Part shown: positions 1-48,576 of the stretch, piece after piece
Layout: every line of letters begins with the position of its first letter
How positions within the stretch are numbered: position 1 is the first letter of the stretch
Program-made: the position numbers and the translations under genes
From: Oscillospiraceae bacterium
GTDB taxonomy: Bacteria > Bacillota > Clostridia > Oscillospirales > Oscillospiraceae
Assembly: GCA_017429325.1 (NCBI GenBank)
Contig: JAFRPC010000042.1
Coordinates: 1-48,576, forward strand
Length of the DNA stretch: 48,576 nucleotides
Direction of reading: 5' to 3'
Notes under the pieces: generated by a model
Database searches by the model: none
The model's input: the letters and a program-made list of their open reading frames with translations, nothing else
Told to the model about the DNA's origin: nothing

Positions 1-1532
1 CAGTTCATCATAAAGCCGTTTGGCAAATATCTGTAATAAATTACAAAGCTTCCGGCATGATCCGGGGTAAAGCTGAGATCGGCGATGCCGTTTTCCTGCG
101 TGCCGATGGACTGATTGTCAATAATAAAGACTAAATGCGCGTCCGGGCCGCTCTCATGGTGATAGGTCCAGATTTCCCCGAGAGAGATCGTCGTGTTGGT
201 CGGCTTGGGCGGGTAGGGAAGCTCCGTGGGAAGCTGGCCTGTGTCGGGGGCGGTTTCAGTTGGGTCCGTGGGAACGGCAGCTTCGGTAGGAGCGGCAGGT
301 TCCGGGCCGATGGGGGCGTCGGTCCCCGCGGGGTCGGTAGGTTCAGGGCCGATGTGGGCATCGGCCCCTACGGGGTCGGTGGATTCGGCGGGCGGTTCCG
401 TCTCCGGTTCCGCAGGCGGTTGTGTCGGCGGTTCCGTAGGCGGTTGCGTCGGCGGCTCCGTGGGCGGTTCCGTCTCTGGCTCCGTGGGCGGTTCCGTGGG
501 AGGCTCCGTGGTCTCAGGCGCTTCCGTTGTTACGGGGGGCTCCGTGGTCGGCTCCGTCAGGTCCTCGGCGCTGTCAAAGGGGAGGGTGGGAGCCGTGGGG
601 ACCGTCGATGTTTCGGTCAGGTCCTCGTCGGAGGCCAGAAGAAGCAGGTCGAAGGTCTCTGGGGGCTGGTAGTCCCCCATGGAGCGCTGCTGGGACTGAT
701 ACCAGTTCCAGGCCGCCGCGCCGCCGCCGAGGGCTGCGGCGGTCAGCAGGCCCAGCAGGACCCGGCCCAGCACCGTCTGGAAGAAGCGGCGGCCCAGGTG
801 GACGGCCACGGTCTCGGTAACAACGCCGGACTTGGCGAGGCTGGCTTGAAGGACCTCCTGGCTGGCCGCCGCGGCGGGCTCCTGCCGCTTCAGCAGGGTC
901 AGCAGGAAGGGCAGCGGCGCCAGGCCAAAGAGCTTCACGCCCCGGTCCTCCAGCCGTTTTACAGCGGCCTCTATCTTTTTCCGGCTGCGAAAGAGCTGGG
1001 TCTTGACGGTGCCGGGGCTGACTTCCAGCTCCCTGGCGATCTCCGAGGCGGGGATCTGCTCATAATAGTACATGCCCACCAGCATCCGCTGTCCCGGGGT
1101 GAGACCGTCCAGGATCTCCCGGATATAGCCCGCGGTCTCCTTCTGCTCCAGGGCCAGCTCCGGGGTATTTCCGGGCCGCTGGTCCGGCAGCTCCGGCACG
1201 ACGGCGCCGTCCTGGGTATCTATCTCGGAAAACAGGAGCGGCGTCTGCTTCCGCAGCTCAGAACGGGCGCAGTTTACAGTGATGGAGCGCAGCCAGACGC
1301 GGAATTTGGAGGGCTCCTCCAACTGGTCCAGATGGGTGAAGGCTTGGACATAGACATCCTGCTGGATGTCCAGGGCCTGGTCCTCGCTGCGGACCATGGC
1401 ACGGACCGTCCGGTAGACCTCCTGGCTCGTGGCCTCGTAGAGGGCAGTATAGGCGTCCTGTTCGCCGCGCCTGGCCCTCGCTACCAGAGCGGAGAGCTTC
1501 TCGGGTGTGACTATTTCGTTTGTTTCTTTCAT
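1..1532 (-). CDS. Membrane-anchored ECF-type RNA polymerase sigma factor with long extracytoplasmic tail (3' end outside window)
   Basis: 510 residues are visible and the frame stays open at the window edge. Residues about 10-90 look like sigma region 2 (DIQQDVYVQAF near 55-65). Residues about 125-195 look like region 4, with a helix-turn-helix around PASEIARELEVSPGTVKTQL (161-180). A hydrophobic stretch at about 252-276 is a likely single membrane helix. After it come a Thr/Pro/Glu-rich stalk (about 305-445) and the start of a probable beta-rich domain (447 onward). The ATG start at 1532 has AGGAGG upstream and overlaps the stop of the preceding small ORF as ATGA. Inference: the sigma domain is held at the membrane and the outside domain senses a signal. 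Known ECF factors usually use a separate anti-sigma protein. Codons 388-398 are made by a REP hairpin (see findings). Confidence 0.85.
   Translation of the reverse strand, partial: MKETNEIVTPEKLSALVARARRGEQDAYTALYEATSQEVYRTVRAMVRSEDQALDIQQDVYVQAFTHLDQLEEPSKFRVWLRSITVNCARSELRKQTPLLFSEIDTQDGAVVPELPDQRPGNTPELALEQKETAGYIREILDGLTPGQRMLVGMYYYEQIPASEIARELEVSPGTVKTQLFRSRKKIEAAVKRLEDRGVKLFGLAPLPFLLTLLKRQEPAAAASQEVLQASLAKSGVVTETVAVHLGRRFFQTVLGRVLLGLLTAAALGGGAAAWNWYQSQQRSMGDYQPPETFDLLLLASDEDLTETSTVPTAPTLPFDSAEDLTEPTTEPPVTTEAPETTEPPTEPPTEPETEPPTEPPTQPPTEPPTQPPAEPETEPPAESTDPVGADAHIGPEPTDPAGTDAPIGPEPAAPTEAAVPTDPTETAPDTGQLPTELPYPPKPTNTTISLGEIWTYHHESGPDAHLVFIIDNQSIGTQENGIADLSFTPDHAGSFVIYYRYLPNGFMMN
346..371 (-). 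repeat. GTAG-footed REP hairpin inside the sigma-factor gene
   Basis: On the minus strand GTAG (371-368) is followed by a GGGCCGAT / ATCGGCCC hairpin. It is read in frame as part of the stalk (VGADAHIG). A decayed second copy lies at 304-329, giving a 42-nt tandem duplication. Confidence 0.7.
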
Positions 1533-1717
1533 GTCGGTTTCCTCCTGTCTGCTGCCGGGTCCGCCGGATGGGCCGTCTGCGGACCCGCACGGGCGCGGAC
1601 GCGCCGCAGGATCGCGGCAAGCTGGGCTTCCGATTGCTCCCTGGATAAGGAATAGGACCGAATCAGGGCGCGGTAGCATTCATAAAACTGGATGTCCTCC
1701 AAGCCGAACACCTCCAT
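1529..1717 (-). CDS. Small 62-residue protein coupled to the sigma factor
   Basis: No family recognised. The ORF runs from an ATG at 1717 and its TGA overlaps the ATG of the sigma gene by ATGA, which suggests translational coupling. The product is 62 residues, amphipathic and charged in the middle (REQSEAQLAAILRRVRARAG), with no signal peptide or membrane segment. No clear Shine-Dalgarno precedes the ATG. An in-frame TTG at 1702 sits behind GGAGG (1715-1711) and is an alternative start. It could be a small regulator of the sigma factor or simply a translated leader, and only the overlap supports it as a gene. Confidence 0.45.
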   Translation of the reverse strand: MEVFGLEDIQFYECYRALIRSYSLSREQSEAQLAAILRRVRARAGPQTAHPADPAADRRKPT

Positions 1718-1737
1718 TTCGCGGGTTCTGCTCTATA

Positions 1738-1766
1738 GACGCAGCAGAGGACGAAACGGTTGACAA
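1738..1766 (-). promoter_or_regulatory. Possible ECF-type promoter of the sigma operon
   Basis: The minus strand reads TTGTCAACC (1766-1758), then 16 nt, then CGTC (1741-1738). This resembles the AAC / CGTC layout of ECF promoters and would allow self-regulation. No sigma-A promoter with a good -10 is visible here. This is a weak call. Confidence 0.3.
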
Positions 1767-1802
1767 GTTTGACAAAAAAATATAAAAAACTCTTCAAATA
1801 TA

Positions 1803-1828
1803 ACAAAAGCCCCCGGTTGGGGGCCTTT
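1803..1828 (-). terminator. Intrinsic terminator after the metallo-hydrolase gene
   Basis: On the minus strand GCCCCC-AACC-GGGGGC is followed by TTTTGTT, starting 7 nt past the TGA at 1831. It separates this gene from the sigma operon downstream. Confidence 0.8.
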
Positions 1829-1830
1829 GT

Positions 1831-2724
1831 TCATTCTGTATATTGCACCGTGAGGGTCTTGCCGTCGCTGACGGCGAGGATGGGGGCGGTGCGGGTGAGC
1901 AGGCATTGGACCTGGTTCTGCGTCAGCAGCTCTATGGTCCGCGGGTCTTCCGGCTCTTCGTCGGAGCTCGTGATCAGAGCCCAGGCGGGTTGAGTTTTCT
2001 CTATGAGGGAAGTCAGGGTCGTCTGCCAGGCGCCGTGGTGGGGCATCTTGACCAGGGTACAGGAGCCGGGGTCCTTCTGCAAAAATTCCGTCATCCGCTG
2101 GTCCTCCGCGTCGCCGCAGAGCAGGATGCGGTTCTCGCCGTGCTGGACAGTGACAATCAGAGAGGAATTGTTGCTGGGGTCCTCGGAGTAGACTTCCTGC
2201 TTCGGCGCGTTGATGGTGAACACCGCGTCGCCCAGGGTGAAGGTCTGCGTCTCCCGGACGGTGACGGGCGTGATGTTGTTCTCCGTCAGGGCCTTAAGGT
2301 ACTTTTCATACGCCGAGCTATCCCGTGGATAGTTGCTCTGGTAGACGGTCCCCACGGGGAAGGAGATCAGCACCTTCTTGGCGCCGCCCACGTGGTCATT
2401 GTCAAAGTGGGTCAAAATCAGCGCGTCCAGCCGCTCGAGGCCCAGCTCTGTCATCTTTTCGACGATGGTCTTGCCATAGCCGGTGACGCCCGTGTCAATG
2501 AGCACGGCGCCAGCCTCGTTCCAAATCAGCAGAGCGTCGGCCTTCCCGGCCTGGAAGCAGTAGAGGTTCAGGTCCATGGTGACGGGGGGAAGCTCCGGCG
2601 CGGCGGTGGTGGGGGGCTCCGTGACGGAAGCGGTGTTCTCGGTCTTCGGCCCGGTAAACAAGACGAGCAGAAGAAGGGCTATGAGGACCAGCACAGCAAG
2701 AATGGGGATGATAAATCGGTTCAA
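1831..2724 (-). CDS. Membrane-anchored MBL-fold hydrolase, ComEC C-terminal-domain type
   Basis: 297 residues. Residues about 4-25 form one hydrophobic helix, followed by a short Thr/Pro stalk (about 30-48) and then a metallo-beta-lactamase fold. Visible metal motifs are LTHFDNDHVGG (near 104-114), GDAED (about 205) and MPHHG (about 227). This is the pattern of the soluble competence-type ComEC/Rec2 domain. Here it lacks the ComEC channel, so it is a stand-alone anchored hydrolase that probably faces outward. Substrate unknown; relatives are proposed to act on nucleic acids or phosphodiesters, which is an inference. The ATG start at 2724 has an upstream AAGGAGG (minus strand). It ends at a strong terminator. 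Confidence 0.85.
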   Translation of the reverse strand: MNRFIIPILAVLVLIALLLLVLFTGPKTENTASVTEPPTTAAPELPPVTMDLNLYCFQAGKADALLIWNEAGAVLIDTGVTGYGKTIVEKMTELGLERLDALILTHFDNDHVGGAKKVLISFPVGTVYQSNYPRDSSAYEKYLKALTENNITPVTVRETQTFTLGDAVFTINAPKQEVYSEDPSNNSSLIVTVQHGENRILLCGDAEDQRMTEFLQKDPGSCTLVKMPHHGAWQTTLTSLIEKTQPAWALITSSDEEPEDPRTIELLTQNQVQCLLTRTAPILAVSDGKTLTVQYTE

Positions 2725-2843
2725 AGAGGTCGCCTCCTTATTTCTGAAACGCGGGGTGTGCCGCTGTCAGTCAGTATCGCACAGAAACCTTTGTGGAAGC
2801 TTAGAAAGGCGGGTGTGGGCGGATTGTCCGCGCTACGGGACAA

Positions 2844-2923
2844 CCCCTCCACCGGCCTTGAGGCCGGTCCCCCTCCCCTGCAAGCAGGGGAGGTTTTCCG
2901 TGGCGCACACTGTGCGCCGCTAC
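2844..2923. repeat. Composite repeat: double-hairpin element plus GTAG hairpin
   Basis: 2844-2893 holds ACCGGCC-ttga-GGCCGGT followed by CCTCCCCTGC-aa-GCAGGGGAGG. 2900-2923 holds the inverted repeat TGGCGCACA/TGTGCGCC(G) with its GTAG foot at 2923-2920 on the minus strand. Very similar pairs occur at 29131-29218 and, with different stems, at 25361-25441. It fills the gap between hemW and the MBL gene. There is no other recognisable content in 2725-2932. Confidence 0.8.
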
Positions 2924-2932
2924 GGGCGGGGG

Positions 2933-4114
2933 TCAGCGTTTCTTGGCGAGGGGTTCGCTGGCTTCCTGGGCCTCCTGGAGGCGGACGATGATTTGGTTGG
3001 AGACCAGGAAGCCCGTGGGCGTCAGGATCCAGCGACCGTCCTTCTGGTAGAACAGGCCCTTTTCCGCCAGGGGCGTGATGGCCTCCAGCAGGGGGGCAAA
3101 GGGCATGAGGTAGTTCTTCTCGTACTCCTCCGGGGAGATGCCGTGGATGGTCCGCAGGCGGAGCATCACATACTCCCCTGCCCGCTCCCGGGCCGGGATG
3201 GTCTCGCACTCCGAGAGGATGGGCACATCCTGCTTGAGGACGCCGCGGATATAGTTCTGGATGTCCCGGTTGTTGGTGTAGCGCTTGCCCGCAAAGTCGG
3301 AGGCCGCCGAGGGGCCAAAGCCGATGTACTCCTCCCCCAGCCAGTATTTGAGGTTGTGGCGGGATGCAAAGCCGGGCTTGGCGAAGTTGGAGATCTCATA
3401 CTGGCGGTAGCCCGACTGTTCCAAAATCTCCACGGCCTTCAAATACATTTCCGCCTGCACCTCGTCGGAGGGCAGGTTCGCAGCCTCCCGGTACTCCCAG
3501 AGGGGCGTGCCCTCCTCCACCTTGAGGCCGTAGCAGGACATGTGCTCAGGCCGCAGCCGCAGGACGTGGCGCAGGGTCTCCTCCCACTGGGGCGGGGTCT
3601 GGTTGGGCAGGCCGAACATCAGGTCCAGGGAGATGTTGTCGAAGCCGCAGGACCGGGCCAGCTGGACCGCGCTGCGGGCCTGCTCGTAGCTGTGGGGTCG
3701 TCCCAGCTTTTGCAGCACGTCGTCCCGGTCAGATTGAACGCCTAAGCTCATGCGGTTGAAGCCCTCGGCCCGGAGCTTCTTCAGCAGGCTTTCGGAGACG
3801 GAGTCCGGGTTGGCCTCGAAGGTGATCTCCGCGTCCTTGTCCACACGGAAGCGGTGCTGGACCTCGGCAAAGATGCGCCGCAGATTGTCCGCGCCGAAGA
3901 AGGACGGCGTGCCGCCGCCGAAATAGACCGTGTCCACGATATAGTCCGAGGCCCGGGCGCCGGTCTCCTTGAAGTGGACCAAAAGGGCCTGGATATAGTT
4001 GTCCACCAGCCGCCGGTCCCGGCTGCCGCCGATGGAGTAGAAGTCGCAGTACTGGCATTTGCTGCGGCAAAAGGGGATGTGGATATAGATGCCCAAAGGT
4101 TTCAGTTCGTTCAT
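2933..4114 (-). CDS. hemW: Radical SAM protein HemW (coproporphyrinogen III oxidase-like heme chaperone)
   Basis: 393 residues from the ATG at 4114. The first residues read MNELKPLGIYIHIPFC and carry the radical SAM cluster motif CRSKCQYC, followed by FYS, typical of HemN/HemW. GGGTPS (about 60) and the conserved SLGVQS segment are present. Most Firmicute members lack the HemN oxidase residues and act as heme-insertion chaperones. The protein is cytoplasmic and binds 4Fe-4S and SAM. A GTG at 4123 overlaps the lepA stop and is an alternative start; GGATGAG eight nt before the ATG favours 4114. lepA-hemW adjacency is common in Firmicutes and the two are translationally coupled here. Confidence 0.93.
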   Translation of the reverse strand: MNELKPLGIYIHIPFCRSKCQYCDFYSIGGSRDRRLVDNYIQALLVHFKETGARASDYIVDTVYFGGGTPSFFGADNLRRIFAEVQHRFRVDKDAEITFEANPDSVSESLLKKLRAEGFNRMSLGVQSDRDDVLQKLGRPHSYEQARSAVQLARSCGFDNISLDLMFGLPNQTPPQWEETLRHVLRLRPEHMSCYGLKVEEGTPLWEYREAANLPSDEVQAEMYLKAVEILEQSGYRQYEISNFAKPGFASRHNLKYWLGEEYIGFGPSAASDFAGKRYTNNRDIQNYIRGVLKQDVPILSECETIPARERAGEYVMLRLRTIHGISPEEYEKNYLMPFAPLLEAITPLAEKGLFYQKDGRWILTPTGFLVSNQIIVRLQEAQEASEPLAKKR

Positions 4115-4119
4115 AGCTG

Positions 4120-5917
<1,798 letters not shown>

Positions 5918-5925
<8 letters not shown>

Positions 5926-6571
5926 AAGCTTCTCCTGTCAGTATTGCTTCCAGCTCCTCCATGGTCCGGGCGATGACCGCGGCGCCGACGGCGTCCAGCT
6001 CGTCGGGGGCCGCGTAGCCCCAGGCCACGCCGATGCAGGGAAGGCCGCATTCGGCAGCGCCGAGCACGTCATATTTCGTATCGCCCACCAGGACGGCGGA
6101 GGCCGGGTCCGCGCCGCAGAGGGTCAGGGCCCGTTCCACCACGTCCCGTTTTCTGTCATTCCCCGCGCCGGGGCGGCTGCCGGAGATCACGTCGAAGCGG
6201 TCCCGAAGTCCGGCCCGGTCCAGCAGCAGCTCCGCCAGGGCCTGAGGCTTGGAGGTGGCGACGCCCAAGGTCAGGCCCGCGGCCCTTAGCCGGTCCAGCA
6301 GGGCTCCGACGCCGGGAAAGGGTGTGCTCTCATAGACGCCGATGGGGAGATACCGCTCCCGGAAGTCCGTCACAAGCGCCAGAGCCTGGGCTTCGTCCAC
6401 GCCGTAGACCTCCATGAATTTTTCTATCAGGGGCGGCCCGGCGAAGCAGCGCAGCGCCTCCAGCGGCGCGTCGATCCCATGCTTCGCCAAGGCGTATTGA
6501 ATGCTTTTTGTGATGCCCTCTACCGTGTCGAAGAGGGTCCCGTCAAAGTCGAAGAGTGCAGTCTTGATCAT
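5918..6571 (-). CDS. HAD-superfamily hydrolase, phosphoglycolate-phosphatase-like
   Basis: 217 residues. HAD motif I is [10 protein letters not shown] at the N-terminus (nucleophile Asp9 and acid/base Asp11). Motif II is GVATSKP (about 109-115). Motif III and IV are the KRD region and [13 protein letters not shown] (about 163-175). A helical cap lies between motifs I and II, as in the Gph/PgmB subgroup. The substrate cannot be fixed from sequence; 2-phosphoglycolate, pyrophosphate or nucleotide monophosphates are possible. It sits 7 nt after the YhaN-like gene and overlaps lepA. Confidence 0.85.
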
Positions 6572-6578
6572 AGGAGCC

Positions 6579-8891
6579 TCACGCTTCCGGCTCCGAGCTT
6601 GGCTTTTGGGCAGGCTCTGATGCAGCCTCCGACTTCGGTTCGCCGTCGGTTTTGTCCTTTATATTCGCCTTCGAGGCCGCCGCCTTTTCCGCGGCGCGGC
6701 GCTTGGCCGCCAGCTGGTCCAGGATGCGCTTCTCGCGGCTCTGGCTGGTGAAGATCAGGATCTGCCGCGTCTTGCTCATCTGGCGCAAAGTGTCCAGAGC
6801 CAGAGCCGCCCGGTTGTCGTCGAAGTAGACCAGGGCGTCATCCAGCACGATGGGGGCCTCCGGCAGCAGCAGCTCGCAGATGGCCAGACGCAGGGCCAGA
6901 TAGAGCTGGTCTACCGTGCCGCCGCTGAGATAGGCCAGGGCGCGGAAGCTATCGCTGCCCGTCGGGCGGACCGTGACATGCAGCTCCCGGTCCAGTTGGA
7001 TCTCGTCGTACTTGCCGCCGGTGAGACGGCGGAAGAGGGCTCCGGCCTTCTCGCAAAGCAGCGGGGCAAAGCGGGCCCGCATGGCTTCGTCGGCCTCCTT
7101 CAGGGCTGTGCGTGCCATGTCAAGGGCAGCCAGACGCTCCTCCATGCGGGAGATGCGGCGCCGCAGCGCCTCGCCTTCGGCCTCCAGGGCCAGGGGGTCT
7201 CCCATCTGGCCCAGAGCGCCGGAGAGCTGGTCGGCCTGGGAGGACAGGGCTTGGATCTGAGCGTCCAGGCTCTCCAGCCGCTGGGCTTCGGTCTCCCTGT
7301 CAAAGTCCTCCAACCGCTGGGCTTCGGCATTCGCTATGTCCTCGCCCAAGGCCATTCGGAGGTCCAGAAGCTGGTGCATCCGCTGCTCCTCCGCAAGCTT
7401 GGCCTTTGCCAAGGCCTGGTAGGCCTGGGCGGCTTTGCGGAAGAGCTCCGCCGCGGTGTCCGGCTCGCCGCAGCCGGGGGAAAGCTCCTCCAGCCGGGCG
7501 AAAATCGCATCCTTGCGGTCCGCCAGCTTCGCCAGAATCTGACGGCTCACGCCGCCGTCCTCGTCCCGTTCCCGGTCTTCCAGACTGCGAATATATTCGA
7601 TGCCCCGCAGGACAATGCCCTTCGCGTTTTTCACCTCGTACTGCTCCAGGATGGCTCTGGCCTGTCGCTGCAGCTCCAGATACGTCTCTCGCAGGCGATT
7701 GAAACGGACCCGCTGAACGATCCAAAGGGCCAGGCCCCCCAGGGCGAGCGCGGAGCCCACCACCACCAGAGGCAGCAGGGGCAGCAGCGCTCCGCCAAAT
7801 CCCACGCCCAAACCCACTAAGACCATTGCAAGCCAGAGCAGGGAGCGGCTGCGGCGCGGACGCTCCGCGCTGCGGGCCTTTTGGATGAGGGTGGCGTCGG
7901 CAGCCGCCTTGTCGTGGGCCTCTTCCGGCCCCATGCGTCCGAAAATCGGGTCTGCCTCCGGCAGCTCCAGCTCCGAGAGGGAGATGCCGCCCTCGGCAGC
8001 GGCCTTTTCCAGGTCCGCCTGGAGTTCCTGAAGCTCGGTCTGAAGCGCTTGCAGTTCCTCTTCCTTCGGGAATTCGGCGCAGACGGCCTCCAGGCCGGTC
8101 CGCTCCGCGACGGCTGCATCCAAGGCAGCCTGAGCGGCGTCCAAGCGCTCCCGGCGCTCGCTCTGCTCCAGTTCCTCCAGCTCCGTGAGGAGCGTTCTGC
8201 ATTCCTCCCGCTCGGTTTTCAGGCTGCGGAGCTGGCGTTCCAGTTCGCTCAAACGGCTGCGGCCCGCGGCGATCTCCTCCAGCCGGGCTTGTATATGGTT
8301 CAGGTCCTCCCGGGCTGCGGGCAGGGCGCCGGTATCGCCATCCACGAGGGCCTTTTGCATTTCTGCAAGTTTTTCCTCTGTCTCCGCGTAGGCGTAGTCC
8401 TCGTTGCCGGAGGTGACAAGGCCGCAGAGGCGCTTTTCCAGCCGGGCGTCGGCGGAGACGGAGATATGCTGCTGCCGCAGACAGCCGCTGCGGGCATAGA
8501 CCGCAGCCTCCACGCCCAGCAGGCTCTGGCCGCAGCTCTCCCCGCTCAGGGCTTCGACGTTCTCTCCGGTGTCGGTATCCCAGGCACGGAAGTCCGCCAT
8601 CGGCCCGGTCTCGGAGCTGCGCTCCAGGGTGAGATGCCGCTCCCCGTCGCTCAGCTCCAGGGTGCCGGACATGGACTTTCCGCTCCAGGGCTGATATTTC
8701 AATTGGTCGGGCAGCTTGTTGGGGCGGAGCTTGTCCTTTGGCTTGACGCCGTAGAACATCGTCAGCAGGAAGGCCAGCCAGGTGGATTTGCCCGTCTCGT
8801 TGCAGCCGTTGATGACGTTGAGGCCGGGCTTCAGCTTCAGCTCGCGCTCCTCCAGCTTGCCGAAGGTGGCGCGCATGGTTCGGATGATCAC
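6579..8891 (-). CDS. SbcC/YhaN-like AAA ATPase with two membrane helices in the coiled coil
   Basis: 770 residues. The N-terminus carries Walker A GCNETGKST (29-37) in the Rad50/SbcC style. Coiled coil runs from about 170 to 300. Two adjacent hydrophobic helices at about 350-369 and 371-393 interrupt it, and a second coiled coil runs to about 600. The C-terminus has the ABC signature YLSGGTVDQLYLALRLA and Walker B PIVLDDALVYFDD. The last 30 residues are a charged low-complexity tail. The start is a GTG overlapping the previous stop (GTGA), with GGGAGGTG upstream. With the phosphoesterase before it, it forms a predicted membrane-linked SbcCD-like nuclease pair (YhaN/YhaO of Bacillus). Confidence 0.88.
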   Translation of the reverse strand: MIIRTMRATFGKLEERELKLKPGLNVINGCNETGKSTWLAFLLTMFYGVKPKDKLRPNKLPDQLKYQPWSGKSMSGTLELSDGERHLTLERSSETGPMADFRAWDTDTGENVEALSGESCGQSLLGVEAAVYARSGCLRQQHISVSADARLEKRLCGLVTSGNEDYAYAETEEKLAEMQKALVDGDTGALPAAREDLNHIQARLEEIAAGRSRLSELERQLRSLKTEREECRTLLTELEELEQSERRERLDAAQAALDAAVAERTGLEAVCAEFPKEEELQALQTELQELQADLEKAAAEGGISLSELELPEADPIFGRMGPEEAHDKAAADATLIQKARSAERPRRSRSLLWLAMVLVGLGVGFGGALLPLLPLVVVGSALALGGLALWIVQRVRFNRLRETYLELQRQARAILEQYEVKNAKGIVLRGIEYIRSLEDRERDEDGGVSRQILAKLADRKDAIFARLEELSPGCGEPDTAAELFRKAAQAYQALAKAKLAEEQRMHQLLDLRMALGEDIANAEAQRLEDFDRETEAQRLESLDAQIQALSSQADQLSGALGQMGDPLALEAEGEALRRRISRMEERLAALDMARTALKEADEAMRARFAPLLCEKAGALFRRLTGGKYDEIQLDRELHVTVRPTGSDSFRALAYLSGGTVDQLYLALRLAICELLLPEAPIVLDDALVYFDDNRAALALDTLRQMSKTRQILIFTSQSREKRILDQLAAKRRAAEKAAASKANIKDKTDGEPKSEAASEPAQKPSSEPEA

Positions 8892-9973
8892 AGGCCCGTC
8901 ACCTCCCGTCCCTCCAGAATGTCCAGTCCCAGGCGGGCTGCTTGGAGCGCAAGACGGCGTCCTTTGGCATCCTGGGCCCGGTCATAGCTGTCTTTCATGT
9001 TGCGGAGAAATTCGCTCTTGAGGGTGTCGGTCTCCGCGCTCTGCCAGAAGCTCGGCAGGGGCAGGGTCTCGTCCACCAGCTCCAGGGCGTAGAACCGGGG
9101 AGCCAGGGCGCTGCGCAGAGCCTCCGCATCGAAGGGCTCGCAGGTCCCGGTCAGGGTGATGCGCCAGAGCTTGCCGTCCGCGTCGTGGGGCAGCGTGGCC
9201 TCCACGTCCGCCAGGGGCGAAGCGGTAACGGGGACCGTCAGGGTCTCATAAACGCGGCCCCCCAGGTCAATGGGGTGCACGGTGCAGTCCTCCGTGTCCA
9301 GCTCCACCAGCCAGGCCCCCTGGGGACCGGGCTCGTCAAAACTCCGGGCAATGGCGCAGCCGGGCACGCAGACGACGGTGCTTCCCACCTGCATCCGCTC
9401 CGCCCTGTGCTGATGGCCCAGGGCCAGATAGCGCAGGCGGGAATTGCGGATCTCCTGTTCGGAGATGGGGTCATAGGGGGAAGCGGGGTCTCCCAGGACG
9501 CCGTGCAGCACCATAATGGTGGGGATGCCCTCCTCCGGGGCCATAAAGTCCCGCAGCAGGCCGCCCTCCCGGGGCTCCTGGAAGGCCGCGCCGCAGACGC
9601 AGATATCCGGGTCCGTGAGGCGGACCGTGGAGATCTCCCGCGTTTTGAAAATATGCACGTTCTCCGGCCAACGCACGGTGGCGTAGACGGATTCTGGGGT
9701 ATAGGGGTCAGAGCTGCCCGGCGCGATGAAGACTTTTGTGTCCAGGCCGCCCAGGAGCTCCAGGAGCAGCTCCACGGTCTCCCGGCTGACGGTGGAGGAG
9801 GCAAACACGTCTCCCGCCAGCAGCAGAAGGTCGCAGGCCCGCTCCCGGCACAGCTCGGCCAGGCGGCGGAGCATCTGGCGCTCGTCCTCCCGCCGCTGGG
9901 CCGCCTGCTCCGGGGCCAGCGCTTCAAAGGAGCCGTCCAGGTGCAGATCAGCCGCGTGTAGTATCCGTATCAT
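8888..9973 (-). CDS. Metallophosphoesterase, YhaO/SbcD-like DNA repair nuclease subunit
   Basis: 361 residues. Calcineurin-like motifs are visible: MIRILHAADLHLDGSF (metal-binding DxH), LLLAGDVFASS (GDxF), and ALGHQHRAERM (GHxH). The position of GNHD is degenerate (APGSSDP). A C-terminal region of about 130 residues follows and probably binds the ATPase partner. The ATG at 9973 has AAAGGA upstream; an upstream extension of the frame lies within ymdB and is not needed. It overlaps ymdB by 26 nt and the YhaN-like gene by 4 nt. Expected activity is Mn-dependent DNA exo/endonuclease, by family. Confidence 0.88.
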   Translation of the reverse strand: MIRILHAADLHLDGSFEALAPEQAAQRREDERQMLRRLAELCRERACDLLLLAGDVFASSTVSRETVELLLELLGGLDTKVFIAPGSSDPYTPESVYATVRWPENVHIFKTREISTVRLTDPDICVCGAAFQEPREGGLLRDFMAPEEGIPTIMVLHGVLGDPASPYDPISEQEIRNSRLRYLALGHQHRAERMQVGSTVVCVPGCAIARSFDEPGPQGAWLVELDTEDCTVHPIDLGGRVYETLTVPVTASPLADVEATLPHDADGKLWRITLTGTCEPFDAEALRSALAPRFYALELVDETLPLPSFWQSAETDTLKSEFLRNMKDSYDRAQDAKGRRLALQAARLGLDILEGREVTGL

Positions 9974-10742
9974 GGCAGAATATCCTTTCTGTCCGGGTGC
10001 AGCGCCCGGTTGAACTGTCGAGGGTAAAAATGACGCCTTCCAGCTTGCAGGGGCCGGGGGCCGTCTCGTAGCGGGAGTTGAGGCCGCCGCGGAAGCTGGC
10101 AATGGACTGTTCCACCCGGACCCCTAAGACGGAGTAGATGGGGCCGGTCATCCCCAGGTCCGTGACGTAGCCGGTGCCCTTGGGAAGGATCTGGTCGTCC
10201 GCCGTAGGGACGTGGGTGTGGGTCCCCCAGAGGGCAGAGACGCGACCGTCCAGATGCCAGCCCAGGGCCAGCTTCTCGGAGGTGGCCTCCGCGTGGAAAT
10301 CCACGAGGATGAGCTTTGAGCGGATCTCCTTCAGCAGGCGCTCCGCCAGCAGGAAGGGGTTGTCCGGCCCAAATTTCATATCGCAGCGGCCAATCAGGCT
10401 GAGGACCGTGACAGGCCCCGCCTTGGTGTCGTAGACGCCCAGGCCCCGGCCCGGATAGAGGGGCGAGTCGTTGGCCGGGCGGAGGATATAGGGGCTGTCC
10501 TCCAAGAAATGGGCGATCTCCCGGCGGTTGTAGCTGTGGTTGCCTAAGGTGATCACGTCGGCCCCGGCTTCGAGAATGCTCTCCGCCTGCCGCGGCGTAA
10601 TGCCCACGCCGGAGGCGTTCTCGCCGTTTACCACGCAAAAATCCACGCCGCAGCGCCGCCGCAGGGGGCGAAGCTCCCGGCTCAGGAGCTGCAAGCCGCT
10701 GGTTCCGCAGACATCTCCCACGGCCAAGACCCGAAAATCCAT
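9948..10742 (-). CDS. ymdB: YmdB-family metallophosphoesterase (2',3'-cyclic nucleotide phosphodiesterase type)
   Basis: 264 residues, the standard length. Motifs: VLAVGDVCGTSG, VVNGENASGVGI, ITLGNHSYNRREI, VDFHAEATSEK and GTHTHVPTADDQILPKGTGY, all matching the YmdB metal site. YmdB of Bacillus hydrolyses cyclic nucleotides and affects biofilm and motility choices, so this is established for the family but not shown here. It is the first gene of the minus-strand operon to hemW. GGGAGGG precedes the ATG and a strong promoter lies at 10779-10807. Confidence 0.92.
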   Translation of the reverse strand: MDFRVLAVGDVCGTSGLQLLSRELRPLRRRCGVDFCVVNGENASGVGITPRQAESILEAGADVITLGNHSYNRREIAHFLEDSPYILRPANDSPLYPGRGLGVYDTKAGPVTVLSLIGRCDMKFGPDNPFLLAERLLKEIRSKLILVDFHAEATSEKLALGWHLDGRVSALWGTHTHVPTADDQILPKGTGYVTDLGMTGPIYSVLGVRVEQSIASFRGGLNSRYETAPGPCKLEGVIFTLDSSTGRCTRTERIFCHDTDTTRG

Positions 10743-10778
10743 CCCAGGCCCTCCCTATCTCATAGTAAGTCATCTTAT

Positions 10779-10807
10779 ATTATACAGGCAAGGCTGACAA
10801 ATTGCAA
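10779..10807 (-). promoter_or_regulatory. Sigma-A promoter of the ymdB-hemW operon
   Basis: The minus strand reads TTGCAA (10807-10802), 17 nt, TATAAT (10784-10779), about 36 nt before the ymdB start. Confidence 0.8.
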
Positions 10808-10872
10808 CGGTTTTTTGCCTGGATGTGAAAGCTCTGATGCAGGCCAAAAATGCAGAATTCATCAATTTATGA

Positions 10873-10901
10873 TTGAAATTCTTGTTCAAATCGGATATAA
10901 T
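10873..10901 (+). promoter_or_regulatory. Sigma-A promoter of the minD-like operon
   Basis: TTGAAA (10873-10878), 17 nt, TATAAT (10896-10901). It is back to back with the ymdB promoter. Confidence 0.85.
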
Positions 10902-10960
10902 AAGAGAAAGTATCGTTAAAATGGCTGGGTATGTCCCAGTCTGGAAAGGAATGTTTTACC

Positions 10961-11698
10961 ATGGGTCAGGTCATTTCCGTCACATCCGGCAAGGGCGGCA
11001 CCGGCAAAACGACCATCTGCGCCGCCATTGCCTCCTGCCTGGCCGCCGAAGGCTTTCGGGTCCTCTGTATCGACGCGGATATGGGGCTGCGCAATTTGGA
11101 CATCTCCTTAGGGATGGCCGAGCTCGCGCCTATCTCCTTTGCCGACGTACTCTCCGGCCGCTACAGTCTCAGCGAGGCCACTCAGCACCCGGAGATCCCC
11201 AATCTCTATCTGCTCACCGCCCCTGTAGCGGAGAAGCCCGAGACCATTCGCTTTCAGGATTTCTGCTCCCTGCTGGAGACTGTGCGGGAACACTTTGATT
11301 TCTGTCTCATCGACTCCCCTGCCGGGATTGGCGACGGCTTCCACTTTGCCACCCTCTACGCCGACCGCATCCTCATTGTGGCGACGCCGGACCCCGCCTC
11401 CCTGCGGGACGCCGGAGGCACCGCCGACCAGCTCCGCCGCATGGGCAAGCAGGACCTGCGGCTGGTGGTCAACCGGGTCACGCCTGCCGTCTTCCGCCGT
11501 CTGGACTGGACCGTGGACGACATGATGGACGAGACCGGGCTGCCCCTGCTGGGCCTTGTGCCGGAGGACCGGCACGTGGTCATGGCCGCCGCCGCCAACC
11601 GTCCGCTGATCAGCTTTACGGACCTCGGCGCGGCCCTGGGCTGTCTCCACGTCACCCGCCGTCTGCTGGGACATAAAGTGCCGCTGCTCAAGCGGTGA
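10961..11698 (+). CDS. MinD/ParA-family ATPase (septum-site-determining type)
   Basis: 245 residues from the ATG at 10961 (AAAGGA ten nt upstream; an in-frame ATG at 10931 has no such site). It has the deviant Walker A KGGTGKTT (about 11-18), A' motif DADMGLRNLD (MinD signature GLRNLD) and Walker B FCLIDSPAGIG. The C-terminal tail (VTRRLLGHKVPLLKR) is a short basic amphipathic segment in the position of the MinD membrane-targeting helix, though it is weaker than usual. No minC or minE gene is visible, so the division role is inferred. It heads an operon with the methylglyoxal-synthase homologue and a DUF2461 gene. Confidence 0.85.
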   Translation: MGQVISVTSGKGGTGKTTICAAIASCLAAEGFRVLCIDADMGLRNLDISLGMAELAPISFADVLSGRYSLSEATQHPEIPNLYLLTAPVAEKPETIRFQDFCSLLETVREHFDFCLIDSPAGIGDGFHFATLYADRILIVATPDPASLRDAGGTADQLRRMGKQDLRLVVNRVTPAVFRRLDWTVDDMMDETGLPLLGLVPEDRHVVMAAAANRPLISFTDLGAALGCLHVTRRLLGHKVPLLKR

Positions 11699-11754
11699 GC
11701 CCGCGCTTCTACATCGTTTCTATTGACCCCCGATACTGAAAAGGAGGTTTCCGA

Positions 11755-12165
11755 ATGAATATCACCATCATGGCCCACGACAAAAAGAAGGAGCTTATGG
11801 TGCAGTTCTGCACCGCCTACAAGAGCGTTCTGGCAAAGCACAACCTCTCCGCCACGGCCACCACGGGCCGCCTTGTGGCGGAGGCCACCGGTCTGCCCAT
11901 CTCGCTCTTCCTGGCCCATAATCAGGGCGGCCATCAGCAGGTGGACGCCAGGATCGCCTACAACGAGATTGACATGGTCCTGATGTTCACCGACCCTAAC
12001 AGCAAGGACCCCTGGGACAACCAGTACACCCTGCGGACCCTGCTCCTCTGCGACGCTCACAACGTCCCCGTCGCCACCAACCTCGCTACGGCGGAGCTGC
12101 TGATCCTCGGCCTCCAGCGCGGCGATCTGGATTGGCGCGAGCTGGTGCATAACAATAAACGCTGA
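11755..12165 (+). CDS. Methylglyoxal synthase homologue with altered active site
   Basis: 136 residues covering the whole MGS fold: MAHDKKKE (His-Asp and Lys kept), ATATTGRLV (phosphate-loop Thr kept, Gly to Ala), GGHQQ (60 is His), MFTDP (Asp80 kept), PWDNQ and VATNLATAE. Measured against E. coli MgsA, the catalytic Asp71 of GGDQQ is His here, His98 is Trp, Asp101 is replaced, and the Ser65/Gly66 pair is Ala/His. So the family call is firm but classic conversion of dihydroxyacetone phosphate to methylglyoxal is doubtful. AAAGGAGG precedes the ATG. The DUF2461 gene starts one base after its stop codon. Confidence 0.8.
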   Translation: MNITIMAHDKKKELMVQFCTAYKSVLAKHNLSATATTGRLVAEATGLPISLFLAHNQGGHQQVDARIAYNEIDMVLMFTDPNSKDPWDNQYTLRTLLLCDAHNVPVATNLATAELLILGLQRGDLDWRELVHNNKR

Positions 12166-12166
12166 A

Positions 12167-12844
12167 ATGACGACGTACTCGGAAAAAACGGTCGAATTTC
12201 TGTGGAGCTTAAGGTTGAACAACAGCCGTGAATGGTTCCAGGCCCACAAGGCCGAATACGAGGCCCTGATGCACCGGCCCACCAAGGAGCTGGCGGACGC
12301 CCTGTTTGAGCACCTGCGGGGCAAGTACCCAAAGCACGACTGGAATCTCCACATCTCCCGCATCTACCGGGACGCCCGGCGGCTCTATGGACGCGGCCCC
12401 ATGAATGACCACCTCTGGTTCACCCTCTGGGCGGACCGGGAGGAGGGCGGCGGCCCGGCCTTCTGGTTCGGCTTCGAGCCCGAGGGCTGGAACTGCGGCA
12501 TGGGCCTCTGGCCCGGCGGCAACGTCACCTTAGAGCGCTTTCGGGCCCAGGTCCGGCGAGACCCGGCTCCCGCGGAAGCCCTGGTCCGCCGCCTGGAAAC
12601 CCAGGATGTTTTCGCCCTGACTGGAGACGCCTACAAGAAGCACAAACTGGAGACCACGCCCCTGCTCCAGAGCTGGGTGGATAAGAAATGGCTCGGCATC
12701 GAATGCAGCCGCCCCCACGGTGCGCTGGACCTGTCCGGAGACCTGTTCGACTTCATCCGCGACGGCTACGATTGGCTGATGCCATTTTACGAATATTTCC
12801 TGACCCTCCCGGAGCTGGAGGGATACGTCCCGATCACCCCGTAG
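12167..12844 (+). CDS. DUF2461 family protein of unknown function
   Basis: 225 residues. The opening (FLWSLRLNNSREWFQAHKAEYE) and the following HISRIYRDARRLYGRGPMNDHLWF match the DUF2461/TIGR02453 family, known widely but without assigned activity. No signal or membrane segment. It starts 1 nt after the upstream stop. Its stop codon TAG (12842-12844) is the TAG of the first GTAG hairpin of the REP array, so the original 3' end may have been changed by that insertion. Confidence 0.85.
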   Translation: MTTYSEKTVEFLWSLRLNNSREWFQAHKAEYEALMHRPTKELADALFEHLRGKYPKHDWNLHISRIYRDARRLYGRGPMNDHLWFTLWADREEGGGPAFWFGFEPEGWNCGMGLWPGGNVTLERFRAQVRRDPAPAEALVRRLETQDVFALTGDAYKKHKLETTPLLQSWVDKKWLGIECSRPHGALDLSGDLFDFIRDGYDWLMPFYEYFLTLPELEGYVPITP

Positions 12845-12992
12845 CGCGGGCAATCTGCCCGCCCGTTCCCCGTAGCGCGGGCAATCTGCCCGCCCGTTCC
12901 CCCGTAGCGCGGGCAATCTGCCCGCCCGTTTCCCCGTAGTGCGGGCTATCAGCCCGCTGTCCCCTTGTCCACAGCTCGGGCTATCGGCCCGC
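12841..12992 (+). repeat. Left REP array of the RAYT unit
   Basis: Units start with GTAG at 12841, 12872, 12904 and 12936 (31-32 nt apart). The first three carry GCGGGCAATCTGCCCGC. The fourth has GCGGGCTATCAGCCCGC, a compensated stem change. A fifth, decayed unit lies at about 12973-12992. The spacer is about CCGTTCCCC. Confidence 0.9.
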
Positions 12993-13019
12993 ATAACCCA
13001 CCTTTATTATTATTCTTAT

Positions 13020-13526
13020 ATGGACAACAAAGCCTCCTCCGCGTCCGGTCCCCGGACATTCCGAAAGCCAAACCGTATTCCCGGTTATAATTACTCTGCG
13101 CCGGGGTACTATTTCCTTACGATTTGCACAGTTGGCCACGTTCCTCTGTTTGGTCGGATTGTTGCTTGTCAGGACGGTTCCCAGCCTGCAAGGATGTTAC
13201 TGAATTCAGTCGGGCGAACAGTCGAACAGGCAATTCTCGCAATCCCGGACCATTATCCTGGCACAGCAGTGGATAAATATGTTGTAATGCCGAACCATGT
13301 CCATCTTATTCTTGTAATCTCTGACAGCTTGGAAAAAGCGCCAAGCGTTTCCAGAGTCGTACAGCAATTCAAGCGTGCGGTTTCGATCCATTTGGGAAAA
13401 AGCGTTTGGCAAGAGGGGTTTTACGACCATGTGATCCGTGGGGATGCGGATTACCGGGAAATCTGGACGTATATCGACAACAATCCCGTAAAATGGGCGA
13501 GAGATAAGTATTATCGAGAAGGATAA
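13020..13526 (+). CDS. REP-associated tyrosine transposase (RAYT, Y1/TnpA_REP family)
   Basis: 168 residues from the ATG at 13020. The N-terminus reads RKPNRIPGYNYSAPGYYFLT, the family opening. The HUH motif is MPNHVHLILV (about 93-102). The catalytic Tyr is in EIWTYIDNNPVKW near the C-terminus. These enzymes are single-copy domesticated IS200/IS605 relatives that nick and join REP hairpins as single strands. The gene lies between inverted arrays of GTAG hairpins, the arrangement expected for its substrate. No ribosome binding site is evident and its GC content is lower than its neighbours, consistent with transfer. Confidence 0.92.
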   Translation: MDNKASSASGPRTFRKPNRIPGYNYSAPGYYFLTICTVGHVPLFGRIVACQDGSQPARMLLNSVGRTVEQAILAIPDHYPGTAVDKYVVMPNHVHLILVISDSLEKAPSVSRVVQQFKRAVSIHLGKSVWQEGFYDHVIRGDADYREIWTYIDNNPVKWARDKYYREG

Positions 13527-13534
13527 TAATAATT

Positions 13535-13618
13535 GCGGGCAGATTGCCCGCGCTACAGCGTCCTTGCGGGCAGATTGCCCGCGCTGCAGCGTCCTTGCGG
13601 GCAGATTGCCCGCGCTAC
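13535..13618 (-). repeat. Right REP array of the RAYT unit (inverted relative to the left array)
   Basis: Three units 31 nt apart each contain GCGGGCAGATTGCCCGC. The GTAG feet on the minus strand are at 13556-13553 and 13618-13615; the middle one is GCAG. The array ends 24 nt before the hisS start. Confidence 0.9.
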
Positions 13619-13641
13619 ATACCTACATGGAGGTAATTATC

Positions 13642-14997
13642 ATGGCAACGATCACCCCCCGGACCTTATCCGGGTTTATGGAGCTGCTGCCCGGGCCGCA
13701 GCAGCAGATGGAGCGTTTTTTGCAGACGCTCCGCGATACTTACGCGCTCTACGGCTTCACGCCCCTGGACACGCCGCTGGTGGAGTCCGCCGAGATCCTG
13801 CTGGCGAAGGGCGGCGGCGAGACCGAAAAGCAGATCTACCGCTTCCAGAAGGGCGACGCCGACCTGGCCCTGCGCTTTGACCTGACGGTCCCCCTGGCGA
13901 AATACGTCGCTATGCACGCGGGCGAGCTGGCGTTCCCCTTCCGCCGCTTCCAGATCGGCAAGGTCTACCGCGGCGAGCGGGCCCAGCGGGGCCGCTTCCG
14001 GGAGTTCTATCAGGCCGACATCGACATCATCGGCGACGGCAAGCTGGACATCGCAAACGAGGCGGAGATCCCCGCCGTCATCTATTCCACCTTTACGCGG
14101 CTGGGGCTGGAACGCTTTCAGATCCGCGTGAACAACCGCAAGATCCTCAACGGCTTCTACTCCATGCTGGGCCTTTCGGAGCAGTCCGGCGCCATCATGC
14201 GCACAGTGGACAAGCTGGACAAGATCGGGCCTGAAAAGGTCCGCGCTCTGCTGGTGGAGGAAGCCTCCCTCACAGAAGAGCAGGCCGATGAGATCCTGCG
14301 TTTCATCGCCATCCGCGGCACCAACGCGGAGGTCCTGGAAGCTCTGAAGGCCTATCAGGGAAAAAACGAGCTCTTTGACGCAGGTCTGGAGGAGCTGGGG
14401 ACTGTAGTGAAGTACCTGGCCGCCTTCGGCGTGCCCGAGACCCACTTCGCCGTGGACCTCACCATCGCCCGGGGCCTGGACTACTACACCGGCACCGTCT
14501 ACGAAACCCTGATGCTGGATCACCCCGAGATCGGCTCCATCTGCTCCGGCGGCCGCTATGACAATCTGGCGGCGTACTACACCGACCGGCAGCTCCCCGG
14601 CGTGGGCATTTCCATCGGCGTTACCCGACTGTTCTATGTGCTCCAGGAGCAGGGAATGCTGAACGGGGCGCTCAACACCGCCCCCGCCGACGTGCTGGTG
14701 CTGCCCATGACCCAGGACCTGACCGCTGCCGCCGAGGCCGCCACCTACTTCCGGAGCCGCGGCATCCGCACCCAGCTCTATACCGAACAGAAAAAGTTCA
14801 AGGCCAAGCTGGGCTATGCCGACAAGTTAGGCATCCCCTTCGTCGCCTTCCTGGGCGAGGACGAGATCGCGGCAGAGAAAATCTCGCTGAAAAACATGAA
14901 GACAGGAGCACAGGAGCTGCTGAGCTTGGAAGCGGCAGCAGACACTGTCCTGGCCGTGATGGAAGACAGAAACAACGGAAAATTGATCAAAGCGTAA
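13642..14997 (+). CDS. hisS: Histidyl-tRNA synthetase
   Basis: 451 residues. Class II synthetase: motif 1 region near residues 40-60, motif 2 FRRFQIGKVYRGERAQRGRFREFYQ, HisA-type signature LTIARGLDYYTGTVYE, and GGRYDNL (motif 3 area). A C-terminal anticodon-binding domain follows (APADVLVLPM onward). The ATG at 13642 has GGAGG eight nt upstream; the longer frame upstream runs through the REP array and is not coding. It charges tRNA-His with ATP. The aspS gene follows 44 nt later, a common pairing. No promoter or T-box was found; the leader is the REP array. Confidence 0.96.
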   Translation: MATITPRTLSGFMELLPGPQQQMERFLQTLRDTYALYGFTPLDTPLVESAEILLAKGGGETEKQIYRFQKGDADLALRFDLTVPLAKYVAMHAGELAFPFRRFQIGKVYRGERAQRGRFREFYQADIDIIGDGKLDIANEAEIPAVIYSTFTRLGLERFQIRVNNRKILNGFYSMLGLSEQSGAIMRTVDKLDKIGPEKVRALLVEEASLTEEQADEILRFIAIRGTNAEVLEALKAYQGKNELFDAGLEELGTVVKYLAAFGVPETHFAVDLTIARGLDYYTGTVYETLMLDHPEIGSICSGGRYDNLAAYYTDRQLPGVGISIGVTRLFYVLQEQGMLNGALNTAPADVLVLPMTQDLTAAAEAATYFRSRGIRTQLYTEQKKFKAKLGYADKLGIPFVAFLGEDEIAAEKISLKNMKTGAQELLSLEAAADTVLAVMEDRNNGKLIKA

Positions 14998-15041
14998 ATC
15001 TGGTCGGCAGATCGCCGACGCTGCATAAAGAGGTAATGAAC

Positions 15042-16793
15042 ATGACCCAAAACAGAACGCATACCTGCGGGGAGCTGCGGCTCTCTGACGCGGGCAAGAC
15101 TGTCCGCATTGCCGGCTGGATGGAGAATCTCCGGGTGGTCGGCGCCAACTTCGGCTTTATGGTGGTCCGGGATTTCTACGGCACCACCCAGGTCGTCATC
15201 GAGTCCGAGGAAATGATGAACGCCGCCAGAGCCGTCAACAAGGAATCCACCGTTGCCGTGGACGGCATTGTCCGGGAGCGGGATTCCAAGAACCCCAAGC
15301 TGCCCACCGGCGAGATCGAGATCGTCCCCACCCGGATCGAGGTCCTGGGCAAGTGTTTCCACAACGAGCTGCCCTTTGAGATCAACCGCAGCCGCGAGGC
15401 TGACGAGACCGCCCGGCTGAAGTACCGCTATCTGGACCTCCGCAACCCGGCAGTGAAGGAGAACATCGTGCTCCGCTGCAACGTCATTGCCGCCCTGCGG
15501 CAGGCCATGCTGGAGCGGGGCTTCCTGGAGATCACCACCCCCATCCTGACGGCCTCCTCCCCCGAGGGCGCCCGGGACTATCTGGTCCCCGCCCGGAAGC
15601 ACCCCGGCAAGTTCTATGCCCTGCCCCAGGCTCCGCAGCAGTTCAAGCAGCTGCTCATGACTGCGGGCTTTGACCGCTATTTCCAAATCGCCCCCTGCTT
15701 CCGCGACGAGGACGCCAGAGGCGACCGCAGCCCCGGCGAGTTCTACCAGCTCGACATGGAGATGGCCTTCGCGACCCAGGAGGACGTGTTCGCGGTCCTG
15801 GAAGAGGTGCTGCCCCCCATCTTCGCCAAATACGGCAAGTACAACGTCGCCAGCAAGCCTCCCTTCCAGCGCATCCCCTATCTGGAAGCCCTGGAGACCT
15901 ACGGCTCCGACAAGCCGGACCTCCGCATCGACCTGACCGCAAAGAACGTCACGGCTCTGTTTGAGGGCACGGAGTTCGCTCCCTTCCAGGGCAAGACCGT
16001 CCGGGCCGTCCCCATCAGCGGCTGCACGCTGACCCGGAAGCAGATCGAAAAGCTGCTGACGGACTGCGAGGTCCAGAGCGGCAGCAAGGGCTACTGGTTC
16101 AAGACCGACGAGTCCGGCGCCATCGCAGGCGGCGTGGCGAAATTCGTGGACCCGGAGAAGGCAAAAGCCCTGCTGGACCTTCAGCCCAACACCCTGGTGG
16201 TCCTGGCGACCGAGACCAAGAACATCGGCGTCATCATCAAGACCTTCGGCGCGGCCTGCCCGGGACACATGGACCGGGAGCGCTACGAGTTCTGCTGGAT
16301 CGTGGACTTCCCCATGTACGAGATCGGCGAGGAGAGCGGCGAGCTGGAATTCTGCCACAACCCCTTCTCCATGCCCGAGGGCGGGATGGAGACCCTGCTC
16401 AAGGCGGAGCGGGGCGAGATCGACCCCCTGAGCATCCTGGCCCAGCAGTACGACATCGTCTGCAACGGCGTGGAGCTCTCCTCCGGCGCGGTCCGGAATC
16501 ACGATCCCGAGATCATGATCAAGGCTTTTGAGTTCGTGCGGCTTGGCGAGGAGGACGTGAAGGCCAAGTTCCCGGCTATGTACAACGCCTTCACCTACGG
16601 CGCCCCTCCCCACGCAGGCGTGGCCCCCGGCGTGGACCGGATGGTCATGCTGCTGGCCGGTGTAGACACCATCCGCGAGGTCATCCCCTTCCCCATGAAC
16701 AAAAACGCCCAGGACGTGATGATGGACGCCCCCACCGCCGTCAGCCAGAAGCAGCTGGACGAGGTGCACATCGCCATCGTCAAGGACGAGTAA
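15042..16793 (+). CDS. aspS: Aspartyl-tRNA synthetase
   Basis: 583 residues from the ATG at 15042. AGAGG is eight nt upstream; an in-frame ATG at 15036 is only 2 nt from it. It has an N-terminal OB-fold anticodon-binding domain (to about 110), the class II core with YRYLDLRNP, the bacterial segment ARDYLVPAR...FYALPQAPQQFKQLLM, motif 2 FRDEDARGDRSPGEFYQLD, a GAD insertion domain (about 290-410), and motif 3 GAPPHAGVAPGVDR. Whether it is discriminating for tRNA-Asp cannot be told. A decayed REP-like inverted repeat (GGTCGGCAGATCGCCGACG, 15002-15020) lies in the gap from hisS. Confidence 0.96.
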   Translation: MTQNRTHTCGELRLSDAGKTVRIAGWMENLRVVGANFGFMVVRDFYGTTQVVIESEEMMNAARAVNKESTVAVDGIVRERDSKNPKLPTGEIEIVPTRIEVLGKCFHNELPFEINRSREADETARLKYRYLDLRNPAVKENIVLRCNVIAALRQAMLERGFLEITTPILTASSPEGARDYLVPARKHPGKFYALPQAPQQFKQLLMTAGFDRYFQIAPCFRDEDARGDRSPGEFYQLDMEMAFATQEDVFAVLEEVLPPIFAKYGKYNVASKPPFQRIPYLEALETYGSDKPDLRIDLTAKNVTALFEGTEFAPFQGKTVRAVPISGCTLTRKQIEKLLTDCEVQSGSKGYWFKTDESGAIAGGVAKFVDPEKAKALLDLQPNTLVVLATETKNIGVIIKTFGAACPGHMDRERYEFCWIVDFPMYEIGEESGELEFCHNPFSMPEGGMETLLKAERGEIDPLSILAQQYDIVCNGVELSSGAVRNHDPEIMIKAFEFVRLGEEDVKAKFPAMYNAFTYGAPPHAGVAPGVDRMVMLLAGVDTIREVIPFPMNKNAQDVMMDAPTAVSQKQLDEVHIAIVKDE

Positions 16794-16798
16794 TTGGA

Positions 16799-16864
16799 AT
16801 CGAACAAGAAAGCTGTGCGGTCCTGCGATTTGCGGGGCCGCACAGCTTTCTTGTTCGATATTTT
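16799..16864. terminator. Bidirectional terminator between aspS and the GH3 gene
   Basis: A long perfect stem, ATCGAACAAGAAAGCTGTGC(GG) against (CC)GCACAGCTTTCTTGTTCGAT, is about 22 bp with a 17-nt loop and ends in TATTTT on the plus strand. It serves convergent genes. Confidence 0.85.
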
Positions 16865-18185
16865 ATGGAGTTGCCGCAGAAGCCGTTTCCAGGGTTTCCT
16901 TTATCCGCAGGATGCGCAGGACGCTCTCGTCGATGCGGGCCTCCGGGAGCTCTCCCTTCCGCACGGCATCTAAGACCGCGTCATAGGCCTCCTGCAAATG
17001 CTCGGACACCAGCAGCAAATCGTTCCCCGCCCGGAGGGCCAGGACCGCCGCCTCGCCGGGCGTATAGCGTTGGGTGATGGCCTTCATTGCAAGACCGTCC
17101 GTGATCAGAAGGCCCGGATAGTTTCCCGTCTCGCCCCGCAGGAGGCTCACTAACTGTTCCGACAGGGAGGCGGGCAGCTCGTCCCCGGTGGCCGCCGGGA
17201 CGGCAATGTGCCCCGTCATGATTATCGGAATGCCGGAGGAGGCCGCGTAGAGGAAGGGCTTCAGTTCATCGCTGTCCAGCAGCTCCTCCATCGTGTAGGG
17301 CAGGGACGCAAAGCCCTTGTGCGTGTCCTCCGCCGTGCCGCCGTGGCCGGGGAAGTGCTTCCAGCAGGGCAGGACGCCCTGCTCCAGCAGGCCGTCAGAG
17401 AAGGCCCGGGCCATCTCCGTCACCAGCACCGGGTCGCTGCCGAAGGAGCGGCTGCGCACCACCTGATTCTCCGGATTCGTCAGCACGTCGGCGTCCGGCG
17501 CAAAGTCCACGTTGAAGCCCAGCTCCCGCAGACTGCCTCCGACCTGTGCGCCGAGCTGCCTGGCCCGCTCCACATCGCCGGAGGCGCCGACCTCCGTCAT
17601 CGACGGCACCGGGTCCAGGCCGAAGGCCGGATTCCCGCTGACCCGGGCCACGACGCCGCCCTCCTCGTCCACGCAGAGGAAGAGGGACAGGTCCAGGGCT
17701 TCCCGGCTCATGACCTGCAAGTCAGCACAGAGGGCCTTCGTCTGGGCCGGGTCCTTCAGATTCCCGCCCATCAAGAGGACGCCGCCCACGGGCAGCTGTG
17801 CATAGGCCTCCCGCAGGCTCTCGTCCGCCGCGGTGATGTAATTTGTGGCTCCGGTCAGCGCTTCCGGTGTCACTACAAAGAGCTGCGCCACTTTCCCCTC
17901 CAGGGTCATAGCCGCCAAGCGCTCCGCCAGCGGGTCCGGCGCGTCGGTCGGGTCCGGCTCCGTCATCGGCTCTGTCATCGCTTCCGTTGCTGGCTCCGTT
18001 GTGGGGGAGCTCTGCGCTGCCGGTTCTGTTTGGGTCGTTGTCTCCCCCGATGTCTCCGGGACCGCGGAGGCTTCCCTTGTCGCCGCCAGGGCGGAGGACG
18101 GAGCGGGTTCGGGAGCTTTCCCGCAGCCTGTCAGCAGCCAGAGCGCCAATGCGCAGGCAAGGCAGCGGCACAAGTTTTTGTTCAT
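16863..18185 (-). CDS. GH3-family lipoprotein, beta-N-acetylhexosaminidase (NagZ) type
   Basis: 440 residues from the ATG at 18185 (AGGAGG seven nt upstream). Signal peptide with lipobox LLTGC at about 18-22. A Ser/Thr/Glu-rich stalk follows to about 90. The GH3 N-terminal domain has CVDEEGGVVARV, KHFPGHGGTAEDTHKGF (the NagZ-type His loop) and LLITDGLAMKAI with the nucleophile Asp. No C-terminal GH3 domain is present, as in NagZ. It probably removes N-acetylglucosamine from cell-wall fragments outside the membrane. Its own promoter is at 18235-18263. Confidence 0.9.
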   Translation of the reverse strand: MNKNLCRCLACALALWLLTGCGKAPEPAPSSALAATREASAVPETSGETTTQTEPAAQSSPTTEPATEAMTEPMTEPDPTDAPDPLAERLAAMTLEGKVAQLFVVTPEALTGATNYITAADESLREAYAQLPVGGVLLMGGNLKDPAQTKALCADLQVMSREALDLSLFLCVDEEGGVVARVSGNPAFGLDPVPSMTEVGASGDVERARQLGAQVGGSLRELGFNVDFAPDADVLTNPENQVVRSRSFGSDPVLVTEMARAFSDGLLEQGVLPCWKHFPGHGGTAEDTHKGFASLPYTMEELLDSDELKPFLYAASSGIPIIMTGHIAVPAATGDELPASLSEQLVSLLRGETGNYPGLLITDGLAMKAITQRYTPGEAAVLALRAGNDLLLVSEHLQEAYDAVLDAVRKGELPEARIDESVLRILRIKETLETASAATP

Positions 18186-18234
18186 GACAGTTCCTCCTGC
18201 GTCCTCAACGGGAAAACCTTTGTTTTCTGTACGT

Positions 18235-18263
18235 ATCATACCCGCGCCGCACGGCTCTGTCAA
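18235..18263 (-). promoter_or_regulatory. Sigma-A promoter of the GH3 lipoprotein gene
   Basis: The minus strand reads TTGACA (18263-18258), 17 nt, TATGAT (18240-18235), 49 nt before the start. Confidence 0.8.
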
Positions 18264-18370
18264 TCCCTTCGCTTGAAAATGTCGCCCAGCAGGCGACCAA
18301 AACCTCCGCTATTTGTGGTTTAATCAGTTTGTAAGGAACAACTACAAATCATAAAACGGAGGGTAAATCA

Positions 18371-19045
18371 ATGAAACAGGAACTGAATCAGGAAACGAAC
18401 CGCAGCAGCATCACCGAGCTGGTCTTCATCCTGGACCGCAGCGGCTCTATGGCCGGACTGGAGTCCGACACCATCGGCGGCTTCAACGCGATGCTGGAGA
18501 AGCAGAAGAAGCAGGACGGCCTCTGCTGGGTCTCCACGGTCCTATTCGCCAATGAATCCCAAGTGATCCATGACCGGGTGCGGCTGGAGGAGGTGCGGCC
18601 CATGACGGCGGACGACTACAGCGTGGGCGGCTGCACCGCGCTGATCGACGCCATCGGCGACGCCATCCGCCACATCGGGAACGTCCACAAGTACGCCAGA
18701 CCCGAGGACGTGCCCGCCCACACGGTCTTCGTCATCACCACCGACGGCATGGAGAACGCCAGCCACCGCTACTCCGCCCAGGAGGTCCGGCAGTTGATCT
18801 CCCGGAAGCAGGAGCAGAACGGCTGGGAATTCCTCTTCATCGGCGCGAACATTGACGCCGTGCAGACCGCGGGCCGCTTTGGCATCGCCGAGGACCGGGC
18901 CGTCAACTACCGCGCAGACCGCAAGGGCACCCGGGTCCTCTATGAATGCGTCAGCCGGGCCGTGGGCCGCGTCCGGGCCAACGCCCCCATGGAAGCCAAT
19001 TGGAGCCAGAGCATCCAGGCGGACTACGAGAGCCGGAAGCGCTGA
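18371..19045 (+). CDS. Von Willebrand factor A domain protein
   Basis: 224 residues, almost all one VWA fold. The MIDAS motif is DRSGSM (about 23-28), with the distal Thr in GGCTALIDAI and Asp in VITTDGMENAS. No signal peptide, so it is cytoplasmic. Similar free VWA proteins are often adaptors for metal-dependent protein contacts; the partner is unknown here. GGAGGG lies upstream of the ATG. The leader contains an imperfect 10-bp inverted repeat (ATTTGTGGTT / AACTACAAAT, about 18311-18349) that might be an operator. Confidence 0.88.
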   Translation: MKQELNQETNRSSITELVFILDRSGSMAGLESDTIGGFNAMLEKQKKQDGLCWVSTVLFANESQVIHDRVRLEEVRPMTADDYSVGGCTALIDAIGDAIRHIGNVHKYARPEDVPAHTVFVITTDGMENASHRYSAQEVRQLISRKQEQNGWEFLFIGANIDAVQTAGRFGIAEDRAVNYRADRKGTRVLYECVSRAVGRVRANAPMEANWSQSIQADYESRKR

Positions 19046-19068
19046 GCAGCGCAAATCAACGGGAAGCA

Positions 19069-19105
19069 GAAGCACCATGCCGGTCCGGGATCGGCATGGT
19101 GCTTC
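19069..19105. terminator. Hairpin between convergent VWA and P-loop genes
   Basis: 14-bp perfect stem GAAGCACCATGCCG / CGGCATGGTGCTTC with a 9-nt loop. Neither side has a long T run, so terminator strength is uncertain. Confidence 0.6.
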
Positions 19106-19108
19106 GGC

Positions 19109-20164
19109 TCAGACCTCGGTGAAGAGCTCCCGGCAGAGCAGCTCCGTCTGCCGCGTCACCGCCGCGAAGTCCACGGCGGGGCGGTAGAGCTCCTCCATCA
19201 GGTCGTGGGCCGCCTTAGCCCGGCGCAACCACTCGACGGCCTGGCCCAGCAGCTGGGAGCCGGAGGCGGCCAGGGCCTTTAGGCCCTCCAGGGTCTCCCC
19301 TGTCAGCCCCTCCTCCATAGCGCTGTCCAGGTCCAGCCGGAGCATAGCAAGCCGGGCGCCCCGGAAGTCCGGGCGCAGCCGCACCCAGCCCTGAGAGCGG
19401 GCGGGAGCGATCACCGCCTCCACCGCCTCCGGCTCCAAGGGGTCCATTCCGAGGATCACGTCTTCCCCCGCGGCTGTCAGCCGCGCCGCCAGGCCCTGCA
19501 TCAGCGCACCGCCGACGCCGTAGCCGTCGTAGATGGCCCAGAGCCGCTCCACGCCCGGGTCCAGGGTCATCAGGCCCTTGGGCGTCACGCCGCTGAGGTA
19601 GAGCCGCCGCCCGGTCCCCGGACGTTTGCCCTGGGGCAGCTTCTCGGGCAGGAGCTGCTCCAGGGCTTCCTTCGTCACCGCTTCCAGCCGTGTCCGGCTC
19701 AGCAGGCCGCGCCGGGCCTCCGTCAGGGAGGCCGCCGCCCGCAGACAGCCGTAGACCGGGCCGTAGCAGGCCTGATTGGCCGTCCTTGCCGCCCGGATCG
19801 CAGGCGCCAGAGCCCGCAGCTCCGCCTCCCGATAGCAGCGTCCTAAGTTAACATAATTTTCTCCGCAGCCGCAGAGCGCAGGCTCCACCACATGAGGCGC
19901 CGTACCGTCCACCAGGGCCAGCCCCAGCTCCGGCACCGTCACGCCGTCCAGCGAGTCGGGGTCCGAGGAGCAGAGCACACGCTCCACCGCCCAGCCACAG
20001 TCCTCCGCCCGGGCCGCCAGGGTCTTCATCAGGGTGGATTTCCCGCAGCCCGGGCCGCCCTTCAGAATCAGCAGCCGCCGGATGCGGGGGTCCGTCTGGA
20101 GCGCAGCGTACTCGGAGCGAAAACCCAACGGCGTATTCGCCCCCAAAAAGCAGGTATCAACCAT
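19109..20164 (-). CDS. Tandem P-loop ATPase, PRK06851-like, with degenerate second P-loop
   Basis: 351 residues from the ATG at 20164 (GGAGGG five nt upstream). Walker A GGPGCGKST is at 36-44. The second half repeats the pattern: RRLYLSGVTPKG (187-198) then IYDGYGVGGALMQ (211-223), where the Lys and Ser/Thr of a working P-loop are missing. VLCSSDPDSLDGVTVPELG (63-81) and VILGMDPLEPEAVEAVIAP (236-254) are matching segments of the two halves. The protein is cytoplasmic and of unknown role. The family name comes from memory of the pattern, not a search. Confidence 0.7.
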   Translation of the reverse strand: MVDTCFLGANTPLGFRSEYAALQTDPRIRRLLILKGGPGCGKSTLMKTLAARAEDCGWAVERVLCSSDPDSLDGVTVPELGLALVDGTAPHVVEPALCGCGENYVNLGRCYREAELRALAPAIRAARTANQACYGPVYGCLRAAASLTEARRGLLSRTRLEAVTKEALEQLLPEKLPQGKRPGTGRRLYLSGVTPKGLMTLDPGVERLWAIYDGYGVGGALMQGLAARLTAAGEDVILGMDPLEPEAVEAVIAPARSQGWVRLRPDFRGARLAMLRLDLDSAMEEGLTGETLEGLKALAASGSQLLGQAVEWLRRAKAAHDLMEELYRPAVDFAAVTRQTELLCRELFTEV

Positions 20165-20219
20165 CCGATCCCTCCTTCCTTTCGCATCCAGTCTATGCTC
20201 ATTTGACCGTGGAGGTGAG

Positions 20220-20264
20220 AAAGCGGAAGCAGTCCGGCGCAATAGTCGGAGCTGCTTCCGCTTT
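20220..20264. terminator. Hairpin downstream of the Roco-HD gene
   Basis: Stem AAAGCGGAAGCAG / CTGCTTCCGCTTT (13 bp) with an inner TCCG/CGGA pair. Only a short T tract follows, so it is a moderate terminator. The rest of 20165-20385 has no gene (see findings). Confidence 0.55.
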
Positions 20265-20385
20265 AGAAAAGTTGATTCGGTAGGCGTCAGTGCCTGCATC
20301 GAACCTGTCCCGTATAGTTACGAAGAGGCGCAGGCGCTTGATACGCTCTCCCTACAGCGAGGAGGGTACATTGGTTTTGATTGGC

Positions 20386-23300
20386 TCACTCACCCAGAAA
20401 GGTCTCTGCTGGCGGGTCAAAAAGACCAGCGAGGGCGTCCCTGACCTTTCGCTTTTCCTTTTCATCGTGGATCTCCAGAACGACGGTATTTGCGCCGTCT
20501 CGTATTTGACGACTGAAGATCAGTCTGTCGCTGTCGAAGCTGTACTCTTTCTGAGGCGTGAAGCGCTTGCGGTCCCAGCACTGGAGCTCGTCGCACAGCC
20601 GCAGCAAATAGGCGATGGGCTCTTTTTCCATCGGTATTTTGAACTGACCGATGGTCACACCGCGCTGGTTCAGTTCCTGTACGTCTGTCCGATCGGAAGA
20701 CGCACGTAAGTTGTGAACGGCAATGGCCTCCGCGGCAGACTGCGCATAATTCTGATACAGCTCTTCTTGGGCTAAAAACAAATCGACTTTTTCCTTTTGA
20801 TCGTCAAACATCTCCACATTCCTGCTTTTTTCCAGATAATGACACAGGGCGTCCCGAACATACAGCAGGATGCAGGCACTGACGATCCCATGATCGTATA
20901 AGTTCCGTTCCTCCCTCGGCAGAGCTGTATACTGATAGTACACCTCGATTGGATTTCCGTCATTACTTAAGGTCAGCCGAACGCTTCGACCAAAACCATT
21001 GAAGTGCGACAGCTTTTTCTCCAGATCCAGCATCGTGGCGGCAGTCTTCGGGAGTAGCATACGGTCTCCGCAGTCCTCAGATTGGAAGTTCCCCTCCATA
21101 CCGGCGTCAAAGGTGTCGGGGAAGAGGTGGGTCAGAGGCAGAGAAAGCATCTGTTTGAGCCAATTCAGCATCTGCTGCGCATACTGCCCGTTCCGGCTCT
21201 TGTCCTCGTTTTCAATCAGATAGCCCATATCGTGCCAGAGGGCTGTCATGATCCAGACAGCAAGGAATTCTTTCTCCTGCCAGACCTTCTGAATGGCCTC
21301 GCGCAGCGTCTCGTGGTTCTCATAGAGATAGAGGCCCAGCAGGAAAACCTTGAACATGTGGGTCAGGTGGTCCCGATAATTGGGATAGAAAGCGCCGCCG
21401 TGCTCCAGAGCAGCGAGCAGGTCGTAGTCCGGCGCCAGCCCCAGCTCCGGGTGGGTTGCCCAAATTGTCTTCATCAGCTCCATGGAGCCGACAAAGCGGT
21501 TGGTTTCGTTGGGGTCCAGGGCGTGTTCCAAAGCCTCCCACTCCGGGTCCGCTGTCCCAACGGCGCTATGATAGAGCTTTGATTGCTTTGCCCATTCCAG
21601 GAGATCCCGGTTGACACCCGCGATCCGCATTCGGCCCACCTCCGGTTCTTTTTTCTTTTTGTTTTCCTGTGTTTGCAGTTTTTCTATTTTCGTTCCGTTT
21701 TTTGACAGCCAAGCCGGGAATTCCGGATCATTCAATGAAAGTATCACGAGCCCGAAGGCAATGTCTTCTTGAGAAAGATTTTTTTTATACTCTGAGTGAA
21801 TGAATGTGTCGATATTCATGAATCCCGTTTCCAAGAACTCAGGTAAATATGGTATTGATTTGACTCCATAATGTTTCGCATTCTCTATAATCTCTCGTTT
21901 GTTAGGTGGTAGAATGCTCATCGTATCCGATGTTGCATATTGATAAACTATAGTTGTAATATTCAACAGTCTTGTGCGTTCTACCATGTGCCAAACTCCA
22001 AATACTGCTTTTCCAGTAAATAAGTCAAGTATTTCGCGATTAAATAAAGGATAGAGTAATTCCACAAAGGTAAACATTCTAAATTTACCTTCCTGGTTCA
22101 TCAGAATCGGATCATTGGTCCCATTGGTTCTCTCAAAGGCTTCTATCAGGGCATTCAGCTCATATTCCGCCCTGGATCCCTCTTTTTGGAGGGAGATCGT
22201 CTCCTTCTCTACCACCAGGCGCATTTCCCGGCATTCCTGAAGGATACGATTTCGAGCTTCATGGAAGAGTTCGCAGTAATCGTCCTCCTCCCAGGTCTTC
22301 CGATAAAGGCGAAAGCTCAGCAGCGCCTTTTCCTCATTGGCCTCCACGACCAGCACGGTATCGCCCTCCCGGAAGCGGGCGCCGAAGCGCCACTGCACGC
22401 CGTCCATTTTTTCCCAAAGGGCAATCATCAGCCGGTGGACCAGGCTGGCGGGCAGGTAGGTCAGCTTCATCGTATAGACCAGAGGTTCCCCTAAGTATGT
22501 CGGTTCGATATGCTCCGGTTTCCGAGCGGGCAGCACGCCGGGAATGAACTCCTTATCCTCTTCGGCGCAGTAGTAGGAGTGCTGGAACTTTCGCATGACC
22601 TCCAGGATATACTTGCGCTCTTCCTTTGTCTTATATTTATAGTTTTTGTAGACCGTATTATATTGCTCACTGTTCAGCAATTCATGAAGATCTTCCTTGC
22701 TCAGCCTGGCGCTGGCGGAAAGATGGACCCCATTGTTCAGGATGCGGTAGATGCCGTTGGTCAGCCAGGCTGGGCGCAGCACCTTGTACTCCCGCAGCTC
22801 TTTGGCGCTCATGGGGGCGTTTTTGTGGTAGCTGAAGCAGATGCCCATGTCGTTGAACCAGTCCAGCAGCCACATCCGGATGGATTCGGTGTTGTCATCG
22901 TTTCCACTAAGTCCATGTTTTGCACAGACCCTTCGGTAGTCCTCCAGGGTGATATAGTTCTGCTCCATATCCAGGAGCTCCCGGCGAATATCGGCCCAGC
23001 TCTGCGGCAACTCCAGACGGATGCTGTCCAGCTTCTGCACCTGGCGCAGGATCGCTTTGGTGATACGCTCGTTAAAAACCTCCGGGCTGTCGTTTTTCGC
23101 CGAGAAATAGATAATATCCGTCAGCCGCGGGCAGATGTCCCGCAGCTCCTTCGGGTCGATCTCGCTCTCCGCCGAGGCGTTGTGCCACTGGTTCACCGCC
23201 AGCAGCACCGAGACCTGGTCGGAAAAGCCCGCCACAGTCCGCAGCCATTTTCTGGCCTGGGGCATGGCGGTGCCAGGGTCTCGATTGCTGACCACCACCA

Positions 23301-24450
23301 CATAGCAGGTGCGTTCCGTCAGGAAGCAGCGGTGCATGGACTGCATGATCTCCTGGCCGCCGAAATCCCAGAAGTTGATGCGGGTCCCGTCTCCGCAGTC
23401 GTAGGGCCGGATGTCCACGCCGGGGGTCGAATCCGTTTTGTAATCCTTCTGGACGCCTTTCTGTTCCAGCCGCAGAACCGTGTGGGTCTTTCCCACGCCG
23501 CTCTCCCCCAGAAAAATGACCTTGCCCTCATTGATCTTTACTTTGGTTTGAAAACAATAGGCTTCAAAAATCTTTTCCCGAGGCAGACGGAACAGAGCTT
23601 CCGGCTGCTTGGCAATGGTCGTACCCTCTAATCGCAGTTCCGAAACCCTCGCAATACAGAAGTCCGGGACCCGGTCAAGATGAAGATTTCTCGCCGATAA
23701 CAGATCTAACTTCTGTAGATCCTTCAGCGGCTCCAAATCATGTACCTCTGTGTTGTCCAGCCATAGTCCCTGTAACTTTGTCAATCCGGATAATGGCTTT
23801 AGATCCTTTACTTGGGTATCGGTAAAAGATAGCGCTTCTAATGATCTAATTTCCGCCAGTGGCTGCAGATTCATGACAGATGTACAATTAAAGGTCAACC
23901 CATTGAGCTTCCTCATTTTTGAAAGCGGCTCTAAGCTATCCACTTTAGTTGTTGAAAGATATAAGGTTTCTAAACTCGAAAGACCTGATAAGGGAGATAA
24001 ATCCTGAACTTCGGTATCACTTAGTAAAAGACGTTTTAATACCGTCAAGCCTGAAATGGGCTGCAAATCCTGTACTTGAGATTTGCGTAGATCCAGACTC
24101 GTCAGCGCTGTTAGAGTAGATAGCGGCTGTAAATCTTGTATTTGTGTATCGCGAAGGTCTAGTCTTGTCAATGACGACAAGCCAGACAGAGGATATAGAT
24201 CGGAAACATCAGTAAATGATAAATCCAATTCTCTCAAACACGGGCAGGCTTTCACTAAGTTGGATAAAAACCCGGCCTGCATTATTCTCTTTACTATTCT
24301 ACTTTTTCCTGTTATATATGAAATATTTGAAATGCTTTTCAAAGCGCTAAGTCGCTCTCGCAGTTCAGAGGAGGCCGGTACACCATTCCAGAGCAGTTTT
24401 ATAACCTCATACAATTCCGCAGTCTCCGGCCATTTTTTGTTCTCTTCCAT
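20386..24450 (-). CDS. Roco protein: LRR, Roc GTPase, COR and C-terminal HD phosphohydrolase domain
   Basis: 1,354 residues from the ATG at 24450 (AAAGGAG eight nt upstream; frame upstream is AT-rich and non-coding). Residues about 68-275: nine or so 22-residue leucine-rich repeats of the type LTRLDLRDTQIQDLQPLSTL. Residues 307-475: Roc GTPase with GESGVGKT (315-322), DFGGQE (362-367), NQWH in the G4 place (420-423) and FSAKN (449-453). About 480-760: COR dimerisation region. About 765-935: unassigned, ending in a Lys-rich linker. About 1000-1300: predicted HD domain with RDHLTHMF (1026-1033), ALWHDMGY (1070-1077), LYDHGIVSA (1185-1192 or so) and LCDELQCWDR (1285-1294). No signal or membrane segment. 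Inference: LRR sensing, GTP switch, HD hydrolase output. Substrate and role are unknown. Confidence 0.88.
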   Translation of the reverse strand: MEENKKWPETAELYEVIKLLWNGVPASSELRERLSALKSISNISYITGKSRIVKRIMQAGFLSNLVKACPCLRELDLSFTDVSDLYPLSGLSSLTRLDLRDTQIQDLQPLSTLTALTSLDLRKSQVQDLQPISGLTVLKRLLLSDTEVQDLSPLSGLSSLETLYLSTTKVDSLEPLSKMRKLNGLTFNCTSVMNLQPLAEIRSLEALSFTDTQVKDLKPLSGLTKLQGLWLDNTEVHDLEPLKDLQKLDLLSARNLHLDRVPDFCIARVSELRLEGTTIAKQPEALFRLPREKIFEAYCFQTKVKINEGKVIFLGESGVGKTHTVLRLEQKGVQKDYKTDSTPGVDIRPYDCGDGTRINFWDFGGQEIMQSMHRCFLTERTCYVVVVSNRDPGTAMPQARKWLRTVAGFSDQVSVLLAVNQWHNASAESEIDPKELRDICPRLTDIIYFSAKNDSPEVFNERITKAILRQVQKLDSIRLELPQSWADIRRELLDMEQNYITLEDYRRVCAKHGLSGNDDNTESIRMWLLDWFNDMGICFSYHKNAPMSAKELREYKVLRPAWLTNGIYRILNNGVHLSASARLSKEDLHELLNSEQYNTVYKNYKYKTKEERKYILEVMRKFQHSYYCAEEDKEFIPGVLPARKPEHIEPTYLGEPLVYTMKLTYLPASLVHRLMIALWEKMDGVQWRFGARFREGDTVLVVEANEEKALLSFRLYRKTWEEDDYCELFHEARNRILQECREMRLVVEKETISLQKEGSRAEYELNALIEAFERTNGTNDPILMNQEGKFRMFTFVELLYPLFNREILDLFTGKAVFGVWHMVERTRLLNITTIVYQYATSDTMSILPPNKREIIENAKHYGVKSIPYLPEFLETGFMNIDTFIHSEYKKNLSQEDIAFGLVILSLNDPEFPAWLSKNGTKIEKLQTQENKKKKEPEVGRMRIAGVNRDLLEWAKQSKLYHSAVGTADPEWEALEHALDPNETNRFVGSMELMKTIWATHPELGLAPDYDLLAALEHGGAFYPNYRDHLTHMFKVFLLGLYLYENHETLREAIQKVWQEKEFLAVWIMTALWHDMGYLIENEDKSRNGQYAQQMLNWLKQMLSLPLTHLFPDTFDAGMEGNFQSEDCGDRMLLPKTAATMLDLEKKLSHFNGFGRSVRLTLSNDGNPIEVYYQYTALPREERNLYDHGIVSACILLYVRDALCHYLEKSRNVEMFDDQKEKVDLFLAQEELYQNYAQSAAEAIAVHNLRASSDRTDVQELNQRGVTIGQFKIPMEKEPIAYLLRLCDELQCWDRKRFTPQKEYSFDSDRLIFSRQIRDGANTVVLEIHDEKEKRKVRDALAGLFDPPAETFLGE

Positions 24451-24508
24451 ATGCCGCACTCCTTTCACTCGTGGCGATTCGCGCCGCGTCGTCTTTTGTC
24501 TATTTTTT

Positions 24509-24537
24509 AGAATAACAGAGATTCGATGATTTTTCAA
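24509..24537 (-). promoter_or_regulatory. Sigma-A promoter of the Roco-HD gene
   Basis: The minus strand reads TTGAAA (24537-24532), 17 nt, TATTCT (24514-24509). This leaves a leader of about 50 nt. Confidence 0.7.
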
Positions 24538-24565
24538 CTCTTTTCGTATGATGAAATAGAAGGGA

Positions 24566-24594
24566 TTGACAAATGAAAAAACAACGTATAAAAA
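24566..24594 (+). promoter_or_regulatory. Promoter of the GNAT gene
   Basis: TTGACA (24566-24571) is followed by an AT-rich -10 (TAAAAA at 24589-24594 with 17 nt, or TATAAA at 24587 with 15 nt). It is divergent from the Roco promoter, 28 nt apart. Confidence 0.65.
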
Positions 24595-24630
24595 ATAACT
24601 ATTCACATCCGCTGCGACAGGAGATTGCTT

Positions 24631-25101
24631 ATGTTCGTACCAGTCGATCGATCGAATCTTTGGCAGGCTGCTGGGATACACTCTGTTTCCTGGCAGGCGT
24701 CTCACCGGGCCTTTTGCGCTCCGGACTTTATCGCTCTGCACACGCCAGAGCGGCAGGAGGCTTACGTGCGTCGTAAAATGAGTGAAGGAAGCCGCTTATA
24801 TCTGCTGGTGGAGAAAAAGCCCGTCGGGATCGTGTCGGTCCGCGGCAGCCTGATCGAAGACCTCTACGTGCTCCCGGCGGAGCAGCGGAAGGGCTACGGA
24901 ACGAGGCTGCTGGAATTCGCCGTGGGACAATGCTCTGGCCTCCCGACGCTTTGGATCCTGGAAAACAACATAGGCGCGGAACGGCTGTACCGCAGGCTGG
25001 GCTTTCAGCGAACTGGGCGGGTCCATACCGTCACCGACGGTCTCACGGAGATAGAGCTTGCGTACCGGCGGGAGGACGCTGGGATGGGAAACTGCGTTTA
25101 A
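24631..25101 (+). CDS. GNAT-family N-acetyltransferase
   Basis: 156 residues from the ATG at 24631 (ACAGGAG seven nt upstream). The acetyl-CoA loop is LYVLPAEQRKGYGTRLLEFA (Q/RxxGxG/A form), followed by LWILENNIGAERLYRRLGF, the typical beta5-alpha4 segment. Acceptor unknown; most such proteins acetylate small molecules or protein N-termini. It is transcribed away from the Roco-HD gene from a shared 180-bp intergenic region. That suggests, but does not prove, a link. A hairpin that also terminates tRNA-Ala on the other strand lies after it. Confidence 0.88.
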   Translation: MFVPVDRSNLWQAAGIHSVSWQASHRAFCAPDFIALHTPERQEAYVRRKMSEGSRLYLLVEKKPVGIVSVRGSLIEDLYVLPAEQRKGYGTRLLEFAVGQCSGLPTLWILENNIGAERLYRRLGFQRTGRVHTVTDGLTEIELAYRREDAGMGNCV

Positions 25102-25115
25102 GGCAGAATAAACAA

Positions 25116-25161
25116 TTATCTCCACCAAGAAAAGGGACATCCTTTCGGATGTCCCTTTTCT

Positions 25162-25173
<12 letters not shown>
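25116..25173 (-). terminator. 27-bp perfect inverted repeat overlapping the tRNA-Ala 3' end
   Basis: Arms 25116-25142 and 25147-25173 are perfectly complementary with a 4-nt loop (TTTC). The core AAAAGGGACATCC-gaaa-GGATGTCCCTTTT is a good terminator on either strand. The outer 12 bp of the right arm are the last 12 nt of the tRNA gene. Confidence 0.8.
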
Positions 25174-25237
<64 letters not shown>

Positions 25238-25276
25238 AAGTGATCGGGAAACGGGCGTTTCCCTCACAGCAACGGT

Positions 25277-25305
25277 ATTATAGCACAGGGGTTTTCAAAA
25301 TGCAA
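25277..25305 (-). promoter_or_regulatory. Sigma-A promoter of tRNA-Ala
   Basis: The minus strand reads TTGCAT (25305-25300), 17 nt, TATAAT (25282-25277). The leader has a small hairpin GGGAAAC-gccc-GTTTCCC (25246-25263). Confidence 0.75.
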
Positions 25306-25360
25306 GCATTATTTTTCGATTTTGCAAAAAATTTCTTTGTGGATAAAACACAGGGGGCGC

Positions 25361-25441
25361 CAGCTCATCCGCCCCAGTGTGCGCACTGGGGCACCCTCCC
25401 TTCAAGGGGAAGGCTTTGGGCCGGCAGATTGCCGGCGCTAC
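25361..25441. repeat. Composite repeat (double hairpin plus GTAG hairpin) at the ispF 3' end
   Basis: 25361-25413 contains GCCCCAGTG-tg-CGCACTGGGGC and CCTCCCTT-caa-GGGGAAGG. 25418-25441 is a REP hairpin GCCGGCAGATTGCCGGC with its GTAG foot at 25441-25438 on the minus strand. The TAG of that foot is the ispF stop codon. Confidence 0.8.
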
Positions 25442-25917
25442 AGGGTAGTCCCTTCCAGGAGGCAGACTGCGTGGCAGGCGATGCCCTCTCCCCTGCCGGT
25501 GAAGCCCAGGCGTTCTTCCGTGGTGGCCTTGACGTTGATACGGGAGGCTTCCACGGCGAGGGTGGCGGCCAGGTTTTCCCGCATCTGCGGGATGTGCGGG
25601 GCCAGCTTCGGGGCCTGAGCGATGACCGTCACGTCGATGTTCCCCACCCGGAAGCCCTTCTCCTTCAGCAGGTTCCGGACGTAGGCCAGGAGCTTCTGGC
25701 TGTCAATGCCCTTGTAGGCGGGGTCCGTGTCCGGGAAGTGCCGCCCGATGTCCCCAAGGCCTGCGGCTCCCAGCAGGGCGTCCATGACCGCGTGGGTCAG
25801 CACGTCGGCGTCGGAGTGACCGTCGAGGCCCAGGGGGTATTCGAGCTTCACGCCGCCTAAGATCAGGTCCCGACCGGGGACCAGGCGGTGTACGTCGTAG
25901 CCGTGCCCGATCCTCAT
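25438..25917 (-). CDS. ispF: 2-C-methyl-D-erythritol 2,4-cyclodiphosphate synthase
   Basis: 159 residues, standard length, from the ATG at 25917. [12 protein letters not shown] (metal-binding Asp8 and His10), [19 protein letters not shown], and the C-terminal [22 protein letters not shown] are diagnostic. It converts CDP-ME 2-phosphate to the cyclodiphosphate in the MEP isoprenoid pathway, working as a trimer in the cytoplasm. Its start overlaps the ispD stop (ATGA). Its stop TAG is provided by a REP hairpin foot. Confidence 0.95.
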
Positions 25918-26642
25918 GTTGTCTGCCTCCGCTTCAGCAGGGCCTCTGCCAGGATCAGGTCGGTGGGGGTCGTCACCTTCAGATTTTCGTCGCTGCCGGG
26001 GGTGATGACCACGTTGACGCCGTACTGCTCCGCAGCGGAGCAGTCGTCGGTCAGCTCCAGCTTTTTGGCAATAGCCTGGTTCAGGGCGGCCCGATAGAGG
26101 TCCAGCGCAAAGACCTGGGGCGTCTGCACGGCATAGAGGCCGCTGCGGTCCGGGGTGGACTCCACCACGCCGCCGTGGACGACCTTGACGGTGTCCTTGA
26201 CGGGGACGGCGGGGGCGGCGGCATTGAACTTCGCGGCCTTGCGGACCGCGTCGTGGATGACCTTCTGGGACACCAGGGGACGGGCACCGTCGTGGATGGC
26301 CACAAAGCCGCACTGCTTGGAGACCTGGTCCAGCCCGGCCCGGACGGAATCCGCCCGGGTCTCGCCGCCCTTGCAGATCTTTGTCACCTTGGAGAGCTTC
26401 TTTTCGACGCAGAGCTCGCCCAGGGGCTGGAGCAGCTCGTCCCGCGTGACAAGCACGATCTCCTGGATGTCCTCACTCTGCTGAAAGGCCTGGAGCGTAT
26501 GGACGATCAGCGGCTCGCCGCAGAGCTCGGCCATAATCTTATCCGTGCCCTCCATGCGAGTCGCCTTCCCGGCTGCCACCACCACAGCCGCGCACTTGGC
26601 ACCGCGGGTAGAGATTTTTCTCAATACAGAAGTAACGCTCAT
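25914..26642 (-). CDS. ispD: 2-C-methyl-D-erythritol 4-phosphate cytidylyltransferase
   Basis: 242 residues. The CTP-binding loop is [16 protein letters not shown] (the usual GxGxRM/K loop, here AAGKATRM). [19 protein letters not shown] and [10 protein letters not shown] are the other family motifs. It makes CDP-ME from MEP and CTP, the step two before IspF. The residues before about 15 ([14 protein letters not shown]) are longer than usual, but GAGGAGG is well placed before this ATG. A 214-bp REP array separates it from murD. Confidence 0.94.
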
Positions 26643-26684
26643 ATTCGTTCCTCCTCGTTTTTGTCGAAAGTTTCTGCCTCGGGC

Positions 26685-26860
26685 GGGCGGTCAATGACCG
26701 CCCCTACAGGCGGGTCTGTTGCCTGTTGCCCGTTGCCTGTTGCCTTGTCCAGGCGGGGGGACAACGGACGGCTAAGAGCCGTCCCTACAGGCGGGTCTGT
26801 TGCCTGTTGCCTGTTGCCTTGTCTGTCCGGGGACGGCGGGCGGTCATTGACCGCCCCTAC
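26685..26860 (-). repeat. Array of three GTAG hairpins with TGTTGCC-rich linkers between murD and ispD
   Basis: Hairpins at 26685-26703 (GGGCGGTCA-a-TGACCGCCC), 26766-26784 (GGACGGCTA-a-GAGCCGTCC) and 26838-26856 (GGGCGGTCA-t-TGACCGCCC) each carry GTAG on the minus strand. Linkers contain repeats of TGTTGCC. The first foot on the minus strand gives the murD stop. Confidence 0.85.
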
Positions 26861-28236
26861 AGAGCCATAACGGTCTTTTTGAATTCCTTGCCGCGGACCA
26901 TGAAGTTCTTGAACTTGTCAAAGGCGGGGCCCGCGGGCGAGAGGATCACCACGTCGCCGGGCTTTGCCGTCCGGGCGGCAAGCCGGATCGCCTCATAGAA
27001 ATCCTCCTCATGCAGGATCTCCGGGCTGCCGGAGCGGTAGTTGGGGGCCGCCAGGACGGCGGCTTCGATTTTGGGCGCTGTGGCCCCGGTAAGGATCAGG
27101 GTCTTGACGTGCTCCACGATCTCCGGTCCCAGGGGCTCGAAGGGCACATGCTTGTCGTAGCCGCCGGCGATCAGAATGAGCTTTTGCGAAAAGCTCCGCA
27201 GGCCGGCGATGGTGCGGGTGGGCGAGGAGGCGATGGAGTCGTTGTAGTAGCGCACACCGTCCTTCTCCCGGACCAGCTCGATGCGGTGCTCTACCCCGCC
27301 AAAGCTGCGGGCCACCTCCCGGATGGTCTCAGGACTCACCAGCTCTCCCACAGCCAGGATGGCGGCCATATAGTTCTCGACGTTGTGGATGCCGGGCAGA
27401 AGGATGTCGGATTGGTCCAGGACCTTCTCGATGCGCTCCCCTTTGCGCCAGATGACCCCGTCCCGGAGGAAGACGCCCCGCTCCGGCTCCGTCAGCCGGG
27501 AGAATTCCAGCACCCGGCCCTTGGCCTTGGAGACAAAGGCGTGGGTGATGGGGTTGTCCCGGTTCAGGATCAGCAGGTCGTCGGCAGTCTGGTGGAGATA
27601 GAGGTTCTCCTTGGCCGTCACATACTCCTCCATGTCCTTATGGATGTCCAGGTGATTGGGCGAGAGGTTCGTGATGACGGCGGTGTGGGGGCTGTAGGGG
27701 AAGTACATGAGCTGGAAGGAGGAGAGCTCCAGCACCACCTTGTCGTCGGGCCGCATCTCGTCCGCCCGGTCCAGCAGTGGGGTCCCGATGTTGCCGCCCA
27801 GCCAGACCCGGAAGCCCTGTTTCTTCAGCAGCTCGGAGATCAGGGTGGAGGTGGTGGTCTTGCCGTCGGAGCCGGTGACGGCGATGATGTTCGCCGGGCA
27901 GACGGCAAAGAAGGCCTCCATTTCGGAGGTGATGACGGCGCCGCCCTCCCGCAGGGCCTTGATCTGCGGCGTGTCGGGGTGCAGGCCGGGGGTGCGGAAG
28001 ACCACGTCTCCTGTGAGCCCGTCCAGATAGCCTTCCCCCAAGTGGAGCTTTGCGCCCTGGGCCTCCAGCTCCAGGACCTCCGCGTCCAGCTTGTCTCGGG
28101 GCGTTTTGTCACAGCAGCTCACGTCGATGCCATAGCGCAGCAGCAGCCGCACCAGAGGCCGGTTGCTGACCCCCACGCCCAGGACCAGGACGCGCTTGTT
28201 CTTCAGATTCTCAAAATACGTATCCAATCTCGTCAT
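26857..28236 (-). CDS. murD: UDP-N-acetylmuramoyl-L-alanine--D-glutamate ligase
   Basis: 459 residues. N-terminal Rossmann-like domain LVLGVGVSNRPLVRLLLRYG. Mur ligase P-loop VTGSDGKTTTSTLI (about 119-132), NLSPNHLDIHKDMEEY, and the C-terminal domain with HRIELV...YYNDSIASSPTRTIAGL. It adds D-Glu to UDP-MurNAc-L-Ala in the cytoplasm. It stands away from a dcw cluster. GAGGG precedes the ATG. The stop TAG belongs to a GTAG hairpin (26860-26857). Confidence 0.95.
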   Translation of the reverse strand: MTRLDTYFENLKNKRVLVLGVGVSNRPLVRLLLRYGIDVSCCDKTPRDKLDAEVLELEAQGAKLHLGEGYLDGLTGDVVFRTPGLHPDTPQIKALREGGAVITSEMEAFFAVCPANIIAVTGSDGKTTTSTLISELLKKQGFRVWLGGNIGTPLLDRADEMRPDDKVVLELSSFQLMYFPYSPHTAVITNLSPNHLDIHKDMEEYVTAKENLYLHQTADDLLILNRDNPITHAFVSKAKGRVLEFSRLTEPERGVFLRDGVIWRKGERIEKVLDQSDILLPGIHNVENYMAAILAVGELVSPETIREVARSFGGVEHRIELVREKDGVRYYNDSIASSPTRTIAGLRSFSQKLILIAGGYDKHVPFEPLGPEIVEHVKTLILTGATAPKIEAAVLAAPNYRSGSPEILHEEDFYEAIRLAARTAKPGDVVILSPAGPAFDKFKNFMVRGKEFKKTVMAL

Positions 28237-28270
28237 ACGTTATCCCTCGCTGTCTGTTGCTGCCGTGTGC

Positions 28271-28338
28271 GGGCGCTCAGTGAGCGCCCCTACGGCGTTG
28301 TCTGTTGCCGTATGCGGGCGCTCAGTGAGCGCCCCTAC
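28271..28338 (-). repeat. Two tandem GTAG hairpins upstream of murD
   Basis: Identical GGGCGCTCA-g-TGAGCGCCC hairpins at 28271-28289 and 28316-28334, each with GTAG on the minus strand, 45 nt apart, with a linker related to the TGTTGCC type. The remainder of 28339-28605 has no gene or motif I recognise. Confidence 0.8.
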
Positions 28339-28605
28339 AGCGTTATTCGTCCTGCATTTTGCATTCTTTTTCCCCGTTCCCGCCCTCGTCCGGAAATCAG
28401 CGTTGATGGTAGTGTAGGTACGCAATATAGCTGCGCTTGTAAGCTTGCTGGGCATTGCCTTGTGCGGCTTTCGCCGGATAAGCGTGCCCGACGCTTCCAT
28501 AGTGTGTGGAAACCCTTCTCGTCCCACAAGAGATCCCGCTCGCCTTTCCGGACTACCTACGATCTCAGACGGCAGTGCGCCGTCCAATGATTCGTGTATG
28601 TCTCG

Positions 28606-28630
28606 TGGCGCACACTGTGCGCCGCTGCGG
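28606..28630 (-). repeat. REP hairpin after the DIP1984 gene
   Basis: TGGCGCACA/TGTGCGCC(G) hairpin, the same stem as the copy at 2900-2923. Its foot is GCAG instead of GTAG. Confidence 0.65.
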
Positions 28631-29089
28631 TCAGCTGTCCATTAATTCGGTGGTCCAGTTCAGGGATTGGATCTCTTCGTCCACCTCCCGGAGCTCTCTG
28701 GAAACCGCGTCCACCTGCTTTTGCAGCGTTGACACCTGGACGGTAGACAATACTTTGATCTCCTTCTGAGAATAACGGTCTGTCCGGGCGCTGGCGTTAT
28801 CTAAAAAGGAGCGCATGATACCGACCCGCTTTGTCAGGCAGTCCCTGCGGGCAATGAGCTCTGTCAAGGTCTGTCCCTTTGATACAGTGCGGCTGTTGGT
28901 GAGATTGATTTGCGACATGAGGGTTTGCAGACGGTTCAGAAGGGCGTCCAGTTCCTTCAAAAGAGCCTTGGGGTCTTCCGCAGGCTCTTCGCCCTCCTGG
29001 ACCTTTGCGTTGTTGTTGAGCCTTGTCTGGAGCTGTGAAAGGCGGCGCTGGATGTCGGCGCGTTCGGATAAAGCGGTGGCAAGCTTCAT
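28631..29089 (-). CDS. DIP1984 family protein
   Basis: 152 residues from the ATG at 29089 (AGGAGG nine nt upstream). Nearly all coiled coil: MKLATALSERADIQRRLSQL, then RLNNNAKVQEGEEPAEDP, the family hallmark, then long helices to the end. No catalytic motif, signal or membrane segment. The family is widespread and uncharacterised. A composite repeat lies between it and the methyltransferase gene upstream. Confidence 0.85.
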   Translation of the reverse strand: MKLATALSERADIQRRLSQLQTRLNNNAKVQEGEEPAEDPKALLKELDALLNRLQTLMSQINLTNSRTVSKGQTLTELIARRDCLTKRVGIMRSFLDNASARTDRYSQKEIKVLSTVQVSTLQKQVDAVSRELREVDEEIQSLNWTTELMDS

Positions 29090-29130
29090 AGGGAAATTCC
29101 TCCTCTGAGCGTATTTGATTATCGGCAGAG

Positions 29131-29218
29131 ACCCCTCCACCGGCCTTGAGGCCGGTCCCCCTCCCCTGTAAACAGGGGAGGTTATGCGGAGAGGCGGACA
29201 AGCAATGCTTGTCCCTAC
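29131..29218. repeat. Composite repeat (double hairpin plus GTAG hairpin) at the methyltransferase 3' end
   Basis: 29131-29182 is almost identical to 2844-2893. 29196-29214 is GGACAAGCA-a-TGCTTGTCC with GTAG at 29218-29215 on the minus strand. Confidence 0.85.
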
Positions 29219-30036
29219 ATTTTCTTACATAACTGGTAAAATGCTACGGCGGAGGCGGCGGCGACGTTGAGGGAATCTACGCCGTGGGACATGGGGATGC
29301 GCACGGTATAGTCGCAGGCCGCGATGGTGCCGTCGGCAAGGCCGTCGCCCTCGGTGCCCAGAAGCAGGGCCAGCTTCGGCTCCCGCATCAGCCGCGCGTC
29401 GTCGATGGAGATGGCGTCTTCCCGCAGGGCCAGGGCCGCGGTTTTGAAGCCCAGGCGGCGCAGCAGCGCCATCCCGTCCTCGGGCCAGATTCCACCCAGA
29501 TAGGTCCAGGGGATCTGGAAGACGGTCCCCATGCTGACCCGAACGCAGCGGCGGTAGAGGGCGTCGGTGCAGGCCGGAGTCAGCAGCACCGCGTCCATAT
29601 TGAGGGCCGCGGCGGAGCGGAAGACAGCCCCTAAGTTGGTGGGGTTCATGACGTTCTCCATCACCGCAACGCGGCGGGCGCCGCGGCAGATCTCCTCGGG
29701 GTCCGGCAGCGCGGGCCGCCGCATGGCGCACAGGACGCCCCGGGTCAGCGGAAAGCCGGTGAGCTGGGTCAACACCTCCAGGGATGAGGTATACACGGGC
29801 AGGTCGCCGCAGCGGGCGATGATGTCCTTCGCCTGGCCCTCGATGTGCTTCCGTTCCAGCAGCAGCGACACGGGGACGCAACCCACGTCCAGTGCCCGGT
29901 GGATGACGTTGGGGCTCTCGGCGATAAAGAGGGCGTTGGCCGGGTCGGCGCGGTTGACCAGTTGGTTCTCCGTCAGTCGGGCGTAGACGTCCAGCTCCGG
30001 AGCCTGAAAATCAGTGATTTCAATAATATTCGGCAT
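29215..30036 (-). CDS. TrmH/SpoU-family RNA 2'-O-methyltransferase
   Basis: 273 residues. The SPOUT domain covers about 115-273 with motif 1 ENVMNPTNLGAVFRSAAAL, motif 2 LALLLGTEGDGL and motif 3 IPMSHGVDSLNVAAASAV, giving the trefoil-knot SAM site. The N-terminal 110 residues are a SpoU substrate-binding region (LFIAESPNVIHRAL). rRNA or tRNA target not determinable. It starts 14 nt after the lipoprotein gene. Its stop TAG is in a GTAG hairpin foot. Confidence 0.9.
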   Translation of the reverse strand: MPNIIEITDFQAPELDVYARLTENQLVNRADPANALFIAESPNVIHRALDVGCVPVSLLLERKHIEGQAKDIIARCGDLPVYTSSLEVLTQLTGFPLTRGVLCAMRRPALPDPEEICRGARRVAVMENVMNPTNLGAVFRSAAALNMDAVLLTPACTDALYRRCVRVSMGTVFQIPWTYLGGIWPEDGMALLRRLGFKTAALALREDAISIDDARLMREPKLALLLGTEGDGLADGTIAACDYTVRIPMSHGVDSLNVAAASAVAFYQLCKKM

Positions 30037-30050
30037 GGTTCAGTCCATTC

Positions 30051-31388
30051 TCAGAGCGCTTCCGTGCTGGGCTCTGTGGGCTCCGTCGTCGGCTCTGTCG
30101 GTACTGTCTCCGCGGGCTCCGTCGGCTCTTCGGTTGGTTCCGTAGGCGCGGTCGGCTCCGTGGGAGCAGAGGGTTCCGGCGGCTCCGTTGTGGAAACGGG
30201 CTCTGTCGGCGCAGTCGGCGCAGTCGGTTCCGTGGGTCCGGTCGGTTCCGGCGGCTCGGTTGGGGGCTGGGGCGGTTCGATTTCCCGATATACCTCCGCA
30301 TCCCATTCGTAGCCCGTCATCTCCGCCGCGGACTTCAAAACCGGAGGTTCGCGGTTCAGGCCCGCGGTGTGGAGGTCAAAATAGAGCCACTGCCCTTCTG
30401 TCAGGAGGCGGTTCCAATACCAGGGCTGTCCCTCGTATTCTCCCACCACGATCTCGCAGTCCCAGTGGGCCTTCAGGCAGAGGTACTCCGCCACGGAGGC
30501 CATAATGCGGCTGCTGCCGCCCTGCTGCTTGACCACCAGGGAGTAGACGGTGGTCTCCGGGCGGTCCTCATAGCCATAGGCCGGGACAAGCTGGTTGTAG
30601 AGGGTGTTCACGACCTCCTGGGCGGTCTCTACAGCGGAAAGGCGCTTCAGCGCAACTTCCAGAATGTCCGCTGTGTCGGCCTGCTGGGTCTGAAGGATCT
30701 CCGGTTTGTTATTGTCGTAGTCGAAGTGGAATTCCAGGACCCGGACGCTGCCCCGGTCCGGGGGATAGACCGCCACGGAGATGCCGGGGGCCTCCGCGAC
30801 CTTATCCGGGTTGTGGAGGATATACTTGTCCAGCTCCGCCGCCAGGTCCGTGTCGGTATAGCCGCTGACTTGAACGGTGTAGGAGCTGAGATGCTGGTCC
30901 AGGGCGTTATAAACGGAAGCCATCGCAGGGTCGGGAAAGCGCTTGGTGTCGATGGCCTGGACCTCCTGGGCCGTCAGCCGGAGCTTCATCCCCACGGTGA
31001 CGACCACCCCCGCCGGGGTGCGGTGCAGGGAGAACTCAAAGCTGTCCGGGTGCATGGCGTAGACGTACTTCGGAAAGTTTTCCCGCATGGAGGAGAGCAT
31101 GTTTTTCATGTCCTGCTCCAGGTCGCCCTCGTAATTGACCACAAGGATCTCGCCTTCCTCATGGCCCTCGGAGACCATGTCCTGAATGGCCTCGCGGATG
31201 TCAGAGGCCCGGGACGCCACGGGCAGCGGCGGCTCAGTCTCCGGCGGAGCTTCCGTGGAGGCCAGGGTGGTCTCCTTGTAGGCGAAAGGCGCTTCGTGCT
31301 CCTCGACGGAGATGTACTCGTCGGGGTACAGGCCTTTGCAGCCTGCCAGCAGCAGGAGCAGCAGCAGGATGGGGATGATACGCTTCAT
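30051..31388 (-). CDS. Lipoprotein with a degenerate transglutaminase-like domain and TEP-rich tail
   Basis: 445 residues. Lipobox LLAGC at 13-17. Residues about 60-250 are an unassigned envelope domain. Residues about 279-345 line up with the transglutaminase-like fold: TVYSLVVKQQGGSSRIMASV then VVGEYEGQPWYWNRLLTEG and WLYFDLH. The catalytic Cys is Ser293 and the His is Trp323; the Asp (338) is kept. About 70 C-terminal residues are Thr/Glu/Pro repeats. It is probably a non-enzymatic surface protein. AGGAGG precedes the ATG; it follows parC by 30 nt, so it shares that operon. Confidence 0.75.
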   Translation of the reverse strand: MKRIIPILLLLLLLAGCKGLYPDEYISVEEHEAPFAYKETTLASTEAPPETEPPLPVASRASDIREAIQDMVSEGHEEGEILVVNYEGDLEQDMKNMLSSMRENFPKYVYAMHPDSFEFSLHRTPAGVVVTVGMKLRLTAQEVQAIDTKRFPDPAMASVYNALDQHLSSYTVQVSGYTDTDLAAELDKYILHNPDKVAEAPGISVAVYPPDRGSVRVLEFHFDYDNNKPEILQTQQADTADILEVALKRLSAVETAQEVVNTLYNQLVPAYGYEDRPETTVYSLVVKQQGGSSRIMASVAEYLCLKAHWDCEIVVGEYEGQPWYWNRLLTEGQWLYFDLHTAGLNREPPVLKSAAEMTGYEWDAEVYREIEPPQPPTEPPEPTGPTEPTAPTAPTEPVSTTEPPEPSAPTEPTAPTEPTEEPTEPAETVPTEPTTEPTEPSTEAL

Positions 31389-31418
31389 AGGTCGCCTCCT
31401 GTCCCCTGTGGGGCCTGC

Positions 31419-33656
31419 TCAGAGCAGGGATACGGTCTGATTGCCGCTGTCTTCATCCTTTAGCAGGGCGCCGACGGAGGGGATGGTCTTGGTGCGGTAG
31501 CGGCTCTGGTTGACGATGCCGGAATCTGGCAGCAGCGCTGCCCGGTGGACCAGGGCGTTCTTCTTCAGGGTCATCACGGCAACGCCCTGGGTGTCGCGAC
31601 TGGTCTTGGGAGTGAGCTGGGCCGTAGAGAAGATCAGGGCCCGACCCTCGGTGGAATAGACGGCAAGCTGGGCCTCCTCCTTCAGCAGGAAGGCCGCTTT
31701 CAGCGGGCTCTTGTCGGAGTAGGCGCCGGTTAGCTTCTTGCGGTTGGATTTCGTGGCGTAGGCGGAGAGCTCTACCTTGGCCGCCTTGCCGTTCTCGAAG
31801 AGGAAGAGCATGAAGCCCTGATAGTCACCGGGGAGGCAGACCGCCGCAACGGTCTCTCCCTCGTCCATGCCCAGCTTCTGGGGCAGGTAGTCTCCGAGGA
31901 CGGAGGCCTTGGAATCCGGGAACAGGTCCAGCCGGGCCTTGTAGACCTGACAGCGGTTGGAGAAGACTAAGAGCTCCGCCGCGCTGGTGGTCTCCCGGGA
32001 GAAGGCCAGGGCGTCGCCCTCCTTGAACTTCTGCTCGCCGGACATGCGCAGGGACTGGGGCGTGATTTTCTTCAGGTAGCCGCCTTGGGAGACGAAAACG
32101 GTGACGGGGTACTCCGGCGCGGCCTCGTCCAGCTCCTCGTCCTGGATCTCGTGGTCGCAGAGCAGGCCGGTGCGGCGCTCCGCTCCATATTTTTTGCTGA
32201 CCTCGTCCAGCTCCCGGACGATGAGGGTCTTGACCCTGGCGTCGGATTTGAGGATCTTCTCCAGGTCGTCGATCTCCTTCTCCAGGTCTGCGGTCTCGGC
32301 GGTCTTTTTGAGAATGTACTCTTTGTTGATGTTGCGGAGCTTGATCTCGGCCACGAAATTGGCCTGGACCTCGTCGATGCCGAAGCCGATCATCAGGTTG
32401 GGGATGACCTCCGCGTCGGACTCGGTGCCACGGATGATGGCGATGGCCTTGTCGATGTCCAGCAGGATGCGGGCCAGACCCTGGAGCAGGTGCAGCCGCT
32501 CCTTCTTGCGCTGGAGCTGGAAATATGTCCTGCGGCGAATGCCCTCGGTGCGCCAGGCCACCCACTCCTCCAAAATCTCGCGGAGCCCCAGCACCCGGGG
32601 CATCCCAGCGATCAGCAGGTTGAAGTTGCAGGGGAAGCTGTCCTCCAGGGGGGTCAGGCGGAAGAGCTTCTGCATCAGCTTCTCCGGGTCGGTGCCCCGC
32701 TTGAGGTCCACGGCCAGTTTCAGGCCGGAGAGGTCCGTCTCGTCCCGCATGTCGTTGATCTCCCGGATCTTGCCGCTGTTGATCAGCTCCGAGACCTTGT
32801 CCAGCACCGCCTCGATGCTGGCGGTATAGGGGATCTCATAGATCTCAATGAGGTTGTTTTCCTTGACGTAGCGCCAGCGGGCCCGGACCTTGAAGGAGCC
32901 GCGGCCTGTCCGGTAGATGGAGGCCATCTCCGTGGGGTCGTACAAAATCTCGCCGCCGGTGGGGAAATCCGGCGCGGGCAGAGTCTCCAGCAGGTCGCAT
33001 CTGGGGTTGCGGATAAAGGCCTTGGTTGTCTCGCAGACCTCCCGCAGGTTGAAGCCGCAGATGTTGCTGGCCATACCGGCGGCAATGCCGGTGTTGTTGG
33101 AGACCAGGATGTTCGGGAAGGTGGTGGGCAGCAGGGCCGGCTCCTGCATGGTGCCGTCGTAATTGTCCACCATGTCCACGCTGTCCTGGTCGATGTCCCG
33201 AAAGAGCTCTGCCGCGATGGGCTCTAACTTCGCCTCGGTGTAGCGGGGCGCCGCGCAGGCCATATCCCGGGAATAGACCTTGCCGAAGTTGCCCTTGGAG
33301 TCCACAAAGGGGTGCAGCAGGGCGCCGTTGCCCCGGCTCAGCCGCACCATGGTCTCGTAGATGGCCTGGTCGCCGTGGGGATTGAGCCGCATGGTGGAGC
33401 CGACGATGTTGGCGGACTTGGTGCGGCTTCCCGTCAGCAGGCCCATCTTGTACATGGTGTAGAGCAGCTTCCGGTGGGAGGGCTTGAAGCCGTCGATCTC
33501 CGGGATGGCCCGGGAGACGATGATGGACATTGCATAGGGCATGAAGTTCCACTCCAGGGTGTCGCAGATGCCCTGCTCCGTCAGGTCGCCCCGCAGCCCC
33601 TCCACGTTGGGGTCGATTTTATGTTTTACGCTTTCATCGGTTTTCTTTTTTGCCAT
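31419..33656 (-). CDS. parC: DNA topoisomerase IV / gyrase-like subunit A
   Basis: 745 residues. Winged-helix and tower domains with LNPHGDQAIYETMVRL (QRDR) and catalytic Tyr in AAPRYTEAKLEPIA. VDNYDGTMQEP and NTGIAAGMASNI follow, as in all type IIA A subunits. The C-terminal domain is shorter than GyrA's (about 240 residues, QGGYLKKITPQSLRM). Paired with the B subunit upstream, 45 nt away with a REP hairpin in the gap. Compared with E. coli GyrA, position 83 is Gln (not Ser) and 87 is Glu (not Asp). Role: ATP-dependent decatenation or relaxation, by family. Confidence 0.92.
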   Translation of the reverse strand: MAKKKTDESVKHKIDPNVEGLRGDLTEQGICDTLEWNFMPYAMSIIVSRAIPEIDGFKPSHRKLLYTMYKMGLLTGSRTKSANIVGSTMRLNPHGDQAIYETMVRLSRGNGALLHPFVDSKGNFGKVYSRDMACAAPRYTEAKLEPIAAELFRDIDQDSVDMVDNYDGTMQEPALLPTTFPNILVSNNTGIAAGMASNICGFNLREVCETTKAFIRNPRCDLLETLPAPDFPTGGEILYDPTEMASIYRTGRGSFKVRARWRYVKENNLIEIYEIPYTASIEAVLDKVSELINSGKIREINDMRDETDLSGLKLAVDLKRGTDPEKLMQKLFRLTPLEDSFPCNFNLLIAGMPRVLGLREILEEWVAWRTEGIRRRTYFQLQRKKERLHLLQGLARILLDIDKAIAIIRGTESDAEVIPNLMIGFGIDEVQANFVAEIKLRNINKEYILKKTAETADLEKEIDDLEKILKSDARVKTLIVRELDEVSKKYGAERRTGLLCDHEIQDEELDEAAPEYPVTVFVSQGGYLKKITPQSLRMSGEQKFKEGDALAFSRETTSAAELLVFSNRCQVYKARLDLFPDSKASVLGDYLPQKLGMDEGETVAAVCLPGDYQGFMLFLFENGKAAKVELSAYATKSNRKKLTGAYSDKSPLKAAFLLKEEAQLAVYSTEGRALIFSTAQLTPKTSRDTQGVAVMTLKKNALVHRAALLPDSGIVNQSRYRTKTIPSVGALLKDEDSGNQTVSLL

Positions 33657-33667
33657 AGATTACCTCG

Positions 33668-33694
33668 CGGGCCGTCGAAGGCGCCGGCCCCTAC
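33668..33694 (-). repeat. GTAG hairpin between parE and parC
   Basis: GTAG (33694-33691) with stem GGGCCG / CGGCCC on the minus strand lies between the parE stop (TAA) and the parC ribosome binding site. Confidence 0.65.
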
Positions 33695-33700
33695 ATATAT

Positions 33701-35692
33701 TTATGAAATATCAGCAAGGTCCAGGTATTTGTAGCCGTTTTCGGCGATATAGTCCTTGCGGGCCTGGAGGTTGTCGCCCAGGAGCATGTCAAAGTAGGAA
33801 GCGGTGCGCTGGGCGTCCTCCGGCATGACCTTGATGAGCCGCCGGGTCTGGGGGTTCATGGTGGTCATCCACATCATCTCGGGCTCGTTCTCGCCCAGGC
33901 CCTTGGAGCGCTGGAGCGTGACCTTTTTCCCCTCTAATTTCTTCAATATCTCCGCCTTTTCCTGCTCGTTGTAGGCGAACCAGGTCTTCTCCTTGCAGCT
34001 GATCTCAAAGAGGGGGGATTCCGCGATGTAGACGAAGCCTTCCCGGATCAGAGTCGGCACCAGCCGGTAGAGCATGGTCAGGATCAGGGTGCGGATGTGG
34101 TAGCCGTCCTCGTCGGCGTCGGTGCAGATGATGATCTTGTTCCAGCGCAGGTTCCGCAGGTCGAATTCCGCCAGGTCCTTGACCCGCTTCTCCTTGACCT
34201 CCACGCCGCAGCCGATGACCCGCAGCAGGTCGGTGATGATCTCGCTCTTGAAGATGCGGGTGAAGTCGGCTTTGAGGCAGTTGAGGATCTTGCCCCGGAC
34301 CGGCATGATGCCCTGGAACTCGGCATCCCGGCTGAGCTTCACCGCGCCCATAGCGGAGTCGCCCTCCACGATGTAGAGCTCCCGGACGTTGGGGTCCTTG
34401 GAGCGGCAGTCCTGGAACTTCTGAACGCGATTGGTGATGCTCACCGACGCGCTGAGCTTGCCCTTCATGGCGGTCCTGGCCTGCTCGGCGGACTCTCGGC
34501 TGCGCTTGTTCACCAGGACCTGGGCGGCGATCATCTCGGCCTCCTGCCGGTTCTCGATGAAATAGACCTGGAGCCGGGAGCGGAAGAACTCCACCATGGC
34601 GTCCTGGATGAACTTGTTGGTGATGGCCTTCTTGGTCTGGTTCTCGTAGGAGGTCTTGGTGGAGAAGCAGTTCGTCACCAGGATCAGGCAGTCATACACG
34701 TCCTGCCAAGTGATCTTGCTCTCGTTTTTGCTGTATTTGTTCTCCTGCTTCAGCCAGGCGTCGATGGCGTAGACGAAGGCGTTCCTGGCCGCCTTCTCCG
34801 GGGCGCCGCCGTATTCCAGCCAGGAGGAGTTGTGGTAGTATTCGATGCGTCCGCCCTGCTTGGCGAAGCAGAGGGCCGCGGTGATCTTGACCTTGTAGTC
34901 CTCCATGTCCGCCCGGTCGCGGCCCACGCGCTCGGCCTCCCAGTACTGGGGCAGGGTGACGGGCAGCCGCTTTTCCGCCTCGGCGATCTCGTTGACATAA
35001 TCCAGAATGCCGTTTTCGTAGCGGTATTCCTCGGTCTCGAAGTCCTTGCCCACCTGGTTGCGGAAGCGGAAGGTGACGCCGGCGTTGACCACGGCCTGAC
35101 GCTTCAGCATGTCCCGGTAGTAGTCCACCGGCACGTCGATGTCGGTGAAGACCTCCAGGTCCGGCTTCCAGCGGAAAAGGGAGCCGGTCTGCCTGCGCTT
35201 GGTGGGCTCCTTCTGCATCTCGCCGACGATGCGGCCCTTCTCAAAGTGCAGGCTGTAGCGGAAGCCGTCCCGGTGGATGACGGCGTCAAAGTATTCGGAG
35301 GCGTACTGGGTGGCGCAGGTGCCGAGGCCGTTGAGACCCAGGCTGTATTCATAATTGCCCGCGTCGTTGTTTTTATACTTGCCGCCCGCGTACATCTCGC
35401 AGAAGACCAGCTCCCAGTTGTAGCGGCCGACCTTCTCATTCCAGTCCACGGGGCAGCCGCGGCCAAAGTCCTCCACCTCCACCGACTTGTCGGCGTAGCG
35501 GGTGACGATGATCAGGTCGCCGTGCTTCTCCCGCGCCTCGTCGATGGCGTTGGAGACGATTTCAAAAATGGCGTGCTCACAGCCGTCCAGGCCGTCGGAG
35601 CCGAAAATGACCGCAGGGCGCTTTCGCACCCGGTCCTCCCCTTCCAGGACCTCTATGCTGGTATTGCCGTATTCCGGTTTTTTCTTGCTCAT
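33701..35692 (-). CDS. parE: DNA topoisomerase IV / gyrase-like subunit B
   Basis: 663 residues. The GHKL ATPase domain has EIVSNAIDEA, VEVEDFGRGCPVDW and LGLNGLGTCATQYASEYF. A transducer domain follows. The TOPRIM domain has YIVEGDSAMGAVKLSRD and IICTDADEDGYHIRTLILT. The C-terminus ends in the usual KYLDLADI. The family that pairs with this short-tailed A subunit is found in Clostridia beside the ordinary gyrAB, which is not in this window. A full-consensus promoter lies at 35750-35778. Confidence 0.93.
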   Translation of the reverse strand: MSKKKPEYGNTSIEVLEGEDRVRKRPAVIFGSDGLDGCEHAIFEIVSNAIDEAREKHGDLIIVTRYADKSVEVEDFGRGCPVDWNEKVGRYNWELVFCEMYAGGKYKNNDAGNYEYSLGLNGLGTCATQYASEYFDAVIHRDGFRYSLHFEKGRIVGEMQKEPTKRRQTGSLFRWKPDLEVFTDIDVPVDYYRDMLKRQAVVNAGVTFRFRNQVGKDFETEEYRYENGILDYVNEIAEAEKRLPVTLPQYWEAERVGRDRADMEDYKVKITAALCFAKQGGRIEYYHNSSWLEYGGAPEKAARNAFVYAIDAWLKQENKYSKNESKITWQDVYDCLILVTNCFSTKTSYENQTKKAITNKFIQDAMVEFFRSRLQVYFIENRQEAEMIAAQVLVNKRSRESAEQARTAMKGKLSASVSITNRVQKFQDCRSKDPNVRELYIVEGDSAMGAVKLSRDAEFQGIMPVRGKILNCLKADFTRIFKSEIITDLLRVIGCGVEVKEKRVKDLAEFDLRNLRWNKIIICTDADEDGYHIRTLILTMLYRLVPTLIREGFVYIAESPLFEISCKEKTWFAYNEQEKAEILKKLEGKKVTLQRSKGLGENEPEMMWMTTMNPQTRRLIKVMPEDAQRTASYFDMLLGDNLQARKDYIAENGYKYLDLADIS

Positions 35693-35749
35693 AGTTCCTC
35701 ACAACATTTCGTGATAGTACCGGGCATTCTGACCCACTATATTGTGGTT

Positions 35750-35778
35750 ATTATAACTGATTTTCCCTGGCTTGTCAA
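35750..35778 (-). promoter_or_regulatory. Full-consensus sigma-A promoter of the parE-parC operon
   Basis: The minus strand reads TTGACA (35778-35773), 17 nt, TATAAT (35755-35750), identical to consensus. Its -35 touches the T run of the terminator upstream. Confidence 0.92.
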
Positions 35779-35806
35779 GAAAAAAGCCCTCCCGGCAAGG
35801 GAGGGC
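35778..35806 (-). terminator. Terminator after the HAD gene
   Basis: The minus strand reads GCCCTCCC-ttgcc-GGGAGGGC followed by TTTTTTC. Confidence 0.85.
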
Positions 35807-35830
35807 GGCGGATGCGGGATTTATCATAAA

Positions 35831-35876
35831 GGGCCGATGTGGGCATACTACGTGACTCTTCGAGTTCGGCCCCTAC
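35831..35876 (-). repeat. GTAG hairpin with enlarged loop at the HAD gene 3' end
   Basis: On the plus strand GGGCCGATGTGGGCAT, about 19 extra nt, then TCGGCCCCTAC. The two ends match the copy in the sigma gene (346-371). The foot GTAG is 35876-35873. Confidence 0.75.
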
Positions 35877-36523
35877 GGACCAAAAATCTCTCTCACCTGT
35901 TCGGGCAGCTCCGTAATGGATTGCAGGACCGCGTCTGCCTCGGAGACGGCGCCGAAGCCGTAGGCCGCGTGGAGGAAGGGCAGCCCGGCCTGCCGGGCCG
36001 CGGCCCGGTCCCCCTCGGTGTCGCCCACGTAAACGGCCTGCTCAATGCCGTTCCGCTCCAGCACCAGGCGGATGTTCTCGCCCTTGGACAGGCCGGTGCG
36101 TCCGGCGTTTTCGTAGTCCTCGAAATAGCCGCCGGTGCGGTTGCCGGTGAAAAAGGCCTCGATGTAGCCCAGGCCGCAGTTGCTGACGACGGCCAGCAGA
36201 TAGTCCTGGGCCAGGGTCCGCAGCACCTCCTCGGTGCCGGGATAGAGCCGCCCGCCCCGCTCCGCCAGGGGCACGCACTCCGCGGCGCAGCAGCCCTCGA
36301 TAACCGCCTCCCGCCAGGCAGGCTCCGCCTCGGGAAAGACGACGGCGGCGATTTCCGGCAGGGTCTTGCCGCAGTAGCTCCGGCAGTCGTCGGGCGTGAA
36401 GCGCCGGGCGACACCGTGGGCGCGGCACCAGCCGTTCCAGGCCGGGGCAATGGTCTCAGCTGCGTCCCAGAGGGTGCCGTCCAAATCAAAGAGAACGGCC
36501 CTGGTTTTTTTCGGATTTGTCAT
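35873..36523 (-). CDS. HAD-superfamily hydrolase
   Basis: 216 residues from the ATG at 36523. Motif I is AVLFDLDGTLWDAAET. Motif II is LAVVSNCGLGYIEAFF (about 103-118). Motif III/IV are in SKGENIRLVLERN and AVYVGDTEGDRAAARQAGLPF. Cap type C1 (helical), as in phosphoglycolate phosphatase and beta-phosphoglucomutase. Substrate not assignable. It diverges from ansA with 58 bp between starts. The stop TAG lies in a GTAG hairpin foot (35876-35873), and a terminator follows. Confidence 0.85.
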   Translation of the reverse strand: MTNPKKTRAVLFDLDGTLWDAAETIAPAWNGWCRAHGVARRFTPDDCRSYCGKTLPEIAAVVFPEAEPAWREAVIEGCCAAECVPLAERGGRLYPGTEEVLRTLAQDYLLAVVSNCGLGYIEAFFTGNRTGGYFEDYENAGRTGLSKGENIRLVLERNGIEQAVYVGDTEGDRAAARQAGLPFLHAAYGFGAVSEADAVLQSITELPEQVREIFGP

Positions 36524-36551
36524 TGCAATTCCCCGCATTCTGTTGTACAAT
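36523..36551 (+). promoter_or_regulatory. Sigma-A promoter of ansA
   Basis: TTGCAA (36523-36528), 17 nt, TACAAT (36546-36551). It abuts the start codon of the divergent HAD gene. Confidence 0.75.
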
Positions 36552-36581
36552 AGCTTCAGCAATGATAAAGGAGAAGCACGG

Positions 36582-37586
36582 ATGAAGAATATCCTTTGTA
36601 TCGGCACCGGCGGCACCATCGCCTCGGAGCTCGCCTCCGACGGCCTGGCCCCGGAGCTCAACGCAGACCAGCTTCTGCACTACGTTCCCCAGATACGCGA
36701 ATTCTGCTGCCCGGTCTGCACCCAGATCTTCAGCATCGACAGCACCAATATGGCCCCCTCTCGCTGGCTGCAAATCGCGGCCTGCATCCGGGAGCACTAT
36801 GAAGACTACGACGGCTTTGTCATCACCCACGGCACCGACACTATGGCCTACACGGCGGCGGCCCTCTCCTATCTGATCCAGCGGAGCCCGAAGCCCATCA
36901 TCCTCACCGGCGCTCAGAAGCCCATCGGCTCCGACAACACCGACTCCAAAATCAATCTGGAGGACGCCTTCCGGTGTGCCTGCTCTCCCCTGCGGGGCGT
37001 CATGGTGGTGTTCAACGGCAAGGTGATTCTGGGGACCCGGGCCCGCAAGACCCACTCCAAGAGCTTCCGGGCCTTTTCCAGCATCAACTATCCGGATCTG
37101 GCCTACATCCAGGACGGCCACGTGCTGACCTTCATCCAGCCGCCCTGTCAGGACCGTCCCGTCTTCTACGACAAGCTGGGGGAGCGGGTGGCCCTGCTGA
37201 AGATGATACCGGGCACCGACAGCGCCCTGCTGGAGTGGCTGCTGGAGCACAACGACGCCCTGATCATCGAGAGCTTCGGCGTGGGCGGAATGCCCTCCTA
37301 TCGGGGGTCTGAATTCTATGACCTGATGGCGAAGGCCATTTCCCAGGGCAAGACCATCGTGATGACGACCCAAGTGGAGAACGAGGGCAGCAATTTGTCC
37401 ATCTACAGCGTGGGCAGCCGTTTGAAGACTGAGCTGGGTGTGCTGGAGGCCTACGACATGACCACGGAGGCCGTGGTGGCAAAGCTCATGTGGATCTTAG
37501 GGCGGACCAAGGACCCCCGGCAGATCCGCTGTCTGTTCTACTCCCCGGTGGCGGACGATTTGCTCTATCCGGTCTCGGATAGCTGA
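36582..37586 (+). CDS. ansA: Type I L-asparaginase
   Basis: 334 residues from the ATG at 36582 (AAAGGAG eight nt upstream). The first catalytic loop is CIGTGGTIAS with nucleophile Thr. The second is FVITHGTDTMAYTAAAL (Thr-Asp of the second triad), with Lys in ILTGAQKPIGSDNTDSKINL. No signal peptide, so it is cytoplasmic, consistent with type I. It hydrolyses asparagine to aspartate and ammonia. A terminator follows at 37596. Confidence 0.94.
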   Translation: MKNILCIGTGGTIASELASDGLAPELNADQLLHYVPQIREFCCPVCTQIFSIDSTNMAPSRWLQIAACIREHYEDYDGFVITHGTDTMAYTAAALSYLIQRSPKPIILTGAQKPIGSDNTDSKINLEDAFRCACSPLRGVMVVFNGKVILGTRARKTHSKSFRAFSSINYPDLAYIQDGHVLTFIQPPCQDRPVFYDKLGERVALLKMIPGTDSALLEWLLEHNDALIIESFGVGGMPSYRGSEFYDLMAKAISQGKTIVMTTQVENEGSNLSIYSVGSRLKTELGVLEAYDMTTEAVVAKLMWILGRTKDPRQIRCLFYSPVADDLLYPVSDS

Positions 37587-37595
37587 ATATCGCAC

Positions 37596-37625
37596 GGGCG
37601 GCCAATGGCCGCCCGATTTTTTTAT
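37596..37625 (+). terminator. Terminator after ansA
   Basis: GGGCGGCC-aat-GGCCGCCC followed by GATTTTTTTATT; it overlaps the end of the convergent GtrA gene. Confidence 0.85.
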
Positions 37626-38113
37626 TCCTGTGCCGCCTGTTTCTCCCGGCGGGGCTTGAAGACGAAATACCGCTGGCCGATATAATTGATGACGCAGTAG
37701 GTGAAAGTGCAGGCCAGCATCACAAGGCTCTCCCGGAATTTGGCCGGGTCCGCGTCCTTCGCCACGATGCCCTGGAGCCAGTCGGAGATACCGATAAAGA
37801 AGGGCAGCGTCATCAGGTACTCGAAGACCTTGAGCAGCAGGACCTTGGCGATCAAATAGCTGGCTGCCACGGAAATCACAAATTTGACAGGCCAGACGCG
37901 GGAGATTGGAATGCCGCGGAAAGTGACAAAGCGGTTGAGCACAAAGGAGATGGCCGTCTGCATGGCGAATTCGATGACAAGGCTCTCATGCTCCCCCACC
38001 GCAAAGACGTGGTGAAGGACCAGCATAATGACGTTGCAGACGCCGTAGTTGAGGACCCCCAGCCCCACATAGAGCCAGAAGGTCTTATCCAGAATCTTCT
38101 TCAATTTATTCAT
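37622..38113 (-). CDS. GtrA-family membrane protein
   Basis: 163 residues with four hydrophobic helices: about 14-36, 44-66, 72-95 and 128-147. The family pattern includes NFVLNRFVTF (here AISFVLNRFVTFRG) and YCVINYIGQRYFVF near the end. GtrA proteins are thought to flip or carry lipid-linked sugars for wall glycosylation. The ATG overlaps the GH25 stop by 8 nt, with CGGAGG upstream, so the two are co-expressed. Confidence 0.88.
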   Translation of the reverse strand: MNKLKKILDKTFWLYVGLGVLNYGVCNVIMLVLHHVFAVGEHESLVIEFAMQTAISFVLNRFVTFRGIPISRVWPVKFVISVAASYLIAKVLLLKVFEYLMTLPFFIGISDWLQGIVAKDADPAKFRESLVMLACTFTYCVINYIGQRYFVFKPRREKQAAQE

Positions 38114-38876
38114 GCTGTTCCTCCGGTGCGTACATCAGGTCCATGTCCACAATGGTGTCGATCCCCTCCACGCGGCCCTGGCCGGTAAACTGCCAGAACG
38201 AGACCCGGTAGCCGAAGCTCTGGGCGTCCTGATACTCGGCGAGCCAGAAGGGATAGTCGGTCAGATTTTCCAGGTGCATAATGGAATAGCCATAGCGCTG
38301 ATTGAAATAGACGCCGGCCTCATAGCCGTTCTCTGTGACGGTCCGGCAGAAGGCCAGGGCGTACTCCCCTACGGAAGAGTTTGCCTTGCCGCCGGTGCGG
38401 CCCTTGGAAACCTCCTCCCAGTCGAAGAAGACGGGAAGCTCCAGCGGCACGCCGTCCAGCATCTCTACCACCCAGGCGGCTTCCTCCAGGGCCTCCGCCT
38501 CGGAGACGGCCTGGGAGTAAAAGTAGACGCCGACCCGGAGCCCGGCATTCCGGGCATCAACATAGTTGCGGGCAAAGGACTCGTCCAGCTTCAGCCCCCC
38601 GGCGGTGTAGCCCCGGTAGCCGATGCGCAGGATCGCGAAGTCCACGCCGTCGGCTCTGACCCGCTCCCAGTCGATCTCGCCCTGGTGGTCGGAGACATCC
38701 ACGCCCAGCACAGCGTTGGGATAGGCGGGGCGTCCCTTTTCGTCCAGGGAATAGTCCTCCAGGCGACGGTCATTCATGGGAATGCTGGGCCAGGAGGGGA
38801 TGACGGAGTCAATAGAACAGGCCGCCAGCAGAAAACACAGACACAGCAGCAGCAAGCCGCGCAGGGATCTCCTCAA
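38106..38876 (-). CDS. GH25-family lysozyme-like lipoprotein
   Basis: 256 residues from a TTG at 38876 (AAGGAGG eight nt upstream; a GTG at 38894 is in frame but lies before the binding site). The N-terminus reads MRRSLRG then a hydrophobic run and lipobox LLAAC. The GH25 barrel opens with LGVDVSDHQGEIDWERV, continues RIGYRGYTAGGLKLDE and YFYSQAV, and has the catalytic Asp/Glu pair in FFDWEEV. WLAEYQDA and SFWQFTGQGRVEGI are near the end. Muramidase activity on the cell's own wall is likely. Confidence 0.92.
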   Translation of the reverse strand: MRRSLRGLLLLCLCFLLAACSIDSVIPSWPSIPMNDRRLEDYSLDEKGRPAYPNAVLGVDVSDHQGEIDWERVRADGVDFAILRIGYRGYTAGGLKLDESFARNYVDARNAGLRVGVYFYSQAVSEAEALEEAAWVVEMLDGVPLELPVFFDWEEVSKGRTGGKANSSVGEYALAFCRTVTENGYEAGVYFNQRYGYSIMHLENLTDYPFWLAEYQDAQSFGYRVSFWQFTGQGRVEGIDTIVDMDLMYAPEEQHE

Positions 38877-38909
38877 AGCTCCATCCTCCTTCACACAGAA
38901 TTTTAGAGT

Positions 38910-38938
38910 ATTATAACATATCTTTTCAAAAAAACCAA
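38910..38938 (-). promoter_or_regulatory. Promoter of the GH25-GtrA operon
   Basis: The minus strand reads TTGGTT (38938-38933), 17 nt, TATAAT (38915-38910). It is divergent from the CapA promoter. Confidence 0.65.
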
Positions 38939-38957
38939 CTGAAAAATAAAATAATGA

Positions 38958-38986
38958 TTGAGTTTTTGCAAAATATGTTGTAAAAT
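38958..38986 (+). promoter_or_regulatory. Promoter of the CapA-family gene
   Basis: TTGAGT (38958-38963), 17 nt, TAAAAT (38981-38986), about 70 nt before the start codon. Confidence 0.6.
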
Positions 38987-39056
38987 AATTTGGATTTCCA
39001 ACAAAACCCTGTTTTTTGAGAAATTTGTTTCACAACTTGTCCGCCGGAGGTCTTTC

Positions 39057-40325
39057 ATGGCTGACCAATCTTTCAACAATTTAGAGGAGCAGCTTCGGCA
39101 GGACCGGAGGCTCGGGAAAACCCGTCGGCGCAAGCGGAGGCTGCGTCGGCTGCTGCCCTTTGTAATTTTGCTGGCCCTCCTTGCGCTGCTCTTTTTTGTC
39201 CTCCGGGGCGAGCGGGAGCCCACCCCCACGGAGACGGAGACGCTGCCGCCCGGCAGTTCCTCTGCCACCATCAGCTTCGTAGGCGACATCAATCTGGACC
39301 AGCAAATGATGCTCTCCTTCCGTGTGGGCGCCGACTATGACTTTTCTCCTCTCTTTCGGCGCATCACTGCCCGTCTGACCTCCGCGGACCTGACCGTCGG
39401 CAACTTTGAAGGCAGTCTGACCGGTTCGGACGAGGTCTCGGAGCACAACTACCCCGCCGCCCTGCTGCGGGACCTCTACGCCGCGGGCTTCGACATCCTC
39501 CAGACGGCCAACTCCTACAGCATCCAGAACGGGATCACCGGGCTGAGCGAGACCAAGCAGGCCATTGCGGAAGCAGGCATGATCCCCCTGGGGACCTGGA
39601 GCTCCCCCGAAGACCGGGCCCTCAACCCCGTTCTGATTCAGGAGGTCAACGGCATCCGCTTCGCCTTTCTCGCCTTCACCAAGGGGATGAACAATCTGCG
39701 GCTGCCGGTCGGCGCGGAATACTGCGTGAATCTGCTCTATCAGGATTACGACACGAACTACACGCAGTTGGACCGGGAGAGCATCATCTCGGCGGTGAAT
39801 CAGGCGCGGCTGCTGTCCCCGGACGTCATCATCGCAATGGTCCACTGGGGCAGCGAGTATGACCGGGAGATCGCCCAATCCCAGAAGGAAGCCGCCGAGC
39901 TGCTTTTTGACTGCGGGGTGCATCTGGTCATCGGCTCCCATTCCCACTACGTAGGGCCTATGGAGCTGCGGTCCCGGAACATCTCCCCCATGGGCGGCAG
40001 CTTCCTTGCCTACAGCCTCGGAGATTTCGTATCCATCGCCGACAACAGTTCCGCCAGAAACGGCTGTATTCTGTCTGTCAGCTTTTTGAAGGACGGCAGC
40101 GACCTCTCCATCTCCCGGCTGGAATACACTCCGATTTATTCCGCCGCTCCCTCCGAGGAGCTGGAGATCAAGAGCTACGAGATTCTGGACACCATGGACG
40201 CCATTTCCTTCTACGACAGCGGCTACTATGACCGAGTCTCGGAAAAGCTCTATGACCGGCTCGTCACTGCGGTGGAGAAGATGAAGGAGCAGACCGGTCT
40301 CGGCGAATACCAAACAGGAAAATGA
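39057..40325 (+). CDS. CapA/PgsA-family membrane-anchored metallophosphatase-like protein
   Basis: 422 residues from the ATG at 39057 (GGAGG six nt upstream). About 35 basic residues, then one membrane helix (about 42-60), a short Thr/Pro linker, then the CapA fold: ISFVGDINLDQQM, LTVGNFEGSLTG, TANSYSIQN, VIIAMVHWGSEYD and VIGSHSHYVGPME, in the usual order. The central Asn-His motif (TANNH in most members) is replaced by ANSYS. Role probably in poly-gamma-glutamate or wall polymer handling. A terminator follows. Confidence 0.9.
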   Translation: MADQSFNNLEEQLRQDRRLGKTRRRKRRLRRLLPFVILLALLALLFFVLRGEREPTPTETETLPPGSSSATISFVGDINLDQQMMLSFRVGADYDFSPLFRRITARLTSADLTVGNFEGSLTGSDEVSEHNYPAALLRDLYAAGFDILQTANSYSIQNGITGLSETKQAIAEAGMIPLGTWSSPEDRALNPVLIQEVNGIRFAFLAFTKGMNNLRLPVGAEYCVNLLYQDYDTNYTQLDRESIISAVNQARLLSPDVIIAMVHWGSEYDREIAQSQKEAAELLFDCGVHLVIGSHSHYVGPMELRSRNISPMGGSFLAYSLGDFVSIADNSSARNGCILSVSFLKDGSDLSISRLEYTPIYSAAPSEELEIKSYEILDTMDAISFYDSGYYDRVSEKLYDRLVTAVEKMKEQTGLGEYQTGK

Positions 40326-40349
40326 CGCCGAACAAAACCCCATAGAAAG

Positions 40350-40396
40350 ACCGACAGCGGAGCTCGTTGTGAGCCCTGCTGTCGGTTTCATTTTTG
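40350..40396 (+). terminator. Terminator after the CapA-family gene
   Basis: Outer stem ACCGACAGC / GCTGTCGGT with an inner GGAGCTC / GAGCCC, followed by TTCATTTTTG. Confidence 0.8.
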
Positions 40397-42028
40397 TTAT
40401 TCCGCGGAGATCAGGTAGTAGTAGATGGGCTGGCCGCCGTTGATCAGGCTGATCTCGGCGTCGGGGCAGTGCTTCTGGAAGATTTTCAGGGCTTTTTCCG
40501 CCGTCTTCTCGTCGATGTCCTCGCCGTAGAAGATGGTGACGATCTCCTTGCCCTCGCTGGCGATCTTCTCCGCCAGGCCCTTCAGCAGACTGTTCACATC
40601 GCGGCTGGTGCCGAAAAGGGCGGAGCCGTAGAGGGCCAGATAGTCCCCCTCATGGATGCTGTAGCCGTCGAATTCGGAGTTGCGGGCCGCGTATGTCACC
40701 TGCATGGTGGAGACGTTGTGCCGCGCCTCCCGCATAGCCATCAGGTTCTCCTCCACCGAAGCGTCGGGGTCGAAGGCCAGCATGGCGCTGATGCCCTGTG
40801 GAATGGTCCTGGAGCGGACCACCACCACCTGCTTTTCTGTCAGGGGCTGGGCCTGCTCGGCGGCAAGAATGATATTCTTGTTGTTGGGGAAGACAAAGAC
40901 CGTCTCTGCGGGGGTGCGGTTGATGGCCTGGGCAATGTCCTGGGTGGAGGGGTTCATGGTCTGACCGCCCTTGATGACCTGGTCCGCGCCTAAGTCCCTG
41001 AACACAGCGTTCAGACCCTCTCCGGCGCAGACAGCTACCATGCCGTACTGCTTCTCGGGCTTCGCCACCTGGTTGTTGCGCTCCGCCTCGGAGAGCACCT
41101 TCTCGGTGTGCTGGAGGCGCATGTTTTCAATCTTCACCGTGACCAGGCCGCCGTAGGTCAGGGCCTTTTCAATGACCTCGCCGGGGTGGTTGGTATGTAC
41201 ATGGACCTTGATGATCTCGTCGTCGTCCACGAGAACCAGGCTGTCGCCCATGGTGTTCAGCCATTCCCGCAGGGCCTCAGGGTCGCCCTGGTTGTCCCGG
41301 GAGACGATGAACTCCGTACAGTAGCCAAAGGTGATGTCCCCGGTCTCGAAGTCGGAGAAGTTGGCCTGATCCTTGACAGGGGTCTCCGTTCCAGACTCGG
41401 GAGCGATGACGTCCTCGCCCCGCAGGGAGGAGAGCATCGCGTTGAGAATGGTGATCCAGCCCACGCCGCCGGCATCCACCACGCCGGCCTTTTTCAGGAC
41501 CGGGTTCTGGTTGACCGTGTCCTCCAAGGCGATCTTCCCTGCGTCAATGGCCGATTGCAGGGCCAGTTCCACATAGTCATTTTCCCGGACCGCCTCCTGG
41601 GCGCCTGCGGCTGCCAGCCGGGCAACGGTAAGAATGGTGCCCTCGGCGGGCTTCATGACTGCCTTGTAGGCGCTCTCCACACCAATCTGCATCGCCTCGG
41701 CAAAGCGGACGCCGGTGGCCTCCTCCGCGCCCTTGAGGCTCTTGGCGATGCCCCGGAAGAGCAGGGAGAGGATGACGCCGGAATTGCCGCGGGCGCCCCG
41801 CAGCAGGGCGGAGGCGGTGATGTCGGCAGCCCTGGTGAGGCTGGGGTCCTCCGCCTGCTTGAGGTCGGCCACGGCATTGTTGAGGGTCATGCTCATGTTG
41901 GTGCCCGTGTCGCCGTCCGGCACAGGGAAGACGTTCAGCTCGTTGATATGTTGTTTGTTGATTTCAATGGCGGCTGCGGCGCTGATGATCATGCGCCGGA
42001 AATCCGCACCGTCTATCGTCTGTCTCAC
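40397..42028 (-). CDS. fakA: DAK2-domain kinase, FakA/YloV type
   Basis: 543 residues from a GTG at 42028 (GGAGGGG eight nt upstream; earlier frame lies within the Asp23 gene). The DAK2 nucleotide-binding domain has NELNVFPVPDGDTGTNMSMT, LLRGARGNSGVILSLLFRG and GVVDAGGVGWITIL. The middle and C-terminal FakA regions include DDDEIIKVHVHTNHPGEVIE and ALYGSALFG. FakA phosphorylates fatty acids held by FakB; no FakB is in the window. It follows the Asp23 gene by 16 nt, the standard YloU-YloV order. Confidence 0.9.
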   Translation of the reverse strand: MRQTIDGADFRRMIISAAAAIEINKQHINELNVFPVPDGDTGTNMSMTLNNAVADLKQAEDPSLTRAADITASALLRGARGNSGVILSLLFRGIAKSLKGAEEATGVRFAEAMQIGVESAYKAVMKPAEGTILTVARLAAAGAQEAVRENDYVELALQSAIDAGKIALEDTVNQNPVLKKAGVVDAGGVGWITILNAMLSSLRGEDVIAPESGTETPVKDQANFSDFETGDITFGYCTEFIVSRDNQGDPEALREWLNTMGDSLVLVDDDEIIKVHVHTNHPGEVIEKALTYGGLVTVKIENMRLQHTEKVLSEAERNNQVAKPEKQYGMVAVCAGEGLNAVFRDLGADQVIKGGQTMNPSTQDIAQAINRTPAETVFVFPNNKNIILAAEQAQPLTEKQVVVVRSRTIPQGISAMLAFDPDASVEENLMAMREARHNVSTMQVTYAARNSEFDGYSIHEGDYLALYGSALFGTSRDVNSLLKGLAEKIASEGKEIVTIFYGEDIDEKTAEKALKIFQKHCPDAEISLINGGQPIYYYLISAE

Positions 42029-42044
42029 CGGTAGTTCCCCTCCA

Positions 42045-42401
42045 TTATGCGCCGGCGAGCATGGAGTCGATAAACACGTTGACGGTTCTGACCCCGGTCT
42101 CTGTGGTCTTCTGCACGACGTAGCGAACCTCAGAAATAATGGACTCTGCCACAGCGGTGAGGTTGATGCCGTGGTCCACGATGATATGCAGGTCAATGGA
42201 AACGGTGTCATCGTCGTGGAAGGTGACTAGGACGCCCTTGCCCATCGCTTCCTTGCGCAGCAGGTGGACCAGCCCGTCAGTCATGGAGCGGACAGCCATA
42301 CCCTTCACGCCGAAGCAATTGGAGGCAGCCATTCCGACAATGTTGGTGAAGACGCTGCTGCTGACGGTGATGCCGCCCTTTTCTGTTTGCCTCTGAATCA
42401 T
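42045..42401 (-). CDS. Asp23/Gls24-family protein (YloU type)
   Basis: 118 residues from the ATG at 42401 (AGGAGG upstream). It starts with GGITVSSSVFTNIVGMAASN, then LVTFHDDDTVSIDLHIIVDHG and SEVRYVVQKTTETGVRTVNVFI, the family core. No signal or membrane segment. Family members are associated with the envelope and fatty-acid kinase, and the pairing with the DAK gene supports that. Promoter at 42453-42481. Confidence 0.92.
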   Translation of the reverse strand: MIQRQTEKGGITVSSSVFTNIVGMAASNCFGVKGMAVRSMTDGLVHLLRKEAMGKGVLVTFHDDDTVSIDLHIIVDHGINLTAVAESIISEVRYVVQKTTETGVRTVNVFIDSMLAGA

Positions 42402-42452
42402 AGAAAAACCTCCTGTCGGTGGTTGGATTTGGTAACGCAATGCCTTGCTTGT

Positions 42453-42481
42453 ATTGTAACCGATTTTGTGTGAAGATACAA
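42453..42481 (-). promoter_or_regulatory. Promoter of the Asp23-fakA operon
   Basis: The minus strand reads TTGTAT (42481-42476), 17 nt, TACAAT (42458-42453). It starts 4 nt past the valS stop codon. Confidence 0.6.
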
Positions 42482-42484
42482 GTA

Positions 42485-45127
42485 TTATTTTTGCAGCTTG
42501 CGCAGGCGCTGGGCACTTTCTTCGAGCTGGGTCAGCAGCTTGCGGTTCTGCTCCAGCTTGTCCCGCTGGACCTGGATGACGTTGGCAGGGGCTCTGGAGA
42601 CAAACTTCTCGTTGGCGAGCTGGGCTTCTGCCCTGGCGATCTCCTTTTTGGCGTTTTCGCTCTCCTTCTCCACCCGGGCCAGCTCCTTCTCCACGTCCAC
42701 CAGCTGGGCCAGGGGCAGATAGAGCCGGGCGTCGGCGGTGACGCACTGGGCCATATCCTCATGCCCCTCCGGCTCCTGCCCGGAGACGAAGACGCGGTCC
42801 GCATAGGCCAGCCGCGTGATGAAGGCAGCGCCCTCGGTGAAGACCTCCTGCTTGTCCGTCACCACGTAGAGGTCGGCCTTCTTGGAGGGAGGCACGTTCA
42901 TTTCGGCGCGGCGGTTGCGGACGGTGCGGATGGCCTGCATGACGGAGTCCATGTGCTGCTCCTCGGTGGGATAGTCCAGACTCTCGTCGTACTCGGGCCA
43001 CTTCGCCGTGATCAGAGCCTCGCCCGCATGGGGGATGGCCTGCCAGATCTCCTCCGTGACAAAGGGCATGAAGGGGTGCATCAGCCGCAGGATCTGGTCC
43101 AGCACGTAGAGCAAGACCTGCTGGGCCGTCAGCTTGGCGGCCTCGTCCTCGCCGTAGAGGCGGGCCTTGGTAAGCTCGATGTACCAGTCGCAGTAGTCGT
43201 CCCAGATAAAGTCGTAAATCTTCTGGATGGCCACGCCCAGCTCAAACTTCTCCAGGTTCTCGGTGGCTTCCCGGACCGTGCGGTTCAGCTTGGAGAGGAT
43301 CCAGCGGTCAGCGATCTCCAGCTTTTCCGCCGCTGGAAGCTCGTTGCGTTCGATGGAGAGGTTCATCATCACATAGCGGCTGGCGTTCCAGAGCTTGTTG
43401 GCAAAGTTCCGCATGGCCTCGCAGTGCTCCACATAGAAGCGCATGTCGTTGCCGGGACTGTTGCCGGTGATCATGTTCATCCGCAGGGCGTCGGAGCCGT
43501 AGCGCTCGATCATTTCCAGGGGGTCAATGCCGTTGCCCAGGGACTTGGACATCTTGCGGCCCTTGTCGTCCCGCACCAGGCCGTGGATCAGGACGGTGTG
43601 GAAGGGCGGCCTGCCGGTGTGCTCACAGGCAGAGAAGATCATCCGGGCCACCCAGAAGAAGATGATGTCGTAGCCCGTCACCAGCACGTCGGTGGGATAG
43701 AAATAGTCCAGGTCCGGGGTCTTCTCGGGCCAGCCCAGGATCTCAAAGGGCCAGAGGGCGGAGGAGAACCAGGTGTCCAGCACGTCGGGGTCCCGCTCAA
43801 TGTTCCTGCTGCCGCAGGCCTCGCAGCAGAGGGCGTCCTGCCGGGAGACGGTCACGTGGCCGCAGTCGGCGCAGTACCAGGCGGGGATCTGGTGGCCCCA
43901 CCAGAGCTGCCGGGAGATGCACCAGTCGCGCACGTTCTCCATCCAATTGGTATAGGTCTTGGTGAAGCGCTCGGGGACGAATCTGGTCTCCCCTTCCCGG
44001 ACCACCCGCAGGGCTTCCCCGGCCAGAGGCTGCATCTTCACGAACCACTGGGCGGAGATAATGGGCTCCACGTCGCTGTGACAGCGGTAGCAGGTGCCCA
44101 CGTTGTGGGAATAGGGCTCGGTCTTTTCCAGCAGGCCCAGGGCCTCCAGGTCCGCCACCACGGCCTTGCGGGCCTCGTAGCGGTCCATGCCGCAGTAGCG
44201 ACCGCCGTTCTCGTTGATGGTGCCGTCGTCGGCGATGACCTTGACGGAGTCCAGGTTGTGGCGCAGACCTACCTCGAAGTCGTTGGGGTCATGGGCGGGG
44301 GTCATCTTGACGCAGCCGGTGCCGAAGTCCATCTCCACGTACTCGTCCGCCACAATTGGGATCTCCCGGTTCATCAGCGGCAGGATGCAGGTCTTGCCCA
44401 CCAGATGCTTGTAGCGCTCGTCGTCCGGATGCACCGCCACACCGGTGTCGCCCATCATGGTCTCGGGCCGGGTGGTGGCTACCACCAGATAGCCGCTGCC
44501 GTCGGTCAGCGGATAGCGCATATGCCAGAGATTGCCGGGCTTGTCCACGTACTCCACCTCGGCGTCGGAGAGCGCCGTGACGCAGTGGGGGCACCAGTTG
44601 ATGATGCGGCTGCCCTTATAAATCAAGCCCTTTTCATAGAGGCTCACGAAGACCTCACGCACGGCCTTGGAGCAGCCCTCGTCCATGGTGAAGCGGGCGC
44701 GGTCCCAGTCGCAGGAGGCGCCGAGCTTCTTTTGCTGCTCGACGATGCGGTTTCCGTATTTATGCTTCCAGTCCCAGACCCGCTCCAGGAACTTCTCGCG
44801 GCCCAGGTCGTAGCGGGTGAGCCCCTCCTTGCGGAGCTCCTCCTCGACCCGGATCTGGGTAGCGATGCCGGCATGGTCCACACCTGGGACCCAGAGAGCC
44901 GCATAGCCCTGCATCCGCTTGAAGCGGATCAGAATGTCCTGCAAGGCCGCGTCCATGGCGTGGCCCATGTGGAGCTGGCCCGTGACATTGGGGGGCGGCA
45001 TGACGATGGTGAAGGGCTTCTTGTCCGGGTCGCGCTCGGTCTTGAAGAAGCCGTTGTCCTGCCAGAATCGGTAGATCCTGTCCTCGACCTGCTTCGGGTC
45101 GTAAGTCTTGGGGAGTTCTCTTGCCAT
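42485..45127 (-). CDS. valS: Valyl-tRNA synthetase
   Basis: 880 residues. Class Ia synthetase: HIGH-type motif in [14 protein letters not shown] (45-58 or so), CP1 editing domain with [17 protein letters not shown] motif in [12 protein letters not shown], anticodon-binding domain, and a C-terminal coiled coil (about 810-880, [17 protein letters not shown]). A zinc-finger-like [10 protein letters not shown]...CCEACGSRN is in the middle. AAGGAGG precedes the ATG. Expression is controlled by the T-box leader, so it should rise when tRNA-Val is uncharged. Confidence 0.97.
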
Positions 45128-45183
45128 ATTGTTTTCCTCCTTTGATAAGATAGCTGTTTTTCAAAGAGATGCGTGCGTCGAAA

Positions 45184-45250
45184 CGCCACCTCATCCGTCA
45201 TCCGCCTTGCGTGAGACGGCGGATGCCACCTTCCCCTCAAGGGGAAGGCA
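45184..45250. repeat. Double-hairpin repeat in the valS leader
   Basis: CATCCGCC-gtctcacgcaa-type outer stem (CATCCGCCT / GGCGGATG around 45198-45226) followed by CCTTCCCCT-c-AAGGGGAAGG. The same element type is at 2844, 25361 and 29131. It lies between the T-box terminator and the valS start. Confidence 0.7.
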
Positions 45251-45260
45251 AAAATTGAAA

Positions 45261-45485
45261 ACCGCCCTGAACCTGTGTTCAGGGCGGCATAAATATACCG
45301 TGGTACCACCTGAATTCCCGGCAAAGGCCGGGCACTCTGCCTCTGTAACGGGAGAACCCGTCCCGGCTTAATGACTTCAGCCGGACCGCTCCGAAGCGAC
45401 CTTCCGTTCCCTCCGGCAAGGCTCGCACCAACCGCCTTGTCTCTGGACCCTTGCAGGAACGTACTCCTCTTCCTCCTCGCGTTTG
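45261..45485 (-). promoter_or_regulatory. T-box riboswitch of valS
   Basis: The minus-strand transcript has a stem I apical region (AGAGACAAGGCGGTTGGTGC, then GAGCC), a likely specifier GUC (valine) at 45400-45398 in GGAAGGTCGCTTC, and the T-box sequence AGGTGGTACCACGG (45311-45298). A terminator CCGCCCTGAAC / GTTCAGGGCGG then TTTTC follows (45288-45261). This is a transcriptional T-box. The specifier position is a reading by eye. Confidence 0.9.
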
Positions 45486-45489
45486 GAAC

Positions 45490-45518
45490 AGTATATACCT
45501 GTTTTTCGATTTTGTCAA
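45490..45518 (-). promoter_or_regulatory. Sigma-A promoter of valS
   Basis: The minus strand reads TTGACA (45518-45513), 17 nt, TATACT (45495-45490). Confidence 0.88.
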
Positions 45519-45546
45519 CTTCTTTTTCCGGTTTTGAAAAAAGTTC

Positions 45547-45575
45547 GTGACATTTCCGAACATCTGCGGTATAAT
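45547..45575 (+). promoter_or_regulatory. Promoter of the small lipoprotein gene
   Basis: GTGACA (45547-45552), 17 nt, TATAAT (45570-45575). Confidence 0.8.
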
Positions 45576-45620
45576 AATGGAAACACTATGCCTGCTTTTC
45601 CTATTCGGGAGGTGTGAACG

Positions 45621-45968
45621 ATGAGACGATTCGGCGTGTTTCTGCTCTGCGCGGCCCTGCTGCTGACGCTGGCGGGCTGCTCCAAGGCCGCAGGCGGCTC
45701 TTATAAATTAGAGTATATCACTGCCGATGGGATGCGGATCCCCCCCGGCGGCTTCGGCATGAGCATCTATCTGAACTTGGAGGAAGAGGGCCGCGGCACC
45801 GCCACCTACAGCGGCACGACGCTGGACATCACCTGGGAGGACAACGGCAGCACCGTGACCGTTACCGGCCCCAACGGCGTCCTCGAGTTCACAAAGGACG
45901 GCAAATCCCTGATCCTGCACGACGAAGGGACCCTGCTTTTCTTCAAGCCCATTGAGGAAGATGATTAA
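45621..45968 (+). CDS. Small lipoprotein of unknown function
   Basis: 115 residues. Signal peptide MRRFGVFLLCAALLLTLAGC with the lipobox LAGC. The rest (about 95 residues) is predicted mainly beta strand with regular alternation (GTATYSGTTLDITWEDNGST, VTVTGPNGVLEFTKDGKSL), like a lipocalin-type or DUF4923-like small barrel. No family assigned. GGAGGTG precedes the ATG. Own promoter and terminator, so it is a single-gene unit. Confidence 0.85.
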   Translation: MRRFGVFLLCAALLLTLAGCSKAAGGSYKLEYITADGMRIPPGGFGMSIYLNLEEEGRGTATYSGTTLDITWEDNGSTVTVTGPNGVLEFTKDGKSLILHDEGTLLFFKPIEEDD

Positions 45969-45982
45969 ATGATGATAAAGAC

Positions 45983-46019
45983 GTGTTCCGGACGGCAGCC
46001 CCGTCCGGAACACTTTTTT
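45983..46019. terminator. Bidirectional terminator between the lipoprotein and yitT-like genes
   Basis: GTGTTCCGGACGG-cagcc-CCGTCCGGAACAC followed by TTTTTT on the plus strand; A-rich on the other side. Confidence 0.85.
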
Positions 46020-46022
46020 GGT

Positions 46023-46901
46023 CTATTTGATTTTCCGGAAGTTGCCCAGGGTCTCGGAAATGGAGGTGATGTAGGCGAAGGTGCCGGGGTATCTGCCGAT
46101 GATCTTCTGGATGTCTGCGATCTGGTGCTTGTTGACGATGCAGATGACCAGGCTCTTCTGCTCGTGGGTATAGGCGCCCTCGGCGGGCAGCAGGGTGACG
46201 CCGTGGTGGAGCTCCTGCATCAGGTCCTTTGCCAGCGCCTCCGGCTGCTCGGTGACGATCTCGAATTTTAAGGCGGTCTTGGTGCCGCTGACGACCCGGT
46301 TCCCCATGGAGGAGAGCACGAAGCAGTACACGATGCAGCAGATAACGGGCTCGAACTGGTAGCCATAGACAAAGTAGGAGACGCAAGCGATTACAGCGTT
46401 CAGAACAAAGCTGATCCAGGTGACGTTGTACTCCGGGTGGTAGCGGCGGATGCAGAAGCTCACCACATCGGTGCCCCCGGAGCTGCCGTGGATGCGAAGG
46501 GCAAAGCCGTAGAAGGTGCCGTTGACCACGGCAGCCGCCACCGGCCCCAGGATCTTGCTGGTGCCGTTCTGGGTGAGGTAGTAGAAGCGGCTGAAATCCA
46601 CGTGCTCAAAGAGCATCAGAAAACCGGAAAAGCAGAGGGTGAACAGGCCGGTCTTGACGACGAATTCCCGGTCCACCAGCTTCCAGGCCACGATCAGTAT
46701 GGGGATGTTGATGAGCAGGTTCAGATAGCCTGCGTTGAACTTAAAGACGTACTGGACCATGGTGGCGATGCCGCCCACGCCGGAGGGGGCAAAGTTGTTG
46801 GGAAAGATAAAGAGATTGTAGGACAGCGCCATTGCAAGGGCGAAAAAGGGCACCCAAATCAGCGTTTTGTACTCCTCCCGCCGTGTGCCGGGATTGCTCA
46901 T
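46023..46901 (-). CDS. YitT-family membrane protein with DUF2179 domain
   Basis: 292 residues. Five or six hydrophobic helices between about 12 and 205, with the family stretch FIFPNNFAPSGVGGIA and IHGSSGGTDVVS. The C-terminal soluble DUF2179 domain covers about 215-292. Function unknown; a transporter role is often guessed. The ATG overlaps the lemA stop (ATGA). It is the last gene of the operon and the only gene outside the REP set to stop with TAG. Confidence 0.9.
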   Translation of the reverse strand: MSNPGTRREEYKTLIWVPFFALAMALSYNLFIFPNNFAPSGVGGIATMVQYVFKFNAGYLNLLINIPILIVAWKLVDREFVVKTGLFTLCFSGFLMLFEHVDFSRFYYLTQNGTSKILGPVAAAVVNGTFYGFALRIHGSSGGTDVVSFCIRRYHPEYNVTWISFVLNAVIACVSYFVYGYQFEPVICCIVYCFVLSSMGNRVVSGTKTALKFEIVTEQPEALAKDLMQELHHGVTLLPAEGAYTHEQKSLVICIVNKHQIADIQKIIGRYPGTFAYITSISETLGNFRKIK

Positions 46902-47440
46902 AGGTCCATCCTCACGTCCTGACGTTTATGCTCCTCGGCGGAGAAGAACTCCTCCTTGGTCAGGCCCTTCAGCCCTGCGACCAGGCTGGTGGGGAAGGTC
47001 GCGATTTTCTGGTTGTAGCTGGAGACATTGGCGTTGTACAGCCGCCGGGAGGCTTGCAGATGCTCCTCCACGTCAGCGATGGCCTTTTGCAGGGTGTTGT
47101 AGTTGGCGCTGGCCTTCAGGTCGGGATAGTTCTCCGCCAGGGCGCGGATGCGCTCAAAGCTCTCGCCCATGAGACGGTTGGCCTCGTTCTTCTCCTGCAT
47201 GGTCATGTTTTTGCGGAGCTGAATGGTTTCAAAGATGGTCTCCTTTTCGTACTTGGCGTAGCTCTTGACCACGTCCACCATTTTCGTCAGCACATCATAG
47301 CGCTTGGTCAGGGAGACGTCGATGTCGGAGCTGGCCTCCTCGATCTTTACTTTGGCCCGATTCAGACCGTTGGAGATGGAGATGAAAGCAATCAAAAGAA
47401 TTGCCGCCACTGCGATCAAAACATAGAATACCGGGTTCAT
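46898..47440 (-). CDS. lemA: LemA-family protein
   Basis: 180 residues. N-terminal membrane helix (about 3-22), then the helical LemA domain: IEEASSDIDVSLTKRYDVLTKMVDVV, NRLMGESFERIRALAENYPDLKA and YNANVSSYNQKIATFPTSLVAGL. The short N-terminal tail suggests most of it lies on one face of the membrane. Family role unclear. It begins 3 nt after the DUF3137 gene, a common pairing. Confidence 0.93.
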   Translation of the reverse strand: MNPVFYVLIAVAAILLIAFISISNGLNRAKVKIEEASSDIDVSLTKRYDVLTKMVDVVKSYAKYEKETIFETIQLRKNMTMQEKNEANRLMGESFERIRALAENYPDLKASANYNTLQKAIADVEEHLQASRRLYNANVSSYNQKIATFPTSLVAGLKGLTKEEFFSAEEHKRQDVRMDL

Positions 47441-47443
47441 GTG

Positions 47444-48343
47444 TCATTCCTCCATAAGAAATAGATTGTTGTCCAGTTCGAGTTCGTCTACAAACTGCGT
47501 AATGACTTGGATCTCGCTGCGGATCTTGTCCAGACTGGCCTGCTCGTCAATGGGCCGGAAGACGCTGCCGGGTTCAAAGGAATCCTTGCTGTCGTGGATG
47601 GCGATGTGCAGCCGGTTATCAATGAAGCAGAACAGGAGCTTGCCCGTGTTGCGGGCCGCTAAGTTCTGGATGCGCTCCATGAAGGCCGGCGTGATCACAT
47701 AGAAGGCGTCGTGCTCGTTCTGGGCGTAAACCTGGAAAGCATGGTTGAACGCCTCGGATTCCAGCTCCACCTTCTTGAACAGGTTCTCCTTCTTGCCGAA
47801 GAAGCGTTTCCGCTTGGCGCTGGGGAAGCCCTTCTGGACGACCTGGAGCTTGGCCCGGAACTCCTTATTGAAGTCGAAGATCATCCAGCGGCCCCGAAAG
47901 AGGGTCACGTAGGAGGTAGTGGTGTGGCCCTTGGAATCCGTGGATTCGTGCTTTTCTTCGATGTGCACGTCCGACTGCTCGAAGAAGATGTTCCGGTATC
48001 TGCCGCTGATGTAGTCCTCAGAGTGAAAGCGGTCCCCCATGCTCATCATTTTCGTGTCGGCGATGGTCTCATAGGAGATGCCCGCGTCCGGCTCATACTC
48101 CAGGTCCGTGAACACCGATTCCAGAGATTTCCGGACAAAGGCCTGTTTGAAGGCCGTCCGGTACCGCTTCCGGGGCTTCTGTACCACCAGCATGGAGAGG
48201 ATGCACCCCAGCACCAGCACGAAGAAAAAGACGAATGCATGTTTCACGACCAAAGCTGCCGCGATCCCCAGGACCGCAACGCAGCCGAAGCAGATCAGCA
48301 GTCGGTTTCTTAACTGGGTCCGAATTTGATTCAGTTCCTCCAT
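47444..48343 (-). CDS. DUF3137 family membrane protein
   Basis: 299 residues from the ATG at 48343 (AGGAGG six nt upstream). Two adjacent hydrophobic helices at about 15-55, then a soluble domain with EDYISGRYRNIFFEQSDV, STDSKGHTTTSYVTLFRGRW and FIDNRLHIAIHDSKDSFEP, in keeping with DUF3137, which often lies beside lemA. Function unknown. First gene of the operon with lemA and yitT. Confidence 0.85.
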   Translation of the reverse strand: MEELNQIRTQLRNRLLICFGCVAVLGIAAALVVKHAFVFFFVLVLGCILSMLVVQKPRKRYRTAFKQAFVRKSLESVFTDLEYEPDAGISYETIADTKMMSMGDRFHSEDYISGRYRNIFFEQSDVHIEEKHESTDSKGHTTTSYVTLFRGRWMIFDFNKEFRAKLQVVQKGFPSAKRKRFFGKKENLFKKVELESEAFNHAFQVYAQNEHDAFYVITPAFMERIQNLAARNTGKLLFCFIDNRLHIAIHDSKDSFEPGSVFRPIDEQASLDKIRSEIQVITQFVDELELDNNLFLMEE

Positions 48344-48393
48344 GTATAACCTCCTTTGCAAACCGCCGCGTCTCCGCGGCTCTCTACTGTCAG

Positions 48394-48421
48394 ATTATAG
48401 CACATTTTGGAGAAATGTCAA
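48394..48421 (-). promoter_or_regulatory. Sigma-A promoter of the DUF3137-lemA-yitT operon
   Basis: The minus strand reads TTGACA (48421-48416), 16 nt, TATAAT (48399-48394). Confidence 0.85.
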
Positions 48422-48576
48422 CGACGGACCGCAAAGCGTCGGTGTCAAGTTGTTGTAGGAAAAAAGTGCGCCTCAAAATGGTCTAAGTGCGATGAACAGT
48501 GGAGTGACCTTGTTCTGCCGTGCAGGGAACGTAACAGCATGGTCTGGATCAGCGAGGCCACCGGTATTAGGAAGAA

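Follow-up and report, generated by a model that had tools for sequence, protein, structure and literature searches.

A Roco protein of an Oscillospiraceae bacterium with a predicted HD-type output domain, a candidate single-gene immune receptor

Introduction

Bacterial and archaeal Roco proteins have served as models of the LRRK2 switch, and according to the available text of a 2019 review little is known of their function (PMC6337361). All prokaryotic Rocos then known are described there as LRR-Roc-COR only, whereas in LRRK2 and other Roco kinases Roc-COR stands between the LRR and a C-terminal enzyme domain, a protein kinase; a first-pass annotation of the DNA described here had ascribed C-terminal kinases to known Rocos, which holds for eukaryotic members but for none of the prokaryotic members described up to 2019 (PMC6337361). 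Among anti-phage systems, the effector of Clover is an HD enzyme, as far as the available part of the source describes it (PMC12265719). CloA is an HD-fold hydrolase, a dGTPase without Roco or LRR, and we liken it to the present protein by description, not by sequence.

The gene described here, Roco-HD, departs from the prokaryotic LRR-Roc-COR group by a probable HD-type domain after COR. Its layout is that of LRRK2 and the Roco kinases with a different output, and no protein kinase match was obtained with Pfam. A literature search of limited scope turned up, among the matches listed, neither a bacterial Roco carrying HD nor a Roco with a part in phage defence. We propose, with a probability of about 0.6, that the protein is a single-gene immune receptor, likely anti-phage, in which the LRR would sense, Roc-COR would switch and the HD domain would attack. 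With a domain of effector type joined to its Roco part, it should have an assayable output, which makes the question of Roco function testable.

Gene and domain architecture

The gene lies on the minus strand of the window (the whole stretch of DNA analysed, 48,576 nucleotides). Its frame of 1,354 codons is intact from an ATG at 24450 to a stop codon ending at 20386, and the plus-strand reading of the same interval contains many stops. Coordinates and length had been given correctly before; the strand is a detail that was missing. A longer ORF with a GTG start at 24741 was not adopted, because a good ribosome-binding site precedes the ATG at 24450 and the extension is without support. The features are as follows.

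20386..24450, minus strand: Roco-HD gene, stop included, encoding an LRR-Roc-COR-HD protein of 1,354 aa (ORF translation, base composition)
24459..24466, minus strand: GAAAGGAG, resembling a ribosome-binding site, 8 nt upstream of the start codon (sequence reading)
23710..24237, minus strand: eight regular leucine-rich repeats of 22 residues each, residues 72-247 (sequence reading; Pfam LRR_4 in five stretches)
23026..23523, minus strand: Roc GTPase domain, residues 310-475 (PF08477, motif reading, alignment to solved Rocos)
22231..23025, minus strand: COR, residues 476-740 (Pfam; COR-A strong, COR-B weak)
21451..22230, minus strand: linker, residues 741-1000, about 260 residues (comparison with the paralogue, query search)
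20521..21423, minus strand: probable HD-type domain, residues 1010-1310, with candidate metal ligands H1028, H1073-D1074, H1187, H1246 and D1287 (profile and conservation)

The leucine-rich repeats noticed in the first pass are present, and the count of about nine becomes eight regular repeats with degenerate ends beyond them. The Roc domain gave 66 bits with PF08477 at residues 310-421 (cut-off 27), and its P-loop (G1, GESGVGKT, 315-322) and DFGGQE (G3, 362-367) are intact, as had been claimed. The COR region was likewise borne out by a COR-A match directly after Roc (90.8 bits at residues 482-637, cut-off 35.3); COR-B reached just 21.8 bits, below its cut-off of 27, and the end of Roc (475) and the COR limits (476-740) were set by us. 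With PADLOC, the protein gave one weak P-loop match (DrmD, E 0.028, residues 310-339).

Among solved structures, CtRoco from Chlorobium tepidum (PDB 6hlu; E 7.4e-89, with the best stretch covering residues 71-697) shares LRR-Roc-COR, the P-loop and DFGGQE. The chain of PDB 4wnr (E 5.6e-40), which we take to be the Methanosarcina barkeri Roco, comprises Roc and part of COR, again with P-loop and DFGGQE. Both matched chains lack an HD domain and have NKID at G4, where Roco-HD has an unusual NQWH (420-423). R390 aligns with an arginine of 3dpu, presumably the catalytic R543 of CtRoco. A paralogue in the source genome also has NQWH at G4 in place of NKxD, together with DFGCQE at G3 and a lysine in the R390 position, and therefore ordinary GTP switching is not to be assumed. 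The linker is 36% identical to that of the paralogue over residues 741-985 and is common to the paralogue alone among the loci searched, a query of residues 766-985 matching only L017.

The C-terminal domain

The earlier HD call on residues 1000-1300 had been made from motifs alone. For residues 765-1354, neither Pfam (E up to 5) nor NCBIfam (E up to 1) gave a match, no PDB sequence fell below E 0.38, and a PDB profile search was also empty; a kinase or TIR identity of the C-terminus, being without Pfam support, was rejected. Single-sequence scans of genome and viral collections with the C-terminus found no relative, whereas an alignment-based search did. A profile made from 55 relatives, the window protein excluded, gave residues 1016-1298 a score of 120.7 bits, where the highest among 500 shuffled C-termini was 8.4 bits, and on this comparison the LRR-Roc-COR-HD reading stands. 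Of the 56 aligned family members, 15 matched Pfam HD (PF01966) at E<=0.1 (best 0.0033) and 2 matched the second-best Pfam family; by sequence no non-HD family was indicated. The window HD sequence itself does not reach PF01966, the paralogue does so at E 0.0068, and two recorded Pfam HD scores in the family (13.7 and 17.1 bits) are below the cut-off of 22. The models scanned, from Pfam (56 members), PADLOC (11) and NCBIfam (window protein only), gave no good name for the family.

Conservation of H1028, H1073-D1074, H1187 and D1287 among homologues had been set beforehand as a refutation test, and all five residues are invariant in 55/55 relatives, as are H1031, D1186 and H1246; since the relatives were gathered by patterns over HDxGY and CDELQxW, conservation inside those patterns is partly built in, and H1028, H1031, D1186, H1187 and H1246 fall outside them. 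The list of likely ligands thus holds for the five residues named in the first-pass annotation and had missed H1246, so that the candidate set becomes H-HD-H-H-D. The C-terminal domain is probably an HD-type, metal-dependent enzyme, and with this set a phosphodiesterase or nuclease is as open as a (d)NTP hydrolase.

The same ligand set is that of known phosphodiesterases (HD-GYP), and it would suit an alternative that we regard as unlikely: a role in cellular stress or metabolic signalling, with LRR-Roc-COR sensing an internal cue, the HD domain degrading a second messenger (ppGpp or a cyclic dinucleotide, for example), and no part in anti-phage defence. GGDEF genes near two HD members (L034 and L046) would agree with this alternative, and so would the position of the window copy between a tRNA and housekeeping genes. 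Other neighbours of the family, and the distribution and base composition of the gene, point away from it.

Neighbours of the HD family

Directly downstream of an LmuB-like SMC ATPase, the HD gene occurs at L022, L072 and L088 (PADLOC LmuB E 8e-38, 5.5e-38 and 5.6e-36, respectively), in Lamassu-like operons where the domain that is fused in Roco-HD forms a separate gene. It is again a separate gene beside reverse transcriptases of DRT type 1, at L078 (Drt1a, 1,419 bits; HD start likely about 35 bases after) and at L021 (divergent; reverse transcriptase 47% identical to that of L078). A TIR gene lies at most two genes away on the same strand at 27 of the 89 HD loci, and 62 are without one. TIR was found among 31/224 near same-strand genes versus 6/775 farther ones (Fisher odds 20.6, p 9e-16), and among 4/98 near genes on the other strand. 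A RyR-containing query was matched by 56 of 101 HD ORFs; two such HD-RyR proteins were run on Pfam, one falling above the RyR cut-off and one below. At L023 and L025, HD-RyR and TIR-LRR genes form pairs of Thoeris-like layout, in which the LRR belongs to the partner and a TIR enzyme and a RyR domain are used, in contrast to the Roc-COR switch that Roco-HD has in cis. Several neighbours of family members are plainly not defence genes.

These LmuB-like, DRT1-type and TIR neighbours argue against the signalling alternative, and they give real, though indirect, support to the earlier suggestion that the layout is of an immune or stress type. Our reading is that the HD family may be a portable immune effector, which in the window protein would be wired directly to a Roco switch. 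Scanning ten ORFs around the window copy, we recognised no defence gene and obtained no SMC or TIR match, and Roco-HD itself has no TIR or RyR match in Pfam, which places it in neither Lamassu nor Thoeris.

Known TIR products are nucleotides, and HD family proteins adjoin TIR proteins. On this ground the HD domain could work as an off-switch, breaking down a nucleotide signal of immunity that is produced elsewhere, and the protein would then restrain immunity instead of carrying it out; phage RyR proteins are described, in the available text of the source, as degrading or sequestering cADPR immune signals (PMC13232231). We think this quite improbable, as no TIR was recognised in the ORFs scanned around the window copy. 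The LmuB and DRT1 neighbours also speak against an off-switch, since to our knowledge no such nucleotide signal is to be expected from these systems.

Copies, distribution and origin

The LRR-Roc-COR-HD fusion is present in two copies in the source genome, on different contigs, with the same domain order and both open over the whole length. They are 43% identical in HD and 61% in Roc, differ in LRR length and keep all candidate ligands. The fusion was found in no other genome where visible, and the source assembly is 73% complete, so that an assembly joint or an HD remnant, i.e. an artefactual or decayed fusion without function, had to be considered. Two separate open copies, the ligands kept at 43% HD identity and the genes flanking the window copy, which are widespread in the genus (22/23 and 19/23 genomes, its own counted), make this very improbable.

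The HD part of the Roco occurs in 1/23 genus genomes, the source genome itself. The downstream gene at 19109-20299, which is in 22/23 (own counted), was for this reason not taken as an operon partner. The gene has a GC of 0.503 and a GC3 of 0.609, versus 0.62-0.69 and 0.68-0.90 in five other window genes, and this low GC suggests that it may have been acquired recently. Patchy presence and low GC misfit a core signalling role. Exact direct repeats (12 to 30 bases), which might mark a tRNA-linked island, were absent between 25101-25240 (around tRNA-Ala) and 18001-25000. In 17/17 relatives where both were found, 25438-26313 and 19109-20299 are on different contigs, hence the comparison gave no view of an empty site.

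Neither the 72,556 plasmids nor the 50,697 phages searched gave a match to the window HD, and the L072 HD had none in plasmids; the HD-RyR protein of L023 matched one phage record at 26% identity. With relatives other than the paralogue the window HD shares only 18-25% identity (in A3). In the HD tree the window copy and the paralogue cluster with the RyR-less Lamassu/DRT set (support 98/91), a placement that is unsure given the long branch of the window HD.

Proposed mechanism and significance

In the immune receptor that we propose, the LRR horseshoe would keep the protein closed and recognise a sign of infection, and binding of this ligand would let Roc-COR adopt a GTP-bound, opened state. 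Such a change is described for CtRoco, in which the LRR swings by about 135 degrees with GTP-gamma-S (PMC11052575, available text). The opened Roc-COR would free or activate the C-terminal HD domain, which might attack nucleic acid or deplete nucleotides, thereby halting either the phage or its host cell. Among the relatives, members of this putative effector family lie beside other switches, namely the SMC ATPase of Lamassu, the DRT1 reverse transcriptase, and a TIR enzyme with RyR, a domain that binds signals.

In its wider form, this proposal would mean that bacterial Rocos include NLR-like one-protein immune receptors, with the LRR as sensor, Roc-COR as switch and a killing domain, in this case the HD enzyme, and that this HD effector is portable and common to at least four unrelated switches (Roco, SMC/Lamassu, DRT1, and TIR with RyR), which we regard as an even bet. 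If true, prokaryotic Rocos, and hence the LRRK2 switch lineage, would gain a physiological role in immunity, and a switch of LRRK2 type would take its place among bacterial immune switches. The analysis also draws attention to an HD family that recurs in Lamassu-like, DRT1-type and TIR loci. A different Roco from the same bacterial family (L126) is fused to a NACHT module.

Domain architecture of the Roco protein

The gene carrying the proposed chain was recovered as a single reading frame, and the domain order LRR-Roc-COR in its N-terminal part was reproduced by Pfam.

24450 down to 20386, minus strand: reading frame of the window Roco, 1,354 codons
8 nt before its ATG: ribosome-binding-site-like GAAAGGAG, read from the sequence

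Pfam assigned LRR, Roc (66 bits) and COR-A (90.8 bits), with a COR-B match under its cut-off. The nearest PDB entry to this part was 6hlu (E 7.4e-89, with its best-matching stretch at residues 71-697), the structure of CtRoco from Chlorobium tepidum (excerpt of PMC11052575). The Roc P-loop and the G3 motif DFGGQE are intact, as read at first pass. At G4, solved Roco proteins align with NKID, whereas the window Roco has NQWH; in the same alignment R390 falls opposite an arginine of 3dpu, which we take, from chain length and residue numbering, to be the catalytic R543.

Two LRR-Roc-COR-HD proteins and one LRR-Roc-COR protein are encoded in the genome. The only paralogue with the full architecture, L017 on another contig, is identical to the window Roco at 61% (Roc), 45% (COR), 36% (linker) and 43% (HD) of positions, and lies tail to tail with a gene read by eye as EF-Tu. 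Because the altered G4 is common to both copies and the G3 of L017 is DFGCQE, a standard GTP cycle should not be assumed for either protein. LRR lengths differ between the copies (134 of 200 LRR positions aligned) beside a well-kept Roc, consistent with a sensor that varies while the switch stays constant. The third Roco (L018:1604-4552, plus strand) is without HD and has NCWD at G4.

The C-terminal HD-type domain

Residues 765-1354 had no match in Pfam or NCBIfam and none better than E 0.38 among PDB sequences; the HD part of L017 reached Pfam HD at E 0.0068. Among 98 related genomes and 398 genomes of the phylum, short, distant matches occurred in one and seven, respectively, not counting the genome under study. 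An alignment of ten sequences, then used against a genome collection and viral contigs, retrieved at least 188 relatives in the former, cut down to the best 80, and two in the latter. The window HD scored 120.7 bits with a profile of 55 relatives from which it had been left out, the best of 500 shuffles reaching 8.4. H1028, H1031, H1073, D1074, D1186, H1187, H1246, D1287 and E1288 are invariant in 55/55; a check for loss of the metal ligands proposed at first pass (H1028, H1073-D1074, H1187, D1287) thus found all of them conserved. Pfam HD was reached at E≤0.1 by 15 of 56 aligned members, the next-best family by two. Given the profile score, the invariant residues and these Pfam matches, the C-terminus very likely belongs, on sequence grounds, to the HD superfamily, as the first-pass annotation had proposed. 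An H-HD-H-H-D set is that of two-metal HD enzymes, e.g. Cas3 nucleases and HD-GYP phosphodiesterases, and one family member (L035) has a weak Cas3-HD match (E 0.002).

Rarity of the fusion

COR-A was present in 9/400 family, 2/398 phylum (one match under cut-off) and 3/315 order genomes, overlapping sets that each count the genome under study. The HD profile matched none of the eight other family Rocos, seven of them informative since L128 is truncated where its contig stops; this check covers the family Rocos only. The profile matched 6/315 order genomes, own included, and the frames in the other five (201-779 residues) are too short for a Roco-HD fusion. The fusion may therefore exist elsewhere, the relatives read being the best 80 of at least 188.

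Prokaryotic Rocos identified so far are all placed in the LRR-Roc-COR-only group, and there is hardly any knowledge of what they do (excerpts of PMC6337361). Among the papers listed under Roco terms, neither an HD-bearing bacterial Roco nor a defence role for any Roco turned up; in excerpts of PMC7159879 and PMC8195603 the word occurs only in reference lists. The LRR-Roc-COR-HD layout itself is clear, and we regard it as a new combination of domains among the known Roco proteins. Within the same bacterial family, a 3,382-residue Roco (L126:2026-12171, plus strand) carries a NACHT NTPase and pentapeptide repeats after its Roc-COR, the intervening stretch being restriction-enzyme-like by eye.

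Neighbourhoods of the HD family

Of 5,154 ORFs from 92 loci, the HD profile picked out 101 at E≤1e-8, spread over 91 loci; three of the 101 are repeats, since the contigs of L049 and L053 equal those of L020 and L024 in length. A query containing RyR, a domain often joined to this family, matched 56 of the 101; of two whole proteins submitted to Pfam RyR, that of L023 was over the cut-off and that of L019 under it. Roc and COR queries against the 92-locus ORF set matched only L017 and the HD-less L018.

A TIR gene stood on the same strand within two genes in 27 of 89 loci (L049, L053 and L018 left out). TIRs made up 31/224 near same-strand genes, 4/98 near opposite-strand genes and 6/775 farther ones. 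The TIR profile was derived from the hits to a single neighbour of this kind, a choice that skews the TIRs recovered but not their positions. TIR_2 was matched by 19 of 64 neighbours hand-picked out of 122. Other associations were as follows.

L022:6094-12558 (minus), L072:4407-11068 (plus), L088:4598-11005 (plus): three-gene set of a ~600-residue protein of unknown kind, an SMC ATPase like LmuB of Lamassu, and the HD protein directly downstream
L078:5871-11014 (plus): Drt1a reverse transcriptase and HD gene in line, likely HD start ~35 bases after the reverse transcriptase
L021:6509-11782: DRT1-type reverse transcriptase, 47% identical to that of L078, with a divergent HD gene
L023:3980-7602 (minus), L025:7019-10644 (plus): adjoining pair of HD-RyR and TIR-LRR genes

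Pfam MComp1 was matched in both SMC proteins scanned, one just under cut-off. The HD-RyR and TIR-LRR pairs are Thoeris-like in layout; when the L023 pair was scanned with PADLOC, the HD-RyR protein had no hit and its partner only weak ones of TIR type. The survey of homologues speaks for defence through the TIR, LmuB-like and reverse transcriptase neighbours, and against it through the 62/89 loci with no TIR within two same-strand genes (some cut by contig ends) and several plainly non-defence neighbours (glutamate dehydrogenase, flagellin, EAL/GGDEF proteins, TldD).

Two HD-RyR genes lie side by side in Methanobrevibacter loci L062, L071, L079, L089, L092, L098, L104 and L106; in L089 a kinase-HSP70 protein and a calcineurin-like phosphoesterase are encoded upstream. 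In L024 a second HD ORF (6119-9309, minus strand), partly identical to the first, departs from it in the last third, as after partial duplication.

HD tree and possible function

The HD domains of the window Roco and L017 form a pair (100/99) in a 96-domain tree. The pair falls inside a set of 12 rows in which no RyR was detected and to which the LmuB- and reverse transcriptase-associated proteins belong (98/91). This placement is only a hint of kinship with that set, because long branches meet there, as the program warned.

The immune or stress layout read at first pass is retained in a graded form: we consider an immune role of the window Roco somewhat the likelier reading. In CtRoco the LRR swings by about 135 degrees in the GTP-gamma-S state (excerpt of PMC11052575). 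By analogy, a ligand bound to the LRR of the window Roco would open it and release its HD domain. Among precedents, an anti-phage effector is an HD dGTPase (excerpt of PMC12265719), HD is named among possible enzymatic effector domains in a section on NCOA6-clade TRADD-N proteins (excerpt of PMC8195603), and RyR proteins of phages break down or sequester cADPR signals (excerpt of PMC13232231).

Genomic setting of the window copy

The window Roco gene has a GC content of 0.503 (GC3 0.609), against 0.62-0.69 (0.68-0.90) in five other window genes; L017, at 0.615, was not deviant. The gene stands alone between a tRNA-Ala with a GNAT-like ORF (by eye) and a conserved gene of the genus. Low GC and this lone setting suggest recent acquisition of a single gene. 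At 25116-25173 of the window, a perfect 27-base inverted repeat extends into the tRNA-Ala gene at its 3' end.
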